DNA from: Alphaproteobacteria bacterium
GTDB taxonomy: Bacteria; Pseudomonadota; Alphaproteobacteria; Geminicoccales; Geminicoccaceae
Direction of reading: 5' to 3'
Assembly (NCBI GenBank): GCA_026982705.1
Contig: JALSGP010000007.1
Span: forward strand, 35,792 to 99,791
DNA: 64,000 bases
The position numbers were made by a program, and so were the translations under genes. Under the pieces are notes generated by a model, which was not told the DNA's origin, searched no databases, and saw only the letters and a program-made list of their open reading frames with translations. Position 1 is the stretch's first letter. The number at the start of each line of letters is the position of its first letter. Positions 1 to 64,000 of this stretch are shown piece by piece.

Positions 1-2
1 GC

Positions 3-2687
3 GAGCGCTTCGGCCTGCTGCTGGTGGCCGACGGTGCCCGCCGCATCGGCACCGTCCATTTCGCCGACGGGGGGAGTTGGCGGCTCGTGGACGTGCGCAC
101 CGGCACCGCGCCCGGGCCCGATACCGGAGCCGGCGACGTGCGGCTGATCCACGAGGACGACGCCGGCGTGCGGAGCTGGTCGCGGGGCCTGTGGTTCGCC
201 ACCGATCCCGACCCCGACGGCGGCCCCGGCCACGGCCTCCACCCGGACGGGGTCGAACACGTGGCGTGGGCGGTGGACGGGGACGGACGGCTGTGGCTCG
301 CCTTCGAGGATCTGGACACGCGGGCCTACGACCGTCCCGCCCGCAACTTCGTCGATCTGGTGCTGGAGGTCCGCACGACGCCCCTTGCCGCCCCCGCCTG
401 CCCGCTGCCGCTGGACCGGGCGCATCTGGACGGGGGCACGGGCTCCCTCGTGACCGGCGCCGATCCCGGCGGACGCTTCGGCCACGCCCTCGCCCGCGGC
501 GACTTCGACGGCGACGGGGCGGTGGATCTGGCGGTGGGAGCGCCGGATGCGGCCGGCGGTCGCGGGACGGTGACGGTGCTCTCGGGCTTCGCCGGCCGTC
601 CCCTCGACCTCGCGCCGGCCCGCACCGTGACGCTGGTGGGCGACGCCGCGGGCGACCGCCTCGGCACATCCCTCGCCGCCGCCGACGTGGACGGCGACGG
701 CCGCGACGAGCTGCTGGTGGGCGCCATCGGCGTCGACGGCGGCGGTCCCGACAGCGGCGCCGTCTACGTGGTGGACGTGGAGACGGCCGGCGACGGATCG
801 GTGGGGGACGCGGCCGCCCTGCGCCTCGACGGCCTCGCCGCCGGCGACGAGCTCGGGCGTTCCCTCGACGGCGGCATGGACGTGGACGGCGACGGCTTCG
901 AGGACTTGGTGGCCGGCGCCCGCCTCGCCGAGCCGGACGACGCCCGCTACAGCGGTGGCCTCTCCTATGTGGTCTTCGGCGCCGCCGGCGGTCCCGCGGG
1001 CGATCTCGCCGCCCTCGACGGGGATTCCGGCTTCCGCATCGAGGGCGGCGGCCGCTTCGATCAGTCCGGCCGCAGCGTGGCGCTGCTGGGCGACATCGAC
1101 GGCGACGGTTTCGCCGACGTGGCGGTGGGCGCGCCCGATGCCGATCCGCTGGGGCGGACCAACGCCGGCGAGGTGCTGGTGGTCCTCGGCGGTGAGGACG
1201 GATTCCCCGCGAGCCTGGCGCCGGCGGATCTGGACGGGGTCCGCGGCTTCCGCGTCGCCGGCCCGCGGGCCGGCGCCTTCGCCGGCTTCCACGTGGCGGC
1301 GGCCGGCGACGTGGACGGCGACGGCTTCGACGATCTGCTCGTCGGCAGCTACGGGACCCTCGACGACGCCGGCCGCGGCGGCGCCTTCCTCGTCTACGGG
1401 CGCGAGGACTGGCCGACGGTGGTGGACCTCGCCGCGCCCGCGGCCGGCACCGTCACGCGTCTCCTCGGTCCGGGCGGGCACGTGGCCGGAGGTCTCGGGC
1501 GGGCGGTGGCGGCGGCCGGCGACGTGGACGGCGACGGCTTCGACGATCTGCTGGTGGGCGCCCGCTACAGCGATCCCGGCGGCCCCGGCGGCGAGGGCAT
1601 CGCCTATCTGGTTTGGGGGCGCGACGACCGGCCCGCCGAGATCGATCTCGCCACGCTGGAGGCGGACGAGGCCGGCTGCCGGCTGCTGGGCGCCACCGCC
1701 GACGCCTATGCCGGCTTCGCCTTCGCCGGTCCCGCCGACATCGACGGCGACGGCCTCGACGACCTGGTGGTGGGGGCACCGGCCCCCCCCGGCGGCACCG
1801 ATCCCGGAACGGTGTTCGTGGTCTACGGCTCCGCGGACGAGTCCGGCGGTTCCGGACACGACGGCGGATCCGGGAAGGGAAATGGCGGAAACGGGGGAAG
1901 CGGCGGCTTCCCCACGCCCGCCGCATTCGCCGTTCCACCCCCGCCTCGGGGCGACGGTGGAAGCGCATCCTCGCCCGAAGAAGAAGGACACGACCGCGGC
2001 GCGATCACGGGCGGGGGAGAGGCCCCCGCATCGGGCCGCGGCGGTCCGGGCGATGCCGCATCCGCCCCGGACGGGCATCCGCCACCGCCTCCGTCCACGC
2101 CCCACGACACCGCCGGCGAGGGGGGCGGATCCGGGGGCAGCCGTGCCGCCGGCGACGATGCCGTGGCGACCGGCGGTGATCCCGCGGCCGGCGCGTGGCG
2201 CCCGGACGACGGAACGGCGGATCCGCCCCCCGGGGCCGAGGACGTCCCGTCACCGCCGGCGGACCCGGAGGTGGACGGTGTCCCCCGCGACGGGACGGGC
2301 CGGGGCGGGAGCCCCGTCCCGGCGGACGACCTCCCGGGGCGCGGGAGCGGGGCCGGCGACGGCGCCCCGATGGTGGACGAGGGCGGTGACGACGGCCGGG
2401 GACGGGCCGCCGCCGGCGAGGTCCCGGCCCCTCCGGCGGCGATACCGGCGGATGACGATGTCCCCGCGCCCGCAGGAGGCGGCGCCGCGTCCGAGGAGCG
2501 TGCGGAGCCCGGCGGTTCCGGGCCGGAGGCGGGCCTGCCTTCCGACTTCGGGGACGGCGGCGCCGACGGGCCCGAGCCGGTGTTCGTGGGCGGCGGCCAC
2601 GGTCTCGTGAGCCTGCTGTTCGGCGACATCGCACCGCGGGCCGGCTGGGCGGCCCACTTCGGGCTCGACGCGGACCCCCAGCCCTGA
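3..2687 (+). CDS. FG-GAP (integrin-alpha-like) repeat protein, 5' end missing
   Basis: The frame is open to the left edge, so the start lies outside the window; the GTG at 24 is internal. The first 120 residues end in a pattern like the close of a DUF4114 domain (YDRPARNFVDLVLEV). Seven FG-GAP repeats follow (about residues 155-610). Each has a calcium-loop core such as DVDGDGFDDLLVG, which fits one seven-bladed beta-propeller. After it comes a tail of about 250 residues of Gly, Pro, Asp, Ser and Ala with no fold I can see, then a short conserved-looking end (GLVSLLFGD near the C-terminus). Such proteins are usually exported and calcium-stabilised, often in adhesion; that role is inferred. 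Two repeats share a 47-bp identical stretch, a sign of recent duplication or gene conversion. Confidence 0.85.
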   Translation, partial: ERFGLLLVADGARRIGTVHFADGGSWRLVDVRTGTAPGPDTGAGDVRLIHEDDAGVRSWSRGLWFATDPDPDGGPGHGLHPDGVEHVAWAVDGDGRLWLAFEDLDTRAYDRPARNFVDLVLEVRTTPLAAPACPLPLDRAHLDGGTGSLVTGADPGGRFGHALARGDFDGDGAVDLAVGAPDAAGGRGTVTVLSGFAGRPLDLAPARTVTLVGDAAGDRLGTSLAAADVDGDGRDELLVGAIGVDGGGPDSGAVYVVDVETAGDGSVGDAAALRLDGLAAGDELGRSLDGGMDVDGDGFEDLVAGARLAEPDDARYSGGLSYVVFGAAGGPAGDLAALDGDSGFRIEGGGRFDQSGRSVALLGDIDGDGFADVAVGAPDADPLGRTNAGEVLVVLGGEDGFPASLAPADLDGVRGFRVAGPRAGAFAGFHVAAAGDVDGDGFDDLLVGSYGTLDDAGRGGAFLVYGREDWPTVVDLAAPAAGTVTRLLGPGGHVAGGLGRAVAAAGDVDGDGFDDLLVGARYSDPGGPGGEGIAYLVWGRDDRPAEIDLATLEADEAGCRLLGATADAYAGFAFAGPADIDGDGLDDLVVGAPAPPGGTDPGTVFVVYGSADESGGSGHDGGSGKGNGGNGGSGGFPTPAAFAVPPPPRGDGGSASSPEEEGHDRGAITGGGEAPASGRGGPGDAASAPDGHPPPPPSTPHDTAGEGGGSGGSRAAGDDAVATGGDPAAGAWRPDDGTADPPPGAEDVPSPPADPEVDGVPRDGTGRGGSPVPADDLPGRGSGAGDGAPMVDEGGDDGRGRAAAGEVPAPPAAIPADDDVPAPAGGGAASEERAEPGGSGPEAGLPSDFGDGGADGPEPVFVGGGHGLVSLLFGDIAPRAGWAAHFGLDADPQP
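1293..1552 (+). repeat. 47-bp perfect direct repeat within the FG-GAP region
   Basis: Positions 1293-1339 and 1506-1552 are identical over 47 bases and begin exactly 213 bases (71 codons) apart, in the same frame. The repeated unit encodes the calcium loop of two adjacent FG-GAP blades. Flanking sequence diverges at once, so only the blade core is shared. A third, less exact copy of the loop lies near 880-905. Confidence 0.9.
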
Positions 2688-3902
2688 AAGGCGCGCCGTC
2701 CCGACGGCCCCGCCGTCGAGACGGCGTCACCGTCCCACCGTCCCCGGTCCCGCGCGCGGATGGCATCCGCACGGCAACGGCAACGGCCCCGGCCTCACCG
2801 CGACCCGCATCCCCGGCGCGTTTCCACCGCACACGGTGCCGGCGGCTTCCGCGCTCCGCCACGGACCAGCGCTCGGGCCGCCGGTCCCACGGCCCACCGG
2901 GGCCGTCGCCCCTCGGGCACGGGATCACGTCGACCCTGGCCCGAAGGCCCCCGACCGCCCGGTCCTTCCGGCCGGCCTCACCGCGCTCCGGCTCGTCGCG
3001 ACGCCCCGGCACACGCCCCCGGATCCCCGCCACCCGTGCGGCGGGCCGGGCACGGACGAGCGACCGACGGCGGCTCCGCCCATGGTGCACGGCGGCCGTA
3101 TCCGCCCACCGGCTCCACCGTCCCGGCCCCCACTTCCCGCCGACCCGCGGCGCGTCTCCGGTCGAGGCTTCCGGCCGGCTACCCACGATCCGCGGCCGCG
3201 GCGCTCGGGCCGGACATCGCCAACGGCGTGGAGGTCGGGGATGCCGCGCACGCGAGCGGGGGGTCGCCCGACGGACGGATCCGCGTGCGCCCGCGGACGC
3301 CGTCCCGCCCCTCCCGGCGGATCCGACGGGCCCCGATCGCCTTCCGGAGGGCCGGACGGACGCCCTGTCCGCGCCGGGGCGCGTGCTGCCCGGGTCGGCA
3401 TCGCCCGCGGGGGCTCACACCGTCGCCCGCCACCCGTCGCCGCGGCGGGATCCCGACGCGCCGTGCGAGCGAAGCCGGTGAGGAGCGATCGCGCGCGCAC
3501 CCGCGCCCGCCCGCGGACACGCGAGGCCCCTCGCGGATCGGACGGCCCCTCCAGCCGGGCCCGCCCCTGCACGGGCGACGGCGATCTCCGGAGCTCGACC
3601 TCCAGCCGGCGGGGCCGGCCCGCCCGGGCACGGGCGAGGGCCTCCGGGGCCTTCGCGACGTCCCGGAAGGGACCCCGGCCCGCGTGCGCGGCCCGGAGCC
3701 GGCGAAGCGGTTCCGGACGGTCCTCGGGGCGATCGCGCCGGGGCGTCCCGACCGTGCCCCGGGGCGCGTGGGTCCGGCCGGTCGGACCGCGCCTATCCGT
3801 GACGGACCCATCGGGGTGCCGCCCCCGGGCGGGGAAGGGTCGTCCCGCCGTCAGCCGCCGCCACCCGGCGGCGGTACCGCTCCCGGGCGGAGGAGGGCCG
3901 CC
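2688..3902. other. 1.2-kb stretch without a recognisable gene
   Basis: Apart from the hairpins at its left end I see no gene. Several frames on both strands are open for 200-390 codons. Their translations are almost only Arg, Pro, Gly, Ala and Ser with no conserved pattern, as expected from stop-poor, extremely GC-rich DNA. It may be a spacer, a decayed gene or an unannotated RNA. Confidence 0.6.
2695..2726 (+). terminator. Tandem hairpins after the FG-GAP gene
   Basis: Two inverted repeats with the same arms lie 8 and 24 bases after the stop codon: GCCGTC-CC-GACGGC (2695-2708) and CGCCGTC-GA-GACGGCG (2711-2726). Because the arms match, either 5' arm could pair with either 3' arm. There is no T-run, so an intrinsic terminator is uncertain; an mRNA 3'-end stabiliser is equally possible. 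Confidence 0.4.
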
Positions 3903-4925
3903 TCAGGCCACCCGGCGCGGGGCGACGGCCGGCGGCGGCACGGGTTCAACCCGCTGCGGCCGGAACAACGGCCCGGTGGCGAAATCCACCGGATAGTCCA
4001 GCACCTCGAGGAGCTCCCGTTCGCTCGCCAGGTCCCGCACCACCACACGGATGCCGGCCCGCCGGCAGGCCTCCAGCCGCGCCATCAGATCCGGGTCGAT
4101 GCCGTCCTCGGGGCCGCTCGCGAGGAAGGGGCGGGCCGGCACCATCAGCCAGGCGAAGCCGAGCCGGCGCAGCCGCTCCACCTCCAGTCCGGCGAGACCG
4201 TCGGCGGCGAGGCCGAACTCCAGCCGTTCCGGCGCCGCCAGGTCCATCACCAGATCGAGCGGCAGCGATTCCGGCGTTCCGTCCGCCCCCAGCGGGAAGA
4301 CCGGCACCAAGGTACAGCCCGGCGGCGACGGATCCCCCACGAAGGCGCTCACCCGGCTGCGGGCGCCGGCGGTGGCCAGCACCAGCGGATCCAGATCCAC
4401 CAGCAGGGCCGTGGCCCGGTTGGCGAAGCCGAGATCGCGGGCGAGGGTCACCGCCCGCACGAGCCGTCCCAGTTCGCGCCCGGTGGAGCGGGTCTCTCCC
4501 GCCGGCAGCCAGGCCATGCAGGCGAGTCGTTGCGGCAGCCGCACCACCGGCCACAGTCCCGCCGCCAGCGGCGGCGCACCGCCGGCACGCTCCCGCGGTC
4601 TGAGCCCCCGCGCCGACGGAGCGGCCGCGGACGGCACCCCCACCGCCGTCGGCGCCGCGGCCGGCGGCAGCACCCGGTCCAGCAGCCGGTCCACGGCCCG
4701 CACGAGATCGTCCCACAGCACCCGTGGCGACGGGATCCGCCGCGCCTCCTCCCGGTGCCGGCCGCGGTGCCAGAAGAGCGCCGCCAGGGCCAGCGCCAGC
4801 AGTCCGGCGGTGACGGTGAGCAGCCGCCACCACGGCCACCCCGCCGCCTCCGGCAGCAGCAGCGCCGCCAGCGTCACGCCCGCCACATAGCCCACCAGCA
4901 CCGACAGCAGCCAGGTCGGGGACAT
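3903..4925 (-). CDS. Membrane-anchored protein with degenerate EAL domain
   Basis: Two hydrophobic segments at the N-terminus (about residues 4-26 and 33-52) are followed by a Pro/Ala linker and a domain of about 220 residues with the outline of an EAL phosphodiesterase domain. The landmarks are present in order but changed. LWPVVRLP sits where the YQPIV strand is expected, MAWLP replaces the EAL motif, AADGLAGL replaces DDFGTG, LMVPARPF replaces LKIDRSF, and FATGPLF replaces VQGYLF. With no catalytic Glu, Asp pair or Lys it should not cleave c-di-GMP; it could bind the nucleotide or act as a scaffold. I chose the ATG at 4925 because GGAG lies 8 bases upstream; an ATG at 4952 is possible. It is divergent from the dehydratase gene at 5086. 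Confidence 0.7.
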   Translation of the reverse strand: MSPTWLLSVLVGYVAGVTLAALLLPEAAGWPWWRLLTVTAGLLALALAALFWHRGRHREEARRIPSPRVLWDDLVRAVDRLLDRVLPPAAAPTAVGVPSAAAPSARGLRPRERAGGAPPLAAGLWPVVRLPQRLACMAWLPAGETRSTGRELGRLVRAVTLARDLGFANRATALLVDLDPLVLATAGARSRVSAFVGDPSPPGCTLVPVFPLGADGTPESLPLDLVMDLAAPERLEFGLAADGLAGLEVERLRRLGFAWLMVPARPFLASGPEDGIDPDLMARLEACRRAGIRVVVRDLASERELLEVLDYPVDFATGPLFRPQRVEPVPPPAVAPRRVA

Positions 4926-5085
4926 GGCGCCGCTCCGTCGCGTCTCCCGCATTTCCCTCGCACATCGAGGTTAACGGGACGTGAACGCCGAGGGATCTAC
5001 CACAGGTTGAAATCGACTCCAAGCCCGGCGCTTGCCCCCGGGCCGCCGGCCGACTAACGCTGCTTCCGAGCCAGGGGGGAGGCCC

Positions 5086-6606
5086 ATGCGGACGATGCGG
5101 CGGGTGATCCGGCTGGCGCCGGGAGATCCCGTGGTGGTGCTGCGGGAGGCGGGGTTCCCCGGCGATCCGCTGGCCGGCGAGACGGTGCGGCTGCGGGAGG
5201 CGGTCCCGGCCGGCCACAAGGTGGCGACGGCGCCCGTGCCGCGTGGCGCGCCCGTGCGCAAATACGGCCAGATCATCGGCGTCGCCACCCGCGACATCCT
5301 CCCCGGCGACCATGTCCACACCCACAATCTCGCCCCGGGCGACCTCGCCCGCGAGGCCGAGATCGGCCGCGAGGCCACGCCCCTGCCGCCGGCCGGCGAG
5401 ATCCGCACCTTCCGCGGCTACCGCCGTCCCGACGGCCGGGTGGGCACCCGCAACTGGCTGGGCGTGATCGCGACCGTCAACTGCGCCGCCACCGTCGCCC
5501 ACATGGTGCGCGAACGCTTTTCCGCGGACGAGCTCCGGGCCCACCCCACCGTCGACGGCATCGTCGCCATCGCCCATCCCGGTGGCTGCGGCACCGCCCT
5601 CGACGGCGAGGGCTTCCGCATCCTCCGGCGCACGCTGCTGGGCCTGCTGCGCCATCCCAACTTCGCCGGCGTGCTGCTGGTGGGACTCGGCTGCGAGGTG
5701 GCCCAGATCCGCTTCCTGCTGGAGGCGGCGGGGCTCGAGGAGGGACCGCGCCTGCGCACCCTGGTGATGCAGGAGTGCGGCGGCACCCGCCGCACCGTCG
5801 CCCGTGCCGTCGACATGCTGCGGGAGATGCTGCCGGAGGCCGGCCGCGCCCGCCGCGAGGAAGTGCCGGCGGCGGAACTGGTGCTGGCGCTGCAATGCGG
5901 CGGCTCCGATGCCTGGTCCGGCGTCACCGCCAATCCCGCCCTCGGCGTCGCCGCCGATCTGCTGGTGCGTCAGGGCGGCACCGTGATCCTCTCGGAGACC
6001 CCGGAGATCTACGGCGCCGAGCACCTGCTGGCGCGACGGGCGGTCTCCCGCGAGGTGGGCGAGCGTCTGCTCGCCCGCATCCGCTGGTGGGAGGCGTACG
6101 TGGCCCGCCACGGCGGCACCATGGACCACAACCCCACCCCGGGCAATCGCGCCGGCGGTCTCACCACCATCCTTGAGAAGTCGCTGGGGGCCGTCGCCAA
6201 GGCCGGCACCGCCCCGCTCGTGGACGTGCTGGAATATGCCGAGCCCGTGCGCCGGCGCGGCCTCGTCTTCATGGACAGTCCCGGCTACGACCCCTGTTCC
6301 GTCACCGGCCAGATGGCGAGCGGCGCCACCGTGGTGGCCTTCACCACCGGCCGTGGCTCCTGTTTCGGCTCCAAGCCGGCGCCCACCCTCAAGATCGCCT
6401 CCAACGGCGACACCTTCCGGCGGATGGAGGAGGACATGGACCTGAACGCCGGTCTCGTCCTGGACGGGGAGACGACCGTCGAGGAGATGGGCCGGCGGAT
6501 CTTCGAGCGCATCCTCGCCCTCGCCTCCGGCGAGCCGTCCAAGTCCGAGCGTCTCGGCGTGGGCGACCACGAATTCGTCCCCTGGCAGATCGGGGCGGTG
6601 ATGTGA
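5086..6606 (+). CDS. UxaA-family altronate/galactarate-type dehydratase
   Basis: This 506-residue protein has both parts of the family: an N-terminal SAF domain (about residues 1-95, with GAPVRKYGQIIG) and the large dehydratase domain, with conserved Cys, His and Gly stretches such as HPGGCGTALDG, MQECGGTRRT, MDHNPTPGNRAGG and FTTGRGSCFGS. Members remove water from altronate, galactarate or related sugar acids to give 2-keto-3-deoxy acids, using iron or another divalent metal. The substrate cannot be told from sequence alone. The start has a strong SD (GGGGGAGG) 6 bases before the ATG. The dehydrogenase gene follows after 13 bases and methionine aminopeptidase comes next in the same operon. 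Confidence 0.88.
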   Translation: MRTMRRVIRLAPGDPVVVLREAGFPGDPLAGETVRLREAVPAGHKVATAPVPRGAPVRKYGQIIGVATRDILPGDHVHTHNLAPGDLAREAEIGREATPLPPAGEIRTFRGYRRPDGRVGTRNWLGVIATVNCAATVAHMVRERFSADELRAHPTVDGIVAIAHPGGCGTALDGEGFRILRRTLLGLLRHPNFAGVLLVGLGCEVAQIRFLLEAAGLEEGPRLRTLVMQECGGTRRTVARAVDMLREMLPEAGRARREEVPAAELVLALQCGGSDAWSGVTANPALGVAADLLVRQGGTVILSETPEIYGAEHLLARRAVSREVGERLLARIRWWEAYVARHGGTMDHNPTPGNRAGGLTTILEKSLGAVAKAGTAPLVDVLEYAEPVRRRGLVFMDSPGYDPCSVTGQMASGATVVAFTTGRGSCFGSKPAPTLKIASNGDTFRRMEEDMDLNAGLVLDGETTVEEMGRRIFERILALASGEPSKSERLGVGDHEFVPWQIGAVM

Positions 6607-6619
6607 GGGAGGCGGCGAC

Positions 6620-7645
6620 ATGGGCGGCGGGCGGACGACGCACGGGCCGCGGGTGCTGGTGGCGGTGCCGCTGCTGGCCGAGCGACGCCACCTCCTGCGG
6701 CCCCTCGCCGAAGCCGGCTTCACCCCGGTCTTCAACGAGACCGGCCGCTTCTACGACGAGGCGGCGCTGATCCGGGCCCTGCCCGGCGCCGTGGCCACCA
6801 TCGCCGGCATCGAGCCCTACACCGCCCGGGTGCTGCGGGCGGCCCCGGAGCTCCGGGTGATCGCCCGCTTCGGTGTCGGCTACGACACCGTGGATCTGGA
6901 GGCCGCGCATCGCCACGGCGTCGCCGTCGCCATGACCTTCGGTGCCAATCACGAGGCGGTGGCGGACCACGCCATGGCCCTGATCGCCGCCCTCCTCCAG
7001 GGTCTGTCGGCCTACGACCGGCGGGTGCGGGCCGGTGGCTGGGGGACCCTGTTCCACCCGGGTGTCCACGGCCGCACCCTCGGTCTCGTGGGCTTCGGGC
7101 GCATCGGCCGCGCCACCGCCCGGCGGGCCCTGGGCTTCGGCATGCGGGTGCTGGCCGCCGATCCGGCGGTGCCCGCGGCGGAGATGCGACGGGCGGGCGT
7201 GGAGCCGGTGGACCTCGAGACCCTCTTCGCCGAGGCGGAGGTGGTCTCGCTCCATGCCCCGCTGACTCCCGCGACGCGGCATCTCGTGAACGCCGCGCGC
7301 CTTTCCCGCATGCGTCCCGGTGCCTATCTGGTGAACACGGCGCGGGGCGGCCTCGTCGACGAGCGTGCCCTGGTGGCGGCGCTGCGGGAGGGGCGGCTCG
7401 CCGGCGTCGCCCTCGACGTGTTCGAGGAGGAGCCGCTTCCTGGCGACTCCCCGCTGCGGTCGCTGGATGGGGTGATCCTCACCCCCCACGTGGCCGGCCT
7501 CGGCGAGGAGGCCGTCGCCCGCATGACGGAGGTCTGCATCGACAACATCCTGCGCATCCTGCGCGGCGAGGAACCGCCGGAGGGGCGTCTCCTGACCCCC
7601 GCGGTGCCCCGCCGTGCCGGAGGCGGATCGACGGAGCCGGCATGA
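6620..7645 (+). CDS. D-isomer-specific 2-hydroxyacid dehydrogenase
   Basis: NAD(P)-dependent dehydrogenase of 341 residues with the full signature of the family. The dinucleotide motif GFGRIG is at 158-163, and the catalytic triad is Arg242 (NTARGGLVDE), Glu271 (FEEEP) and His290 (LTPHVAG). It lacks the ACT or serine-binding domain of SerA; the real serA is at 55055-56638. Next to a sugar-acid dehydratase, a role in oxidising or reducing a sugar acid such as a hydroxypyruvate- or glyoxylate-type substrate is likely, but the substrate is an inference. The ATG has GAGGGAGG upstream, and the stop overlaps the next gene in an ATGA junction. Confidence 0.88.
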   Translation: MGGGRTTHGPRVLVAVPLLAERRHLLRPLAEAGFTPVFNETGRFYDEAALIRALPGAVATIAGIEPYTARVLRAAPELRVIARFGVGYDTVDLEAAHRHGVAVAMTFGANHEAVADHAMALIAALLQGLSAYDRRVRAGGWGTLFHPGVHGRTLGLVGFGRIGRATARRALGFGMRVLAADPAVPAAEMRRAGVEPVDLETLFAEAEVVSLHAPLTPATRHLVNAARLSRMRPGAYLVNTARGGLVDERALVAALREGRLAGVALDVFEEEPLPGDSPLRSLDGVILTPHVAGLGEEAVARMTEVCIDNILRILRGEEPPEGRLLTPAVPRRAGGGSTEPA

Positions 7646-8505
7646 AGAAGACGCGCACCGTGATCGACGTGGGCGGCACCGGCAAGCCGGTGCCCATCCA
7701 CGGTCCCGACGACTTCGCCGCCATGCGGCGGGCGGGACGGCTGGCCGCCGAGACCCTCGACTTCATCACCCCCCACGTCCGCCCCGGCGTCAGCACCGGC
7801 GAGCTGGACCGCCGCATCGACGCCTTCATCCGCGACCACGGCGCCCTCCCCGCCACCCTGGGCTATCGGGGCTTTCCCAAGAGCTGCTGCATCTCCGTCA
7901 ACCACGTGGTCAACCACGGCATCCCCAGCGACGACAAGATCCTGCGCGAGGGGGACATCCTCAACATCGACGTGACGGTGATCCTCGACGGCTGGTACGG
8001 CGACACCAGCCGCATGTTCTACGTCGGCGACCCGGCGCGGGTGCCGGTCAAGGGCCGCCGGCTGGTGGAGGTCACCTTCGAGGCCCTGTGGGCGGGCATC
8101 CGCGCCGTCCGTCCCGGCGCCACCCTCGGCGACGTGGGGCACGCCATCCAGTCGCTGGCCGAGCGCCATCGCTTCTCGGTGGTGCGCGAGTTCGTGGGCC
8201 ACGGCGTCGGCCGCGCCTTCCACCAGCCGCCGGAGGTGCGCCACTTCGGCCGCCCGGGCCGCGGGCTGGTGCTGGAGCCCGGCATGATCTTCACCATCGA
8301 ACCCATGATCAACGCCGGCCGGGCGGCGGTGAAGGTGCTGAAGGACGGCTGGACCACCGTCACCCGCGACCGCTCCCTCTCCGCCCAGTTCGAGCACACC
8401 GTGGGCGTGACGGAGGACGGCGTCGAGGTCTTCACCCTCTCGCCCCGGGGCTGGCACAGGCCGCCCTATCCGGTGGACGGGACGGCCGGCGCGGAGGCTC
8501 AGTAG
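7642..8505 (+). CDS. map: Methionine aminopeptidase, type I
   Basis: Removes the initiator methionine from new proteins. All five metal ligands of the pita-bread fold are visible: Asp110 (LNIDVT), Asp121 (YGDTS), His187 (GHGVG), Glu220 (IEPM) and Glu247 (FEHT), with the substrate-binding His92 in NHGIP. Its 287 residues, slightly longer than the E. coli enzyme, include a short N-terminal extension of about 18 residues. It starts inside the stop of the dehydrogenase gene (ATGA), so it is translated as part of that catabolic operon. That is unusual for a housekeeping enzyme and suggests that this may be a second copy. Its 3' end overlaps the convergent acyl-CoA dehydrogenase gene by 7 bases. 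Confidence 0.93.
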   Translation: MKKTRTVIDVGGTGKPVPIHGPDDFAAMRRAGRLAAETLDFITPHVRPGVSTGELDRRIDAFIRDHGALPATLGYRGFPKSCCISVNHVVNHGIPSDDKILREGDILNIDVTVILDGWYGDTSRMFYVGDPARVPVKGRRLVEVTFEALWAGIRAVRPGATLGDVGHAIQSLAERHRFSVVREFVGHGVGRAFHQPPEVRHFGRPGRGLVLEPGMIFTIEPMINAGRAAVKVLKDGWTTVTRDRSLSAQFEHTVGVTEDGVEVFTLSPRGWHRPPYPVDGTAGAEAQ

Positions 8506-9677
8506 CTCCTGGGAAGGCCCAGCACCCGGTGGCCGAGATGGGCGAGGATCAGGTTCTCGGAGACCGGGGCGATGCGGTAGAGCCGGGTCTCCCGCCACTT
8601 GCGCTCGATGTCGTACTCGCGGGCAAAGGCATAGCCGCCGAAGGTCTGCATCGCCGCCTCCCCGGCCTGCCAGGAGGCGTCGGCGGCCAGCAGCTTCGCC
8701 ATGTTGGCCTCGGGGCCGCAGGGGGCGCCCGCGTCGAACAGGGCACAGGCCCGGCGCACCGCGAGATCGGCCGCCTCGGTGGCGGCCAGCGCCCGGGCCA
8801 GCGGGAACTGGATCCCCTGGTTCTGGCCGATGGGGCGGCCGAAGACCCGGCGCTCGCGGGCATAGGCCGAGGCCCGAGCCAGGAACCAGCGGGCGTCGCC
8901 CACGCATTCGGCGGCGATGAGGATGCGTTCGGCGTTCATGCCGTCGAGGATGTGGCGGAACCCCTCCCCCTCGCGGCCCACCAGCGCGTCCGCCGGCAGC
9001 TCCAGCCCGTCCATGAACACCTGGGTGGTGTGGTGGTTGATCATGGTCTCCACCGGCCGGATCTCGAGACCGCGCCCCCGCGCCTCCCGCAGGTCCACGA
9101 GGAACACCGAGAGGCCCTCGGTGCGGCGCGCCACCCGCTCGAGGGGCGTGGTGCGGGCCAGCAGCAGCATGAGGTCCGAGTGCTCGGCGCGGCTGGTGAA
9201 GATCTTGCTGCCGTGCACCACCCAGCGGTCGCCGCGCCGTTCGGCGCGGGTGCGGATGGCCGGCGTGTCGCTGCCGCTCTCCGGCTCGGTGACACCGAAG
9301 GCCTGCAGTCGCACCCGGCCGGCCGCGATCTCCGGCAGCCAACGCCGCTTCTGGGCCTCGCTGCCGTGGCGCAGCAGCGTCCCCATGACGTACATCTGGG
9401 CGTGGCAGGCGGCGGCATTGCCGCCGCAGGCGTGGACGGTCTCCAACGCCACCGCCGCCGCCCGGAGCGGCAGACCGGCGCCGCCGTAGGCCTCGGGGAT
9501 CAGCATGCCGAGCCAGCCGCCCTCCGCCAGCGCCCGCACGAATTCGGCGGGATAGGCCCGCTCGGCGTCCAGCCGCCGCCAGTAGGCGGCATCGAAGCGG
9601 GCGCACAGCCGCTCCAGCGCCTCCCGCACCTCCGGCCAGTCGCGGCCGATGGCCATGGTGATCCCGTCGTCCGACAT
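8499..9677 (-). CDS. Acyl-CoA dehydrogenase
   Basis: FAD enzyme of 392 residues that introduces a 2,3-double bond into an acyl-CoA and passes electrons to ETF. The FAD and substrate segments are clear (FGVTEPESGSD, SKIFTSRAEHSDLML, FGRPIGQNQGIQFPLA, QTFGGYAFAREY). The usual C-terminal catalytic Glu of short- and medium-chain enzymes is absent: the region reads RIAPVSENLIL. A Glu occurs instead at residue 250 (MNAERILIA), the place of the base in isovaleryl-CoA and long-chain dehydrogenases. The ATG at 9677 is chosen for its GGGGAGGTGG leader. It is divergent from a GlxA-type regulator 107 bases away, which probably controls it. Confidence 0.9.
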   Translation of the reverse strand: MSDDGITMAIGRDWPEVREALERLCARFDAAYWRRLDAERAYPAEFVRALAEGGWLGMLIPEAYGGAGLPLRAAAVALETVHACGGNAAACHAQMYVMGTLLRHGSEAQKRRWLPEIAAGRVRLQAFGVTEPESGSDTPAIRTRAERRGDRWVVHGSKIFTSRAEHSDLMLLLARTTPLERVARRTEGLSVFLVDLREARGRGLEIRPVETMINHHTTQVFMDGLELPADALVGREGEGFRHILDGMNAERILIAAECVGDARWFLARASAYARERRVFGRPIGQNQGIQFPLARALAATEAADLAVRRACALFDAGAPCGPEANMAKLLAADASWQAGEAAMQTFGGYAFAREYDIERKWRETRLYRIAPVSENLILAHLGHRVLGLPRSY

Positions 9678-9784
9678 CCCCACCTCCCCTGTCGCAGCAC
9701 GGTCCCCGAACGCCGTCGGCGGACTTGTCGCAGGCGTGGACTTCCGGCATAGGCGGGTCAAGCCCCAGCGCGGGGAGCACGGCC

Positions 9785-10783
9785 GTGACGGCATGGACGG
9801 AGAGCTCGCCGGATCCCCCGGAGCGCATCGCCATCGTGCTGGTGCCGGGCTTCTCGCTGATGGCCTATGCCTCCACCCTCGAGCCCCTGCGCGCCGCCAA
9901 TCGCATCGCCGAGGCCGAACTGTACGCCTGGACCACCTGGTCCCTCGGGGGCGGGCCCATGCGCGCCTCCAACGAGGTCCAGGTGCTCACGGAGGTGCTG
10001 GATCCGGCCGTCGATCCGGTGCCGGATCTGGTGGTGGTGTGCGCCGGTCTCGGCGGCGAGCGCCACCGCGACCGCCGGCTGGAGGCGGCGCTCAGACTGC
10101 TGGCCCGGAGGGGCGCCCGCATGGCGGCGGTCTCCACCGGCAGCTTCCTGCTGGCGCGGGCGGGTCTCCTGGAGGGCTACCGCTGCACCGTCCACTGGGA
10201 GTACATCGAGGCCTTCGAGCGGGCCTTCCCCCAGCTCGAGGTGGTGCGGGGCCTCTACGTCATCGACCGCGACCGCCTCACCTGCGCCGGCGGCACCGCC
10301 CCCATCGACCTGATGCTGGAGCTCCTGCGCCGACGCCACGGCCCCGAACTCGCCGCCCGCGTGACCGACGAGTTCGTCTACGGGCGCGGTCGCGAGGCCG
10401 ACGAGCCGCAGCGCCTCGCGCCCGCCTTCCGCCACCGCATCCACCATCCGGCGCTGGTGAGGGCGGTGGAGATCATGGAACGCAATCTGGAGCGCCCCCT
10501 CTCCACCGCCGCGGTGGCCCGCCGCACCGGTCTCTCCGCCCGCCAGCTGGAGCGCCTGTTCAAGAAGCACGTGGGCCGCTCCCCGGCCCGCTTCTATCTC
10601 GACCTCAGGCTGGAGCGGGCGCGGCGGCTGCTGCGCGGCAGCACCCTCTCGGTGACGGAGGTGGCCTTCGCCTGCGGCTTCGAAACCGTCTCCCACTTCG
10701 CCCGCTGCTATCGGGCCCGCTTCGGCCTGCGTCCCTCGGAGGAGCGTCGCGAGGCCGCCACGGCGGCGGTGGCGGCCCCGTAG
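9785..10783 (+). CDS. GlxA-family AraC-type transcriptional activator
   Basis: The N-terminal part (about residues 14-185) is a DJ-1/PfpI-like domain with the family's STGSFLLARAGLLEGY and TVHWEY segments. The C-terminal 100 residues hold two AraC helix-turn-helices (STAAVARRTGLSARQLERLFKK and VTEVAFACGFETVSHFARCYR, given in parts). Relatives such as GbdR and CdhR sense betaine or carnitine breakdown products, but the ligand here is unknown. The GTG at 9785 has GGGGAG 8 bases upstream and keeps only a short leader; a TTG at 9725 is a weaker alternative. The gene is divergent from the acyl-CoA dehydrogenase, the obvious candidate target. Confidence 0.85.
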   Translation: MTAWTESSPDPPERIAIVLVPGFSLMAYASTLEPLRAANRIAEAELYAWTTWSLGGGPMRASNEVQVLTEVLDPAVDPVPDLVVVCAGLGGERHRDRRLEAALRLLARRGARMAAVSTGSFLLARAGLLEGYRCTVHWEYIEAFERAFPQLEVVRGLYVIDRDRLTCAGGTAPIDLMLELLRRRHGPELAARVTDEFVYGRGREADEPQRLAPAFRHRIHHPALVRAVEIMERNLERPLSTAAVARRTGLSARQLERLFKKHVGRSPARFYLDLRLERARRLLRGSTLSVTEVAFACGFETVSHFARCYRARFGLRPSEERREAATAAVAAP

Positions 10784-10794
10784 CGCCATCCCCC

Positions 10795-11457
10795 TCAGTC
10801 GGCGTCCACCGGTACCAGATGGTCGGCGAGGAAGCGGGCGGCCGCCTCCAGTCCCACCGGGTCGATGCCGTGGCCGAGCCCGGGCCGCAGCAGCCACTGC
10901 ACCGGGATCCCCGCCTTCTGCAGGCCCCAGACCGCCTGCATCAGCATCTCCGCCGGCACCACCTCGTCGGCGTCGCCGTGGACCAGCAGCACCGGCGGAC
11001 GGCTGCGGACCTCCGCCACCAGCCGTTCCGGCGCCACCAGGGCGCCCGAGAAGCCCACCACCGCGCCCGGCGCCCGCGGCCGGCGCGGCGCCACGTGGAG
11101 GGCCACCATGGTGCCCTGGGAGAAGCCCAGGAGCCCCACGCTCGCCGGTCGCAGTCCCCAGCGTTCCATCACCTGGTCCAGGAACGCGTCCACATAGGGG
11201 CGCGCCCGCTCCACCCCGGCCAGCAGCGCCGTCGGCGACATGTCGCCCAGCGAGAACCACTGCCGGCCGAAGGGGGCCATGTCGAAGGGAAAGGGCCCGT
11301 CCGGCGCGTGGAAGGCGCAGTCCGGCAGCCGCCGCTGCAGTTGGGGGGCGAGACCGATCAGGTCCCGCCCGTCGGCGCCCACCCCGTGCAGCATCACCAC
11401 CGCCCGCCGCGGCCGCCCCTCGCGGGGCAGCACGCTCGGCCCCGACAGTCCCTGCAC
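10795..11457 (-). CDS. Phospholipase/carboxylesterase family alpha/beta hydrolase
   Basis: Small cytoplasmic serine hydrolase of 220 residues, about the usual length of the YpfH/lysophospholipase-like carboxylesterase family. The oxyanion segment LHGVGADG is near residue 24, the nucleophile Ser113 lies in GFSQG, and Asp164 (DADEVV) and His196 (GHGID) complete the triad. It starts with GTG after a GAGGGGAGCGAGAG leader. It lies tail to tail with the GlxA-like regulator, 11 bases apart. The natural ester is not predictable. Confidence 0.85.
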   Translation of the reverse strand: MQGLSGPSVLPREGRPRRAVVMLHGVGADGRDLIGLAPQLQRRLPDCAFHAPDGPFPFDMAPFGRQWFSLGDMSPTALLAGVERARPYVDAFLDQVMERWGLRPASVGLLGFSQGTMVALHVAPRRPRAPGAVVGFSGALVAPERLVAEVRSRPPVLLVHGDADEVVPAEMLMQAVWGLQKAGIPVQWLLRPGLGHGIDPVGLEAAARFLADHLVPVDAD

Positions 11458-11529
11458 CTCTCGCTCCCCTCGGGCCCGCGGCGAGGATAGCGGCGTCGCG
11501 GGCCGATTCGAAGACCCGGTGCGGGACCG

Positions 11530-13410
11530 TCAGGAGGCGGAGACCGCGCGGCGCTCCGGCGCCATCGTGGGACCGGCCCCAGAGACCGGTCCGGCACCGG
11601 GGGTCGCCCGCGTCACCCAGGCGGACGCCTCCGTCTCGGGGAGCGGACGGGCGAAGAGATAGCCCTGGGCGAAGCCGCAGCGGAAGCCGCGCAGCTCGCG
11701 GGCCTGGGCGGGATGTTCGACGCCCTCGGCCACCGTCTCCGCCTCGATGGCACGGGCGAGCCGGCAGACGGCGCGCACGATGGCGGCGCTGCGGGCCGAG
11801 CGACCGAGCCGCTGGACGAAGCCGGCGTCGATCTTGAGGGTCTGGATGGGACTCCGTTCGAGGCAGGAGAGAGAGGCCCAGCCGGTCCCGAAGTCGTCGA
11901 GGGCGAGGCGCACGCCCAGCTCCCCCAGTGCCCGCAGCACCGGACCGAGGCTCCGATCGCCCTCTTCCACCAGCACGTCCTCCGTGATCTCCAGCTCCAG
12001 CATGGCGGGCGGCAGACGGTGGCGGGCGAGCGCCGCCCGGATCCGGTCCACCAGATCCGGCAGACACAGCTGACGATGGCAGAGATTGACGGCGACCGTG
12101 CCCGTGAAACCGTGCGCCCGCCGCAGGCGCGCGGCGAAGGCCGCGGCCCGGTCCAGTGACCAGTCGGTGAACTCGGAGACCAGGGCCGAGCGCGCCACCA
12201 CGTCGAGGAACCGGTCGGGTCCGAGACGGCTGCCACGATAGTCCCAGCGCACCAGCGCCTCGAAGCCGCGCAGCCGTCCGTCGTCCAGCGACACCTGGGG
12301 CTGGTAGAGCAGCAGCAGGCGACCGTCGCCCAGGGAGGCGGCGAACTCGTCGAGCCAGTCGCGGGCGAGCGGGCCGCCACCGCCCCGCCGCGCCTCCACC
12401 GCGCGGTTGCGCCCGTCGCGCTTGGCCTCGTAGAGAGCGGCGTCGGCCGCGGCCAGCAGCCCCTCGGCGGTGGCGGCGTGATCGGGCACCACGGCGAAGC
12501 CGACGCTGACGGAGATGCGCAGGCGCCGACGGCCGAGGACCACGGGTCGGGACAGGACCTCGAGGAGGCGTCGCCCCAGGCGGGCGAGGTGATCCACGTG
12601 CGCCCCCTCCTCCACCAGCACGGCGAACTCGTCGCCGCCGACGCGGGCCACCGTGTCCACCTGGCGCACGGAACGGGCCAGGCGGTGGGCCACCTCCACC
12701 AGCACCCGGTCGCCGGCGTCGTGACCGAAGACGTCGTTGACCGTCTTGAAGTGGTCCACGTCCAGCCGCAGCAGCCCCACCGGGCGTCGGGTGCGCTCGT
12801 GGAGGCGGATCGCCCGTTCCAGCCGCGCCACGAACAGCCGCCGGTTGGCGAGGCCGGTGAGGGGATCGCTGGTGGCGGTGCGCTCCAGCTCCCGTTCCAC
12901 CGCCCGTGCCTCGTCCTGCTGCAGCCGCCAGAGGGTCTCGAGGGCGAGGGCCAGATCCACCCCCACCGCTTCCGACAGCCAGCGGCCGACGGCATGGCGC
13001 CGTCCCTCCTCGAGGGGCGCCCGCTCCACCAGACGACGGGCGATGAAGGCGTAGGCCATGGCCATGGCCCCGGGATCGATGGCGAGGCGCCAGTGCACTT
13101 CCGCCACGTGGCGGACGATGGCGAGACGGGCCGGCGCCAGCGGATCCGCCAGCAGCAGCCGCCAGTACCGTTCCTGCTCCTGGCGCAGGCGCCGGATGCG
13201 CCGTTCGCCGCCGAGGAGGGCGGCGAATTCGGGCACGGCACCGAGACGGGCGTAGAACTCCAGCAGCACCGCGGGCAGGACGGCGGTGAGCGCCCGGCGG
13301 GCATCGTCGTCCGGCGGGGGGACGCGGTCGACCAGACAGGCCGAGGCGCCGAGCGCGTCGGCCAGATCGAGGCGGGTCGGGGTCGCGGGGGCCATCGGGA
13401 TTTTCGTCAC
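11530..13410 (-). CDS. Globin-coupled sensor GGDEF-EAL c-di-GMP enzyme
   Basis: Three domains in 627 residues. Residues about 30-175 form a protoglobin-like heme sensor with the proximal His at about 106 in EVHWRLAIDP. A GGDEF cyclase domain follows with an intact GGDEF at 258-262. The EAL domain is also intact: FEALVRW, LELEITED, DDFGTG, LKIDAGF and FAQGYLF are all present. Known relatives (DosC, BpeGReg type) sense oxygen through heme and make c-di-GMP; here both synthesis and breakdown look possible. No membrane segment is seen. The GTG at 13410 is chosen because GAAAGG precedes it, whereas the ATG at 13395 has no SD. It is divergent from an XRE-PAS regulator. Confidence 0.88.
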   Translation of the reverse strand: MTKIPMAPATPTRLDLADALGASACLVDRVPPPDDDARRALTAVLPAVLLEFYARLGAVPEFAALLGGERRIRRLRQEQERYWRLLLADPLAPARLAIVRHVAEVHWRLAIDPGAMAMAYAFIARRLVERAPLEEGRRHAVGRWLSEAVGVDLALALETLWRLQQDEARAVERELERTATSDPLTGLANRRLFVARLERAIRLHERTRRPVGLLRLDVDHFKTVNDVFGHDAGDRVLVEVAHRLARSVRQVDTVARVGGDEFAVLVEEGAHVDHLARLGRRLLEVLSRPVVLGRRRLRISVSVGFAVVPDHAATAEGLLAAADAALYEAKRDGRNRAVEARRGGGGPLARDWLDEFAASLGDGRLLLLYQPQVSLDDGRLRGFEALVRWDYRGSRLGPDRFLDVVARSALVSEFTDWSLDRAAAFAARLRRAHGFTGTVAVNLCHRQLCLPDLVDRIRAALARHRLPPAMLELEITEDVLVEEGDRSLGPVLRALGELGVRLALDDFGTGWASLSCLERSPIQTLKIDAGFVQRLGRSARSAAIVRAVCRLARAIEAETVAEGVEHPAQARELRGFRCGFAQGYLFARPLPETEASAWVTRATPGAGPVSGAGPTMAPERRAVSAS

Positions 13411-13469
13411 TTGAGTAGACCTTTCGCGTGGACCGGCGGGAATCACCGGCTCGGCCCGACTGTCGGCGC

Positions 13470-13511
13470 CACCTCTTTGTAAAAGGTGAACACCGCTGCT
13501 ATAGACAGCGG
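13470..13511. promoter_or_regulatory. Inverted repeats in the divergent GGDEF-EAL / XRE-PAS spacer
   Basis: The 250-bp spacer is an AT-rich island for this genome. It holds an imperfect palindrome with CACCT / AGGTG arms (13470-13488) and a perfect one, CCGCTG-N7-CAGCGG (13493-13511). Further right, TACGCGTA (13533-13540) is followed by repeated GCGTAT. These are plausible operators, perhaps of the adjacent XRE protein; no function is proven. Confidence 0.45.
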
Positions 13512-13661
13512 AGCCCCGTCCGCATCTCGATTTACGCGTATGTATGCGTATATGACCCAACCATCGGGGGATGACCACACCATGCAAAGTCGCGTGGGGG
13601 TAGGGCGGCGTCGAGAGCCCGGCGCGTAGTCCCTCAGGGGGATGCTCGAGGAGCCGTGCGC

Positions 13662-14345
13662 GTGGAGAGATTCACGAGCTGGGCGACACTGGTCCGCGCG
13701 TTCCGCCGGACGCAGCGGCTGACCCAGCAGGAGGCGGCCCAGCTCCTGGGCGTCAGTCAGCCGACCCTCTCGCGCTGGGAGGCCGGCCGACAGGTTCCCG
13801 ACGGCCGGACCCGGCGCCGGCTGCGGGAGCTGATGGAGACCCTGACCGGCGTGCGGCGGCGTCTCCTGGAGGCCATCGTCACCCAGTCGCCGGTGCCCCA
13901 GGTGCTGATGGACGGCGAGCTCAGGGTCCTCGGTCTGTCGGAGCCCTTCGCCCGGCTGCTGGACCGGCCGGCGGGCGAGTTGGTGGGGACCCACGATCCC
14001 GCCCGCCACCCCCTCGGGCCGTCCTGCCGCGATACCCTGGCGCGGCTGGAGCACGAGGGGCTGGGCCGGGGCGAGGTGGCCTTCGCCGAATGCTACGACA
14101 TGGTCCACGACCGTCACGGCAAGCGGCTGGCGACACGCCAGCTCTGGGTGCCGGTGGAGACCGGCGACGGCGAGCTTCTGGTACGGGCCGAAGTGGGCCT
14201 CGTCGACGAGGCCGCCTATCGGGCCGCGCTCGACGTCGGCGCGCGGGTGCGGATCACCCGCATCCGCGAGGTGGTGGGCATCCCGGAGCTGGCCGGCGGC
14301 CCGCGGCACGCGCCGGCCGGACCGTCACGTCAGACGCAAACGTGA
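13662..14345 (+). CDS. XRE-type DNA-binding protein with PAS-like domain
   Basis: The N-terminal 65 residues form a Cro/C1-type helix-turn-helix (QQEAAQLLGVSQPTLSRWEAG). The rest resembles a PAS sensor fold: MDGELRVLGLSEPFARLLDR opens it, and a beta-rich end (RQLWVPVETGDGELLVRAEV) follows. It is probably a cytoplasmic regulator responding to a small molecule or redox state. Two GTG codons are close together; the one at 13662 sits 8 bases after GAGGAG and is preferred over 13656. It is divergent from the globin-coupled GGDEF-EAL gene and may regulate it. Its 3' end overlaps the next convergent gene by 21 bases. Confidence 0.78.
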   Translation: MERFTSWATLVRAFRRTQRLTQQEAAQLLGVSQPTLSRWEAGRQVPDGRTRRRLRELMETLTGVRRRLLEAIVTQSPVPQVLMDGELRVLGLSEPFARLLDRPAGELVGTHDPARHPLGPSCRDTLARLEHEGLGRGEVAFAECYDMVHDRHGKRLATRQLWVPVETGDGELLVRAEVGLVDEAAYRAALDVGARVRITRIREVVGIPELAGGPRHAPAGPSRQTQT

Positions 14346-14609
14346 GCGCAGGCGGTCACGGGCGAGGACGACCCCAGCGGCCAGCGTCGGATCGGCCAGC
14401 CGCAGGGCGATGCGGTCGAGCAGCCGCAGCACCGATCGTCCCGTCCGCCAGCGCGTGCTGCGCTTCTCCGCCTCCAGGGCTTCGAGAATGGCGTATTCCA
14501 GCCGCGCCACCGTCCACGGTCTCCCCCGCTCCGCATCCTTGGCCGCCGCCACGATGATGCGCTTGGCCCGGACCCGGGCACTGCAGTCGGCGTCTCCCCA
14601 ATGGCCCAT
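14325..14609 (-). CDS. Small protein of unknown function (94 aa)
   Basis: I do not recognise the family. The composition looks like a real soluble alpha-helical protein rather than an antisense frame: leucine, alanine, arginine and glutamate are spaced as in helices (VARLEYAILEALEAEKRS). It has no signal peptide or membrane segment. The ATG at 14609 has only a weak SD (GGGATC). The gene lies tail to tail with the XRE-PAS gene, overlapping by 21 bases. A competing frame at 14330-14626 is less protein-like. Confidence 0.5.
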   Translation of the reverse strand: MGHWGDADCSARVRAKRIIVAAAKDAERGRPWTVARLEYAILEALEAEKRSTRWRTGRSVLRLLDRIALRLADPTLAAGVVLARDRLRSRLRLT

Positions 14610-15033
14610 CGTCGTCGTGATCCCACCCGGTGCCCGGCCAGTCTATGCGGGTCGATACGGAGGGAACAAGCGGCCGCGGTTCGCTGCGTCTCCGAGTATG
14701 CCCCACTGTCGCTACCGGGCTACGACCCGGCGTCGACACGCCGGCCAACACCGTCGGTACTCGCGTATGGGTCGTGACCGGTGCGACATTTCGCACCCTC
14801 GCGCCGCACCGCACCCCTGTTCATATGCGCGGTCGCGTGCATGCACACGCGTCTCCGGGCCGTGCCGCGCGAGCACGCTCCCGCCGGCCCGGAGGCCGTC
14901 ACCACGGATTTTGCCGTTGCCCCCGCGTCCCGGATGATGTAGCCACACCGTTCGGGGTGCGCGCCCCGCGGGCGATTCCGATCCGGTTCTTCGCGTCTGC
15001 GTCATTATTCCTCCGCGCCCGACCCGTGGAGAC
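14610..15033. other. Intergenic region with hairpin GTGCGA-CATT-TCGCAC
   Basis: There is no gene in these 420 bases. At 14781-14796 lies a perfect 6-bp inverted repeat with a 4-base loop, GTGCGA-CATT-TCGCAC, and at 14837-14846 the 10-bp palindrome GTGCATGCAC. The region is clearly less GC-rich than its neighbours (for example TCATTATTCC at 15000-15010), as expected of a divergent promoter region serving the small unknown gene and the helicase gene. Confidence 0.5.
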
Positions 15034-18000
15034 GTGACGTCGTCGCGAAAGACCGTGATGTCGACCAACCCGGAGTCGAAATCGACGTCGCTGGCGATGC
15101 TGCCCTTCAACCGATCCGATCTCGAGAAGCTGTTCCCGGCGAGCGTGTGGGAGAAGGCGGAGGAGCTCCTCTCCAGCGGCGCGCTCGTCGAGGTCAACGT
15201 CGAACGCGACGGCCGTTCCATCACCGGGCGTGTGCGGGGCCGACGACGCACCCCCTATCTCACCCGGGTCAAGATCGCCAACGGCCGCGGGGGCCGCATC
15301 CGTCTCTCCGCCACCTGCACCTGCTTCGTCGCCGACTGCGAGCACGCCGCCGCCATGCTGCTGGGGGTGCTGGACCGCGCCGCCGCTCCCCGCGAGGAGG
15401 AGGTCTCCGCCACCCTCGACCAGCACCTCGAGAGCTGGATCCGCCAGGTGGTGGAGCGCGCCCGCGCGCTGAAATCGCGCGGCGGCGAGAGCGGCGACTG
15501 TCTCCTCTACGTGCTGGAGCCGGCCCAGCGCGCCTGGGGCGAGGTGGGGCTCGCCCTGCCGGTGGCCGTCTCCACCCTCCGTGCCCGCCGCCTGCGCGCC
15601 GGCGTCTACACCCGCGAGATCCCCTTCGCCATCGCCAATCTGGTGGGGGACCAGCCGCCGCCCTTCGCCACCTTCGAGGACCTGGTGATCGGCCGCCTCC
15701 TGGGCGGGGTGCCCTCCTCCACCCGCCGCCTCGGCGGCCGGGCCGACGCCGAGACCCTGGTGCGCATGGTGGAGACCGGCCGCTGCTTCTGGCGCAGCCC
15801 CGCCAATCCGCCGCTGCGCCTCGGCCCGGAGCGGCGCGCCCGCTTCGTCTGGCGCTTCGACGAGGAGGGGCGCCAGCGGCTGGTGTGCGCGCTCGAGGAT
15901 GCGGCCGAGGGGGTGATCGTCGTGCCGCTGGGCGGTCCCTGGTACATCGACACCGCCGCCGGCGAGGTGGGGCGCGTCGAGACCGACGTGCCCGAGGATC
16001 TCGCCGCCCTCTTCCTCAAGGCGCCCGCGGTCCCGCCGGACGCCGCCACCGTGGTCCGCCAGAAGCTGGTGCAGGTGAGCGAGCAGGTGCCGCTGCCGGA
16101 GCCGCTGCGCCGCCGCGAGCGCGTCGAGATCCGGCCGGTGCCGGTCCTCCATCTCCACGCCCCCGACGTCACCGTGGTGCGCGGAAGCGGCTGGAACCGC
16201 ACCGAGGAGCCGGTGATGGTGCCCCTGGCCCGCCTCGCCTTCGACTACCGGGGGCTCCTGGTCCACTGGCACGACCCGCGCGACGAGCTCAACCACGTGG
16301 TGGACAACCGCCTGCTGGTGATCCCCCGCGACACGGAGTTCGAGCGCGCCGCCCTCGAACGGCTGCAGCGCGCCGGTCTCGCGCCGCTGGGTCCGGCGGG
16401 CCTCGGCCGCTTCGCCGCCGAGGAGCTGCGCCAGGACTTCACCTTCGACGAGGAGGGCGAGGGCGACGTCTCCCTCAAATGGGTGGAGTTCAACCACCGG
16501 GTGGTGCCGGAGCTGACGCGGGAGGGCTGGCGCATCACCTTCGCCGAGGGCTATCCCTTCCGCGTGGTGCAGCCTCCCGCCGTCTGGAAGGCGGAGGTGG
16601 TGGAGACCGGCACCGACTGGTTCGAGTTCGATCTCGCCGTCGAGATCGACGGCACCCGCGTGCCGCTGCTGCCGGTGGTGCTCGAGCTGTTCCGCCGCGC
16701 CCCCGACGCCCTCACCCCCGAGGCGCTGGAGGCGGCCGGCGAGGAGCCGGTCTACGCGGAACTGCCGGACGGCCGCATCCTCCCCATCCCGGCGAGCCGG
16801 CTCAGGGTGATCGTCGAGGCCCTCTTCGAGCTGCTGGCGACCCGCAAGGTGGACCGGCGCGGGCGGGTGCGTCTCCCCCGCGCCGCCGCCGCCAAGCTCG
16901 AACCCTTCGAGCGCGAGCTGCCGCCGGGGACCGTCGAGTGGCACGGCGGCGAACGGCTGCGCGAGATCGCCCGCCGGCTCTCCCGTCTGCGGGAGATCCC
17001 GCGGGTGCCCCCGCCCCGCGGGCTGCGGGCGAAGCTGCGCCCCTATCAGGAAGAGGGACTCGCCTGGCTGCAGTTCCTGGCCGGACACGGGCTCTCCGGC
17101 GTCCTCGCCGACGACATGGGCCTCGGCAAGACGCTGCAGACCCTGGCCCACGTCCTCCGCGAGAAGGAGGCGGGACGGCTCGACCGGCCGGTGCTGGTGG
17201 TGGCCCCCACCAGCCTCGTGCCCACCTGGCGCAGCGAGCTCAGGCGCTTCGCCCCCGACCTGAGCCTGCTGGTGCTGCACGGACCGCACCGCCACGAGAA
17301 CTTCGGGCGCATCGACGAGAGCGACGTGGTCCTCACCAGCTACGCGCTGATGCTGCGCGACGCCGAGGTGCTGCTGGCGCGGGAGTGGCATCTGGTGGTG
17401 CTGGACGAGGCCCAGGCCATCAAGAACCCCTCCACCAAGCTCGCCCGCACCGCCTGTCAGTTCCGCGCCCGCCAGCGGCTGGCGCTCACCGGCACGCCCA
17501 TGGAGAACCACCTCGGCGAGCTGTGGTCCATCTTCCACTTCGTCATGCCCGGCTTCCTGGGCGACCGCGAGGCCTTCCGGCGGGTGTTCCGCAATCCCGT
17601 GGAGAAAGAAGGGGACGAGGCGCGGCGCGAGCTGCTGGCGGCGCGGGTGCGCCCCTTCATGCTGCGCCGGACCAAGGAGGAGGTGGCCCGCGAGCTGCCG
17701 CCCAAGACGGAGGTGGTGCGCGAGATCGAGCTCGGCGAGGAACAGCGGGAACTCTACGAGGCGGTCCGGCTCGCCGTCCACGAGCGGGTGCGCGAGGAGA
17801 TCCGCGCCCGCGGCCTCGCCCGCTCCAACATCGCCATCTTGGAGGCGCTCCTCAAGCTGCGCCAGGTGTGCTGCGATCCCCGTCTGCTCAAAGACCGGGA
17901 CGGGCGCACGCCACCGCCGCCCTCCGCCAAATACGAGCTCCTCATGGAGATGCTCGCCAACATGGTGGAGACCGGCCGGCGCGTCATCGTCTTCTCCCAG

Positions 18001-18435
18001 TTCGTGGAGATGCTGAAGCTGATCGAGGAGGGCCTGCGCCGCCGGAGACTGCCCCACGTCTCCCTCACCGGCACCACCCGCGACCGCGAGACGCCGGTGC
18101 GTCGCTTCCAGGAGGGCGAGGTGCCCATCTTCCTCGTCAGCCTCAAGGCCGGCGGCACCGGCCTCACCCTGACCGCCGCCGATACGGTGATCCACTACGA
18201 TCCCTGGTGGAATCCGGCGGTGGAGGCGCAGGCCACCGACCGCGCCCACCGCATCGGCCAGGACAAGAAGGTCTTCGTCTACAAGCTCATCGCCGCCGGC
18301 ACGGTGGAGGAACGGATGCTGGAGCTGCAGGCGAAGAAGGCGGCCCTGGTCCGCGGCATCGTCGGCGGCGCCAGGGGCGGCCTCGCCTTCACCGAGGAGG
18401 AGATCGAGGCGCTGTTCGCGCCGCTGCCCGAGTGA
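15034..18435 (+). CDS. SNF2/Rad54-family helicase with SWIM zinc finger
   Basis: Large DNA-dependent ATPase of 1133 residues. A SWIM zinc finger (Cys95, Cys97, Cys102, His104) lies near the N-terminus, then a long middle region of about 550 residues, then the SNF2 core. The core has ADDMGLGKT (Walker A, about residue 692), LDEAQAIKN (motif II, about 790), LTGTPMENHLGELW, and the C-terminal motifs ending in ATDRAHRIGQ (about 1069). Bacterial relatives of the HepA/RapA-like SWIM-SNF2 group are thought to remodel protein-DNA complexes during transcription or repair; the exact role is unknown. The start is uncertain: GTG at 15034 has GGAG 5 bases upstream, and ATG at 15058 is an alternative. The 3' end overlaps the transporter gene by 47 bases. 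Confidence 0.9.
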   Translation: MTSSRKTVMSTNPESKSTSLAMLPFNRSDLEKLFPASVWEKAEELLSSGALVEVNVERDGRSITGRVRGRRRTPYLTRVKIANGRGGRIRLSATCTCFVADCEHAAAMLLGVLDRAAAPREEEVSATLDQHLESWIRQVVERARALKSRGGESGDCLLYVLEPAQRAWGEVGLALPVAVSTLRARRLRAGVYTREIPFAIANLVGDQPPPFATFEDLVIGRLLGGVPSSTRRLGGRADAETLVRMVETGRCFWRSPANPPLRLGPERRARFVWRFDEEGRQRLVCALEDAAEGVIVVPLGGPWYIDTAAGEVGRVETDVPEDLAALFLKAPAVPPDAATVVRQKLVQVSEQVPLPEPLRRRERVEIRPVPVLHLHAPDVTVVRGSGWNRTEEPVMVPLARLAFDYRGLLVHWHDPRDELNHVVDNRLLVIPRDTEFERAALERLQRAGLAPLGPAGLGRFAAEELRQDFTFDEEGEGDVSLKWVEFNHRVVPELTREGWRITFAEGYPFRVVQPPAVWKAEVVETGTDWFEFDLAVEIDGTRVPLLPVVLELFRRAPDALTPEALEAAGEEPVYAELPDGRILPIPASRLRVIVEALFELLATRKVDRRGRVRLPRAAAAKLEPFERELPPGTVEWHGGERLREIARRLSRLREIPRVPPPRGLRAKLRPYQEEGLAWLQFLAGHGLSGVLADDMGLGKTLQTLAHVLREKEAGRLDRPVLVVAPTSLVPTWRSELRRFAPDLSLLVLHGPHRHENFGRIDESDVVLTSYALMLRDAEVLLAREWHLVVLDEAQAIKNPSTKLARTACQFRARQRLALTGTPMENHLGELWSIFHFVMPGFLGDREAFRRVFRNPVEKEGDEARRELLAARVRPFMLRRTKEEVARELPPKTEVVREIELGEEQRELYEAVRLAVHERVREEIRARGLARSNIAILEALLKLRQVCCDPRLLKDRDGRTPPPPSAKYELLMEMLANMVETGRRVIVFSQFVEMLKLIEEGLRRRRLPHVSLTGTTRDRETPVRRFQEGEVPIFLVSLKAGGTGLTLTAADTVIHYDPWWNPAVEAQATDRAHRIGQDKKVFVYKLIAAGTVEERMLELQAKKAALVRGIVGGARGGLAFTEEEIEALFAPLPE

Positions 18436-20050
18436 CGGGACCCTGGCCGGTCGCCGCCGCCAGCAGGAAGGCGGCGAGGGGCAGCAGCGTCGCCAGCAGA
18501 CCGGCGCAGGCGGCGAGGCGCCGATCCCCCGCGGCGGCGTAGGCCAGGGTCTCGGTGGCGAGGGTCCGCACACGGCCCGCCCCCAGGAACAGGGTGGTGG
18601 CGTACTGGGCGGTGGAGACGGCGAAGCCCACCGCCAGCGCCGCCGCATAGACCGGCCCCAGCAGCGGCAGTTCCACCGCCAGGAGCCGCCGCCAGGAGCG
18701 TGCGCCCAGGGTGCGGGCGGCGTCGAAGAGCACCGGCGGCAGCCGTCGCCACGGCCCCCACAGCACCAGCAGCTGGTAGGGCACCACGTAGAGGAGATGG
18801 CCGGCCAGCACCGCCGCGGCCCCGCCGTCGAGACCGAGGCGCAGCACCGGGCCCTGCAGCAGCAAGGCCGCCACCGGCTCCGGCACCAGCAGCGGCAGGA
18901 ACACCCAGAGGGGTGGTTCGCCGCCCTCCCGCGGGCCGTGCCGCCGTCCGAGGGCGAGGCGGGCGAGGAGGAGGCCGAGGAGGGTGGCGGCGAGGCCGAG
19001 GCCGAGGGTGGTGGTGAAGGGGGTGGCGAGGTCCTCGGCGAGGCGCAGCGCCAGCGTCGGATCGAGCCACCGCGGCAGCAGGGCCGGGAAGGGCCAGGGC
19101 CCCGCCACCGTCCACAGCGCCAGCGCACACGCCACCAGCGCCGCGAGGGGGGCCACCACCAGCAGTACCAGCGGCGCGCCCGCCCGCGGCAGCCGCAGTC
19201 CGGACCGTTCGCCCTCCGCCGCCGCCCGCCGCTCCAGCGCCCACCACCCCGCCAGCACCGGCAGCGCCAGCACCAGCAGCAGCGCCGCCCCGGCCCGGGC
19301 GAGGCCGAGGCGGGCCGGGTCGGAATCCAGGAACCAGCGCAGTACCAGCACGGCGAAGGTGGGGGGCAGATCCGGCCCCAGCACCGCCGCCATGTCGGCG
19401 TTGCCCAGCCCGTAGGCCAGCACCGCCAGCGTCGGCAGGGCGAGACGGGGACGGAGCTGCGGCCACACCACCCGCGCGTAGGCGGTCCAGGCATCGCAGC
19501 CGAGGGTGCGGGCGCAGGCCACCGCCGGGGCCAACCGCAGCCGAGCGCGGGCGGCGAGCCCCAGGAACAGGAGGAAGGGAATCTCCTTGAGGGTGAGGCC
19601 GAGGATCAGGGAAAGTCCCCAGGGATCGCCGGCAAGCGGCCAGTCGGGAGGGCGTTCGAGGCCCAGGAGCGGCACCGCCACCAGCCGCACCAGCCAGCCC
19701 GAGGGGGCGAGGAGGAAGGCGAGGCCCACGGCGAAGGCGGCGTGCGGGACCGCCAGCAGCGGTGCCAGCAGCATGCCCGCCCGTCGTCCCGGCGCCGAGG
19801 TCTCCACCAGTCCCAGCAACAGGGCGGTGGCCGCCCGCGCCAGCGCCGTGGAGGCCACCGCCGTCCAGAGGCCGAGGACCAGCGCCTCGCCCACGCCCGG
19901 CCAGCGCAGCACGGCGGCGAGATCGGCGGTCGAGGGGACCAGCAGCCAGGCCAGGACCACCGTCGCCGCCGCCGGCCACCACCGGCCCGCCGCCGGGAGC
20001 GTCGCGGGCAGGACGGGGGTCAGCCCGCGCGGCCGTAACGCTCGAGCCAC
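18389..20050 (-). CDS. YnjC-like ABC transporter permease (double-length)
   Basis: About 553 residues with roughly twelve membrane segments in two similar halves, each carrying a binding-protein-dependent transport signature: ACARTLGCDAWTAYARVVWP in the first half and DAARTLGARSWRRLLAVELP in the second. That is the fused-permease layout of YnjC and ThiP/PotB-like proteins. The start is inferred: GTG at 20050 overlaps the 3' end of the upstream substrate-binding gene by 31 bases, which suggests coupling. No ATP-binding subunit (YnjD) is encoded on either side. The 3' end runs 47 bases into the convergent helicase gene. Confidence 0.82.
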   Translation of the reverse strand: MARALRPRGLTPVLPATLPAAGRWWPAAATVVLAWLLVPSTADLAAVLRWPGVGEALVLGLWTAVASTALARAATALLLGLVETSAPGRRAGMLLAPLLAVPHAAFAVGLAFLLAPSGWLVRLVAVPLLGLERPPDWPLAGDPWGLSLILGLTLKEIPFLLFLGLAARARLRLAPAVACARTLGCDAWTAYARVVWPQLRPRLALPTLAVLAYGLGNADMAAVLGPDLPPTFAVLVLRWFLDSDPARLGLARAGAALLLVLALPVLAGWWALERRAAAEGERSGLRLPRAGAPLVLLVVAPLAALVACALALWTVAGPWPFPALLPRWLDPTLALRLAEDLATPFTTTLGLGLAATLLGLLLARLALGRRHGPREGGEPPLWVFLPLLVPEPVAALLLQGPVLRLGLDGGAAAVLAGHLLYVVPYQLLVLWGPWRRLPPVLFDAARTLGARSWRRLLAVELPLLGPVYAAALAVGFAVSTAQYATTLFLGAGRVRTLATETLAYAAAGDRRLAACAGLLATLLPLAAFLLAAATGQGPVTRAAARTAPRSPPR

Positions 20051-21255
20051 GCCCGTTCCAGCCGCTCCATCCAGTCCGGATGGGGTTCCGGCAGCACCGG
20101 CCGCCGTGCCTCGGGCGGCAGCGTGGCCGGATGACGGGGGATCCGCGCGAAGCGTGCCCGCGCCTCCGCGTCCAGCCGGGCGAGGGCCAGGACCGTGCCG
20201 TCGCCCCACACCGCGGGATCGGCCTTGCGCGCCTGCGCCTCGGGCGAGAGGAGGAAGTCGATGGCCACCAGCGCGCCCTCCTTGTGATCGGCGTTGACGG
20301 GGATGGCCAGGAAATGGGCGTTGCCGATGGTCCCCTCCCGCGGCACGAAGGTGCGCACCGTCTCCGGCAGCCGCCCCGCCAGGATCAGGTTGGATGCCTC
20401 GGCCGGATTGAAGGACATGGAGAAGTCCACTTCGCCGTCGGCGAGCAGCTGGTGGAGCTGCCCCTGGGTGCGTGGGAAGCTGCGTCCCTTCCGCCACATG
20501 TGGGGATGGAGGTCGTCGAGGCGCTCGAGCACCGCCCCGCCGAAGCGGGCGAAAGTGGCGTCGTCCACCGGCGCCAGCAGGCGTTCGCGCGGCGTGCCCA
20601 CCAGATGGAGCAGGTGCTTGAGGAAGGTGCTGCCCACGAAGTCCGGCGGCTGGGGATAGGTGAAGCGGCCGGGCCGCGCCCGCACCGTCGCGAACAGCGC
20701 CGCCCAGTCCACCGGCGCCTCCGGCACCCGCGCCGTGTCGTGGAGGAAAACGAACTGCGCTGTGCCCCAGGGCACCTCCAGTCCCTCGGTGGGGATGGTG
20801 AAGTCGAGGGTGAGCGCGGGATTGCCCTCCACGTCCACCAGCCGGTAGTTGGGGATCCGCGGCGGCAGCGGACCGAACAGCAGGCCGCGCTCCTTGAGGT
20901 GGCGGAAGTTCTCGCCGTTGATCCAGATCAGGTCGATGCTGCCGCCCTCGTGACGGCGCCCCGCCTCCACCTCGCCGACGATGCGCGCCACCGCCTCGGC
21001 GGTGTCCCGCAGGCGCACGTGTTCCAGCCGCACGCCGTCGCGCTCGGCCAGCCGTTCCCCCGCCCAGCGGATGTAGCGGTTGATCTCGGGCGAGCCGCCC
21101 CAGGCGGCGAACCAGACGGTCTGTCCCCGCGCCCGCCGGCGGATCTCCGCGAAGTCGACGGGGATCCCGTGCGCGGCCCGCACCACCGCGGGCAGGGCCA
21201 GGGTGGACGCGAGGGCGGCCAGCAGTCCCCTCCGGTCGATGCCGTGCTCGGCCAT
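20020..21255 (-). CDS. YnjB-like ABC transporter substrate-binding protein
   Basis: Periplasmic protein of 411 residues. The N-terminus carries a twin-arginine-like signal (DRRGLLAALASTLALPAVVRA), so it may be exported folded. The body has the family landmarks: WFAAWGGSPEINRYI, IDLIWINGENFRHLKERGLL, VPWGTAQFVF, EVDFSMSFNPAEA and a C-terminal AIDFLLSPEAQARK. E. coli YnjB and its relatives are believed to bind a thiamine-like or other small solute; the ligand is unknown. The ATG follows AAGGATC. It is the first gene of the transporter operon and is divergent from the flavoprotein gene. Confidence 0.86.
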   Translation of the reverse strand: MAEHGIDRRGLLAALASTLALPAVVRAAHGIPVDFAEIRRRARGQTVWFAAWGGSPEINRYIRWAGERLAERDGVRLEHVRLRDTAEAVARIVGEVEAGRRHEGGSIDLIWINGENFRHLKERGLLFGPLPPRIPNYRLVDVEGNPALTLDFTIPTEGLEVPWGTAQFVFLHDTARVPEAPVDWAALFATVRARPGRFTYPQPPDFVGSTFLKHLLHLVGTPRERLLAPVDDATFARFGGAVLERLDDLHPHMWRKGRSFPRTQGQLHQLLADGEVDFSMSFNPAEASNLILAGRLPETVRTFVPREGTIGNAHFLAIPVNADHKEGALVAIDFLLSPEAQARKADPAVWGDGTVLALARLDAEARARFARIPRHPATLPPEARRPVLPEPHPDWMERLERAWLERYGRAG

Positions 21256-21354
21256 GATCCTTCCCTTCCCCCGGATCGGCCTTCCCCGCTATGGCGGGGG
21301 TGCGGCGGCGTGGCAAGCGGCACCCGCCGTCCTCGCCCTTCACGTCCCTGTCAG

Positions 21355-21383
21355 TTGGTGCCGGCCGGCGTCGCCGCTAGCTT
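21355..21383 (+). promoter_or_regulatory. Putative sigma70-type promoter of the flavoprotein operon
   Basis: TTGGTG (21355-21360), a 17-bp spacer and TAGCTT (21378-21383) lie 44 bases before the GTG start. The CTAGCTTGG block is the least GC-rich sequence in the spacer. Spacing is ideal, but the match is by eye only. Confidence 0.5.
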
Positions 21384-21427
21384 GGCACGGGAACCCGCGC
21401 GGGTGCGCGCACCGGCGGAGTCGCCCG

Positions 21428-22828
21428 GTGGTGGAAGCGCTGGACTGCGATCTCTGCATCCTCGGCGCCGGGGCCGGCGGCCTGGCGGTGGCCGCCGGCG
21501 CCGCCCGCATGGGCGCCCGGGTGGTGCTGGTGGAGGCGGCGCGCATGGGCGGCGACTGTCTCCACGCCGGCTGTGTCCCCTCCAAGGCGCTGCTGGCCGT
21601 CGCCGCGCGGGTGCGGGCGGCGCGCGAGGTCGTCCGCCTCGGGGTCACGGTGGCGACGGACGGCGTGGATTTCGCCCGCGTGCGTGCGCGGGTGGCGGAG
21701 GCCGTGGCCGCCGTCGCCCCCCGGGATTCCGAGGAACGGTTCACCGCCCTCGGCGTGCGGGTGATCCGGGGCCATGGCCGCTTCACCGGCCCCGACCGGG
21801 TGGTGGCGGACGGCGTCGCCATCCGCGCCCGCCGCTTCGTGGTGGCCACCGGCTCGCGGCCGGCGGTGCCCCATCTTCCCGGTCTCGACCGGATCCCGGC
21901 GCTCACCGCCGAGGATCTCTTCGGCCTCGACCGGCGGCCCGAACATCTGCTGGTGGTGGGCGGCGGACCGGTGGGGGCCGAGCTGGCCCAAGCCATGGCG
22001 CGCCTCGGCGCCCGGGTGACGTTGGTCCAGCGGCGGCGGCTGCTGCCGCGGCTGCCGGAGGATCTGGTGGCGCCGGTGCGGGCGGCCCTGCGGGCGGACG
22101 GCGTCGAGCTGTGGGAGCACACCCGCATCGAACGCGTGGCGCCGGGGCCGGTCCTCCATCTCGCCCGTGACGGCCAGCGCACCGCCGTCGCCGGTTCGCA
22201 TCTGCTCCTCGCCGCCGGCCGGGTCCCCAACGTCGAGGATCTGGGGCTGGAGGCGGCGGGCATCGCCGTCGGCCCCGACGGGATCCGCACCGACGCGCGG
22301 CTGCGCACCACCAACCGCCGCGTGTTCGCCGTGGGCGACGTCACCGACCGGCCCCGCTTCACCCACGCCGCGCTCCAGCAGGCCGGGGTGGTGCTGCGCA
22401 ACGCGCTGCTGGGGCTGCCGGCACGGGTGGACGACCGGCTGGTCCCCCGCAGCGTCTACACCGATCCGGAGGTGGTGGTGGCGGGACGACTGGAGCCGGC
22501 CCCCGGCGTCCACTTCGTCGACCTGCCCTTCGCCGAGAACGACCGCGCCCTCGTCGAGGGATGCGGCGAGGGCCGGCTGCGCCTCGCCGTCGACCGGCGG
22601 CGCCGGCTCCTGGGGGTGGGGATCGTGGGTGCCCGTGCCGCCGAGATCCATGCCGCCCTCGCCCCCTTCCTGGCCGGCCGCGGGCGTCTCGCCGATCTCG
22701 CCCGCGCCGTGCTGCCCTACCCCACCTTCGGCGAGCTGGCGAAGCGCGCCGCCGGCCTCGTCTTCGAGCCCCTGGTCTTCGGACCCTGGGTGCGGCGCTG
22801 GGTGCGTCTCGTGGGGAGGTTGCCGTGA
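21428..22828 (+). CDS. FAD-dependent pyridine nucleotide-disulfide oxidoreductase (MerA-like)
   Basis: Class I flavoprotein disulfide reductase of 466 residues. It has the FAD motif GAGAGGLAVAAGAA, the redox-active pair in GGDCLHAGCVPSK, the NAD(P) motif VVGGGPVGAELAQAMARLGA, and the dimerisation domain at the C-terminus. It lacks the heavy-metal-binding N-terminal domain and the C-terminal Cys pair of true mercuric reductases. It is therefore better seen as one of the many MerA-like reductases of unknown substrate that occur beside TVP38 proteins. GTG at 21428 has GGAG 7 bases upstream (GTG at 21431 is equally possible). It overlaps the next gene by 4 bases. Confidence 0.88.
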   Translation: MVEALDCDLCILGAGAGGLAVAAGAARMGARVVLVEAARMGGDCLHAGCVPSKALLAVAARVRAAREVVRLGVTVATDGVDFARVRARVAEAVAAVAPRDSEERFTALGVRVIRGHGRFTGPDRVVADGVAIRARRFVVATGSRPAVPHLPGLDRIPALTAEDLFGLDRRPEHLLVVGGGPVGAELAQAMARLGARVTLVQRRRLLPRLPEDLVAPVRAALRADGVELWEHTRIERVAPGPVLHLARDGQRTAVAGSHLLLAAGRVPNVEDLGLEAAGIAVGPDGIRTDARLRTTNRRVFAVGDVTDRPRFTHAALQQAGVVLRNALLGLPARVDDRLVPRSVYTDPEVVVAGRLEPAPGVHFVDLPFAENDRALVEGCGEGRLRLAVDRRRRLLGVGIVGARAAEIHAALAPFLAGRGRLADLARAVLPYPTFGELAKRAAGLVFEPLVFGPWVRRWVRLVGRLP

Positions 22829-23628
22829 CCCGCGGCCGGCACCGCCTGCTGCTCCTCGCCCTGCTGGTGACGGCGGCGGCCGCCCTCCACCTCTCCGGTC
22901 TCGCCGCCCTCCTGGACCCGGAGACGCTGGCCGCCGAACACCGGCGGCTGCGGGCGCTGGTGGCGGCCCATCCGCGCCTCGCCCCCGCCGTCTTCGTCCT
23001 GGTCTATGCCCTCTCGGTGGCGGTCTCCCTGCCGGGGGCGACGCTGCTCACCCTCACCGGCGGCTTCCTCTTCGGGACCCTGTGGGGACTGGTGTGGTGC
23101 GCCCTCGGCGCCACCCTCGGGGCGGTGGCGGTGTTCCTCGCCGCCCGCGGCCTCCTGGCGGAACCGCTGCGGCGGCGAGCGGGGCCGTGGCTGGGGCGGC
23201 TGGAAGCGGCCTTCCGCCGCGACGCCGTGAGCTATCTGCTGTTCCTGCGGCTGGTCCCGATCTTTCCCTTCTGGCTGGTCAATCTGGTGCCGGCCTTCCT
23301 GGGCATGCGGCTGCTGCCCTACACCCTCGCCACCCTCGTGGGCATCCTGCCGGCCGGGCTCGTGTACGTGGCCATCGGGGACGGCCTCGGCGAGCTGCTG
23401 GCGCGCGGCGCGCGGCCGGATCCCGCCGTCATCCTGGAGCCCCGCTTCCTCCTGCCGCTGCTGGGCCTCGCCGTGCTGGCGCTGCTGCCGGCGCTGGTCC
23501 GCCGCAGACGGGCCGCGGTCGACGGGGAGGCCGCGACGCCGGGCCGTCCGGAATTCAGCTCGCGGTCCCCATCGCCAGGAAGCGGCGCCGGCGGGCCGCC
23601 CGCAGTTCCTCGCCGGGGATCTCCGTGA
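22825..23628 (+). CDS. TVP38/TMEM64 (DedA-superfamily) membrane protein
   Basis: Inner-membrane protein of 267 residues with about six hydrophobic segments. It has the SNARE-associated/VTT domain signature: [19 protein letters not shown] (re-entrant loop), [22 protein letters not shown] and [18 protein letters not shown]. Proteins of this group are linked to lipid scrambling and membrane homeostasis. It is coupled to the MerA-like gene (GTGA overlap, SD GGGGAGG), a pairing common in proteobacteria. The last 45 residues are hydrophilic and lie over the end of accA on the other strand (74-base overlap). Confidence 0.87.
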
Positions 23629-24499
23629 GCTCCTCGAGATGGCGGGCGATGGCATCGCCCACCCGGGCGATGGTGGTCTGGGGCGCCCGATGGGCCCCGC
23701 CCAGCGGCTCCTCCACGATCTCGTCCACGAGCCCGAAACCGTGGAGGTCTTGGGCGGTGAGGCGCAGCGCCCCCGCCGCCTCCGGCGCCTTCTCGGCGTC
23801 ACGCCAGAGGATGGCGGCACAGCCCTCGGGCGAGATCACGGAATAGACGGCGTGCTCCAGCATCAGCACCCGGTCGGCGGTGGCGATGGCGATGGCGCCG
23901 CCCGATCCTCCCTCGCCGACGACGGTGGCGACGACGGGCACCCGCAGGTCCAGACAGGTCTCGATGGTGCGGGCGATGGCCTCGGCCTGGCCGCGCTCCT
24001 CGGCGCCGACGCCGGGATGGGCGCCGGGCGTGTCCACGAAGGTGAGCACCGGCAGGCCGAAGCGCTCCGCCAGCCGCATCAGCCGCTGGGCCTTGCGGTA
24101 GCCCTCGGGCCGCGCCATGCCGAAATTGTGGCGCACCCGGTCCTCCGTCTCGCGCCCCTTCTCCTGACCCAGCACCACCACCGAACGGCCGCGGAAGCGG
24201 CCGAGCCCGCCGATCATGGCCGGATCCTCGCCGTAGAGGCGATCGCCGGCCAACGGCGTGAAGTCCTCGATCAGGGCCGCCACATAGTCGCCGGTGTGGG
24301 GGCGGTCGGGATGGCGCGCCACCTGGGTCTTCTGCCAAGGGGTGAGCCGGGCGTAGGTCTGCGCGAGGAGGCGCGCCGCCCGCTGCTCCAGCCGCTCGAT
24401 CTCGTCGGCGAGGTCCAGCTCGGCGTTGTTCTCCATGAGCTGGCGCAGCTCGCGCACCTTGCCCTCGAGCTCGACGATGGGCTTCTCGAAGTCGAGCAC
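23555..24499 (-). CDS. accA: Acetyl-CoA carboxylase carboxyltransferase subunit alpha
   Basis: Fatty-acid synthesis: with AccD it moves the carboxyl group from biotin to acetyl-CoA, giving malonyl-CoA. It is 314 residues long, the normal size. It begins [18 protein letters not shown] and has the coiled N-terminal helix, then the crotonase-fold core with [39 protein letters not shown] and [12 protein letters not shown]. The GTG start at 24499 follows GGGAGGGG. It lies 11 bases after gph on the same strand and overlaps the TVP38 gene by 74 bases. Confidence 0.95.
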
Positions 24500-24510
24500 G
24501 ACCCCTCCCG

Positions 24511-25194
24511 TCAGTCTCCGTCCACCAGCCGCCGCACCGCCGCCGGCACTTCGGCGAAGCCCGTCACCACCGCCTCCGGCGCCAGCTCCTCGGCCCGATG
24601 CTCGCCGTAGCCCTCGGCCAGCAGCACGCAGGGCACGCCGGCGGCCCGGGCGGTGAGCCGGTCGTTGCGCGAATCCCCCACCATCACCGCCCGCGCCGGC
24701 GCCACCCCGAGGCGGGCCAGCACGTGGCGCAGCGGCCCCGGATCCGGCTTGCGCACCGGCAGCACGTCGCCGCCCACCACCAGCGCGAAATGGCGGGCGA
24801 GGTCGAAGGCCTCGAGGATGGCGAGGCTGGGTCGCTGCGGCTTGTTGGTGCAGACGGCGAGGCGGAAGCCGTCGTCCCGAAGCGCCACCAGCGCCTCCAC
24901 CACCCCCTCCGGCAGGCGGCTGTCGCGATGGGGGTCCGCCTCGTAGAGGTCCAGGAAACGCCGGTGCAGGCGGTCGAGTTCGCCGTCGGCGAGGGGCCGG
25001 CCGGCGGCGGCGAAGGCCCGCTCCACCAGCCGCCGCACACCGTCGCCGATCATGCGCCGCACCTGTTCGCGCGCGAGCGGCGCCAGCCCCTCCTCGGCCA
25101 GCACCGCATTGGTCACCCGCCACAGATCGGGCAGGGTGTCCACCAGCGTGCCGTCCAGATCGAAGACGGCCGCCTTCCCTTCGTACGTCGGCAC
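24511..25194 (-). CDS. gph: Phosphoglycolate phosphatase
   Basis: HAD-superfamily phosphatase of 227 residues that hydrolyses 2-phosphoglycolate. The nucleophile Asp12 and general acid Asp14 are in FDLDGT, motif II is VCTNKP, and motifs III/IV are KPDPGPL and MVGDSRND. The all-helical cap follows motif I, as in Gph. The first codon is GTG at 25194; the SD (GGAGG) runs directly into it, so spacing is unusually short. It is divergent from glmU and transcribed with accA. Confidence 0.9.
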
Positions 25195-25206
25195 CCTCCG
25201 GCCCGC

Positions 25207-25234
25207 TTGTTGCCGCGGCGAGAATTGCTACGTT
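25207..25234 (+). promoter_or_regulatory. Putative promoter of glmU
   Basis: TTGTTG (25207-25212), a 16-bp spacer and TACGTT (25229-25234) lie 48 bases before the glmU ATG, in the only AT-containing patch of the gph-glmU spacer. Confidence 0.4.
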
Positions 25235-25281
25235 GGCGCGGGAAGTCCAGTCGCACCGACCGGAGCCGGGTTTCCACCGCC

Positions 25282-26673
25282 ATGAGAGACCTCGCCGTCG
25301 TCGTCCTCGCCGCGGGCAAGGGCACGCGGATGCGCAACGATCGCCCCAAGGTGCTGCATCCGCTGGCCGGCGTCCCCCTCCTCGCCCACGTGCTGACCAC
25401 CGCCCGGGCGCTGGCGCCGGCGCGGCTGGTGGTGGTGGTGGGACACGGTGCCGCGGCGGTGACGGAGGCGGTGGGGCGGATCGCCCCCGAGGCCCGGGTG
25501 GTGCGGCAGGAACCACAGCGCGGCACCGGTCATGCCGTGCAGGCGGCCCTCCCGGCCCTGCCGGCGACGGGCACGCTGCTGGTCCTCTATGGCGACACGC
25601 CGCTGCTGCGGCCCGCGACGTTGCGGCGGCTGCTGGAGACCCATCGCGACGCCGGGGCCGCCGTCACCCTCCTCGCGATCCGCCCCGCGGATCCCGCGGC
25701 CTACGGGCGCATCCGGCTCGATGCCGAGGGGCGGCCGGTGGCCATCGTGGAGGCGCGCCACGCCCCGCCCGAGCTCCTCGCGAGCGATCTCTGCAACGGC
25801 GGCGTGATGGCCCTCGATCTCGCGGTGGTGCGGCGGCTGCTGCCGGACCTCCGTCCCCATCCCGAGAAGGGCGAGATCTACCTCACCGATCTGGTGGCCC
25901 GGGCGGTGGCGGCGGGATCCGGTACCGCGCTGGTGGAAGCGCCCTTCGAGGAGGGTCTGGGCGCCAACGCCCAGGCGGAACTGGTGGAGCTGGAGCGGCG
26001 CTGGCAGAGGCGGCGGCGGGCGGAGCTGCTGGCGGCCGGGGTGGTGATGCCGGCGCCGGAGACGGTCCATCTCGCCGCCGACACCGAGATCGCGCCCGGG
26101 GCGGTGGTGGAGCCCTACGTGGTGTTCGGGCCCGGCGTGCGGATCGGGGCCGGGGCCCGGGTGCGCAGCTTCAGCCATCTCGAGGGGGTGCGGGTCGAGG
26201 CCGGCGCCGAGGTGGGCCCCTTCGCCCGTCTCCGCCCCGGCAGTCTCGTGGCCGAGGGGGCGAAGGTGGGCAATTTCGTCGAGCTCAAGAACGCCCGTCT
26301 CGGCCCCGGTGCCAAAGCCAACCATCTGAGCTATCTGGGCGACGCCGAGGTGGGCGCGGGTGCCAACATCGGCGCCGGCACCATCACCTGCAACTACGAC
26401 GGCGTCGCCAAGCATCCCACGCACATCGGCGCCGACGCCTTCGTCGGCTCCAACAGCGCCCTGGTGGCACCGGTGCGGGTGGGCCGCGGGGCCATCGTCG
26501 GCGCCGGCAGCGTGATCACCCGCGACGTCCCGGAGGAGGCCCTGGCCGTCGCCCGCGGCCGCCAGGAGGTGCGCGAGGGGATGGCGCCGGTGCTGCGCGA
26601 GCGTTTCCGCCACCGCCGCGCGACGGCCGGGTCCGGAGCGGGTTCGGCGAGCGAGGGAGGGGATCGCCGGTGA
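25282..26673 (+). CDS. glmU: Bifunctional UDP-GlcNAc pyrophosphorylase / GlcN-1-P acetyltransferase
   Basis: Makes UDP-N-acetylglucosamine for peptidoglycan and lipopolysaccharide. In its 463 residues, the N-terminal nucleotidyltransferase domain shows [27 protein letters not shown] and CNGGVMA. The C-terminal left-handed beta-helix is made of hexapeptide repeats with the acetyltransferase signature [20 protein letters not shown] and [13 protein letters not shown]. The ATG at 25282 has only a distant CGGAG. The 3' end overlaps the TPR-SH3 gene by 4 bases (GTGA). Confidence 0.96.
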
Positions 26674-27692
26674 GGAGCACGGTGCGGATTCTGGCCCTGC
26701 TGCTGGCCCTGCTGGTCCCGGTGGCGCTGCGGGCCGAAGGGCTGGAGGCGGCGGAGAAGGGCGAACGGCTGTATCGGGAGAAGCGCTACGAGGCGGCCAT
26801 CGAGGCCTACACCCGGGCGATCGTCTCGGGCGAGCTCGATCCCGCCACCCTCGCCATCGTCTACAACAACCGCGGCGTCGCCTACAACGCCATCGGCGAC
26901 TACGACCGTGCCATCGCCGACTATCAGGAGGCCCTCGGCCTCGAGCCGGGCGACGAGATCACCGTCCGCAACCTCCGCATCGCCCTCACCCGCCGTGCGG
27001 TGGCCGCGGCGAATGCCGGCAAGTACGAGGAGGCGCTGGAGGATCTGGGCAAGGCCATCGAGCTGGAACCCTCCCATCCCCTCGCCTGGCTGCGTCGCGC
27101 CCAGGTCTACATGGAACTGGGGCAGCTCGAGCGCGCCCGCCACGATCTGGAGGAGGCGCGCCGGCGCGGGGCCGATCCGCGGGAGGTGGCCGAGGCGACC
27201 CGTCGCCTCGCCGTGCTGGAGGAGGCGGCCAAACGGGCGCTGCTGGCACCGCCACCGCCGCCCGCGCCCGAACTCGCCGCCCGGGCCACCCGCACCGGAG
27301 CCGGCGGAGACGAGACGGCGGGACCGGGCGAAGGTCCGCCGGAGGGCCGAGCGGAGGAGACCCCGACGACGGCGGCATCGGCGGCGCCGGCCGCCGGAGC
27401 GGGCGAAACCCCGCAGGCGGCGTCGGCCGGCGCGCGCTGGCGCGCCCGCGCCCACGTCAACGCCCGCAAGGGACCGGGCAACCGCTTCCCGGTGCTGCGG
27501 GTGGCCCGCAAGGGCGAGGAACTCCTGGTGGTGGGCGAGGAGCGGGGCTGGAAGAGGGTCCGCTTCGCCGACGGCACCGAGGCCTGGATCTATCGCAAGT
27601 GGCTGGAGCCCGTCGAGGAGGCGGGCACGGCGGGTTCCGCCGACGTCCCTTCGGCCGGCCGGAGGGAGACGTCCCGCGAAGATCGTCGATGA
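26670..27692 (+). CDS. Periplasmic TPR and SH3b-domain protein
   Basis: A 340-residue protein with a signal peptide (about residues 1-22, LLLALLVPVALRA) and then at least four tetratricopeptide repeats (about 25-165), for example AIEAYTRAIVSGELDPATLAI and YDRIADYQEAL-like helices. A Pro/Ala/Glu-rich linker and a C-terminal bacterial SH3 domain (about 255-325, ARAHVNARKGPGNRFPVLRV to WIYRKWLEP) follow. SH3b domains often bind peptidoglycan, and TPRs bind proteins, so a cell-envelope scaffold is likely. It starts with GTG inside the glmU stop, with GGGAGGGG upstream. A coding-like stretch in another frame follows directly (see 27829). Confidence 0.8.
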   Translation: MRSTVRILALLLALLVPVALRAEGLEAAEKGERLYREKRYEAAIEAYTRAIVSGELDPATLAIVYNNRGVAYNAIGDYDRAIADYQEALGLEPGDEITVRNLRIALTRRAVAAANAGKYEEALEDLGKAIELEPSHPLAWLRRAQVYMELGQLERARHDLEEARRRGADPREVAEATRRLAVLEEAAKRALLAPPPPPAPELAARATRTGAGGDETAGPGEGPPEGRAEETPTTAASAAPAAGAGETPQAASAGARWRARAHVNARKGPGNRFPVLRVARKGEELLVVGEERGWKRVRFADGTEAWIYRKWLEPVEEAGTAGSADVPSAGRRETSREDRR

Positions 27693-27828
27693 TCCGATCG
27701 CCCGGCCGCACGACCGTGCAGCCCCTGCCCCGCTGCCCGACCCACCGCCGGCGCGCCCGCTCGACCTCGCCCCCGACCGGGCCGACCCGCGGCGCGCGCC
27801 GGAGCGTCGCGGCTGGAGGGGCGAACAG

Positions 27829-28059
27829 GTGGGCGTCGACGTCTCGCCGGATCCGGCGGCCGACGTCGTCCACGATCCGGTGCCGGAGTCCCTGGCGGCC
27901 CCGCGCATCGCCGACCGTGATCGCATCCTCGATCCCGAGCGCCACCGGACCCGCGAGGCGCCGGAGGCGGCAGGCCGGACCGCCGGCCCGCGGCTCGAAC
28001 ACCGGCACGCCTTCGAGGCCGGCCCGGACCCGATGGCGGTGTTCCGGCGGGCCCGGTGA
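27829..28059 (+). CDS. Possible small protein or displaced C-terminal extension of the TPR-SH3 gene
   Basis: This frame has strong third-position GC (about 90 percent by eye) and a natural composition (for example IADRDRILDPERHRT). The GTG at 27829 has GGAGG 9 bases upstream, giving 76 residues that I do not recognise. The same frame stays open and coding-like leftward to about 27680, where the TPR-SH3 gene ends in a different frame. It could therefore be a separate small gene or a C-terminal extension lost by a frameshift. Between 27693 and 27828 I see nothing else. Confidence 0.35.
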   Translation: MGVDVSPDPAADVVHDPVPESLAAPRIADRDRILDPERHRTREAPEAAGRTAGPRLEHRHAFEAGPDPMAVFRRAR

Positions 28060-28066
28060 GACCCCC

Positions 28067-28102
28067 TTGCCGACGACCGGTTTATCACATATTGCTCATA
28101 TG
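28067..28102 (+). promoter_or_regulatory. Promoter with inverted repeat CATAT-N5-ATATG
   Basis: TTGCCG (28067-28072), a 17-bp spacer and TATTGC (28090-28095) form a plausible promoter. The perfect inverted repeat CATAT-TGCTC-ATATG (28088-28102) covers the -10 element and the expected transcript start, as a repressor operator would. The patch is strikingly AT-rich for this genome. Genes of this hydrolase type are often controlled by ArsR-type sulfide sensors (BigR/SqrR), whose sites are AT-rich palindromes; that link is inference. Confidence 0.55.
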
Positions 28103-28126
28103 CGGCCGTCGCGGAGAGCCCCGGAG

Positions 28127-28996
<870 letters not shown>

Positions 28997-29018
28997 GAGC
29001 CGCGGCCGGGGAGGCGGC

Positions 29019-30080
29019 GTGCGCGCGCGGAAGGGACGCGGAGCCGGCTTCGATCCCGTCAACCGCTACGACGGCCGTGCCGTCGAGCCCTTCGACGACG
29101 GCTGGGGTTCCCTCGCGGAACGCGCGGCGGACCCGCCACCGGCCACCGAGATCCTGCCGGAGCGGGCGAAGCGGGTGATCACCCGCAACCGTTCGCCCGA
29201 CGTCCCCTTCGACCGCTCCCTCAATCCCTACCGCGGCTGCGAGCACGGCTGCATCTACTGCTACGCCCGGCCCGGCCACGAGCGCTACGGTCTCTCGGCC
29301 GGCCTCGATTTCGAGACCCGCATCTTCGCCAAACACGACGCCGCCGAGCGTCTCGCCGCCGAACTCTCCCGGCCCGGCTACCGGCCGGCGCCGCTGGCGC
29401 TGGGCGCCGACACCGACCCCTATCAGCCCGCCGAACGCCGTCTCGGCATCACCCGGCGGGTGCTGGAGGTCCTGCGCGACTTCCGCCATCCCGTCACCGT
29501 CACCACCAAGTCGGCCGGGGTGCTGCGGGACGTGGACATCCTGGCCGACATGGCGCGGGAGGGGCTGGTGCGGGTGAATGTCTCGGTGACCACCCTCGAT
29601 CCCACCCTCGCCCGGCGCATGGAACCGCGGGCGGCAGCCCCCCACAGGCGGCTCGCCGCCATCCGAGGACTGGCCGAGGCGGGGATCCCGGTCCTCGTGA
29701 TGGTGGCGCCCGTGATCCCCGCCCTCAACGACCACGAGATGGAGGCCATCCTCGAGGCGGCGGCCACGGCGGGCGCGCGGGGCGCCGGCTGGATCCTGCT
29801 GCGGCTGCCCGGGGCGGTGGCGGATCTGTTCGTGGACTGGCTGGAGCGCCACGTGCCGGCACGGCGGGCGCGGGTGCTGGCGCGGCTCGCGGCACTGCGC
29901 GGGGGCCGGCTGTCGGATGCCGCCTTCGGCCGCCGCATGCACGGTGTGGGCGTCGAAGCCGAGTTGCTGGCGCGACGTTTCGCCCTCGCCTGCCGTCGCC
30001 TCGGCCTCGATCGCCCGTTGCCGCCGCTCAGGACCGACCGGTTCCGACAGCCCGGTCCTCAGGGCGAGCTGTTCGCCTGA
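29019..30080 (+). CDS. Radical SAM protein, PA0069 family
   Basis: Of the 353 residues, the [4Fe-4S] cluster motif is Cys74-x3-Cys78-x2-Cys81 (RGCEHGCIYCYARP). The radical SAM barrel continues with ALGADTDPYQPAERR and VTTKSAGVLRDVDIL, hallmarks of the PA0069/spore-photoproduct-lyase-like family. The function of the family is not established; a nucleic-acid-related role is often suggested. The start is GTG, with GGGGAGG 4 bases before it. It follows the MBL hydrolase by 22 bases. The last 22 bases overlap the convergent cytochrome b gene. Confidence 0.88.
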   Translation: MRARKGRGAGFDPVNRYDGRAVEPFDDGWGSLAERAADPPPATEILPERAKRVITRNRSPDVPFDRSLNPYRGCEHGCIYCYARPGHERYGLSAGLDFETRIFAKHDAAERLAAELSRPGYRPAPLALGADTDPYQPAERRLGITRRVLEVLRDFRHPVTVTTKSAGVLRDVDILADMAREGLVRVNVSVTTLDPTLARRMEPRAAAPHRRLAAIRGLAEAGIPVLVMVAPVIPALNDHEMEAILEAAATAGARGAGWILLRLPGAVADLFVDWLERHVPARRARVLARLAALRGGRLSDAAFGRRMHGVGVEAELLARRFALACRRLGLDRPLPPLRTDRFRQPGPQGELFA

Positions 30081-30676
30081 GCCGCCGGGCCCCGCGCGGG
30101 TGCCACCGGCGCGCGATCCGCGTCCTCCGCCGGGAACTCCTTGACGCCGGTGATCATCGCCTTCACGAGATTGACCTTCTCGCGCAGGCTGGTGAACACC
30201 ACCCCGGCCACGTGCAGTCCCACGAGGCCGATCAGCACGTCGACGGCGCTGGCGTGGAGATTCTCCACCCAGTCCTCGCCCCAGAACATGTCGAGGGTCA
30301 TCATCCAGCCGGAGACGCCGATCACCAGCAGCGTGGTGAGCAGCGCCACCACCATGAGGCCGCCCAGCGGATTGTGACCGAGGCTGCGCTCCTCCTCGCC
30401 GCGCAGCAGGCGCCGGACGTAGGCCAGCACCTCCCGCGGCCCCTTGACGAAATCGGCGAAGCGGGCGTGGCGCGGGCCGAGGAAGCCCCAGACCACCCGC
30501 AGCACCACCATGGTGAGGACCAGGTAGCCGACGAGCTTGTGCACGCTCCGCCAGTCTTCCGTGAAGTAGGCGAGCACACAGCCGCCCACCACGGTCCAGT
30601 GGAAGATCCGCACGAAGGGATCCCACACCCGGACACGCAGCACCCGCCGGCTGTCGTCGAACATCCTCGTGGACAT
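30059..30676 (-). CDS. Di-heme cytochrome b (b561/hydrogenase b-type)
   Basis: Inner-membrane cytochrome of 205 residues with four hydrophobic segments. Candidate heme-ligand histidines lie in the helices: FVRIFHWTVV, SVHKLVGYLV, LHASAVDVLI and LVGLHVAGVV. Proteins of this group pass electrons between a soluble partner and the quinone pool. The PepSY gene lies just upstream, and a two-component system precedes both; this order is common for PepSY/cytochrome b pairs. The ATG at 30676 has GGGGAG 7 bases upstream. The last 20 residues are Ala/Pro-rich and overlap the radical SAM gene on the other strand. Confidence 0.87.
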   Translation of the reverse strand: MSTRMFDDSRRVLRVRVWDPFVRIFHWTVVGGCVLAYFTEDWRSVHKLVGYLVLTMVVLRVVWGFLGPRHARFADFVKGPREVLAYVRRLLRGEEERSLGHNPLGGLMVVALLTTLLVIGVSGWMMTLDMFWGEDWVENLHASAVDVLIGLVGLHVAGVVFTSLREKVNLVKAMITGVKEFPAEDADRAPVAPARGPAAQANSSP

Positions 30677-30720
30677 GATCGTCTCCCCGGAACCGTACGT
30701 CGATCTCGCGGCGATGGGGG

Positions 30721-30747
30721 CGGCGGACGGCCCCGGGCCGTCCGCCG
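30721..30747. promoter_or_regulatory. Long GC hairpin between the PepSY and cytochrome b genes
   Basis: Arms of 13 bp (30721-30733 and 30735-30747, CGGCGGACGGCCC and its complement) are separated by one base. The hairpin starts 6 bases after the PepSY stop codon and has no T-run, so it is more likely a processing or mRNA-stabilising element, or a partial terminator, than a strong intrinsic terminator. Confidence 0.6.
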
Positions 30748-30753
30748 GTCCCG

Positions 30754-31020
30754 TCACTCGACGTTCTTCTGCACCACCTCTCCGGTCCAGGGATCGATGT
30801 AGATCTCCACCTTCTCGCCGTTCTCGTAGCCGTAGATCTCGTAGCATCCGCCGGAGGAGATCTTCCATTTCTTGATCTGGATGCCCTTCTCCTCGTACAT
30901 CTTCTGGACCTTCTCCTCGGGCAGCTTCTCGCCCTTGCCGGTGCAGGTCGGCCCGGCCAGCGCCGCGGTGGCACCGAAGGCGGTCGCCATCAGGGCTGCC
31001 ATCAGGATCTTCCCACGCAT
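30754..31020 (-). CDS. Small exported PepSY-domain protein
   Basis: An 88-residue protein with a clear signal peptide (MRGKILMAALMATAFGATAALA) followed by one PepSY unit (EKLPEEKVQKMYEEKGIQIK, then YEIYGYENGEKVEIYIDPWTGEVV, in parts). Two Cys (in GPTCTG and GGCYEI) could form a disulfide in the periplasm. PepSY proteins are inhibitors or partners of membrane or periplasmic enzymes; here the cytochrome b downstream is the likely partner. The ATG at 31020 follows GAGGGAGAACAGG. Codon use is less GC-extreme than its neighbours (more Lys and Tyr). It probably belongs to the regulon of the adjacent two-component system. Confidence 0.85.
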   Translation of the reverse strand: MRGKILMAALMATAFGATAALAGPTCTGKGEKLPEEKVQKMYEEKGIQIKKWKISSGGCYEIYGYENGEKVEIYIDPWTGEVVQKNVE

Positions 31021-31115
31021 GTCCTGTTCTCCCTCGTCTCGCATGACCGTTGGGACACATGGCGCTGTCGCGCGCACCCCCCATATCGGGGAGACGGCTT
31101 GCAGCCAGATGACAC

Positions 31116-31134
31116 GAAGCTTGCGTGAAGCTTG
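31116..31134 (-). promoter_or_regulatory. Direct repeat GAAGCTTG-N3-GAAGCTTG: likely response-regulator box
   Basis: Two perfect 8-bp copies (31116-31123, 31127-31134) start exactly 11 bases apart, one DNA turn, as is typical of OmpR/PhoB-type tandem binding sites. They lie 29 bases upstream of a possible -10, GATATG (minus strand, 31087-31082), and about 100 bases before the PepSY start. The neighbouring OmpR-type regulator is the natural candidate to bind. Confidence 0.65.
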
Positions 31135-31138
31135 AATC

Positions 31139-32542
31139 CTAGGGCGCGGCGGATCCGCGCACTGGAATACGTATCTCGAACACGGCACCGCCCCCCTCGC
31201 GTGGCCGTGCCGTGGCGCATCCGCCGTGGATCTCCGCCACGTCCCGTACGATGGCGAGACCGAGACCGGAGCCGCCCGGGTCTTCCGCGCGGGGACGGCG
31301 GCGGACGAAGGGACGGAAGAGCTCCTCGAGATCGGCGCCGTCCAGCCCGGGGCCGCGGTCGAGCACCGCGACGGTGCCGTTCTCTTCCAGACGCATCGTC
31401 ACCTCGCTGCCGGGCGGTGCGAACTTGACGGCATTGTCGAGGAGATTGACGAGGGCCCGGGTGAGGGAGTCGCGATGGACCCGTGCCGGCACCGGCCGGT
31501 CCGGCAGCTCCACCGCCAGATCCCGCTCCCGCTCGGCGGCCAGTGGCGCGAAGTCCTCGGCCACCTCGCGCACCAGATCGCGCAGGTCCAGCTCCTCCTC
31601 CGGCACCAGGAGCCCGCTCTCGAGGCGGGCGACGGCGAGGAGCTGTTCCACGAGATGGGCCATGCGGTCGATGGTGCCCACGAGCGCCCGTTTCTCCGGC
31701 AGCCGCTCGGGGAGCCCCTCGATGCGCGCTCGCAGGGCGGCCAGGGGCGTGCGCAGCTCGTGGGCGGCGAAGGCGGTGAAGCGCCGCTGGCGCTCCAAGG
31801 CGAGCTGGAGGCGGTCGAGGGCGCGGTTGACGGCCTCCACCAGCGGCAGGATCTCGGCGGGGACGTCGTCGGTGGGCAGTCTCGCATCGGAACCGGGATG
31901 GATCGCCGCCGCCCGTTCCGAGATGCGGGAGAGGGGCCGGAAGGCGCGCCGCACCGCCAGCGCCGCGGCGGCGCTGCCCACCAGCACCACGCTCACGAAC
32001 ATGGGGAGCAGCTCGTAGCCGAACTCGGCCACGACCCAGTAGAGATAGTCGTGGGCGGTGGGCGGACCGCGGCGGGCCACGAACTTGACGGGAATGCCGG
32101 CGGGGGTACGGATGATGTCGATGAAGCCGTATTCCGGCTCGCTGACCACGTCCGGTTCGCCCAGCTCGAAGAAGCCCGGCGGCCAGTCGACGATGGAGGT
32201 CATCACGTCGGCGGCGGCGGCATCGTGGTCGTAGGCGAACAGCACGTGCCCGCGACGCGGATCCACGAGGCGCAGGTGGAGCTCGTTGATGGCGTGGAGG
32301 CGGGCGAGCAGCGTGCGGTCCATCTCCAGTTCGACCACGCGCCGCCGACCCTCGCGCCCGAGATCGTGAAGGCGGGATTCGAACTCCGCCGCCAGCTCCT
32401 CCAGCTCGTAGTCGAGCTCGATGGGACGCACCAGCACGTAGCTGGCCATGGCCACCAGCGCCCCGATCAGGACCACCGCGAAGAAGCGGACCAGGATCTG
32501 CTGCAGCAGCGAGGGTGTCCGACCCGCTGCCGCGTCGCTCAT
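31139..32542 (-). CDS. Sensor histidine kinase
   Basis: Membrane kinase of 467 residues. Transmembrane segments are at about 14-38 and 172-198, with a periplasmic sensor of about 130 residues between them. A HAMP region, the phospho-acceptor His261 (FAAHELRTPLAALRARIEG), and the ATPase domain with NLLDNAVKFAPPG, DRGPGLD and GGSGLGLAIV follow. All key residues are intact. It overlaps the response regulator gene by 4 bases (ATGA; SD GGGAGG), so the two are co-translated. The signal is unknown; the downstream PepSY/cytochrome b genes suggest an envelope or redox cue. Confidence 0.92.
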   Translation of the reverse strand: MSDAAAGRTPSLLQQILVRFFAVVLIGALVAMASYVLVRPIELDYELEELAAEFESRLHDLGREGRRRVVELEMDRTLLARLHAINELHLRLVDPRRGHVLFAYDHDAAAADVMTSIVDWPPGFFELGEPDVVSEPEYGFIDIIRTPAGIPVKFVARRGPPTAHDYLYWVVAEFGYELLPMFVSVVLVGSAAAALAVRRAFRPLSRISERAAAIHPGSDARLPTDDVPAEILPLVEAVNRALDRLQLALERQRRFTAFAAHELRTPLAALRARIEGLPERLPEKRALVGTIDRMAHLVEQLLAVARLESGLLVPEEELDLRDLVREVAEDFAPLAAERERDLAVELPDRPVPARVHRDSLTRALVNLLDNAVKFAPPGSEVTMRLEENGTVAVLDRGPGLDGADLEELFRPFVRRRPRAEDPGGSGLGLAIVRDVAEIHGGCATARPREGGGAVFEIRIPVRGSAAP

Positions 32543-33216
32543 GGCTTCACCTCCCGCAGCATGTAACCGAGGCCCCGCAGCGCCCGGATCTCGACCCCCG
32601 CATCCAGCTCCCGCAGCCGCCGACGCAGACGCGAGACGTGGGACTCCAGCACGTTGGACTCCACCTCGTCGTCGAATCCCCACAGCGCATCCTCGAGGGC
32701 GCCGCGCGAGACCACCCGTCCGGCCCGTCGCACCAGCAGCTCCAGGGCCATGTGTTCGCGCCGCGGCAGCACCAGCGGCTCGTCGCCCACCAGGAACTCG
32801 CCGCTCGCGGGGCGGAAGACCAGCCGCCCAACCCGGATCTCGCGGCCGAGATCGTCACGCGGGCGCCGCAGCAGGGCCCGGATGCGGGCCACCAGTTCCG
32901 CGTGGGCGAAGGGCTTGACCAGATAGTCGTCGGCACCGGCCTCGAGACCCCGCACCCGGTCCTCCACCGCGTCGCGGGCGGTCAGCACGAGGATCGGCGT
33001 CGCGTCGCCGCGCCGGCGCATGGCCGTGATCAGCTCGAGACCGTCACCGTCGGGCAGCCCCAGATCCAGCACCACCACCTCGTGGGTCCGGGTCTCCACC
33101 GACGCCGCGGCCTCGGCCAGATCGCCCGCCACGTCGACGGTGAAGCCGCTGCGCTCCAGATTGCGGGCCACCGCGTCGGCGAGATCGGCGTCGTCCTCCA
33201 CCAGCAGGATCCGCAC
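32539..33216 (-). CDS. OmpR-family response regulator
   Basis: 225 residues: a receiver domain with the acidic pocket (EDD at 7-9), phospho-acceptor Asp51 (VVLDLGLPDGDG) and Lys (LVKPFAHAEL), then a winged-helix DNA-binding domain (about 125-225, ending LRGLGYMLRE). The GTG start has GGAGAGGAG upstream. It is the first gene of the run regulator-kinase-PepSY-cytochrome b and probably binds the GAAGCTTG direct repeat at 31116-31134. Confidence 0.94.
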   Translation of the reverse strand: MRILLVEDDADLADAVARNLERSGFTVDVAGDLAEAAASVETRTHEVVVLDLGLPDGDGLELITAMRRRGDATPILVLTARDAVEDRVRGLEAGADDYLVKPFAHAELVARIRALLRRPRDDLGREIRVGRLVFRPASGEFLVGDEPLVLPRREHMALELLVRRAGRVVSRGALEDALWGFDDEVESNVLESHVSRLRRRLRELDAGVEIRALRGLGYMLREVKP

Positions 33217-33317
33217 GACTCCTCTCCTTCATCCCGTCGCCGGCGCCCACCGCCGCGGTCGACCGGCGGGCGTTCCCAGCCCATCCAAGATGTGCTAGAG
33301 GTGCGGGTGATCGAGAC

Positions 33318-33605
33318 ATGGTGGAGGAACGCGTCGTCCGTCGCGTGCGGATCTCCGGCACCGTCCAGGGGGTCGGGTTCCGCGCCTGGATCTCGGAAAC
33401 GGCGTCCGCCGTGGGGGTGGACGGCTGGGTGCGCAACCGGCGGGACGGGACGGTGGAGGCGGTCTTCGCCGGTCCGCGGTCGCGGGTGGAGGAGATGATC
33501 CGTCGTTGCCATCGGGGACCGGCCCTCGCCCGTGTCGCACGGGTGGAGGTGACCGACGAGCCGGACGATCCGGGTGAAGGGTTCTTCCTGCTGCCGACGG
33601 CGTGA
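33318..33605 (+). CDS. acyP: Acylphosphatase
   Basis: A 95-residue enzyme that hydrolyses acyl phosphates. The loop GTVQGVGFRAW contains the phosphate-binding Arg, and VGVDGWVRNRRDGTVEAVF holds the catalytic Asn, both in the standard places. The length is normal. The SD is poor (GAGAC). It lies 101 bases from the divergent response regulator gene and 7 bases before the next gene. Confidence 0.93.
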   Translation: MVEERVVRRVRISGTVQGVGFRAWISETASAVGVDGWVRNRRDGTVEAVFAGPRSRVEEMIRRCHRGPALARVARVEVTDEPDDPGEGFFLLPTA

Positions 33606-33612
33606 TGCGACC

Positions 33613-34308
33613 ATGACCGGATCCGGAGCCCTGGCGACGAGGAAACGGGGCTGGACGCGCCGGGCGCTGCTGGTCGCCGCCGGTGCCGCCGGCACCCTTC
33701 CCCTCCTCCGTCCCGACGCCGCCGTCGGCGCGGAGCGCCGGCTCGTCTTCGAGATCCGTACCGGCACGCAGCGGGTGGGCCGACACGAGGTGCGTTTCCT
33801 GCCCCATCCGCGCGGGGGGTTCGAGGTGCGCACCGCCATCGACGTGCGCGTGCGCTTCGCCTTTCTCACCCTCTACCGCTACCGCCACCGGGTGCGGGAG
33901 TGGTGGCGGGGCGGGCTCATGCGCGCCCTCGAGGTGGAGGCCGAGAACACCCGCGAGCGCCGCGAGCTGGTGGGAACGCCGGAGGGCGACGCCATCCTCG
34001 TGCGGACGCCCGCGGGCGTCCGGACCATCCCCCTCGGTGCCATGACCGACATCGCCTTCTGGAACCCGGCCATCGTCCGGCAGGAACGGCTGCTGGACAC
34101 CTGGGACGGTGATCTGGTGCGGGTGCGGGGCCGACCGGGGACGACGGATCGGGTCACGGTGGGCGAGCGGACGGTGGAGGCGGTGCGCCATCGGCTCGAG
34201 AGCGAGAACGGGCGCGTCGCCGACGTCTGGTACGACGCCGCCGGCGAATGGGTAATGGGGCGCATCCGCATCGGCGAGGTGGCGCTCGACTACCGGCGTG
34301 TCGTCTGA
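33613..34308 (+). CDS. Exported DUF6134-like protein
   Basis: A 231-residue protein with a twin-arginine type signal (RKRGWTRRALLVAAGAAGTLPLLR, in part; probable cleavage near residue 40). The mature part is beta-rich with the pattern EIRTGTQRVGRHEVRFLPHP, then FLTLYRYRHRVREWWRGGL and ADVWYDAAGEWVMGRIR. This resembles the DUF6134 family of periplasmic lipocalin-like proteins with no known function; the assignment is from pattern memory. It follows acyP by 7 bases and ends 3 bases from the convergent GNAT gene. Confidence 0.65.
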   Translation: MTGSGALATRKRGWTRRALLVAAGAAGTLPLLRPDAAVGAERRLVFEIRTGTQRVGRHEVRFLPHPRGGFEVRTAIDVRVRFAFLTLYRYRHRVREWWRGGLMRALEVEAENTRERRELVGTPEGDAILVRTPAGVRTIPLGAMTDIAFWNPAIVRQERLLDTWDGDLVRVRGRPGTTDRVTVGERTVEAVRHRLESENGRVADVWYDAAGEWVMGRIRIGEVALDYRRVV

Positions 34309-34311
34309 GAC

Positions 34312-34836
34312 TCAGTCGGGCCAGACGTAGGCCACCTCCCGGAGCGGGACGCCCGCAATCTCGAGGGACTTCTCGCCGGCGAGGACACCGCCCATGTGCT
34401 CGTAGAAGCGGCGGCCGGGACCGGCGGCCAGGGTCCAGGCCACCATGCCGCGCAGCCCCGAGAGGGCGAGCCGGTAGTGGCAGGCCTCGAACAGGGCGCG
34501 GCCGATGCCGCGCCCCTGATGGGCCAGGCGGACGTAGAGGACATAGAGCTCGCCCTCGGCGAGACGGCCGTCACGGGCGCGGCCGCCACTGCCGATGCCC
34601 ACCGCCTCTCCTTCCACTTCCGCCACGAAGGCCCAGCCGCCGGCCGAGAGCGTGTACCGCCACTGCTGCGCGAAGCGCCCGTAGGAAAGGCTCTCCAGAT
34701 GGTCCGCCGGCAGCAGCCCGGCGTAGGACTCCCGCCAGCAGTCCACGTAGACGCGGGCGATGGCCTCCGCGTCGGCCGAGGTGGCCCGGCGGATCACGAG
34801 GCGGGGATGGACCTGGGCGGAACGGAGCCAGTGCAT
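34312..34836 (-). CDS. GNAT-family N-acetyltransferase
   Basis: A 174-residue acetyl-CoA-dependent acyltransferase. It opens LVIRRATSADAEAIARVYVDCWRES, and the acetyl-CoA loop is VRLAHQGRGIGRALFEA (the Q/RxxGxG/A motif). The C-terminal FYEHMGGVLAGEKSLEIAGVP is typical of members that modify small amines or protein N-termini. The ATG at 34836 is preferred over more distant starts. The substrate is unknown. Confidence 0.88.
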   Translation of the reverse strand: MHWLRSAQVHPRLVIRRATSADAEAIARVYVDCWRESYAGLLPADHLESLSYGRFAQQWRYTLSAGGWAFVAEVEGEAVGIGSGGRARDGRLAEGELYVLYVRLAHQGRGIGRALFEACHYRLALSGLRGMVAWTLAAGPGRRFYEHMGGVLAGEKSLEIAGVPLREVAYVWPD

Positions 34837-34994
34837 TGCATGCAACCCCGATGTGATCGTGTCGGCGGACCGTCGCTTCCGAGGCGAATTCAACCTATGC
34901 CATCCACCGCGGCGCTGCCAAGGCGGTTCTCGTCGGGGTTCGCGCACTCCGGGAACATACGCGGGGGTGGAGGAGAGCACACTGATCGCCGATT

Positions 34995-35013
34995 CGGTCT
35001 CTTTCCGAGACCG
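34995..35013 (+). promoter_or_regulatory. Terminator-like hairpin in the metalloprotease leader
   Basis: CGGTCTC (34995-35001), loop TTTCC, GAGACCG (35007-35013) and then TTTT. This has the shape of a rho-independent terminator on the plus strand, but no plus-strand gene ends here; it lies 62 bases before the metalloprotease ATG. It could be an attenuator in the leader RNA or an operator. Confidence 0.45.
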
Positions 35014-35030
35014 TTTTCCTGCTGGATGCC

Positions 35031-35062
35031 GCGGATTCGCCTAGAATTTTCGACGAATCCGC
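35031..35062 (+). promoter_or_regulatory. Inverted repeat next to the metalloprotease SD
   Basis: Perfect 9-bp arms GCGGATTCG (35031-35039) and CGAATCCGC (35054-35062) flank a 14-base AT-rich loop containing TAGAAT. The right arm ends at the SD (GAGGG, 35063-35067). In RNA the hairpin would sit beside the ribosome site; in DNA it looks like an operator spanning a -10 element. Confidence 0.55.
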
Positions 35063-35074
35063 GAGGGTCCCGCC

Positions 35075-36397
35075 ATGTCCGTCGCCGACCGGCTGCGCCG
35101 CATGCTGGCCGAGGAGCCGGTTTCGTCGCCGGATCCCGACCGCGCCCACGCCGTGCAGGCACTGCTGTGGAGCGGGCCGCGCGCCCTCTACCACTGGGCG
35201 CAGCCGGTGGTGATCCACTGGCGGATCGCGGCTCCCGACGAGCCGGCCGCCTGGGCGCCGGACGGTCCCCGCCCGCGGCCCACCGCCGCCCTGCGGGCGG
35301 CGGCGCGGGCCGCCGCCGCGGCGTGGGAGGCGGTGGCGGAGGTGGACTTCGTGGAGGTCCGCCGCGGTCCGGCGGAGGTGATCCTCGGCGTCGCCGAATT
35401 CCCCGACTGGCGCCGCGACATCGCCTACACCGTCGTCGATCCCGACGGGGCCGACCGCATCCGCGGCGCCGAGGTGTGGCTGGATGCGGGACTCCTGGAC
35501 CGGCTGGCGCCGGGCGAGCTGGGCCGTCTCGCCCTGGTCCACGAGTTCGGCCACGTCCTCGGCCTCGACCATCCCTTCACCGCCGCCGGCGTCTTCGCCC
35601 GCGGCCTCGACGACCGCCGCCACACCGTCATGTCCTACACGCCGGCCGATGCGGCGGAGCTGGGGGGACGGCCGCTGGAACCCTCGGGACCCATGCTCTA
35701 CGACATCGCCGCCGTCCAGACCCTCTACGGGCCCGCCACCGGCTCGACCGGCGACGACGTCTACCGCCTCTCTCCCCGCCGTCCCGAACTGCGCGCCATC
35801 TGGGACGCGGGGGGCCACGACCGCATCGATGCCGGCAATCAGCGGCTGCCGGTGGAGATCGACCTGCGCGAGGGGGCCTGGTCCAGCATCGGGCCGGCGG
35901 CGCCCGGGGCCGGGACGCCGGCCCGTGCCAATCTCGTGATCGCCTTCGGCAGCGCCATCGAGGATGCCCGCGGCGGCCGCGGTGACGATCGCATCCACGG
36001 CAACCATCTCGGCAATCGCCTGGTGGGCGGGCGCGGCGACGATCTGCTGGTGGGCGCCGGCGGCGACGACCGCCTGCGGGGCGGCTCCGGCGACGACGTG
36101 CTGGCGGGAGGTCCCGGCGACGACCGGCTCGTGGGCGGGCGCGGCCTCGATTTGGCGGTGGTGGAGGGGGATTTCGCCGACTTCGCCCTCACCGGCCGCG
36201 GCCGGCGCCTGTGGCTGGAGGATCTGGATCCGGCCGACGGCGATCTGGGCCGTGATCGCCTCGTCGGGATCGAGCGCGTCCTCTTCGACGACGGCGTGCT
36301 GGTGCTGGACGGCGGTACGCCCCGCTTCCACCCGCTGGCCGACCCCGCCATCGAGAGGCTGCTCGCCCCCTTCGATCCCGCCGGCTTCGTGGGCTGA
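35075..36397 (+). CDS. Secreted serralysin-like zinc metalloprotease with RTX repeats
   Basis: 440 residues with no classical signal peptide. The zinc site is His156-Glu157-His160-His166 in HEFGHVLGLDH, with the Met-turn at Met186 (VMSYTP): family M10, serralysin type. Residues about 315-360 hold calcium-binding nonapeptides (GGRGDDLLVGAGGDD), followed by a C-terminal beta domain. This is the layout of proteins exported by type I secretion. No transporter or inhibitor gene is adjacent. Two hairpins sit in the leader, suggesting tight control. SD GAGGG is 8 bases before the ATG. Confidence 0.9.
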   Translation: MSVADRLRRMLAEEPVSSPDPDRAHAVQALLWSGPRALYHWAQPVVIHWRIAAPDEPAAWAPDGPRPRPTAALRAAARAAAAAWEAVAEVDFVEVRRGPAEVILGVAEFPDWRRDIAYTVVDPDGADRIRGAEVWLDAGLLDRLAPGELGRLALVHEFGHVLGLDHPFTAAGVFARGLDDRRHTVMSYTPADAAELGGRPLEPSGPMLYDIAAVQTLYGPATGSTGDDVYRLSPRRPELRAIWDAGGHDRIDAGNQRLPVEIDLREGAWSSIGPAAPGAGTPARANLVIAFGSAIEDARGGRGDDRIHGNHLGNRLVGGRGDDLLVGAGGDDRLRGGSGDDVLAGGPGDDRLVGGRGLDLAVVEGDFADFALTGRGRRLWLEDLDPADGDLGRDRLVGIERVLFDDGVLVLDGGTPRFHPLADPAIERLLAPFDPAGFVG

Positions 36398-36399
36398 AC

Positions 36400-37605
36400 T
36401 CAGGGCGTGGCCGGCTCCGGCACCGCCCGCCGCATGGCCGCCACGCACAGCCCCGCCACCAGCAGCAGCCCCGGCAGTGCCAGCAGGTTCATGGCCTGCC
36501 AGCCCAGCGCCTCGTGGAGCATGCCGGAGGTGGTGGCCGACAGGGTGACGCCGGTGAACAGCAGCAGATCGTTGAGACCCTGGACCTTGGCCTTCTCCTC
36601 GGGACCGTGGCAGGCGGTCAGCAGGGTGGTGCCGCCGATGAACATGAAGTTCCAGCCGACGCCGAGCAGGAACAGGGCGACGAAGAAGTTGGTCACCGCC
36701 ACCCCGGCCTCCGCCACCGCCACGGTGACGAGATTGAGGAGCACGCCGGCCAGGATCACCCGGTGCGCCCCGAAGCGGGCGATCAGATGGCCGGTGAAGA
36801 AGCTGGGCAGGAACATGCCCACCACGTGGGCCTGGATCACCGTGGCGGTGTCGGCGAAGGCGTGGCCGCAGGCCATCATGGCGAGGGGCGTGGCGCTCAT
36901 GAGCAGGTTCATGGTGACATAGCCCACCAGCGCCGCCGCCACGGCGGTGACGAAGCCGGGGGTGCGGACGATGGCGGCGAGGGGGCGGCCGCCGGCCGCC
37001 CGCACCGTCGCCGGCGGCCGCGGGATGTCGAGTCCGGCCAGCACCAGAACGGACAGCAGCCCCACCGCCGCCACCACCAGATAGCTGCCGAGGAAGACGT
37101 AGGGCGGGATCAGCTCGGCGGTGGCGCGGGCGATCTGGGGGCCGGCCACGCCGGCGACGATGCCGCCGGCCAGCACCCAGCTGATGGCGCGGGCGCGCCA
37201 GGCGTCGCGGCGGGCGGGCGCCATCACCTCGGCCGCATCGGCCGCCGAGAAACGGTAGTACTGGGCGGTGGCGGCGAAGACGCCGTAGAGGAAGCTGGCG
37301 AGGACGAACAGCCAGAAGGCGGCCCGGTAGACGGCGAGGGCCATGAGCAGGCCGGCCACCGTACCGAGGACGGCCCCCAATTGCAACCCCGCCCGCCGAC
37401 CGAAGCGCTGCATGAAGAAGGAGGCCGGCATGGTGGAGACCATGGTGCCCAGGAACTGGGCCCCCAGCGGCAGGGTGGCGAGCCAGGGGAGCGGCGCGTA
37501 CTGCAGCCCCACCAGAGAGGAGGTGCTGATCATGGTGGTGTTGGCGACGAAGAAGAGGGCCTGGGCCGTCGCCAGCACCAGCACGTTGGCGAGATAGCGG
37601 CGCAC
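36400..37605 (-). CDS. MFS transporter
   Basis: About 401 residues with twelve membrane helices. The loop after helix 2 (MQRFGRRAGLQLGA) is the major facilitator signature, and the second half repeats it weakly (LIARFGAHRVILAG). A short charged loop lies between the halves. The substrate cannot be predicted. The GTG at 37605 is chosen for GGGGAG 6 bases upstream; GTG at 37638 has no SD. The gene ends 2 bases from the convergent metalloprotease gene. Confidence 0.88.
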   Translation of the reverse strand: MRRYLANVLVLATAQALFFVANTTMISTSSLVGLQYAPLPWLATLPLGAQFLGTMVSTMPASFFMQRFGRRAGLQLGAVLGTVAGLLMALAVYRAAFWLFVLASFLYGVFAATAQYYRFSAADAAEVMAPARRDAWRARAISWVLAGGIVAGVAGPQIARATAELIPPYVFLGSYLVVAAVGLLSVLVLAGLDIPRPPATVRAAGGRPLAAIVRTPGFVTAVAAALVGYVTMNLLMSATPLAMMACGHAFADTATVIQAHVVGMFLPSFFTGHLIARFGAHRVILAGVLLNLVTVAVAEAGVAVTNFFVALFLLGVGWNFMFIGGTTLLTACHGPEEKAKVQGLNDLLLFTGVTLSATTSGMLHEALGWQAMNLLALPGLLLVAGLCVAAMRRAVPEPATP

Positions 37606-37680
37606 CTGCGGCTCCCCGCGGCCGGATCCCGCCGGCACTTTAGCGGTCGCGGATGGACGGGAAAAGCGCCGCCGTTCCCC

Positions 37681-38751
37681 TCAGTCCCCGGTGCGGTCGC
37701 GGCGGCGGAAGCGGAGGGCGCCGTCGGATCCCAGCTCCCGGTCCAGTTCGCCCCGCCGCCACAGATGCTGGAGATGGGCGTAGGTCTCGCCCAGGGCGAA
37801 GCCGAGCTGGCTGCGGTCGATGGCGAAGTCGAACAGGGCCGGCATCACCTCGTAGACGGTGCGGGGCCGGTCGCAGGCGGCGAGGGCGCGGGCGAGGCGG
37901 GCCTCGTGATGCGCCGCCAGCTCGTCCAGTCGCCGGTGGAGACCGCGGAAGGGCCGGCCGTGGGAGGGCAGCACCAGGAGATCGGGGGCGAGCGGCCGGT
38001 AGCGGTCGAGGGAGGCGAGGAAGTCGGCCAGCACGTCCGCCTCCGGCATGCTCGGCGGCACGCTCACCACCGGGCTGATGCGGGGCAGGATCTGATCGGC
38101 GGCGATCAGAAGGCCGGCCGCCTCGTCCACCAGCGTCACCATCTCCGGCGCGTGCCCCTCGCCCACGATCACCCGGAAGGTGAAGGGTCCCACCGCGAGA
38201 AGATCGCCATGGCGCAGGCGCCGATGATGGCCGGGCGGCGGCCCGGCCCGGGTCCGCCAGAGATTGCCGGCGGCACGGCGCGCCCGGATCAGCTCCTCCG
38301 GCAGGCCCGCCCGCCGGTCGTAGCGCTCGTAGGCACGGTCGAACTCGGCGCTGGTGTCCAGGGCCAGCATGCGCGCCATCAGCCACTCGCTGCGGGCAGC
38401 CCACAGCTCGGCACCGGTGATGCCACACAGCCAGCCGGCGAGCCCGATGTGGTCGGGGTGGTAGTGGGTGGCGATCACCCGCCGGAGCGGGCGGTGACGG
38501 AAGGGCCCCTCCAGCACCCGTCGCCAGACCGCCCGCGTCTCGGCGTCGTCGAACCCGGTGTCGATCACCGTGAGGGTGCCGTCCTCCTCCTCGATCAGCC
38601 ATGCGTTGACGTGATCGAGACGGAGCGGCAGCCGCAGCCGCAGCCACCAGAGGCCCGGCATCAGGGCCACGGGCTCGCCGCAGGGCGGCGCGGGACGGGG
38701 ATGGTCGAGGGAACCGGCGCGCGCCGGGCACGCCGCCGCATCGCTGGGCAA
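37681..38751 (-). CDS. MBL-fold metallo-hydrolase
   Basis: A 356-residue protein: the metallo-beta-lactamase core with THYHPDHIGLAGWL and later ligands in GEGHAPEMV, LIAADQILPR and LPSHGRPF, then a C-terminal helical domain (about residues 275-340) as in the LACTB2-like branch. The TTG at 38751 is chosen because it lies 4 bases after the upstream stop and 8 bases after GGAGGAG; the ATG at 38661 lacks an SD. It is the third gene of the run ligase remnant, alpha/beta hydrolase, MBL hydrolase. The substrate is unknown, perhaps a thioester or lactone of an aromatic pathway. Confidence 0.8.
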   Translation of the reverse strand: MPSDAAACPARAGSLDHPRPAPPCGEPVALMPGLWWLRLRLPLRLDHVNAWLIEEEDGTLTVIDTGFDDAETRAVWRRVLEGPFRHRPLRRVIATHYHPDHIGLAGWLCGITGAELWAARSEWLMARMLALDTSAEFDRAYERYDRRAGLPEELIRARRAAGNLWRTRAGPPPGHHRRLRHGDLLAVGPFTFRVIVGEGHAPEMVTLVDEAAGLLIAADQILPRISPVVSVPPSMPEADVLADFLASLDRYRPLAPDLLVLPSHGRPFRGLHRRLDELAAHHEARLARALAACDRPRTVYEVMPALFDFAIDRSQLGFALGETYAHLQHLWRRGELDRELGSDGALRFRRRDRTGD

Positions 38752-38755
38752 GATC

Positions 38756-39586
38756 CTACTCCTCCCCCTGGTTGGCGGCGAGCGGGGGGCGGGCCTCGTG
38801 GAGGCGGAACAGCCGGTCGGTGAAGTCCGCCACCGCCCGCAGCACCTCGTCCGGCCGCTCCAGATGGGGCGCGTGCCCGGTCTCCGCAAGCGCGAGGACG
38901 TCCACGGGGCCGTACGACTCCGCCTCCGCCGCCTCGGCGTGGGCCAGGGTGCCGTAGGGATCGGCCAATCCCTGCACGATCAGCATGGGCACGCGGATGT
39001 AGGGGAGGTACTCGCGCAGGTCCCAGTCGCGGAAGCGCGGATCCAGCCAGGTCTCGCACCAGCCGCGGAAGGCCACGTCCACATGGTCGTGCCAGCGGGC
39101 GAGACGGGCGCGCAGGTCTCCCGTCTCGTAGCGGCGGCGGGTCTCCTCGATGGCGGCGACGGTCACCTCTTCCACGAAGAAGTGGGGCGCCAGCAGCACC
39201 AGTCCCCGCACCCGCAGGTCCCCCACCGCCCCGGCATGGACGGTGGCCACCGAGGCGCCGTCGCTGTGCCCCAGCAGGATGCCGCGGCGGAAGCCGATGG
39301 CGTCCAGCAGCTGCGGCAGGAACGTCCGCGCCTCCCGCTCCATGAAGTCGAGCGGGCGCGGCAGCGGCACCGGATCGGAGCGACCGTAACCGGGCCGGGA
39401 GAAGGCGAAGACGCCGAGCCCGGTGGCCGCCTGCAGCCGCTCGGGGAAGTCCTTCCACAGACCGAGACAACCCAGGCCCTCGTGCAGCAGCACCACCGTC
39501 GGCGCCCGCTCCGGGGACGGGCCGAGATGCCGGTACTCGATGCCGCAGCCGTCCACCACCAGTCGGCCGGAACCCGCCTCGATCAC
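38756..39586 (-). CDS. Alpha/beta-fold hydrolase
   Basis: 276 residues. The oxyanion segment LLHEGLG is near residue 34, nucleophile Ser108 lies in GHSDGAS, and the acid (GLADPYG) and His (ETGHAPHLER) complete the triad. Close relatives occur in aerobic benzoyl-CoA (box) and related aromatic-acid clusters, where they are thought to salvage CoA esters or cleave ring-opened products. The GTG at 39586 overlaps the stop of the ligase remnant (GTGA) and has GGGGAGG in front, so its translation still depends on the damaged upstream gene. Confidence 0.85.
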   Translation of the reverse strand: MIEAGSGRLVVDGCGIEYRHLGPSPERAPTVVLLHEGLGCLGLWKDFPERLQAATGLGVFAFSRPGYGRSDPVPLPRPLDFMEREARTFLPQLLDAIGFRRGILLGHSDGASVATVHAGAVGDLRVRGLVLLAPHFFVEEVTVAAIEETRRRYETGDLRARLARWHDHVDVAFRGWCETWLDPRFRDWDLREYLPYIRVPMLIVQGLADPYGTLAHAEAAEAESYGPVDVLALAETGHAPHLERPDEVLRAVADFTDRLFRLHEARPPLAANQGEE

Positions 39587-40230
39587 GACCGCACCTCCCC
39601 GTCCGTCCGTTCGCGTTCCCCGAGCCGGAAGCGCTGGATCTCGCCGGTGGCGGTCTCGGGCAGCCGGTCCACGGACTCGATCCAGCGCGGACACTCCCGG
39701 GGCCCCGCCACCGCCTTCACCGGGGCCTGCAGCGCCCGGACCCGCGTCCTCGAAGGCGCCCCGCGCTCGCGCGGCACCACGAAGGCCTCGGGCTCGCTCG
39801 GCCCGTCGGCGTCGGGGCGACCGATCACCGCCGCCTCCGGCACCGTCTCGGGGTCCACGAGGAGCGATTCCACCTCGCAGGGCGAGACCCGGATGCCGCT
39901 CACCTCGAACATGTCCTCCGCACGGCCGGCATGGTGATACCGGCCCTCCGCGTCGATCCGGTGGCGGTCGGCGGGGATGGTGCACCACCGGTCCGGCGGC
40001 AGCAGGGTGGCGACGGCCACCGGTACCATGCCGGCATGGAGCGCGCGCCGGAAGACCACCGGAACGTCCACCGCGTCCCGCAGCGGGAGGGCGATCCGCT
40101 CCTCGCGGCGGACGCCGAGGCGCGCGACCCGCTCGGCCGGTTCCGCCCGGGCGAGACGGCGTCCGGGGTCGGCGAAGACGGTCGGCTGCGCCCGGCCCTG
40201 TTCGAGACGACGCTGGACGAAGAAACGCAT
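39583..40230 (-). pseudogene. Benzoate-CoA-ligase-like gene with large in-frame internal deletion
   Basis: Only 215 codons against about 510-530 for intact aryl-CoA ligases. Residues 1-80 match the start of a benzoate-CoA ligase (RALHAGMVPVAV). Residues 81-215 match its end (RAEDMFEVSGIRVSPCEVE, then CPRWIESVDRLPETATGEIQRF, in parts). The core that binds ATP and the acid, about 300 residues, is missing at the junction near 39990. The catalytic Lys of TATGKIQRF is Glu197, and a shorter deletion lies near residue 30. It cannot form CoA esters. The reading frame, SD (GGGGAGGGG) and stop-start overlap with the hydrolase are all kept, so it may survive only to drive coupled translation, or have a new role. 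Confidence 0.8.
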
Positions 40231-40321
40231 CCCCTCCCCTCGCGGTACGTGGTCCGGACCCGGTGGCGGCGTCCCGGCGCCGCCGACCGGCATTATTTTT
40301 CACCATCGGGGACGCGGCAAG

Positions 40322-40363
40322 AGAAATATGTTTCTTGATGCGGCGCGACGCCGCGGCTATGCT
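40322..40363 (+). promoter_or_regulatory. Promoter with operator-like repeat for the ABC transporter operon
   Basis: TTGATG (40335-40340), an exact 17-bp spacer and TATGCT (40358-40363) form a good promoter about 80 bases before the ATG. The inverted repeat AGAAA-TATG-TTTCT (40322-40335) abuts the -35 element. This AT-rich patch between two divergent operons is the likely site of a shared regulator. Confidence 0.6.
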
Positions 40364-40446
40364 CCCGGCCGTCCCGGTGCTATCGGCCGGGTGACGGCAC
40401 GGGCCGCCACGGACAACGACGACACCAACGGTTCGGGAGACGAGGG

Positions 40447-41616
40447 ATGCGGAAACGGTACCTGGCGGTGGCGCTCGCCGCCCTGCTGGCGGGGGGATCG
40501 GCCGCGGCGCGCGAGTACAGGGTGGGGCTGCTGCTCCCCTATTCGGGCGTCTACGCCGCCCTGGGCAAGGAGATCCAGGCGGGCTTCGAGCTGGGGCTCG
40601 AGCATTACGGCGGCGAGCTCGGCGAGGACACGGTCACGATCCTGCCCGAGGACACCGAGGTGAAGCCGCCGGTGGGCCTCACCAAGGCCAAGAAACTGGT
40701 GCTCCAGGACAGGGTGGACGTGCTGGCGGGGCTGGTCTCCTCCGGCGTGCTGGCGGCGGTGCGCGATTTCGTGGACGCCGCCCGGGTGCCGCTGATCGTC
40801 GCCAACGCCGGCAACATCCACGCCACCGGCGAGAAGTGCAGCCGCTACATCATCCGCGTCTCCTTCTCCAACGCCCAGATCACCCGGCCCATGGGGCGCT
40901 ATCTCGCCGAGATCGGCGTGAAGACGGTGGTGGCCATGGCCCCGGACTACGCCGCCGGTCATCAGGACGTGGAGGCCATGAAGGGCGCCTTCGAGGCGGC
41001 CGGCGGCAAGGTGCTGAAGGAGATCTACACGCCCTTCCGCAAGACCAAGGACTTCGGCCCCTACCTCACCGAGGCGCAGGCCACCGGTGCCGAGGCGCTG
41101 TTCGTCTTCTACGCCGGCGGCGAGGCCATCGGCTTCATGAAGCAGTACGCCTCCTTCGGGCTTCGGGACAAGCTGCCGCTGTACGCGGCGGGCTTCCTCA
41201 CCTCCCAGCTCTACCGGGAGGCCATCGGCGAGCCCGCCCTCGGCTCCGTCAACAGCCTCCACTATCTCACCACCCTCGACAATCCGGAGAACGCCCGCTT
41301 CCAGAAGGCCTTCCAGGAGAAATACGGTCGCGTCGCCTCCGAGTTCGCCGTCCAGGGCTACGACGCGGCCCGCCTGATCGTGGCGGCGCTGGCCGCCTCC
41401 CGCGGCGACAAGGAGAAGTTCGTCGACGCCGCCCGCACCACCACCTTCGCCAGCCCGCGCGGCCCCTGGCGCATCGATCCCAGGACCAACAACATCGTCC
41501 AGAACATCTACATCTACGAGATCGTGAAGGGCGAGGACGGCCGGCTGGTGGAGAAGCTGCTCGAGACCTACGAGAACGAGCAGGATCCCCCCAACGGTTG
41601 CCGGCTCGCGGGCTGA
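40447..41616 (+). CDS. Branched-chain-type ABC transporter substrate-binding protein
   Basis: A 389-residue periplasmic binding protein with signal peptide (about residues 1-21, ending GGSAAA) and the LivK-type type I fold (VGLLLPYSGVYAALGKEIQAG, then ILPEDTEVKPPVGLTKAKKL, in parts). It belongs to the branch often found with aromatic-acid genes rather than amino-acid genes. The adjacent benzoate-CoA-ligase remnant supports an aromatic acid as ligand; this is inference. SD GACGAGGG precedes the ATG. A 28-bp perfect palindrome follows the stop, before the permease gene. Confidence 0.9.
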   Translation: MRKRYLAVALAALLAGGSAAAREYRVGLLLPYSGVYAALGKEIQAGFELGLEHYGGELGEDTVTILPEDTEVKPPVGLTKAKKLVLQDRVDVLAGLVSSGVLAAVRDFVDAARVPLIVANAGNIHATGEKCSRYIIRVSFSNAQITRPMGRYLAEIGVKTVVAMAPDYAAGHQDVEAMKGAFEAAGGKVLKEIYTPFRKTKDFGPYLTEAQATGAEALFVFYAGGEAIGFMKQYASFGLRDKLPLYAAGFLTSQLYREAIGEPALGSVNSLHYLTTLDNPENARFQKAFQEKYGRVASEFAVQGYDAARLIVAALAASRGDKEKFVDAARTTTFASPRGPWRIDPRTNNIVQNIYIYEIVKGEDGRLVEKLLETYENEQDPPNGCRLAG

Positions 41617-41640
41617 CGCCCAGCTTTCCGTACGGCGGCA

Positions 41641-41668
41641 CCGCGGGACGGGGCGCCCCGTCCCGCGG
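41641..41668. promoter_or_regulatory. 28-bp perfect palindrome between substrate-binding and permease genes
   Basis: CCGCGGGACGGGGC at 41641-41654 is followed directly by its exact complement to 41668. In the transcript this gives a very stable hairpin 24 bases after the binding-protein stop codon. No T-run follows. Such intercistronic hairpins are known (malE-malF) to protect the upstream message, so that binding protein is made in excess over permease. Confidence 0.75.
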
Positions 41669-41691
41669 CCCGCGGGGAGAGGGGGTCATCG

Positions 41692-42558
41692 GTGACGACG
41701 GCCTACTGGCTGACGCAGCTCCTCAACGCGCTGCAGTATTCCATGCTGCTGTTCGTGCTGTCGGTGGGGCTGACGGTGGTCTTCGGCCTCATGAACTTCG
41801 TCAACCTCGCCCACGGCACCTTCTACGCCCTCGGCGCCTTCGTGGGCTGGAGCCTGTTGCGGATCACCGGCAGCTTCTGGGCGGCTCTCGTGGGCGCGCC
41901 GCTGGTGGTGGCGGCCATCGCCGCCCTCCTCTACCTGGTGATGATCGCGCGCATGCAGCGGGCGGGCCATCTCGCCCAGGTGCTGGCCACCCTGGGACTG
42001 GTGTTCGTCGGGGTGGAGGTGATGCGCATGATCTGGGGCGATTTCGCCCTCGAGTTCTCGGCCCCGCCCGCCCTCGCCGGCTCGGTGTCGCTGTTCGGAC
42101 TGGTCTATCCCGCCTACCGGCTGTTCGTCATCGCCCTCGGTCTCGTGGCGCTGGTGCTACTGTGGCTGCTGCTGGAACGCACCGCCCTCGGCGCCATGAT
42201 CCGGGCGGCGGTGGACAATGCCGCCATGGCCTCGGCGCTGGGGGTGCGGGTGGACCGCCTGTTCTTCGCCATGTTCTGCTTCGGCTGCGCCCTCGCGGCC
42301 CTCGCCGGCGTGGTGGCCGCCCCCATCTTCTCCGTCTATCCGGGCATGGGCATCGAGATCCTCATCCCCACCCTCATCGTGGTGGTGGTGGGCGGCCTCG
42401 GCAGCCTGCGCGGGGCGGTGGCCGGTTCGCTGCTGGTGGGCTTCGTGGACACCTTCGGACAGGTGCTGCTGCCCCAGCTCTCCGGCATCGTCGTCTACGC
42501 CCTCCTCGCCCTGACGCTGCTGCTGCGCCCCCAGGGCCTGTTCCCGGCGAGGGCCTGA
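41692..42558 (+). CDS. Branched-chain-type ABC permease (LivH-like)
   Basis: A 288-residue inner-membrane protein with about eight helices. LivH-family marks are FGLMNFVNLAHGTFYALGAF, IRAAVDNAAMASALGV and a C-terminal GGLGSLRGAVAGSLLVG. It forms the channel with the LivM-like partner that starts 3 bases after its stop. The GTG start follows a GGGGAGAGGGGG leader. Confidence 0.92.
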   Translation: MTTAYWLTQLLNALQYSMLLFVLSVGLTVVFGLMNFVNLAHGTFYALGAFVGWSLLRITGSFWAALVGAPLVVAAIAALLYLVMIARMQRAGHLAQVLATLGLVFVGVEVMRMIWGDFALEFSAPPALAGSVSLFGLVYPAYRLFVIALGLVALVLLWLLLERTALGAMIRAAVDNAAMASALGVRVDRLFFAMFCFGCALAALAGVVAAPIFSVYPGMGIEILIPTLIVVVVGGLGSLRGAVAGSLLVGFVDTFGQVLLPQLSGIVVYALLALTLLLRPQGLFPARA

Positions 42559-42561
42559 GCC

Positions 42562-43617
42562 GTGTTCCGCCTGTTCGATCCGCTCCGCACCACGGTGGCC
42601 CTCGCGCTCCTGATCGCCGGCCTCTGGTGGGCCCGCACCGGCGACTATTTCGGACGCGAGATCCTGGCCGAGATGGCGGTGTTCGCCATCGCCGCCATGA
42701 GTCTCGACCTGCTGGCCGGCTTCCCGCGGCTGGTCTCCATGGGCCACGGTCTCTTCGTCGGCATCGGCGCCTACGCCTACACCGTGGCCACGGTGCTGGC
42801 CGGCTGGCCGCCGGCCGTGGCCTTTCCCCTCGCCGTTGCCGCCGGCGCCGGCGCCGGGCTGCTGGTGGGCCTCGCCACCGTCCGCGCCCGCGACATCTTC
42901 TACATCATGGCCACCCTCGCCTTCGGCCAGATGGGCTACGTCTGGGTGGTCCGCTCCGGCGAGCTGGGCGGCGACGACGGCCTCGCCGGCGCGCCGCGCC
43001 CGGATCTCTCCGCCCTCGGCCTCGATCTCTCCGACAGCGCCACCTTCGCCACCCTCCTCGTGTCGGTGGCGGCCCTCGTCTATCTGCTGCTGGGACGGCT
43101 GCTCGCCTCCGGCTTCGGCCGCACGCTCCTGGCCATCGGCCAGAACGAGCGGCGGGTGCGGGCGCTGGGCATCGCCCCGGGGCCCTACAAGGTGGCGGCC
43201 ACCACCCTCTCGGGCGCGGTGGCGGGACTGGCCGGCGTGCTCGCCGCCATGCACAGCATGTACGTCTCGCCGGAACTGTTCCACTGGACCTGGTCGGGCG
43301 AGGCGCTGATCATGACCATCCTCGGCGGCATCGGCAGCCTCGTCGGACCGGCGCTGGGGGCGGCGGCGGTGGTCTGGCTCAAATACGCCGTCTCCGCCTG
43401 GACCGAGCACTGGGGCCTGTTCCTCGGCCTCTTCCTGATCCTCGCCGTCTGGACCGGCGGGCAGGGACTCTACGGCTATCTGGAGCGGCTGCGGCGGTGG
43501 TCCGCCACCGTCCGCGACGCCCGCGGGAGGGAGCATGCTGGAGGCGATCGAGCTCACCAAGCGGTTCGGGGCCCTCACCGTCACCGACCGGGTGTCGCTC
43601 CGGGTGACGCGGGGTGA
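42562..43617 (+). CDS. Branched-chain-type ABC permease (LivM-like)
   Basis: A 351-residue inner-membrane protein with about ten helices. MSLDLLAGFPRLVSMGHGLF, GQNERRVRALGIAPGPYK and ILGGIGSLVGPALGA are family marks. The last 28 residues (Arg, His and Gly rich) lie over the start of the next gene in another frame: the overlap is 83 bases, much longer than the 3- or 4-base junctions elsewhere in this operon. This tail may be a simple read-on to the next stop after a lost stop codon or a small frameshift. Confidence 0.9.
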   Translation: MFRLFDPLRTTVALALLIAGLWWARTGDYFGREILAEMAVFAIAAMSLDLLAGFPRLVSMGHGLFVGIGAYAYTVATVLAGWPPAVAFPLAVAAGAGAGLLVGLATVRARDIFYIMATLAFGQMGYVWVVRSGELGGDDGLAGAPRPDLSALGLDLSDSATFATLLVSVAALVYLLLGRLLASGFGRTLLAIGQNERRVRALGIAPGPYKVAATTLSGAVAGLAGVLAAMHSMYVSPELFHWTWSGEALIMTILGGIGSLVGPALGAAAVVWLKYAVSAWTEHWGLFLGLFLILAVWTGGQGLYGYLERLRRWSATVRDARGREHAGGDRAHQAVRGPHRHRPGVAPGDAG

Positions 43618-44272
43618 GCGGCTCGCCGTCATCGGCCCCAACGGGGCCGGCAAGACCACCCTGTTCAACCTGCTGTGCGGCGAACTGCGCCCCTCCGGCG
43701 GCATCGTCCGCATCGGCGGCGAGGAGGCGACGCGGGAGGATGCGGTCGCCCGCGCCCGGCGCGGCCTCTCCCGCTCCTTCCAGCAGAACACTCTCTTCGA
43801 CGAGACCACGGTGCGCGACAATCTGGCCCTGGCCGTCCTCGCCCGCCTCGGACGCAACTGGGTGTTCTGGCGGGATCCCGCCCGCGAGCCGCGGGTGACG
43901 GCGCGCATCGAGGCCCTCGCCCGCGACCTCGGCCTCGCCGAGGTGCTGGACCGGCCGGTGGGAGCCCTCGCCTACGGCACCCGCCGCCAGCTCGAGATCG
44001 CCCTGGCGCTGGCCCGCGAGCCCGAGGTGCTGATGCTGGACGAGCCCACCGCCGGCATGAGCCCGGAGGAGACCCGCGCCATCCTCGAGCTGGTGCGGGG
44101 GCTGCCGCGGGAGATGACGGTGGTGCTGATCGAACACGACCTGGACCTGGTCTTCGAGTTCGCCGAGCGGGTGGTGGTGCTGGACTACGGGCGGGTGGTG
44201 TTCGACGGCACCCCCGGGGCGGCGCGGGCCTCGCCGGTGGTGCGGGAGATCTACATGGGCAGCGAGGTCTGA
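43535..44272 (+). CDS. Branched-chain-type ABC ATP-binding protein (LivG-like)
   Basis: A 245-residue cytoplasmic ATPase. Walker A is GPNGAGKTT and Walker B is VLMLDEPTAGM, with the switch His in LIEHDLDLVF. The signature sequence is LAYGTRRQLEIA rather than LSGGQ, as is usual in LivG-type subunits of aromatic-acid transporters. The ATG has GGGAGGGAG upstream but starts inside the LivM-like gene. Confidence 0.93.
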   Translation: MLEAIELTKRFGALTVTDRVSLRVTRGERLAVIGPNGAGKTTLFNLLCGELRPSGGIVRIGGEEATREDAVARARRGLSRSFQQNTLFDETTVRDNLALAVLARLGRNWVFWRDPAREPRVTARIEALARDLGLAEVLDRPVGALAYGTRRQLEIALALAREPEVLMLDEPTAGMSPEETRAILELVRGLPREMTVVLIEHDLDLVFEFAERVVVLDYGRVVFDGTPGAARASPVVREIYMGSEV

Positions 44273-44289
44273 GGAGACCGGGGCGGACC

Positions 44290-44988
44290 ATGCTGGAGGT
44301 GGAGGCGCTGGAGGCCGGCTACGGCGAGACGCGGGTGCTGCACGGCCTCTCCCTCACCGTGGGACGGGGAGAGGTGGTGGCGCTGCTGGGCCGCAACGGC
44401 GTCGGCAAGACCACGACGCTCAGGGCCGTCATGGGCCTGCTGCCGCCGTGGGCCGGCCGGGTGCGCATCGACGGGCGCGACGTCACCGGCCTCCCCGCCC
44501 ACCGGATCGCCCGTCTCGGCGTGGGCTACGTGCCGGAGACCCGCGACATCTTCCCCTCCCTCACCGTCGCCGAGAATCTGGAGCTGGCCCGGCGCCTCGG
44601 CCGCCGCGAGGGCCCCTGGGACCCGGAGCGCATCTACGCCCTCTTCCCCCGCCTGCGCGAGCGGCGCGACCATCCGGGCACGGCCCTCTCCGGCGGCGAG
44701 CAGCAGATGCTCGCCATCGCCCGCGCCCTGATCCAGAACCCGGAGCTGCTGCTGCTGGACGAGCCCACCGAGGGGCTCGCGCCCATCGTGGTGCAGGAGA
44801 TCCGCGCCAAGCTGCGCGAGCTCATCGCGAGCGGCCTCACCGTGCTGCTGGTGGAGCAGAACTTCCGCTTCGCCACCCCCCTCGCCTCGCGCTGTTACGT
44901 GCTGGCGCGTGGCCGGGTGGCCTGGCACGGGCCGGCGGCCGAGCTCGCCGCGTCCGAAACCCTGCAGCGCCGGCTGCTGGCCGTCTGA
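44290..44988 (+). CDS. Branched-chain-type ABC ATP-binding protein (LivF-like)
   Basis: A 232-residue second ATPase of the transporter. Walker A is GRNGVGKTT, the signature is LSGGEQQMLAIARAL, Walker B is LLLLDEPTEGLAP, and the switch His of LivG is replaced by Gln in VEQNFRF, normal for LivF. It lies 17 bases after the LivG-like gene. With it the transporter is complete: one binding protein, two permeases and two ATPases. Confidence 0.93.
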   Translation: MLEVEALEAGYGETRVLHGLSLTVGRGEVVALLGRNGVGKTTTLRAVMGLLPPWAGRVRIDGRDVTGLPAHRIARLGVGYVPETRDIFPSLTVAENLELARRLGRREGPWDPERIYALFPRLRERRDHPGTALSGGEQQMLAIARALIQNPELLLLDEPTEGLAPIVVQEIRAKLRELIASGLTVLLVEQNFRFATPLASRCYVLARGRVAWHGPAAELAASETLQRRLLAV

Positions 44989-45006
44989 GAGCGGGGAGGA
45001 GGGTCC

Positions 45007-46071
45007 GTGCGTGCCCTGGTCCTGCATCACCGCCACGGCGACGACGGCCTGCGCCTCGAGGAGGTGGCGGAGCCCCGGCGACCGTCCGGCTGGGTGACGG
45101 TTCGGGTGTGGACCGCCGCCCTCAACCGGGTGGACGTCTACATGCGCCGCAACGGTGCCGGCATCACCCACCGCCTGCCCATGATCCTCGGCCTCGACGC
45201 CGTGGGCGAGGTGGTGGAGTGCGAGGCCGGCTCGGCCCTCGCCCCGGGCACGCCGGTGGTGCTCTATCCGGCGCTGTTCTGCGGCCGCTGCCGCTTCTGC
45301 CTCGCCGGCGAGCAACCGCTGTGCCTGCGGGTGCGCTACTACGGCGAGCACCGCGACGGGGTCTTCGCCGAATATGTGAGCGCCCCGGAGGTCAATCTGC
45401 TGCCCCTGCCCGACGACGCCGATCCCGTGGAGGCGGCCTGTCTTCCCACCGCCTATCTCACCGCCTGGCGCATGCTCTTCGGCAAACGGCCCCTCGGGCC
45501 GGAGGAGACGGTGCTGGTGATGGGCGCGGGCGGCGGCGTGTCGCTGGCGGCGGTCCAGCTCGCCCGCATGGCCGGGGCCCGGCCCATCGCCGTCTCGCGG
45601 CGACCCGAGGCCCTCACGCGGGCGCGGGAGGTGGGCGCCGAGGTGACCCTGCGGCTCGGCCGCGACGACGTGGTGGCGGCGGTGCTGGAGCTGACCGACG
45701 GCCTCGGCGCCGACATGGTGGTGGAGAACGTGGGCCGGGTCACCTGGCCGCTGGCGCTGCGGGCGGTGCGCCGCGGCGGACGGATCGTCACCTGCGGCGC
45801 CACCACCGGCGGCGATCCGCCGGCGGAGCTGCAGCGGGTGTTCATCCGCCAGATCGAGATCTACGGCTCGACCCTGGGATCCCTCGAGGAGTTCCGCCGG
45901 CTGCTCGCCGCCTGGCGGCGCGGGCTGTTCCGCCCGGTGATCCACCGCGTCTATCCGTTCGCCGAGGCGATCCGCGCCCTCGACGAGCTCGAGGCCGGCC
46001 GCCAGATCGGCAAGCTGGTGCTGGACCTGCGACGACGGGGAGATCTCACACCCGACCGAAGCCTTCGGTGA
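45007..46071 (+). CDS. Zinc-type alcohol dehydrogenase family protein without catalytic-zinc ligands
   Basis: 354 residues of the medium-chain dehydrogenase fold. The structural zinc site is complete (Cys92, Cys95, Cys98, Cys106), and the cofactor motif is VMGAGGGVSLAAVQLA. At the catalytic site the usual Cys is Asn40 (ALNRVD) and the GHE motif reads GLD (62-64), so the catalytic zinc should be absent. It is probably a zinc-independent reductase, like quinone or enoyl reductases. The GTG start lies 18 bases after the LivF-like gene, so it belongs to the transporter operon. Its 3' end overlaps a convergent small gene by 26 bases. Confidence 0.85.
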   Translation: MRALVLHHRHGDDGLRLEEVAEPRRPSGWVTVRVWTAALNRVDVYMRRNGAGITHRLPMILGLDAVGEVVECEAGSALAPGTPVVLYPALFCGRCRFCLAGEQPLCLRVRYYGEHRDGVFAEYVSAPEVNLLPLPDDADPVEAACLPTAYLTAWRMLFGKRPLGPEETVLVMGAGGGVSLAAVQLARMAGARPIAVSRRPEALTRAREVGAEVTLRLGRDDVVAAVLELTDGLGADMVVENVGRVTWPLALRAVRRGGRIVTCGATTGGDPPAELQRVFIRQIEIYGSTLGSLEEFRRLLAAWRRGLFRPVIHRVYPFAEAIRALDELEAGRQIGKLVLDLRRRGDLTPDRSLR

Positions 46072-46336
46072 GGGTGTGCAGCTTCATGTCGTGACGCAGC
46101 GCCACCAGCGCCACCGCCATCTGCTCGGCCCACTCCTCCGGCGTCAGCGCCCACTGCCGGAGTTCCTCCGGATCGGCGTCCTCCGGCCGGTGCGGCCGCA
46201 GCACGAAGGCGGGCCCCTGCTCGTACTTGGCCCGGGCGAAGGATCCGGGCGGCAGGACATCGGCCGCCTGACGGTCCGGATCCTCGGCGAGCCACCTCTG
46301 CAGATCGTCCAGCTTCACGAGCGGCCCCCTGGCCAT
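46046..46336 (-). CDS. Small conserved-looking protein of unknown function (96 aa)
   Basis: I do not recognise it. It is acidic to neutral and soluble, with PLVKLDDLQRWLAEDPDRQA near the start, a Pro/Asp/Glu stretch, and a helical C-terminus (EEWAEQMAVALVALRHDMKL). The ATG at 46336 has GGGGAGGAG 7 bases upstream, a very good SD, which supports a real gene. It lies 62 bases after the VOC gene on the same strand and may be co-transcribed with it. It overlaps the dehydrogenase gene by 26 bases. Confidence 0.65.
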   Translation of the reverse strand: MARGPLVKLDDLQRWLAEDPDRQAADVLPPGSFARAKYEQGPAFVLRPHRPEDADPEELRQWALTPEEWAEQMAVALVALRHDMKLHTLTEGFGRV

Positions 46337-46398
46337 GACCGGCTCCTCCCCGACGCTTCGCCCTTCATGTGGGGACGAGGACGGCCCGGCGGAAGGCC

Positions 46399-47244
46399 TC
46401 ACCCTTCGGTGAACTCCAGGGCCACGCCGCCCAGCTCGCCCGGCGGGATCGCGAGACCGTCGGCGATGCGCCGGTGGGGAACGCCCGCCGCCTCCAGCCG
46501 GCGGGCGAGGGCCTCGAGATCCGCCACCGCCACCTCCAGCGAGACGAAGCGGGGCGGCTGTTCGCCCTCCTCCACGCCGGCCAGCGGGTGGAGGAGGTGG
46601 GCGTCCTCCACCGGCAACACCAGGATGCGGCCGCGTCCCAGGTGGAAGGCCGCCACATGGTCTGTCTGGGAGCGGGTGGAGGTTCCGAACAGCCGGTCGA
46701 ACAGCGCCGCCACCGCGTCGGGCGGTTCCGCCAGCACCGACACGCTCACCAGCGTCCGCGCGCCATTGGCGTGCTCCCGCCAGGCCGGCTCCGCCTCCCG
46801 CTCCGGCGTCTCGTGACGGCAGGCGAAGAGCCCGAGCCCCAGCGTCTCGTCCGCCGGCAGCGACACGTTGCTGAAGGCGAGCTCCACCCCACCGTCCGCC
46901 TCCATCCACCGGGTCAGCCGCTCCGGACCACGGGCGGAGAAGCCCAGCGTGCGCCAGGCGGCGGCGGTGGCGGCGGGATCGTCGCTCGCGAGCGCCACGG
47001 CGAAGATGCCCTCGCCGAAGGACCTGAGCCGTCGCACCAGCGGTGCGTCGCCGTCGGGCGTCTCCACCCCCAGCAGCTCGATGTAGCCGCCCTCCAGCAG
47101 GATGCAGTGGTTGGCGGTGCCCCATTCGGGATGGCGGCCCCGCGGCGTCAGGGTGAATCCCAGCCGCCGCCAGCGCCCGGCCGCCGTCTCCAGATCGGCC
47201 ACCGCCACCACCAAGTGATCGATGCCCCGCAGATGCCTGTCCAA
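46399..47244 (-). CDS. VOC-family (glyoxalase-like) protein
   Basis: 281 residues with two vicinal-oxygen-chelate modules: residues about 5-130 begin with GIDHLVVAVADLETAAGRWRR, and a second begins near RTLVSVSVLAEPPDAVAALF. The pattern is that of glyoxalase-like domain proteins of unknown substrate. The start is taken as TTG at 47244, directly after GGAGGGAGG. It is divergent from the nucleosidase gene, 190 bases away. Confidence 0.8.
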   Translation of the reverse strand: MDRHLRGIDHLVVAVADLETAAGRWRRLGFTLTPRGRHPEWGTANHCILLEGGYIELLGVETPDGDAPLVRRLRSFGEGIFAVALASDDPAATAAAWRTLGFSARGPERLTRWMEADGGVELAFSNVSLPADETLGLGLFACRHETPEREAEPAWREHANGARTLVSVSVLAEPPDAVAALFDRLFGTSTRSQTDHVAAFHLGRGRILVLPVEDAHLLHPLAGVEEGEQPPRFVSLEVAVADLEALARRLEAAGVPHRRIADGLAIPPGELGGVALEFTEG

Positions 47245-47434
47245 CCTCCCTCCTCCCGTGGCCGGGACCGGATCCGGCGCGCGCCGTCGGCCTTCCCGCG
47301 GCCGCACCGGTGCGCGAGTCCCCTACCGCCATCCCGCCCCCGTCGTCCACGGCGACGGAAGGCCGCGGCCGCCCTTGCGCCGTCGATGCCGGCGGCCTAG
47401 GAGCGGGGTCGTCGCCAGCGGGGAGAAGCGCGCC

Positions 47435-48187
47435 GTGCCGGTGGGCATCGTCTGCGCCATTCCGCAGGAATTCCGCCATCTGGAAGCGGAGCTCGCGACC
47501 GCGACCAGCGAGGTGCACGGCGGCCGCAGCTTCGCCCGCGGTCGCCTCGGGGATCGCGAGGTGGTGCTGGTGGAGGCCGGCATCGGCAAGGTCAACGCCG
47601 CCGCCGTCACCACCCTGCTGGTGGACCGCTTCGGTTGCGATCCGGTGGTGCTGAGCGGGGTGGCCGGAGGTCTCGATCCGACCCTCCACATCGGCGACGT
47701 GGTGGTGGCCGAGCGGGCGATCCAGCACGACGCCGGGGTGATGGAGCACGGCCGCCTCGCCGTCTACCAGGCCGGTCACGTCCCCTTCTTCAACCCCACC
47801 GACCGCCTCGGCTTCGCACCGCCGCCGGAGCTGCTGGCGCGGGTGCGCGACAGGCTCGCCGACTTCACCCTGCCCCCCTTCCCGCGGCGTGCCGGTGGCG
47901 CGGAGCGGCCGCCGCGCATCGTCTTCGGCACCGTGCTGACGGGGGACCAGTACGTCCACTGCGAGGTCACCCGCGAGCGGCTGCACCGGGAATTGGGCGG
48001 GCAGGCGGTGGAGATGGAGGGCGCCGCCCTCGCCCAGGTGTGCGAGGCCTTCGGCGTGGGCTGGCTGGTGATCCGGGCGCTGTCGGATCTCGCCGGACGC
48101 GACGCCCGCTTCGACTTCGCCGCCTTCGTCGACGAGGTGGCCCGCGACGCGGCCGCCATCCTCCACCACCTGCTGCCGGTGTTCTGA
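47435..48187 (+). CDS. mtnN: 5'-methylthioadenosine/S-adenosylhomocysteine nucleosidase
   Basis: 250 residues that cleave adenine from MTA and SAH. It has the phosphorylase-fold marks GIGKVNAAAVTTLLVDRF and SGVAGGLDPTLHIGDVVV, the catalytic VEMEGAALAQV, and the Asp in ALSDLAG. It is a little longer than the E. coli enzyme because of an insertion with a PPFPRRAGG segment. The GTG at 47435 follows GGGGAG by 9 bases. Confidence 0.9.
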   Translation: MPVGIVCAIPQEFRHLEAELATATSEVHGGRSFARGRLGDREVVLVEAGIGKVNAAAVTTLLVDRFGCDPVVLSGVAGGLDPTLHIGDVVVAERAIQHDAGVMEHGRLAVYQAGHVPFFNPTDRLGFAPPPELLARVRDRLADFTLPPFPRRAGGAERPPRIVFGTVLTGDQYVHCEVTRERLHRELGGQAVEMEGAALAQVCEAFGVGWLVIRALSDLAGRDARFDFAAFVDEVARDAAAILHHLLPVF

Positions 48188-48259
48188 GACGGTCTTGCCG
48201 GCCCGGCCCGCGGTCGCATCTTGCGGAACGGCGCGGAATCGTCGCTTGCGGGACCCTCC

Positions 48260-49294
48260 ATGAAGCCACAGGACCCCATCCGTACCGACATGGTGATCGT
48301 CGGCGCCGGCCCGGTGGGGCTGTTCGCCGTCTTCGAGGCGGGCCTTCTCGGCCTGTCCTGCCATCTCGTGGACAATCTGGACAGGCCCGGCGGTCAGTGC
48401 GCCGAGCTCTATCCGGACAAGCCCATCTACGACATCCCGGCGGTGCCCGTGTGCACCGGCCAGGAACTGGTGGACCGGCTGCTGGAGCAGATCCGCCCCT
48501 TCGAACCCGTCTTCCACTTCCGCCAGATGGCGGAGCGGCTGGAGCGGACCGGCGAGGGACACTGGCGTCTCACCACCTCCGCCGGCACCGTCCTGGAGGC
48601 GCCGGTGGTGGTGATCGCGGCCGGTGCCGGCTGTTTCGTGCCGCGGCGGCTGCCGCTGCCGGAGGCGGAACGCTTCGAGGGCCGCTCCCTCTTCTATGCC
48701 GTGCGCCGTCGCGCCGATTTCGCCGGCCGCCGCATCCTGGTGGCGGGCGGCGGCGATTCGGCCCTCGACTGGCTGCTGACCCTGGAACCGGAGGCGGAGG
48801 AGATCGCGCTGGTGCACCGGCGCGACCAGTTCCGCGCGGCCCCCGATTCCGTGGCCCGGATGCGCGAGCTGGTGGACGCGGGCCGCGCGCGGCTGATCGT
48901 CGGCCAGATCCGCGCCCTCGAGGGTGAGGACGGTGAGCTCAGGGCGGTCCGCATTCGCACGAAGGAGGGCGAGATCGTCCATCCCTGTGATCGGCTCCTC
49001 GCCTTCTACGGCCTCAAGATGGAGCTCGGTCCCATCGCCGGCTGGGGCCTGGAGCTGCACGAGGGACTCATCCGCGTGGACACCGAGGCCTTCGAGACCA
49101 ACCTGCCCGGAGTCTTCGCCATCGGCGACATCTGCTGGTATCCGGGCAAGCTCAAACTCATCCTCTCCGGCTTCCACGAGGGCGCCCTCATGGCCCAGAA
49201 GGCGTTCCGCTACTGCCGGCCGGACGAGAAGCTGGTGTTCCGCTACACCACCTCCTCCAGCGAACTGCACAAGCGACTGGGGGTCCGCTCATGA
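48260..49294 (+). CDS. Ferredoxin-NADP reductase, thioredoxin-reductase-like type
   Basis: 344-residue FAD enzyme. The FAD motif is VIVGAGPVGLFAVFEAG, followed by the class mark PGGQCAELYPDKPIYDIPA. The NADPH motif is VAGGGDSALDWLL, and the C-terminus carries ETNLPGVFAIGDICWYPGKLKL (in parts). It has no CxxC, unlike thioredoxin reductases. It passes electrons between NADPH and ferredoxin, and the [2Fe-2S] ferredoxin gene starts within its stop codon, so the pair is a ready-made electron chain. Confidence 0.92.
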   Translation: MKPQDPIRTDMVIVGAGPVGLFAVFEAGLLGLSCHLVDNLDRPGGQCAELYPDKPIYDIPAVPVCTGQELVDRLLEQIRPFEPVFHFRQMAERLERTGEGHWRLTTSAGTVLEAPVVVIAAGAGCFVPRRLPLPEAERFEGRSLFYAVRRRADFAGRRILVAGGGDSALDWLLTLEPEAEEIALVHRRDQFRAAPDSVARMRELVDAGRARLIVGQIRALEGEDGELRAVRIRTKEGEIVHPCDRLLAFYGLKMELGPIAGWGLELHEGLIRVDTEAFETNLPGVFAIGDICWYPGKLKLILSGFHEGALMAQKAFRYCRPDEKLVFRYTTSSSELHKRLGVRS

Positions 49295-49608
49295 CCATCC
49301 GCGTCCATGTCACCGACCGCGAGGGGCAGCTCCACGAACTCGACGCCGAGCCCGGCTGGACCCTGATGGAGGTGATCCGCGAGGCGGGGCTTCCCATCGA
49401 GGCGGCCTGCGGCGGCTGCTGCGCCTGTGCCACCTGCCACGTCTACGTGGACGAGGACTGGCTGGGCCGGCTGGCGGAACCCAGCGAGGAGGAGCAGGCC
49501 ATGCTGGACGAGGCCTTCGAGGTGCGGGACAATTCCCGCCTCGCCTGCCAGATCCGCCTCGACGAGTCCCTCTCCGGCATCCGCGTGACCCTGGCCCCGG
49601 AATTCTGA
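49291..49608 (+). CDS. [2Fe-2S] ferredoxin, adrenodoxin type
   Basis: 105 residues. The cluster ligands are Cys40-x5-Cys46-x2-Cys49 and Cys86, the spacing of adrenodoxin and bacterial Fdx proteins used with P450s, dioxygenases or iron-sulfur assembly. The ATG overlaps the reductase stop (ATGA). No P450 or oxygenase lies in this window, so the acceptor is unknown. Confidence 0.93.
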   Translation: MTIRVHVTDREGQLHELDAEPGWTLMEVIREAGLPIEAACGGCCACATCHVYVDEDWLGRLAEPSEEEQAMLDEAFEVRDNSRLACQIRLDESLSGIRVTLAPEF

Positions 49609-50028
49609 GACCGACCCCCGTCTCCACCGTCGCCACACCGGTCCTCTTGGCCGGCCCGGTCCATGCGTCGTCCCGTGCGACATCGAACCGTGGTCGGGGC
49701 GGGCGAAGGCGTCCCCAGCGGTACCATCGGGGCGCCTCCCTCCCTGGCACCGAGATCCGCCCTGTGCGAGTCAGGGCCACGCGCGCCCGAGGGCGCGACG
49801 GCCGGCACCGGTCCCGAGGCCGCTTCCGGTCGGCGCCCCTTCCTCGTCCGGCATTCCGGCGCCCCCCTCGGCCGGGAATGCCCGAGGCGGCGGCGCGTCG
49901 CTGAAGAGGAGCGGGACTCCGACGACCGGCGGGCCCGCGTCCGGGAATTCCGGACGGCGTCGCCGGCAGGGCCGTCATCCCCTCCGGGGTGCGCCCCGCG
50001 CACCGTGTCGGGAATCACGAACGCCGAG
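49609..50028. other. Intergenic region with hairpins
   Basis: No gene is apparent in these 420 bases; the open frames look like noise. A hairpin with arms GGCATTCC (49850-49857) and GGAATGCC (49875-49882) and a near-palindrome around GAATTC (49939-49955) are the visible structures. A terminator for the ferredoxin gene and a promoter for the polysaccharide genes are expected here, but I cannot place them. Confidence 0.5.
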
Positions 50029-51495
50029 GTGAGGAGAGTGCACAGAGGCCGGGCGGCGGACGTGGCGGGACGGGGCACGCTGTGGCTGTTCGCCGCCCGC
50101 CTGTTCTTCATGGCCTCGGGACTGGTCGTCTCGGTGCTGCTGGCCCGCGGCCTCGGGCCGGCGGACTTCGGCCTCTACGGGCTGGCCATCTCGCTGCTCA
50201 CCTGGACCCAGCTGCTGGTCAACTGGGCGGTGCCGGGGGCGGTGGCACGTCTCGCCCCGGCCCACGGCTACGATCCCCGCATCGCCGGCACCGCCACCAC
50301 CCTGCTGCTGGGCGCGGCCCTCCTGCTCTACGCCCTGGTGTGGCTGGCGGCGCCGATGCTCGAGCGGGTGGCCGGGACGCCCGGTACCGCCGCCGTTGTC
50401 CGGCTGCTGTTCCTGGATCTCCTGTTCCTGGGTGCCCTCGCCGCCTGGCAGGCGGTCTTCCTCACCCATGGCCGGCTGGGCTGGATCGCCGCCACCCTCG
50501 TGCTCCAGACCGGGGTCAAGATGGTGGCGGTGGCCCTGCTGTTCGTGGTGGGGCTCGACATCTGGCGGGTGATCCTGGCCCACCTCGCCGGCTCCGCGGT
50601 GGCGGTGGCGGTGGTGGCCCTGCGCGAGCGCCTGCCTGCCCCCACCTTCATGCCCGGCTACGCCCGGGCGCTGACCCTCGGGACCCTGCCGCTCCTGGTC
50701 TACATGCTGGTCTACCAGTTCCAGGCCAATGTGGGCGTGTGGTGGGTGGCGGCGGTGCGCGGCGCCGACGAGATGGAGGTCACCGGCCAGTTCACCGCCG
50801 CCACCCAGGTGGCCCGGATCCTCACCCTCGTGCCCTCGGTGCTCTCGGGCGTGCTGTTCGCCCGGGTGGCGGAGGCGATGGCGCGGAACCGCCGGGACGA
50901 GGCCGCGACGGAACTGGTGACGGCGGTGCGCTACGCCCTGCTGCTGCTGCTGCCGGCCCTCGCGGCCTTCGCCGCCGCCGCCGACCGCATGGTGGCGCTG
51001 CTCTACGGTCCCGCCTACGGTCCCGCCGCCGACATGCTGCGACTGCTGGCCCTGGCGGGGGCCGCCGTGGCCCTGATGGACGTGCTGTTGCACGCCCTCA
51101 TGGGGGCCGGTCGTCCGTGGCTCGGCCCGCTGGTGGCGGGCCTCGTCCTCCCCGCCGCCCTCGGCGCCGGTCTCTGGCTGGTGCCGTGGCTGCACGGCCT
51201 CGGTGTCGCCGCCGCCCTCGCCGCCGGCAGCCTGATGGCCCTCGCGGTGGCGGTGGCGGTGGTGCGGCGCCGGCTCGCCGTCCCCGTGACCGCCGCTACG
51301 CTCCTCAGGGTGTCACTCGCCAGCGCAGCGCTCTATTGGACGTTGAAAGGCTGGCGCGTTTCCGGCATCTGGCTCCTGCCCCAGTTCGGCCTGCTCGGGC
51401 TGGGCTATTTCGGACTGCTGTGGGCCATGCGCGAATTCGACAGTCGCGACCTCGCCCTCTTGCGTCCCTCGCTGCGGGCGGGAGGCCCGGGATGA
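50029..51495 (+). CDS. Polysaccharide flippase / lipopolysaccharide biosynthesis membrane protein (MOP family)
   Basis: About 488 residues with 12-14 hydrophobic helices. It opens LWLFAARLFFMASGLVVSVLLARGLGPADFGLYG (in parts), the standard start of Wzx-like flippases. These move lipid-linked sugars across the inner membrane for O-antigen or exopolysaccharide. The start is uncertain: GTG at 50029, 50038 (AGGAG directly before it) or 50062. The glycosyltransferase gene overlaps its stop by 4 bases. Confidence 0.85.
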   Translation: MRRVHRGRAADVAGRGTLWLFAARLFFMASGLVVSVLLARGLGPADFGLYGLAISLLTWTQLLVNWAVPGAVARLAPAHGYDPRIAGTATTLLLGAALLLYALVWLAAPMLERVAGTPGTAAVVRLLFLDLLFLGALAAWQAVFLTHGRLGWIAATLVLQTGVKMVAVALLFVVGLDIWRVILAHLAGSAVAVAVVALRERLPAPTFMPGYARALTLGTLPLLVYMLVYQFQANVGVWWVAAVRGADEMEVTGQFTAATQVARILTLVPSVLSGVLFARVAEAMARNRRDEAATELVTAVRYALLLLLPALAAFAAAADRMVALLYGPAYGPAADMLRLLALAGAAVALMDVLLHALMGAGRPWLGPLVAGLVLPAALGAGLWLVPWLHGLGVAAALAAGSLMALAVAVAVVRRRLAVPVTAATLLRVSLASAALYWTLKGWRVSGIWLLPQFGLLGLGYFGLLWAMREFDSRDLALLRPSLRAGGPG

Positions 51496-52661
51496 GACCG
51501 CGGGTGCTGGTGCCGGTCCGCGGTCGGGTGATCGCCGGCGGGCCGGCGGTGCTGGAGCGGGAGCTGCTGCGGCATCTGCCGGCCGCGGCCCCCGGCTGGC
51601 GGTGGATCCTGCTGGCCGCGGCCGGGGATCCCACCGCCCGCGAACTGGCGGCGGCGGCACCGGCCGGCTCGGTCCGCGTCGTCACGGTGGCGGCCCGGCC
51701 GGGTCTCGTCTGGGACCAGCTCCTCGTGCCGCGACTCGCCCGCCGCCTCGGCGCGGACGCGGTCTTCAGCGCCTTCTCGGCCCTTCCTGCCCACGGGCCT
51801 TTCGCCCGTGTGCTGGTGATTCCGGGTGGCGACTATTTCGTCGTCCCCGACGTGCTGGACCTCCGGAACCGTCTCAAATGGCACCTGCTGCGGCATCTGG
51901 TGCTGCCCGCCGCCCATCGCGTCATCTGTCTCTCCGAACGCCATCGGCGGGACGTGCTGGCGGCGACGGGCCTGCCGCCGGAGCGGCTGGTGGCGATCCA
52001 TCCGGGCATCTCCGACCGCTTCCGGCCGCGGGATCCGGCGGCGGCCCGGGCCCGGCTGCGCGCCCGCTTCGGGCTGGAGGGCCGCTGGCTGCTGTTCGTG
52101 GGCCATCTCTTCCCCAACAAGGGGCTGGAGACGCTGCTGGCCGCCCTCGCCCGCCTGCGGGATGCGCCTTCCCTCCGGCTGGTGGTAGCGGGCGGCGTGC
52201 GTTGGGGTGGGTACGACGTCGCCGCCCTCGCCCGCCACCACGGCGTCGCCGAGCGGGTGGTGGCGCTGGGGCCGGTGCCGCAGGCGGAGCTGCCGACCCT
52301 CTTCGTCGCCGCCGAGGCGCTGGTGGTGCCCTCCCGCTACGAGAGCTTCGGCTTCGTGGCCGCCGAGGCCATGGCCTGCGGCTGCCCGGTGGTGCTGTCC
52401 ACCGGCGGCGCCCTGCCGGAGGTGGGGGGCGACGCCGCCCTCTATTTCCCGCCCGGTGACGACCGGACGCTGGCCGCCCGTCTGCGCGCGCTCCTCGGCG
52501 ACGCCGATCTGCGGGCCCGCCTGCGTCGGGCCGGCCCCGAACGGGCCCGGCGCTTCCGCTGGTCGCGGACGGCCCGGGCGACGGTGCAGGTGCTGGCCGA
52601 GGCGATGGCGCCGCGGACGGCGGCGGTCGGCGTGCGGGCGACCCCACCGGCGGTGCGCTAG
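51492..52661 (+). CDS. Glycosyltransferase family 4 protein
   Basis: 389 residues with two Rossmann domains (GT-B). The C-terminal half has LFVGHLFPNKGLETLL, VAGGVRWGGYDVAALA and the nucleotide-sugar signature VPSRYESFGFVAAEAMACGCPVV (in parts), with the catalytic E-x7-E. It probably adds a sugar to the polymer handled by the flippase encoded just upstream (ATGA overlap, SD GGGAGG). The donor sugar is unknown. It is convergent with the reductase gene, overlapping by 4 bases. Confidence 0.9.
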   Translation: MRPRVLVPVRGRVIAGGPAVLERELLRHLPAAAPGWRWILLAAAGDPTARELAAAAPAGSVRVVTVAARPGLVWDQLLVPRLARRLGADAVFSAFSALPAHGPFARVLVIPGGDYFVVPDVLDLRNRLKWHLLRHLVLPAAHRVICLSERHRRDVLAATGLPPERLVAIHPGISDRFRPRDPAAARARLRARFGLEGRWLLFVGHLFPNKGLETLLAALARLRDAPSLRLVVAGGVRWGGYDVAALARHHGVAERVVALGPVPQAELPTLFVAAEALVVPSRYESFGFVAAEAMACGCPVVLSTGGALPEVGGDAALYFPPGDDRTLAARLRALLGDADLRARLRRAGPERARRFRWSRTARATVQVLAEAMAPRTAAVGVRATPPAVR

Positions 52662-53626
52662 CGCCACCAGCGGCGGCGCAGCAGACCCCGCAGCAGCGCC
52701 GGCCAGCTCGTGCGCGGCAGATCGTCCAGTCGGTAGTCGCCGCCGTCGGCGATGGCCCCGGCCGCCCGCATGCCGCTCTCGATGGCGGCGCGGATGCCCT
52801 CCCCGAGATCGCGGGTGGCGAGACCGGCGGCGTCGCCCACGAGATAGGCCCCGTCCCGGCGGGCCGCCCGCGGCCGATCCACGAGATAGTAGGTGTGGCC
52901 GTCCGGCTCCGGCACCCGGTCGCCGAGCCAGCCCAGCCGGCGCAGCTTCTCGACGCAACGCTGCCAGTGCCGCCACACTCCGTCCTGCGCCCGTCGCAGC
53001 GGCTCGGCCAGGGCGCCGACGCCGACGTTCACATGGCCGTCGGCCTTGGGAATGTACCAGTAGTAGCCGGGGAACCCCTCCTCGAAGAACCAGAAGTGAC
53101 AGTCCCGCTCCCGCGGTTCACACGGGAACTCCGCCTCCAGGGCGGTGATCTGGAGACCGCGCGCCCGCGGCGTCCGGTCCCGGAAGAAGCTCCGGTGGAC
53201 GGGACAGGCGGTCCCGCCCGCACCCACCACCACCTCGGCGCGGAAGCGGCCGTCCACCACATAGCGGCCTCCCTCCCGCGTCACCTGCCGGACCCGGTGA
53301 CGGACGAACTCGGCCCCGCTCCGCTCCAGCAGGAACCGGTCGAACTCCACCCTGCGGATGGAGATCTGCGGGCTCGGGACCGCCAGGCGGAGACCGCGCC
53401 AGTGGAAGTGGAAGCGGTCGATCCAGAGCCAGCCGTGGGGATAGTCCGCCTCGCGCAGGCCCAGCGCCGCCGCCGCCTCCTGGGTGACGAGCCCGCCGCA
53501 GGGCTTGACCCGCGGGAAGGCCGCGCGGTCCAGGACCAGCACCCGCAGTCCGCGGCGCACGAGCTCGCCGGCACAGGCGGCCCCACCCGGCCCGCCGCCC
53601 ACCACGATCACGTCCCAGTCCCTCAC
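52658..53626 (-). CDS. FAD-dependent oxidoreductase, geranylgeranyl-reductase family
   Basis: 322 residues. The FAD motif is VIVVGGGPGGAACAGELVRRG, followed by KPCGGLVTQEA, a mark of geranylgeranyl reductases. YYWYIPKADGHVNVGVGAL and YLVGDAAGLATRDLGEGI are also family marks. Members saturate double bonds in isoprenoid chains or use other lipid substrates. It overlaps the CFA-synthase-like gene (stop-start, GTGA), so both probably act on the same lipid. SD GGAGGG. Confidence 0.87.
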   Translation of the reverse strand: MRDWDVIVVGGGPGGAACAGELVRRGLRVLVLDRAAFPRVKPCGGLVTQEAAAALGLREADYPHGWLWIDRFHFHWRGLRLAVPSPQISIRRVEFDRFLLERSGAEFVRHRVRQVTREGGRYVVDGRFRAEVVVGAGGTACPVHRSFFRDRTPRARGLQITALEAEFPCEPRERDCHFWFFEEGFPGYYWYIPKADGHVNVGVGALAEPLRRAQDGVWRHWQRCVEKLRRLGWLGDRVPEPDGHTYYLVDRPRAARRDGAYLVGDAAGLATRDLGEGIRAAIESGMRAAGAIADGGDYRLDDLPRTSWPALLRGLLRRRWWR

Positions 53627-54933
53627 GAGCCGGTCCCTCCCACCGGCCAGAATTCGAGGGTCTCACCCTCCCACGGCGGCTTCGCGTAGAGCCAGTCGCG
53701 GGTGGTGGGGTAGAGATCGGCACTCCGTCCCTTGACGAAGACGATGTGGAAGAGATCGAGGCCGGATTCGAAGGTCTCCACCGTCCCCGACAGATAGAGG
53801 GTCCAGATGCGGCGGAAGCGCTCGTCGAAGGTGTCGGGATCGAGGGCGCGGATGTCCTCCCAGTGGCGCTCCAGATTGTCCAGCCAACAGGCGACGGTCT
53901 TCTGATAGTGCGGCCACAGATTCTCCATCTCCACCACGGTGAGGCCGAAGCGGTCCATCATCCGCAGGGTGAGGGGCAGACTCGGCAGATGGCCGCCGGG
54001 GAAGATGTACTTGAGGGTCAGGAACTCCGTCATCTCCCGCACCATCTTGAAGGTGCTGGAGAGCACGCCGATGCCCCCTGGCTTCAGCGCCACCGCGATG
54101 CTGCGGATCCAGTCGGCATAGCCGTCCTTGCCCACGTGCTCGTAGACGCCGATGGAGACGTAGCGGTCGTACCGCTCCGGCTCCTGCACCAGCTCGCGGT
54201 GATCGCGGTCGAGGATGCGGATGTCGCGACAGTCCCAGGCGTCGAAGCGCTCGCGCATGTAGGCGTTCTGCCGCGGCACCGGGTTGTAGACGGTGACGTT
54301 GCAGCCGTATTTCTTCCGCATCAGCAGCGGCATGTAGCCCCAGCCGGCGCCCACCTCCACCACCTCGAGACCCGGCCGCAGGCGCAGCTTGCGGCAGATG
54401 TAGGCGTAGTTCTGCACCTTGGCCCGGTCGAGGCCGTCGGTGCCCTCCGGCCAGTAGCCCTCGGAATAGCCCACCGTGCGGCCGAGGAGGCATTCGAAGA
54501 AGCGCGGATCGAGACCGTAGTGATAGATGGCGTTCTCCCGCGCGCGCCGGAGGTCGCGGTTGTTCTGGCGCCACTCCTGGAGGATCTGGCGGACGGTGAC
54601 GACGGGATTGCGGAGGAGCAGCCGCGCCAGCGGTCCCTTGGCGTAGCGGGCGCCCAGCGCCTCGTGGCCCATCTCCGCCAGTTTGACGATCGGCCGCTCG
54701 CCGAGGAGATCCACCTCTCCTTCCACATAGCCCTCGAACAGGCCCTGGTAGAAGTGGACGAGGGCCCGACGCTCGGCCCGCCGCGTGCGGAAGACGATGG
54801 TGACGTCGGCGGACCCGCTCGGCGGGAAGTAGCGGCTCCGGCTGCCGTCGGCCCAGCGCACCTCCAGATCGTAGCGGCGGCTGCGCGCGGTGAGGTAGCG
54901 GAAGATGGCATCGAGTCCGCGACGCGCGAGCAT
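53623..54933 (-). CDS. Cyclopropane-fatty-acyl-phospholipid synthase family methyltransferase
   Basis: 436 residues. The SAM motif is VVEVGAGWGYMPLLM; YSEGYWPEGTDGLDRAKVQNY and VSIGVYEHVGKDGYADW are CFA-synthase marks, including the active-site Glu-His. Family members add a methylene or methyl group to unsaturated acyl chains of membrane lipids. The coupled flavin reductase gene suggests a two-step product, for example a methylated and then reduced chain; that is inference. The ATG follows GGGAGGGAGG. It lies 121 bases after serA on the same strand. Confidence 0.88.
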   Translation of the reverse strand: MLARRGLDAIFRYLTARSRRYDLEVRWADGSRSRYFPPSGSADVTIVFRTRRAERRALVHFYQGLFEGYVEGEVDLLGERPIVKLAEMGHEALGARYAKGPLARLLLRNPVVTVRQILQEWRQNNRDLRRARENAIYHYGLDPRFFECLLGRTVGYSEGYWPEGTDGLDRAKVQNYAYICRKLRLRPGLEVVEVGAGWGYMPLLMRKKYGCNVTVYNPVPRQNAYMRERFDAWDCRDIRILDRDHRELVQEPERYDRYVSIGVYEHVGKDGYADWIRSIAVALKPGGIGVLSSTFKMVREMTEFLTLKYIFPGGHLPSLPLTLRMMDRFGLTVVEMENLWPHYQKTVACWLDNLERHWEDIRALDPDTFDERFRRIWTLYLSGTVETFESGLDLFHIVFVKGRSADLYPTTRDWLYAKPPWEGETLEFWPVGGTGS

Positions 54934-55054
54934 GGCCTCCCTCCCGGTGCGGCCACGTCGCTATTGGACCGGAAGCGACGACGCCAGACAAGTCCGGGCC
55001 CGCCGGCCCCGCCGCGATCACCGCAGGGCCCCGCCCGGCGCGCCACCGGCCGGA

Positions 55055-56638
55055 TCAGGAAAAGCGCAGCAGCTTGGCCTGGAGGACGTTGGGGAGGGCG
55101 CGGATGCGCGCGAGCAGCGCCTCGTCCGGCGGCTGGTCCACTTCCACCAGGGCCAGCGCCTCGCCGCCCGCCTCCTTGCGGCCGAGGTGGAAGCTCGCGA
55201 TGTTGATGCCGGCCTCCCCGAGGGTGCTGCCCAGCGCGCCGATGAGGCCGGGCCGGTCGATGTTGCGCACGAACAGCATGCAGGGACCGAGCCGGGCCTC
55301 CATGGGAATGCCGTCGACGGCGACGATGCGCGGTTCCTCGGCGTGGATGAGGGTGCCGGTGACCGAGCGGCGACGCCGCTCCGTCTCCACCTCCACCGAC
55401 AACAGCGTGCGATAGCCCTCGATGCTCTCGCGCTCGACGGTGACCACGTCGATGCCGCGGGCGCGGGCGATCACCGGGGCCGAGACCATGTTGACGCCCT
55501 CGAGCTGGGGACGCAGCAGGCCCTGGAGGACGATCTGGGTGAGGGGGCGGGTGTTGAGCCCGGCGGCCTCGCCGCCGTAGGTGATCACCACCCGCCGGAG
55601 GCCGGTCTCGGTGAGCTGGCCGGCGAAGGAACCGAGCTGTTCGGCGAGACGCATGTAGGGCCGGAGACGCGGCGCCTCCTCCGCGCTCACCGCCGGCATG
55701 TTGAGGGCGTTGACCACCGCCCCGTAGAGCAGGAAGTCGGCGATCTGCTCCGCGATCTGGATCGCCACCTTCTCCTGCGCCTCGCTGGTGGAGGCGCCGA
55801 GATGGGGGGTGAGCACCACCTGGTCGAGGGCGAAGAGGGGCGATTCCCGGAGCGGCTCCTCGGCGAACACGTCGAGGGCCGCGCCCGCCACGTGACCCGC
55901 CTCCAGCAGCTCGTACAGCGCCCGCTCGTCCACGAGGCCGCCGCGGGCGCAGTTGACGATGCGCACGCCGGGCCGGGTCCGGAGCAGGGCCTCGCGGGAG
56001 AGGATGTTGCGGGTCTCCGGCGTGAGGGGCGTGTGGAGGGAGATGATGTCGGCGCGCGCGAGGAGATCGTCCAGCGTCACCTTCTCCACCCCGAGGGTCC
56101 GGGCCCGTTCCTCGGAGAGATAGGGATCGTGGACGATCACCTTCATCTTGAGGCCCTGGGCCCGTTCGGCGACGATGGAGCCGATGTTGCCGCAGCCGAC
56201 GAGCCCCAGGGTCTTGCCGGCCAGCTCCATGCCCACGAAGCGGTTCTTCTCCCACTTTCCCTGCCGGGTGGAGCGGTCGGCCGCCGGGATGTGGCGGGCC
56301 ATGGCGAAGATGAGGGCGATGGTGTGCTCGGCGGTGGTGACGGCATTGCCGAAGGGCGTGTTCATCACCACCACGCCGAGACGGGTGGCCGCCTCCACGT
56401 CGATGTTGTCGACGCCGATGCCGGCCCGGCCCACCACCCTGAGGCGGGGGGCGCCGGCCTCCAGCACCCGGGCGGTGACCCGCGTGGCGGAGCGCACCAC
56501 CAGCCCGTCGAAGTCGCCGATGACGGCCACCAGCTCGTCCTCCGACAGGCCGGTGCGCACCTCCGCCTCGATGCCGTGCTGCTCCAGGATCCGCCCGGCC
56601 AGCGGGCTCATCTTGTCGGCGATCAGCACACGCGGCAT
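55055..56638 (-). CDS. serA: D-3-phosphoglycerate dehydrogenase
   Basis: First step of serine synthesis. 527 residues: substrate domain, NAD domain (GLVGCGNIGSIVAERAQGL), catalytic Arg in NCARGGLVDE, Glu in FAEEPL and His in LTPHLGAST. An intervening domain and a C-terminal ACT domain (about residues 455-527, FVRNIDRPGLIGALGSTLGEAG in parts) follow; the ACT domain usually carries serine feedback. This is the long form typical of alphaproteobacteria. It starts 3 bases after serC. Confidence 0.96.
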   Translation of the reverse strand: MPRVLIADKMSPLAGRILEQHGIEAEVRTGLSEDELVAVIGDFDGLVVRSATRVTARVLEAGAPRLRVVGRAGIGVDNIDVEAATRLGVVVMNTPFGNAVTTAEHTIALIFAMARHIPAADRSTRQGKWEKNRFVGMELAGKTLGLVGCGNIGSIVAERAQGLKMKVIVHDPYLSEERARTLGVEKVTLDDLLARADIISLHTPLTPETRNILSREALLRTRPGVRIVNCARGGLVDERALYELLEAGHVAGAALDVFAEEPLRESPLFALDQVVLTPHLGASTSEAQEKVAIQIAEQIADFLLYGAVVNALNMPAVSAEEAPRLRPYMRLAEQLGSFAGQLTETGLRRVVITYGGEAAGLNTRPLTQIVLQGLLRPQLEGVNMVSAPVIARARGIDVVTVERESIEGYRTLLSVEVETERRRRSVTGTLIHAEEPRIVAVDGIPMEARLGPCMLFVRNIDRPGLIGALGSTLGEAGINIASFHLGRKEAGGEALALVEVDQPPDEALLARIRALPNVLQAKLLRFS

Positions 56639-56641
56639 GGC

Positions 56642-57820
56642 TCACGCTCCCCCCGGGGCACCGTCGTCTTCAGCCAGCGTCTCGTGGAAGGCCCAGTCCA
56701 GCCAGGGCAGCAGCGCCTCGATGTCCTCGCGCTCCACGGTGGCGCCGCCCCAGATGCGCAGCCCCGGCGGGGCCGCGCGATAGCCGGCGATGTCGTAGGC
56801 CACCCCCTCCGCCTCCAGCCGGCCGGTCATGGCCTTCACGAAGGCCCGCCGGTCCGCCTCCGGCCGTGCCGCCACCCGCGGATCGACGATGGTGAGACAG
56901 ATGGAGGTGGCGGAGCGGATCTCCGGCCGGCGGGCGAGGAAATCCACCCAGGGCGTGCGCGCCACCCAGGCCTCGACGGTGGCGAGATTGGCGCGGGCGC
57001 GCGCCGTCGCTCCCCGCAGTCCACCGATGGACTCGAGCCAGCGCAGACCGTCCAGATGGTCCTCCACCGCCAGCATGGAGGGCGTGTTGATGGTGTCGCC
57101 GCGGAAGATGCCCTCGTCGAGGCGCCCGCCCTTCGTGAGGCGGAAGATCTTGGGCAGCGGCCAGGGCGGACGCCAGCTCTCGAGACGCGCCACCGCCCTG
57201 GGCGAGAGGGCCAGCATGCCGTGCTGGGCCTCGCCGCCCGGGACCTTCTGCCAGGACCAGCTCACGGCATCGAGCCGGTCCCAGGGAAGATCGACGGCGA
57301 ACACCGCCGAGGTGGCGTCGCACAGCACCAGCCCCTCGCGGTCCGCGGGGATCCAGTCGCCATCCGGCACCCACACGCCCGAGGTGGTGCCGTTCCAACA
57401 GAACACCACGTCGCGACGGCGTGCGTCGACGGCCCCGAGATCCGGCAGTTCGCCATAGGGCGCCTCGAACACCCGCACGTCGGGGAGCCGGAGCTGCTGT
57501 TCCACGTCCGTCCGCCAGCCGGCGCCGAAACTGTCGAAGACCAGCACGTCCACCCCGCGCGGGCCCAGCAGCGACCACAGCGCCGCCTCGAAGGCGCCGG
57601 TATCGGACGCGGGCAGGATGCCGAGGCGCCAGTCGTCGGGCAGGCCCAGCAGCCGGCGGCTGCGCTCGATCACCTCCCGCAGGCGGGCGCGGGCCGGCGC
57701 CGAGCGGTGGGAGCGGCCCACCAGCGCCGCCTCGAGGACCCGGACGGACCAGCCCGGGCGCTTGGCGGTGGGGCCGGAGCCGAAACGGGGATTTCGCGGA
57801 CGGATACGGGGCTTGTCCAT
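56642..57820 (-). CDS. serC: Phosphoserine aminotransferase, alphaproteobacterial type
   Basis: Second step of serine synthesis, PLP enzyme of 392 residues. It opens [18 protein letters not shown], the hallmark of the alphaproteobacterial form. The PLP Lys is 192 in [12 protein letters not shown], and [16 protein letters not shown] and [21 protein letters not shown] (in parts) are also typical. It is first in the serC-serA operon, with a good promoter upstream. The ATG at 57820 has a weak SD. Confidence 0.95.
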
Positions 57821-57864
57821 CGGCGCGGTGATCCGTGCGGTTGGGGGAAGGGAAGGACGGCGCC

Positions 57865-57893
57865 TATGTAGGGCCGTTTTTGCTGCACCGCAA
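57865..57893 (-). promoter_or_regulatory. Putative promoter of serC-serA
   Basis: On the minus strand, TTGCGG (57893-57888), a 17-bp spacer containing AAAAA, and TACATA (57870-57865) lie 45 bases before the serC start. The 98-base spacer between the M16 gene and serC is visibly less GC-rich here. Confidence 0.55.
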
Positions 57894-57918
57894 CGTGACC
57901 TGGAGCCGCGCGCGCATC

Positions 57919-59202
57919 CTACGCCGTCGACGGGGCACCCAGCCGCCGGCACAGCTCGTCCCGATGGGGGACCGTCTCCCCCGGTCCCACCACCGCCAGG
58001 GTGGGCGGAGACGCCAGCAGGCGGCGGCCGGCACGACGCACGTCCGCCGGCGTCACCGCCTCGATGCGTGCCCGCAGCTCGTCGACGCCGAGGCGGCGAC
58101 CGAAGTGGTGGACCTGGCGGGCGGTGTCCTCCACCACCGCGGTGACGCTGTCCAGGGCCATGAGCAGCCCCGCCTCCGCCTGCCTCACCGCCCGTGCCAG
58201 CTCGCCCGGCTCCGGCCCCTCGGCGGCGAGGCGGGCGATCTCCTCCGCCATCACCCGCACCAGCTCGCCGGCGCGGGCCGGCTCGGTGGAGGCGTAAGTG
58301 CCGAGGAGGGCGGCGTCGTGGTACACATTGGTGAAGCTGAAGACGCTGTAGGCGAGCCCCCGCGCCTCACGCACCTCCTGGAACAGCCGCGAGGCCATGC
58401 CGCCGCCGAGGATGTGGGAGAAGAGGTGCTGGGCGTAGTGGTCCTCGTGGACCAGCCCCACCGCCGGGAAGGCCAGCACCACGTGGGTCTGGTCGAGATC
58501 GCGCGGCTCGTGCACCTCGCCGCCGCGATAGCGGGGCGGCGTGCGTGCCGGCGGCGCCCCCGCCTCGAGATCGCCCAGCAGGGCCGCCACCTCCGCCACG
58601 AAGCGCCCGTGTTCCAGGGGCCCCGCGGCCGCCACCACGGTGCGGGCGGCGGTGTAGTGGCGGGCGAGGAAGGCGCGGGTGCGGGCACGGTCGAAGGCGG
58701 CCACCGTCTCCCGCCGGCCGAGGATGGGCCAGCCCAGCCCCTGGTCCGGGAAGGCGGTCTCCTGGGCCCGTTCGAACACCCATTCGTCCGCCGCATCCGT
58801 CACCTCGGCGATCTCCTGCAGCACCACCTGCCGCTCGCGGGCCAGCTCCTCCGGATCCAGCGCCGCCCGTCGCACCAGGTCCACCACCAGATCGAGGGCG
58901 AGGGGTACGTCCTCGGGCAGCACGCGGGCATAGTAGGCGGTGTGCTCGCGGGTGGTGTGGGCGTCGAGGGTGCTGCCCACGTCCTCGATCTCCTCGGCGA
59001 TGCGGCGCGCCGAGCGGCGCGACGTCCCCTTGAAGGCCATGTGTTCGAGGAAGTGGGCGAGTCCCGCCTCCTCCGGCGCCTCGTCGCGGGTCCCGGCGGC
59101 GATCCAGGCGCCCAGCGCCACCGAGCGGTGATGGGGGAGTGCCACCGTCACCACCCGCAGGCCGTTGGAGAGCGTGGTGATGCGCGCCGCCGGCTCCCTC
59201 AC
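57919..59202 (-). CDS. M16-family zinc peptidase (mitochondrial-processing-peptidase-like)
   Basis: 427 residues. The inverted zinc motif is [11 protein letters not shown] (His50, Glu53, His54), with the distal Glu in the downstream helix; [22 protein letters not shown] is the second-domain signature. Alphaproteobacterial members are the closest bacterial relatives of the mitochondrial processing peptidase and typically follow thrC, as here. The GTG start overlaps the thrC stop (GTGA). Confidence 0.93.
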
Positions 59203-60605
59203 CGCTGCTGCTCCCGCGCATGCCGCCGCACCGCCGCCCGCACGGCCTCGAGATCGGGATCCAGGACCAGGAAGCGTTCCTCGCGCCGCTCCAGATCGCG
59301 CCAGGCGGGCGGCAGCACCGGCCGTTCGCCCAGGGCCGCCGCCACCGCGTCGGGGAACTTGGCGGGATGGGCGGTGGCGAGGCAGACCAGCGGCCCCTCC
59401 CCCGCCGCGCGCAGGCGGCGGCCGACGGCGATGCCCACCGCCGTGTGCGGATCCACCATCACGCCGCTCTCGCGGAAGATGTGGGCGATGGTGGTGCGGG
59501 TCTCCTCCCGGTCGGCACGGTCCGCGCGGAAGAGGGCGCGGGCGCGGGCGAGGACCGCGGGCGGCACACGGAAGGCGCCGCGCTCCGCCAGCTCCGCCAT
59601 CCAGCCGGCCACCCGCGTCCCGTCGCCGTCGGCCAGCTCGAACAGCAGCCGCTCGAAATTGCTCGCCACCTGGATGTCCATGGCGGGGCTGTCGGTGGCC
59701 ACCGGCCGCCGCGGACGGTAGTGGCCGGTGGCGAGGAAGCGGGCGAGGATGTCGTTCTCGTTGGTGGCGATCACCAGCGTGCGCACCGGCAGGCCCATGC
59801 GCCGGGCCACGTGGCCGGCGTACACGTCGCCGAAATTGCCGGTGGGCACGGCGAAGAGCGGCGGCCGTGCCGGCGCGCCCAGCCGCACCGCCGCCCACGC
59901 GTAGTAGACGGTCTGGGCCACGATGCGAGCCCAGTTGATGGAGTTGACGGCGGCCAGGTGCAGCTCGTCGGCGAGGGCGCGGTCGGCGAAGAGGGCCTTC
60001 ACCAGCCGCTGGCAGTCGTCGAAGCTGCCGCGGACGGCGATGTTGAGGACGTTGGGGGCCTCCACGGTGGTCATCTGCCGGCGCTGGACCGGCGAGACCC
60101 GCCCGTGGGGGTGGAGGATGGCGACGGTGATCCGGCGGCGGCCGGCGAGGGCGTGGATGGCGGCGGCGCCGGTGTCGCCGGAGGTGGCGCCCACCACGGC
60201 GAGACGGCCCTCGCGGCGTTCCAGCACCCGCTCGAACATGCGCCCCAGAAGCTGGAGGGCGAAGTCCTTGAAGGCGAGGGTCGGCCCGTGGAAGAGCTCC
60301 AGCAGGAAGGTGTCGGCATCCAGCTGGACCAGCGGCGCCACGGCGGCGTGGTCGAAGCCGGCGTAGGCCTCGCGACAGAGGGCGCGCAGCTCCTCCGCGT
60401 CGAAGGTGTCGGCGACGAAGGGAGCGATCATCCGTGCCGCCGTCTCGGCGTAGTCGAGGCCGGCCAGGGCCGCGAAGTCGGCCGGCGCCCACGCCGGCAG
60501 CCGGTCCGGCACGAAGAGGCCGCCGTCGCGGGCGGTGCCGGTGAGCAGCACCGTCTCGAAGCCGTGCGGGCCGTCGCCGCCGCGGGTGCTCACATAGCGG
60601 ATCAT
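59199..60605 (-). CDS. thrC: Threonine synthase
   Basis: Makes threonine from O-phosphohomoserine; PLP enzyme of 468 residues. It opens MIRYVSTRGG, and the PLP Lys is 113 in FHGPTLAFKDFALQLLG. VGATSGDTGAAAIHAL and VPTGNFGDVYAG are standard. The ATG overlaps the carboxypeptidase stop (ATGA), and its own stop overlaps the M16 gene, so translation of the whole run is chained. Confidence 0.96.
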   Translation of the reverse strand: MIRYVSTRGGDGPHGFETVLLTGTARDGGLFVPDRLPAWAPADFAALAGLDYAETAARMIAPFVADTFDAEELRALCREAYAGFDHAAVAPLVQLDADTFLLELFHGPTLAFKDFALQLLGRMFERVLERREGRLAVVGATSGDTGAAAIHALAGRRRITVAILHPHGRVSPVQRRQMTTVEAPNVLNIAVRGSFDDCQRLVKALFADRALADELHLAAVNSINWARIVAQTVYYAWAAVRLGAPARPPLFAVPTGNFGDVYAGHVARRMGLPVRTLVIATNENDILARFLATGHYRPRRPVATDSPAMDIQVASNFERLLFELADGDGTRVAGWMAELAERGAFRVPPAVLARARALFRADRADREETRTTIAHIFRESGVMVDPHTAVGIAVGRRLRAAGEGPLVCLATAHPAKFPDAVAAALGERPVLPPAWRDLERREERFLVLDPDLEAVRAAVRRHAREQQR

Positions 60606-62110
60606 GGCCGCCCCTCCGCCGCATCCACCCGGTGCACGCCGTAGCGCTCGTGGAGCTGGTGGAAGAAGGCGTCCACGTCGAGAGGGCCGCCGGTGGCCTC
60701 CCGAACCAGCTCCGTCCAGGTGTCGCGGGCGGCGCGGGCGTGCACCCTCCGGCGCAGCCAGGCGAGGATGCGCTCGAAGCGCCCCTCGGCGAGATCCTCG
60801 TCGAGATCCGCGAGATCCCGCCGCATCGCCGCGAACAGCCGCGCCGCCAGCAGCGCGCCCACGGTGTAGCAGGGAAAATAGCCGAAGGCGCCCAGCGACC
60901 AGTGGATGTCCTGGAGCACGCCGCGGCGGTCGTCGGGCGGCACCACGCCCAGCAGCTCGGCCATCCCCTCCCGCCAGGCCGCCGGCAGCTCGCTCACGGC
61001 GAGCTCGCCGGCGAGCAGCGCCCGCTCCAGCCGCCAGCGCAGGATCACGTGCAGCGGATAGGTGAGCTCGTCGGCGTCCACCCGGATGCAGCCCCGTTCC
61101 ACCCGCTGCACCAGCCGCACGAGATTGTCCGGGGCGAAGGCGGGCTCCGGCCCGAAGTGGGCCTCGAGCCGCCCGGCGAGCCAGTGGAGGAAGGGGCGGC
61201 TGCGGGCCAGCTTCATCTCCATCAGCAGCGACTGGCTCTCGTGGACGGCGATGCCGCGATCCTCACCCACCGGGAGCCCCAGCCGGTCCCGCGGCAGCCC
61301 CTGGCTGTAGAGGGCATGGCCGGTCTCGTGGATCACCGCCATGATGCCCGAGAGGGGATCGCGCGGATCGTAGCGGGCGGTCATGCGCACGTCCGGCGGG
61401 GCACCGCCGCAGAAGGGATGCGTGCTCTCGTCGAGGCGGCCGTGGTCGAAGTCGAAGCCGAGACGGGCCACCAGCTCGCGGGCGAGGCGGCGCTGGGCCT
61501 CGGGCGGGAACTCCCGCGCCGGCCGCAGCGGCTCGCGGCGGCGGGCCAGCGCGTCCTCCACCAGATGGGGCAGATGGCGGGCCAGCGGCGCGAAGAGGCG
61601 CGTCACCTCGGCGTCACCGAGCCCGGGCTGATAGCCGTCGAGGAGGGCGTCGTAGGGCGCGAGGCCGAGGGCCGTCCCGAGCTGCCGCGCCCGTTCGCGC
61701 ACGAGATCCACCACCTCGGCGAGACGCGGCGCGAAGAGGGCGAAGTCGCTCCGCGCCCGCGCCTCGCGCCAGACCAGTTCGGCGCGGGTGGTGGCCTCCT
61801 GCAGCCGCTCCACCAGCGCCGGATCCACCGCCCGCGCCCGCAGATGGCGCCGGCGCATCTCCCGCAGATCGGCCCGCACCCAGGGATCGGCGTCTCCGTC
61901 CGCCTCGGCCTCGGCGAGCCACTCCCCCACCACCGGATCGGCCAGGAGGTCGTGGGCGATGCGGGCGAGGGTGGCGAGTTCGCGGCCGCGCAGCTCGGCG
62001 CCGCCCCGAGGCATCCACACCGCCTGGTCCCACTGGAGGATGCCGGCCGCCGCCTCGATGGCGAAGATGCGGCGGAAACGGTCGGCGAGGCGGGCGCGGG
62101 CCCGGCTCAT
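60602..62110 (-). CDS. Thermostable-carboxypeptidase-like M32 metallopeptidase
   Basis: 502 residues, mostly helical, family M32. The zinc motif is His261-Glu-Thr-Gly-His265 in VIHETGHALYSQG. ESTHPFCGG, GIAVHESQSLLME, RVDADELTYPLHVILR and GAFGYFPCYTVGALLAA are family signatures. It removes C-terminal residues from peptides in the cytoplasm. It sits between the heme A synthase and thrC genes with 4-base overlaps on both sides; I do not know of this as a usual place for M32 genes. Confidence 0.94.
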   Translation of the reverse strand: MSRARARLADRFRRIFAIEAAAGILQWDQAVWMPRGGAELRGRELATLARIAHDLLADPVVGEWLAEAEADGDADPWVRADLREMRRRHLRARAVDPALVERLQEATTRAELVWREARARSDFALFAPRLAEVVDLVRERARQLGTALGLAPYDALLDGYQPGLGDAEVTRLFAPLARHLPHLVEDALARRREPLRPAREFPPEAQRRLARELVARLGFDFDHGRLDESTHPFCGGAPPDVRMTARYDPRDPLSGIMAVIHETGHALYSQGLPRDRLGLPVGEDRGIAVHESQSLLMEMKLARSRPFLHWLAGRLEAHFGPEPAFAPDNLVRLVQRVERGCIRVDADELTYPLHVILRWRLERALLAGELAVSELPAAWREGMAELLGVVPPDDRRGVLQDIHWSLGAFGYFPCYTVGALLAARLFAAMRRDLADLDEDLAEGRFERILAWLRRRVHARAARDTWTELVREATGGPLDVDAFFHQLHERYGVHRVDAAEGRP

Positions 62111-63039
62111 GCGGCGACGTCCCCGGCGGTTCCCACCAGCGGCCGGCGGTGGCCCCACCCGATCATCCAGCCCATCGCCGTCACATGGGCGAAGTAGAGG
62201 ACGGCCAGCGCCTGATGGACCACCATGGCCCACACCGGCCATTCCGCCAGCACCGCCCAGCCGGCGAAGAGCAGGGCGGCGAGACCGTTGGCGAGGGCAC
62301 CGGTGGCGAGACGGCGGGCCGGATGAGCGGCACGGCGGGCCTTCACGGCGGTGATCGCCGCCAGCACCACCGTCACCAGCGCCCACGCCCGGTGCATGAA
62401 CTGGACGTGGATCAGCGGATCCGAGAGATCGGGCACGATCCGTCCCTCGCACAGCGGCCAGTCGGGACAGGCGAGCGAGGCTCCCTGTTTGGCCACCAGT
62501 GCGGCGGCGGCCATGGCGATCAGCGCCGTGACCCAGGTGGCGAGGGTCCAGCCCAGGAGGCCGCGATGGCGGGGGCCGCGTTCCGCCGGCGGCCGGTGGA
62601 GGGCGAGGCCCAGCAACACCGCCAGCACCAGCGAGGCCGCCACCAGATGCACCGCCACCGACCAAGGACTGTTGCGATCGAGGACCGTCACCCCGCCCAG
62701 GAGCGCCTGGATCAGCAGCAGCCCCACGAGCAGGAGGGCGAGCCGGACCAGTGCCGGATCCTCGCCCCGGGCGTGCCAGGCCGCCACGGCGGTGACCAGC
62801 ACCAGCGGTCCCAGGATCACGCCGGCGATCAGCCGGTGCACCCACTCCAGCATCACCTGGTAGTAGGCGTAGCCGGCCTCCGGCGGGATGTCGCCGGGCA
62901 GCGGCAGCCAGTGGCCGTAGCAGGTGGGCCAGTCGGGACAGGAGAGGCCGGAATTGGTGGCGCGGACGGTGGCGCCGAGGACGATCAGCACGACGGTGAG
63001 CGCCGCGCCGAGGAAGGCGAGGAGGCGATGGACGCGCAT
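62107..63039 (-). CDS. ctaA: Heme A synthase (CtaA/Cox15 family) with two cysteine pairs
   Basis: 310 residues with eight helices in two similar halves. It oxidises heme O to heme A for cytochrome oxidase. Heme-ligand His are in EWVHRLIAG, VAVHLVAAS, FMHRAWAL and VVHQALAVL. Each half carries an extracellular Cys pair (CPDWPTC and CPDWPLC), the arrangement of the Bacillus and gammaproteobacterial type; many alphaproteobacterial Cox15 proteins lack these Cys. The ATG lies 13 bases after SURF1. Confidence 0.92.
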   Translation of the reverse strand: MRVHRLLAFLGAALTVVLIVLGATVRATNSGLSCPDWPTCYGHWLPLPGDIPPEAGYAYYQVMLEWVHRLIAGVILGPLVLVTAVAAWHARGEDPALVRLALLLVGLLLIQALLGGVTVLDRNSPWSVAVHLVAASLVLAVLLGLALHRPPAERGPRHRGLLGWTLATWVTALIAMAAAALVAKQGASLACPDWPLCEGRIVPDLSDPLIHVQFMHRAWALVTVVLAAITAVKARRAAHPARRLATGALANGLAALLFAGWAVLAEWPVWAMVVHQALAVLYFAHVTAMGWMIGWGHRRPLVGTAGDVAA

Positions 63040-63052
63040 GTCGGACCCCGTC

Positions 63053-63766
63053 TCAGGTGGATCGGGGGGCGAAGCCCCGGGCCAGATACACGGCCAGCAG
63101 CGCCGCCGCCAGCCCGAACCAGGTGACGGCGTAACCGAGATGGCGGTTGGGCAGATCGACCCGCACCGGTGTCACCGCCGCCAGCACCTCCGGCGGCGCG
63201 GCCCGCTCGGCCACGATCACCACCGGCACCACCTCGCGTCCCACCCAGCGGGCGAGATCGGCGGCATCGAACCGGAACCAGCGACGCCCGGCGAGATCGT
63301 TGGTGGGCGTGAAGGGACCGGGACGGTCGCCGCGCCGGTCGCGCAGCACGCCCGTGATCTCGGCCTCCGCCGCCACCGCCAGGGCCGGCGGCTCCCGCGG
63401 TGGCAGACGCGCCTCGGGCAGGAAGCCGCGATCGACCAGGACGACGGTCCCATCCGGCAGCTCGAAGGGCGTCATCAGCCGCGCACCCGGCTGGCCGTCG
63501 CGGACGGTGCTGCCGAAGGCGAAGTTGCGCCCGGCCAGCAGGCGGCCTCGCACCACCACCCGGCGCCAGTCGAGGGCGGCGGGATCCTCGGCGAGCCTGG
63601 CGAGGCGGGCGGGCGCGGTGGCGAGTCCCGCTTCCGCCCGGGCGATCAGCTCCGTCTTCCAGGCGAGACGGTGGAGTTGCCAGACGCCGAGGGCGATCAG
63701 CAGGGCGAGGGCCGGGACGGTGACGAGGGTGAGGGGCCAGCCGGGCGCGAAGCGCCTAGTCGGCAT
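63053..63766 (-). CDS. SURF1-family cytochrome oxidase assembly protein
   Basis: 237 residues. One membrane helix lies at each end (about 10-30 and 210-230) and a periplasmic domain between. Family marks are LALGVWQLHRLAWKTELI-like text near the start, WRRVVVRGRLL, VLVDRGFLP, and NRHLGYAVTWFGLAAALL (in parts) at the end. It helps insert heme a into subunit I. The ATG at 63766 lies inside the 3' end of the DUF983 gene (11-base overlap). Confidence 0.92.
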   Translation of the reverse strand: MPTRRFAPGWPLTLVTVPALALLIALGVWQLHRLAWKTELIARAEAGLATAPARLARLAEDPAALDWRRVVVRGRLLAGRNFAFGSTVRDGQPGARLMTPFELPDGTVVLVDRGFLPEARLPPREPPALAVAAEAEITGVLRDRRGDRPGPFTPTNDLAGRRWFRFDAADLARWVGREVVPVVIVAERAAPPEVLAAVTPVRVDLPNRHLGYAVTWFGLAAALLAVYLARGFAPRST

Positions 63767-64000
63767 GCTCCGCCTCGAAATCGCGGGGACGGTGCTTGAA
63801 CTGGGCCCCCACCAGCCAGCCCTTGAGGGGGCGCATGAGGGCGAAGGTGAGGGCGAGGGTGAGGGGCAGCCAGAGGAGGAAATGGAGCCAGAGGGGCGGA
63901 GCGTAGCGCATCTCCACCACCAGCGCCGCCCCCACCACCACGAAGCCCACCAGCAGCACCACGAAGGCGACGGGACCGTCGCCGGCATCGTGGCGCCCCA
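63756..64000 (-). CDS. DUF983 protein, 5' end beyond the window
   Basis: The frame is open to the right edge, so the N-terminal half, which in this family holds two CxxC motifs, is outside. The visible 81 residues show DAGDGPVAFVVLLVGFVVVG, a membrane helix, then PPLWLHFLLWLPLTLALTFALMRPLKG (in parts) and a charged end. DUF983 genes sit in alphaproteobacterial cytochrome oxidase clusters between coxC and SURF1, which fits this context. Confidence 0.85.
   Translation of the reverse strand, partial: GRHDAGDGPVAFVVLLVGFVVVGAALVVEMRYAPPLWLHFLLWLPLTLALTFALMRPLKGWLVGAQFKHRPRDFEAEHAD

Follow-up and report, generated by a model that had tools for sequence, protein, structure and literature searches.

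In ANL enzymes the core holds the nucleotide site and most of the acyl site, and among these enzymes the benzoate-CoA ligases (family model TIGR02262; solved relatives 2V7B and 4EAT) are the family closest to the locus described here. Two other kinds of system are relevant to it: translationally coupled gene pairs, which have ATGA or GTGA overlaps, and bacterial pseudogenes, in which a disrupted frame is usual, though not required. For the genomic setting, one study describes box/bcl benzoate divergons with a putative benzoate ABC transporter and BoxR/BzdR sites with TGCA repeats (PMC6449761).

The locus lies in a stretch of 64,000 nucleotides (here called the window) from a member of the Geminicoccaceae, and it resembles each of these systems in part. 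Two pieces of a ligase frame align to an intact member of the benzoate-CoA ligase family in a genome of the same genus (G002), but the frame has lost the AMP-binding domain, with 292 codons of the core, and the catalytic lysine. As in translationally coupled pairs, there is an overlap with the following gene (an alpha/beta hydrolase) and an internal ribosome-binding site; here, however, the upstream partner is a decayed gene, and the coupling is predicted from sequence. As in the box/bcl divergons of PMC6449761, the ligase gene (intact in G002) stands beside a putative ABC transporter operon, but no TGCA repeat occurs in the palindrome that precedes the remnant, and in this the palindrome is unlike the BoxR/BzdR sites given there. 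Like other bacterial pseudogenes, the frame has suffered deletions, has lost near-invariant residues and has evolved faster than the adjoining gene; it differs from the usual ones in being open throughout and in decaying towards G+C. The reading that we hold with considerable confidence is that this is a decayed remnant of a predicted benzoate-CoA-ligase-family gene, likely without a working protein, and that its frame has probably stayed open mainly in a passive way, through drift towards G+C.

Structure and relatives of the ligase remnant

Comparison within the genus covered four genomes, the window's own included. G002 has an intact ligase at the same place (539 codons from the ATG used), in the gene order MFS-MBL-hydrolase-ligase followed by the divergent ABC operon and QOR, and its neighbouring genes match the window on both sides. 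The genes of the locus and the parts of the remnant are as follows:

36400..37638, minus strand: predicted MFS-type transporter, which we take to be one from the look of its sequence; same order in G002
37681..38721, minus strand: MBL-fold metallo-hydrolase, its start set by the part of a 402-aa frame that is conserved in G002
38756..39586, minus strand: alpha/beta hydrolase, 276 aa, under purifying selection
39583..40230, minus strand: benzoate-CoA-ligase-family gene remnant P0002, an open frame of 215 codons
39973..40230, minus strand: N-terminal piece, residues 1-86, aligning to G002 ligase codons 1 and 25-116 minus 61-67
39583..39972, minus strand: C-terminal piece, residues 87-215 and then the stop, with the AMP-binding_C domain, aligning to G002 codons 409/410-539
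39972..39973, minus strand: approximate junction of the 292-codon core deletion, common to P0003 (see below)
40113..40114, minus strand: approximate junction of a 21-nt (7-codon) deletion, present in the window and absent from P0003
39640..39642, minus strand: codon 197, GAG (Glu), replacing the catalytic Lys codon
40447..41616, plus strand: substrate-binding protein, first gene of the divergent ABC transporter operon

Elsewhere in the window, positions 35075-36397 hold a 440-aa frame with the motif HEFGHVLGLDH, which we take to be like a zinc-protease motif, and with GGxGDD repeats, presumably as in serralysin-type RTX proteases.

In a Pfam search the remnant shows AMP-binding_C alone (PF13193, residues 119-196, 44.1 bits against a cut-off of 24.5); the AMP-binding domain PF00501 was not found by that search. 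Among NCBIfam models TIGR02262 (benz_CoA_lig) fits best, with 167.5 bits, which is far below the cut-off of 375.25, while the intact G002 ligase reaches 770.9 bits and has as its best solved relative 2V7B, a benzoate-CoA ligase. The remnant therefore falls outside TIGR02262 on score, on the catalytic lysine (of the C-terminal TGK motif) and on PF00501, and agrees with the family on PF13193.

An initial annotation, made from the letters of the window, had described an open frame with some 300 core residues missing and the catalytic lysine changed to Glu197, and alignment to G002 bears this out: the frame (40230..39583, minus strand) runs from an ATG start to a TGA stop over 215 aa with no internal stop, 292 codons are absent between about 117 and 409 of G002, and Glu197 aligns with G002 Lys519, a position at which all 120 intact homologues have Lys. 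It had also taken the frame for the first 80 and the last 135 residues of a ligase, joined through two in-frame deletions. The two pieces are real, but “first 80” does not hold literally, given that codons 2-24 and 61-67 are gone as well, and with two further codons missing near the end the length differences from G002 number four (23, 7, 292 and 2 codons), all in frame.

The annotation had further suggested looking for the same short form in related genomes, and one was found in a second genome. P0003 is a protein of 222 aa from another contig (176,559 bases), 92% identical to the remnant, which at the protein level has the first deletion and the core deletion as in the window and scores 181 bits against TIGR02262 (cut-off 375.25). 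The 7 residues are still present in P0003, and the 21-nt deletion is thus peculiar to the window. The search behind this result was confined to proteins of 0.55-1.75 times the query length and returned two, of which P0003 is the only close one (the other is 46% identical over 54% of the query). A scan of genome contigs with P0003 as the query, which may leave out its own lineage, confirmed at least 7 loci, and those listed are all distant (28-37% identity). Because P0003 has the same core junction, the short form predates the split between the two and is no assembly fault. That point matters since the window's genome is a 48-contig draft and G002 has an intact gene at this very place, as might be expected if a full-length gene had been collapsed in assembly or misread in sequencing. 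Yet P0003 comes from a different contig and differs from the window at 11 aligned residues as well as by the 7-residue gap, and 27 changes at near-invariant sites flank the junction, which a collapse cannot explain. At the protein level, then, P0003 leads us to reject assembly collapse, and an error of either kind is extremely improbable. The initial annotation would have given up its reading if a close relative turned out to carry the gene whole at this locus. G002 does carry it whole, but this reveals the remnant's origin and does not make an artefact of it. An intact orthologue in place of the remnant in a relative is also a mark by which pseudogenes are recognized.

Another short C-terminal piece of a ligase, P0004 (202 aa, on a 32,479-base contig), reads LPETATGEIQR: its catalytic lysine is likewise changed to Glu, and the other lysines of the domain are retained.

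Loss of constraint on the protein

Constraint was gauged on an alignment of both remnants, G002 and 120 full-length homologues (the best 120 of 7998 passing; P0005 is nearly the same as the G002 protein), in which a site was called near-invariant where at least 95% of homologues agree. There are 81 such sites. The window differs from the consensus at 27 and P0003 at 28, with 25 common to both; G002 differs at 2, and intact homologues at a median of 1 and a maximum of 5. Between the window and G002, changes fall at 26/81 of the near-invariant sites and, by decreasing conservation, at 8/29, 20/56 and 23/40 of the others, so that the chance of change barely depends on conservation class until the most variable sites are reached. 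At positions 1 and 2 of near-invariant codons 28 of 158 sites have changed (0.177 per site), which is about half the divergence between the window and G002 at third positions (74/215), as expected of free sequence on one of two branches. The protein tree gives the remnant stem a length of 0.96 against 0.0085 for G002; in the hydrolase tree the end branches measure 0.096 for the window and 0.13 for G002. Pairwise omega between the window and G002 is 0.49 for the remnant (bootstrap 0.35-0.70, an interval that overlaps those of less constrained neighbours) and 0.16-0.31 for eight neighbouring genes, and the remnant's value is lowered by the constraint acting on its G002 partner. As judged from these comparisons, purifying selection on the remnant protein appears to have been lost: there is no clear constraint.

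A contrary proposal of the initial annotation was that the short protein has been kept for a new role, for example as a regulator binding CoA esters, which would presuppose that the C-terminal ANL domain is still in use. AlphaFold does model that domain confidently (mean pLDDT 68.5 overall, below 50 for most of residues 1-56, 84-94 by blocks over 111-210), and in a structure comparison the model matches ligase C domains. The alignment behind the model, however, consists of 18 intact ligases and 2 remnants, so it shows ancestry and not that the remnant folds. That the short form is common to two genomes would likewise suit a function, but of the 11 residues at which the window and P0003 differ, 6 belong to near-invariant sites. 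With the core, the nucleotide site and the larger part of the acyl site have been lost; Leu has become Pro at 131, 144 and 153, and Leu163 has become Arg, all within the C domain. Near-invariant sites have been lost like most others, and the N part, which is no domain on its own, has decayed like the C part, whether near-invariant sites (6/20 vs 19/59 lost), FILMV residues (8/29 vs 9/31 changed) or K/Y/W/N/H/Q residues (8/10 vs 17/22 changed) are counted. On the equal decay of the two parts and the Leu-to-Pro changes a CoA-ester regulator was rejected, and we consider a new role of the domain very unlikely.

A further argument for such a role, and one that also speaks against plain drift, is that second codon positions have changed less than first ones. 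Among AT sites at near-invariant codons, 13/25 first and 9/43 second positions have changed (Fisher 0.0146), and over all aligned codons the excess persists within next-base context (z 2.9). Relative to a neutral simulation, K/Y/W/N/H/Q residues changed more often than expected (13/16, P 0.012), and FILMV and DE residues somewhat less often (5/21, P 0.07; 1/9, P 0.09). Fold constraint on the C domain was tried as the source of this asymmetry and rejected, the N part showing the same class pattern. It may stem from the mutational context or from a period in which constraint was only partial.

An intact ligase elsewhere in the genome, which the annotation had proposed to look for, did not appear: in the window's own genome (99.66% complete) no place passes the TIGR02262 cut-off, the best reaching 358 bits against 375.25, and for that reason no second benzoate-CoA ligase is evident. 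Rescue by a paralogue was set aside on this ground, although a near-miss paralogue could still do the job. The region just under the cut-off is a paralogous ligase-like one at G000:C33:205423-206910.

Decay towards G+C and the open frame

For bacteria at large, two papers report that GC>AT changes are in excess or that mutation is AT-biased, and that a counter-force keeps G+C high (PMC2936529; PMC2936535). The first cites a GC>AT excess in pseudogenes of Mycobacterium leprae (PMC2936529), and the second holds that pseudogenes should share their own genome's selection on nucleotide content (PMC2936535). The remnant has decayed in the direction opposite to the M. leprae pseudogenes as cited there. 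Measured at positions 1 and 2 of the 79 near-invariant codons at which G002 equals the consensus, AT>GC changes affect 22 of 68 AT sites and GC>AT changes 2 of 90 GC sites (Fisher 1.1e-7). This direction of change explains which residues were lost: of 8 lysines in the aligned part six became Glu and one Gln (one is kept), 6/7 tyrosines became His, Arg, Gln or Cys, and 3/5 tryptophans became Arg. By simple arithmetic on 22/68 and 2/90, the implied equilibrium is a G+C content of about 0.94; the third positions of neighbouring genes in the window stand at 91-96%, and the window overall has 74% G+C. Since the remnant decays towards about 94%, near the third positions of its neighbours, the push to G+C at this place needs no coding function. 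Decay in this direction is compatible with a counter-force acting on the whole genome, be it selection-like or gene conversion, and equally with mutation that is itself GC-biased.

The same spectrum bears on the open frame, which the initial annotation had thought to need selection. When 209 aligned codons were simulated with substitutions drawn from a given spectrum, 59% of runs were free of stops with the remnant's own spectrum and 6% with an unbiased spectrum at the same rate; the pairwise spectrum, an upper bound on change, gave 35%. Moreover, 4 of the 6 reading frames of the remnant are stop-free. With more than half of drifting sequences staying open and most other frames open too, the open frame is weak evidence for selection, and that claim is not supported. 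The lengths of the deletions are more telling and count against pure drift: at a chance of 1/3 each of remaining in frame, the probability under drift of a frame both open and in phase is about 0.59/9=0.07 for the two shared deletions, 0.02 for three and 0.007 for four, figures that are post hoc, the frame having been picked because it is open.

Passive decay could thus have proceeded in three steps. Ligase function would have been lost first; the sequence would then have drifted to the genome's G+C-rich equilibrium, which rarely makes stops; and the frame would thereby have stayed open. Judged by search listings, the literature gave nothing on open or in-frame pseudogenes in G+C-rich bacteria and no truncated benzoate-CoA ligase pseudogenes; going by titles and the starts of abstracts, it also gave nothing on coupling, pseudogenes and in-frame deletions together.

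Putative promoter, hydrolase junction and the leader question

The signals around the remnant are these:

40318..40337, minus strand: AT-rich palindrome CAAGAAACATATTTCTCTTG overlapping the -35 element, identical in G002
40292..40320, minus strand: promoter-like site TTGCCG-17-AATAAT, directed towards the remnant (shuffled sequences gave a mean of 0.0)
40231..40241, minus strand: purine-rich ribosome-binding site of the remnant, GAGGGGAGGGG, with a duplex energy with the anti-SD of -11.7 kcal/mol
39592..39600, minus strand: ribosome-binding site of the hydrolase, GGGGAGGTG, in the remnant's 3′ end, with a duplex energy of -14.7 (-11.2 in G002)
39583..39586, minus strand: GTGA, where the hydrolase GTG start overlaps the remnant's TGA stop; ATGA at the homologous place in G002

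Around the promoter and palindrome (window 40287-40337), 21 + 18 bp are identical in G002 and all 24 AT sites are kept. At the remnant's rate of AT loss the probability of keeping them all is about 8e-5, for a block chosen after seeing it, and transcription control 5′ of the remnant is thus likely still under selection. The palindrome, which occurs at one place in its own genome with up to 3 mismatches allowed and was not seen in the intergenic stretch of a third genome of the genus (G003), is likely the operator of some regulator. From this promoter the only route to the hydrolase runs through the remnant.

The hydrolase itself is conserved: 40 of its sites are invariant across 10 other genomes, and the window and G002 have each changed at 1 of them. 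It seems, as judged by gene content, to need no ligase beside it, because most hydrolase loci show none nearby. Among 12 such loci (the window included) the ligase is intact in 4 (G002, G007, G031, G057) and a remnant in 1; in the other 7 (G001, G003, G016, G028, G029, G044, G055) it was not found within the stretch fetched, which is short for some. In G003 the hydrolase, MBL, ABC and QOR genes are present with no ligase at the locus, and about 120 bases separate the divergent hydrolase and ABC genes (starts as read); that assembly is only 74% complete, yet the contig in question spans the ligase site. In G001 the locus is absent as far as seen, the best match to the substrate-binding protein being 35%. 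The hydrolase tree is poorly resolved (2/9 inner branches well supported) and is compatible both with a loss of the ligase in G003 and with its original absence there.

These arrangements bear on a further explanation of the open frame, in which selection acts on the frame and not on the residues. A stop or frameshift in the remnant would cost the hydrolase and MBL genes their coupling or their expression, by way of the GTGA overlap or of Rho-dependent polarity, so that the remnant would be kept as an open, translated leader. On the reading of passive openness as well, the promoter likely still drives these constrained genes through the remnant, which would be transcribed and translated; ribosomes ending at the GTGA would help the hydrolase start by re-starting there, and translation would shield the leader from Rho. 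Under selection on the frame, the locus would be a natural non-polar deletion mutant, its ligase residues released and its frame guarded as a free-sequence leader delivering ribosomes to the GTGA, a picture that we put forward tentatively.

Several observations are in keeping with it. None of the four length differences shifts the frame, and constraint persists in the genes downstream. The promoter-like block ahead of the remnant recurs without a single difference in G002 (21 + 18 bp, 24 AT sites among them), and the start, the ribosome-binding site and the NTGA overlap lie at homologous places. The strong Shine-Dalgarno sequence before the remnant (-11.7 kcal/mol) and the overlap of its stop with the hydrolase start (GTGA for the ATGA of G002), both reported by the initial annotation, are indeed there. 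Other observations speak against it. Substitutions alone leave the frame open at a rate of about 0.59, and with 4/6 frames stop-free a frameshift would often create no early stop: in the C part, one of the wrong frames is free of stops and the other contains 3. The ribosome-binding site that the hydrolase itself possesses is stronger than the one in G002 (-14.7 vs -11.2), and the G003 hydrolase manages with no leader of this kind. We regard frame-only selection as possible but rather doubtful. The stop/start overlap stands at the place where the intact gene has it, and on these data selection on the frame is indistinguishable from drift. We give higher weight to decay with passive openness, though coupling or Rho shielding may in addition have tilted deletions slightly towards in-frame ones.

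Within one genus, then, one locus is found in three states: whole (G002), gutted (the window) and gone (G003), which makes the hypothesis open to test. Open frames mislead in G+C-rich DNA: a gene that has lost more than half its codons and a third of its near-invariant residues still looks translated, since stops seldom arise under drift towards G+C. The remnant also shows directly how composition pressure acts where protein constraint is absent, and as such it bears on the debate over why G+C-rich bacteria are G+C-rich.
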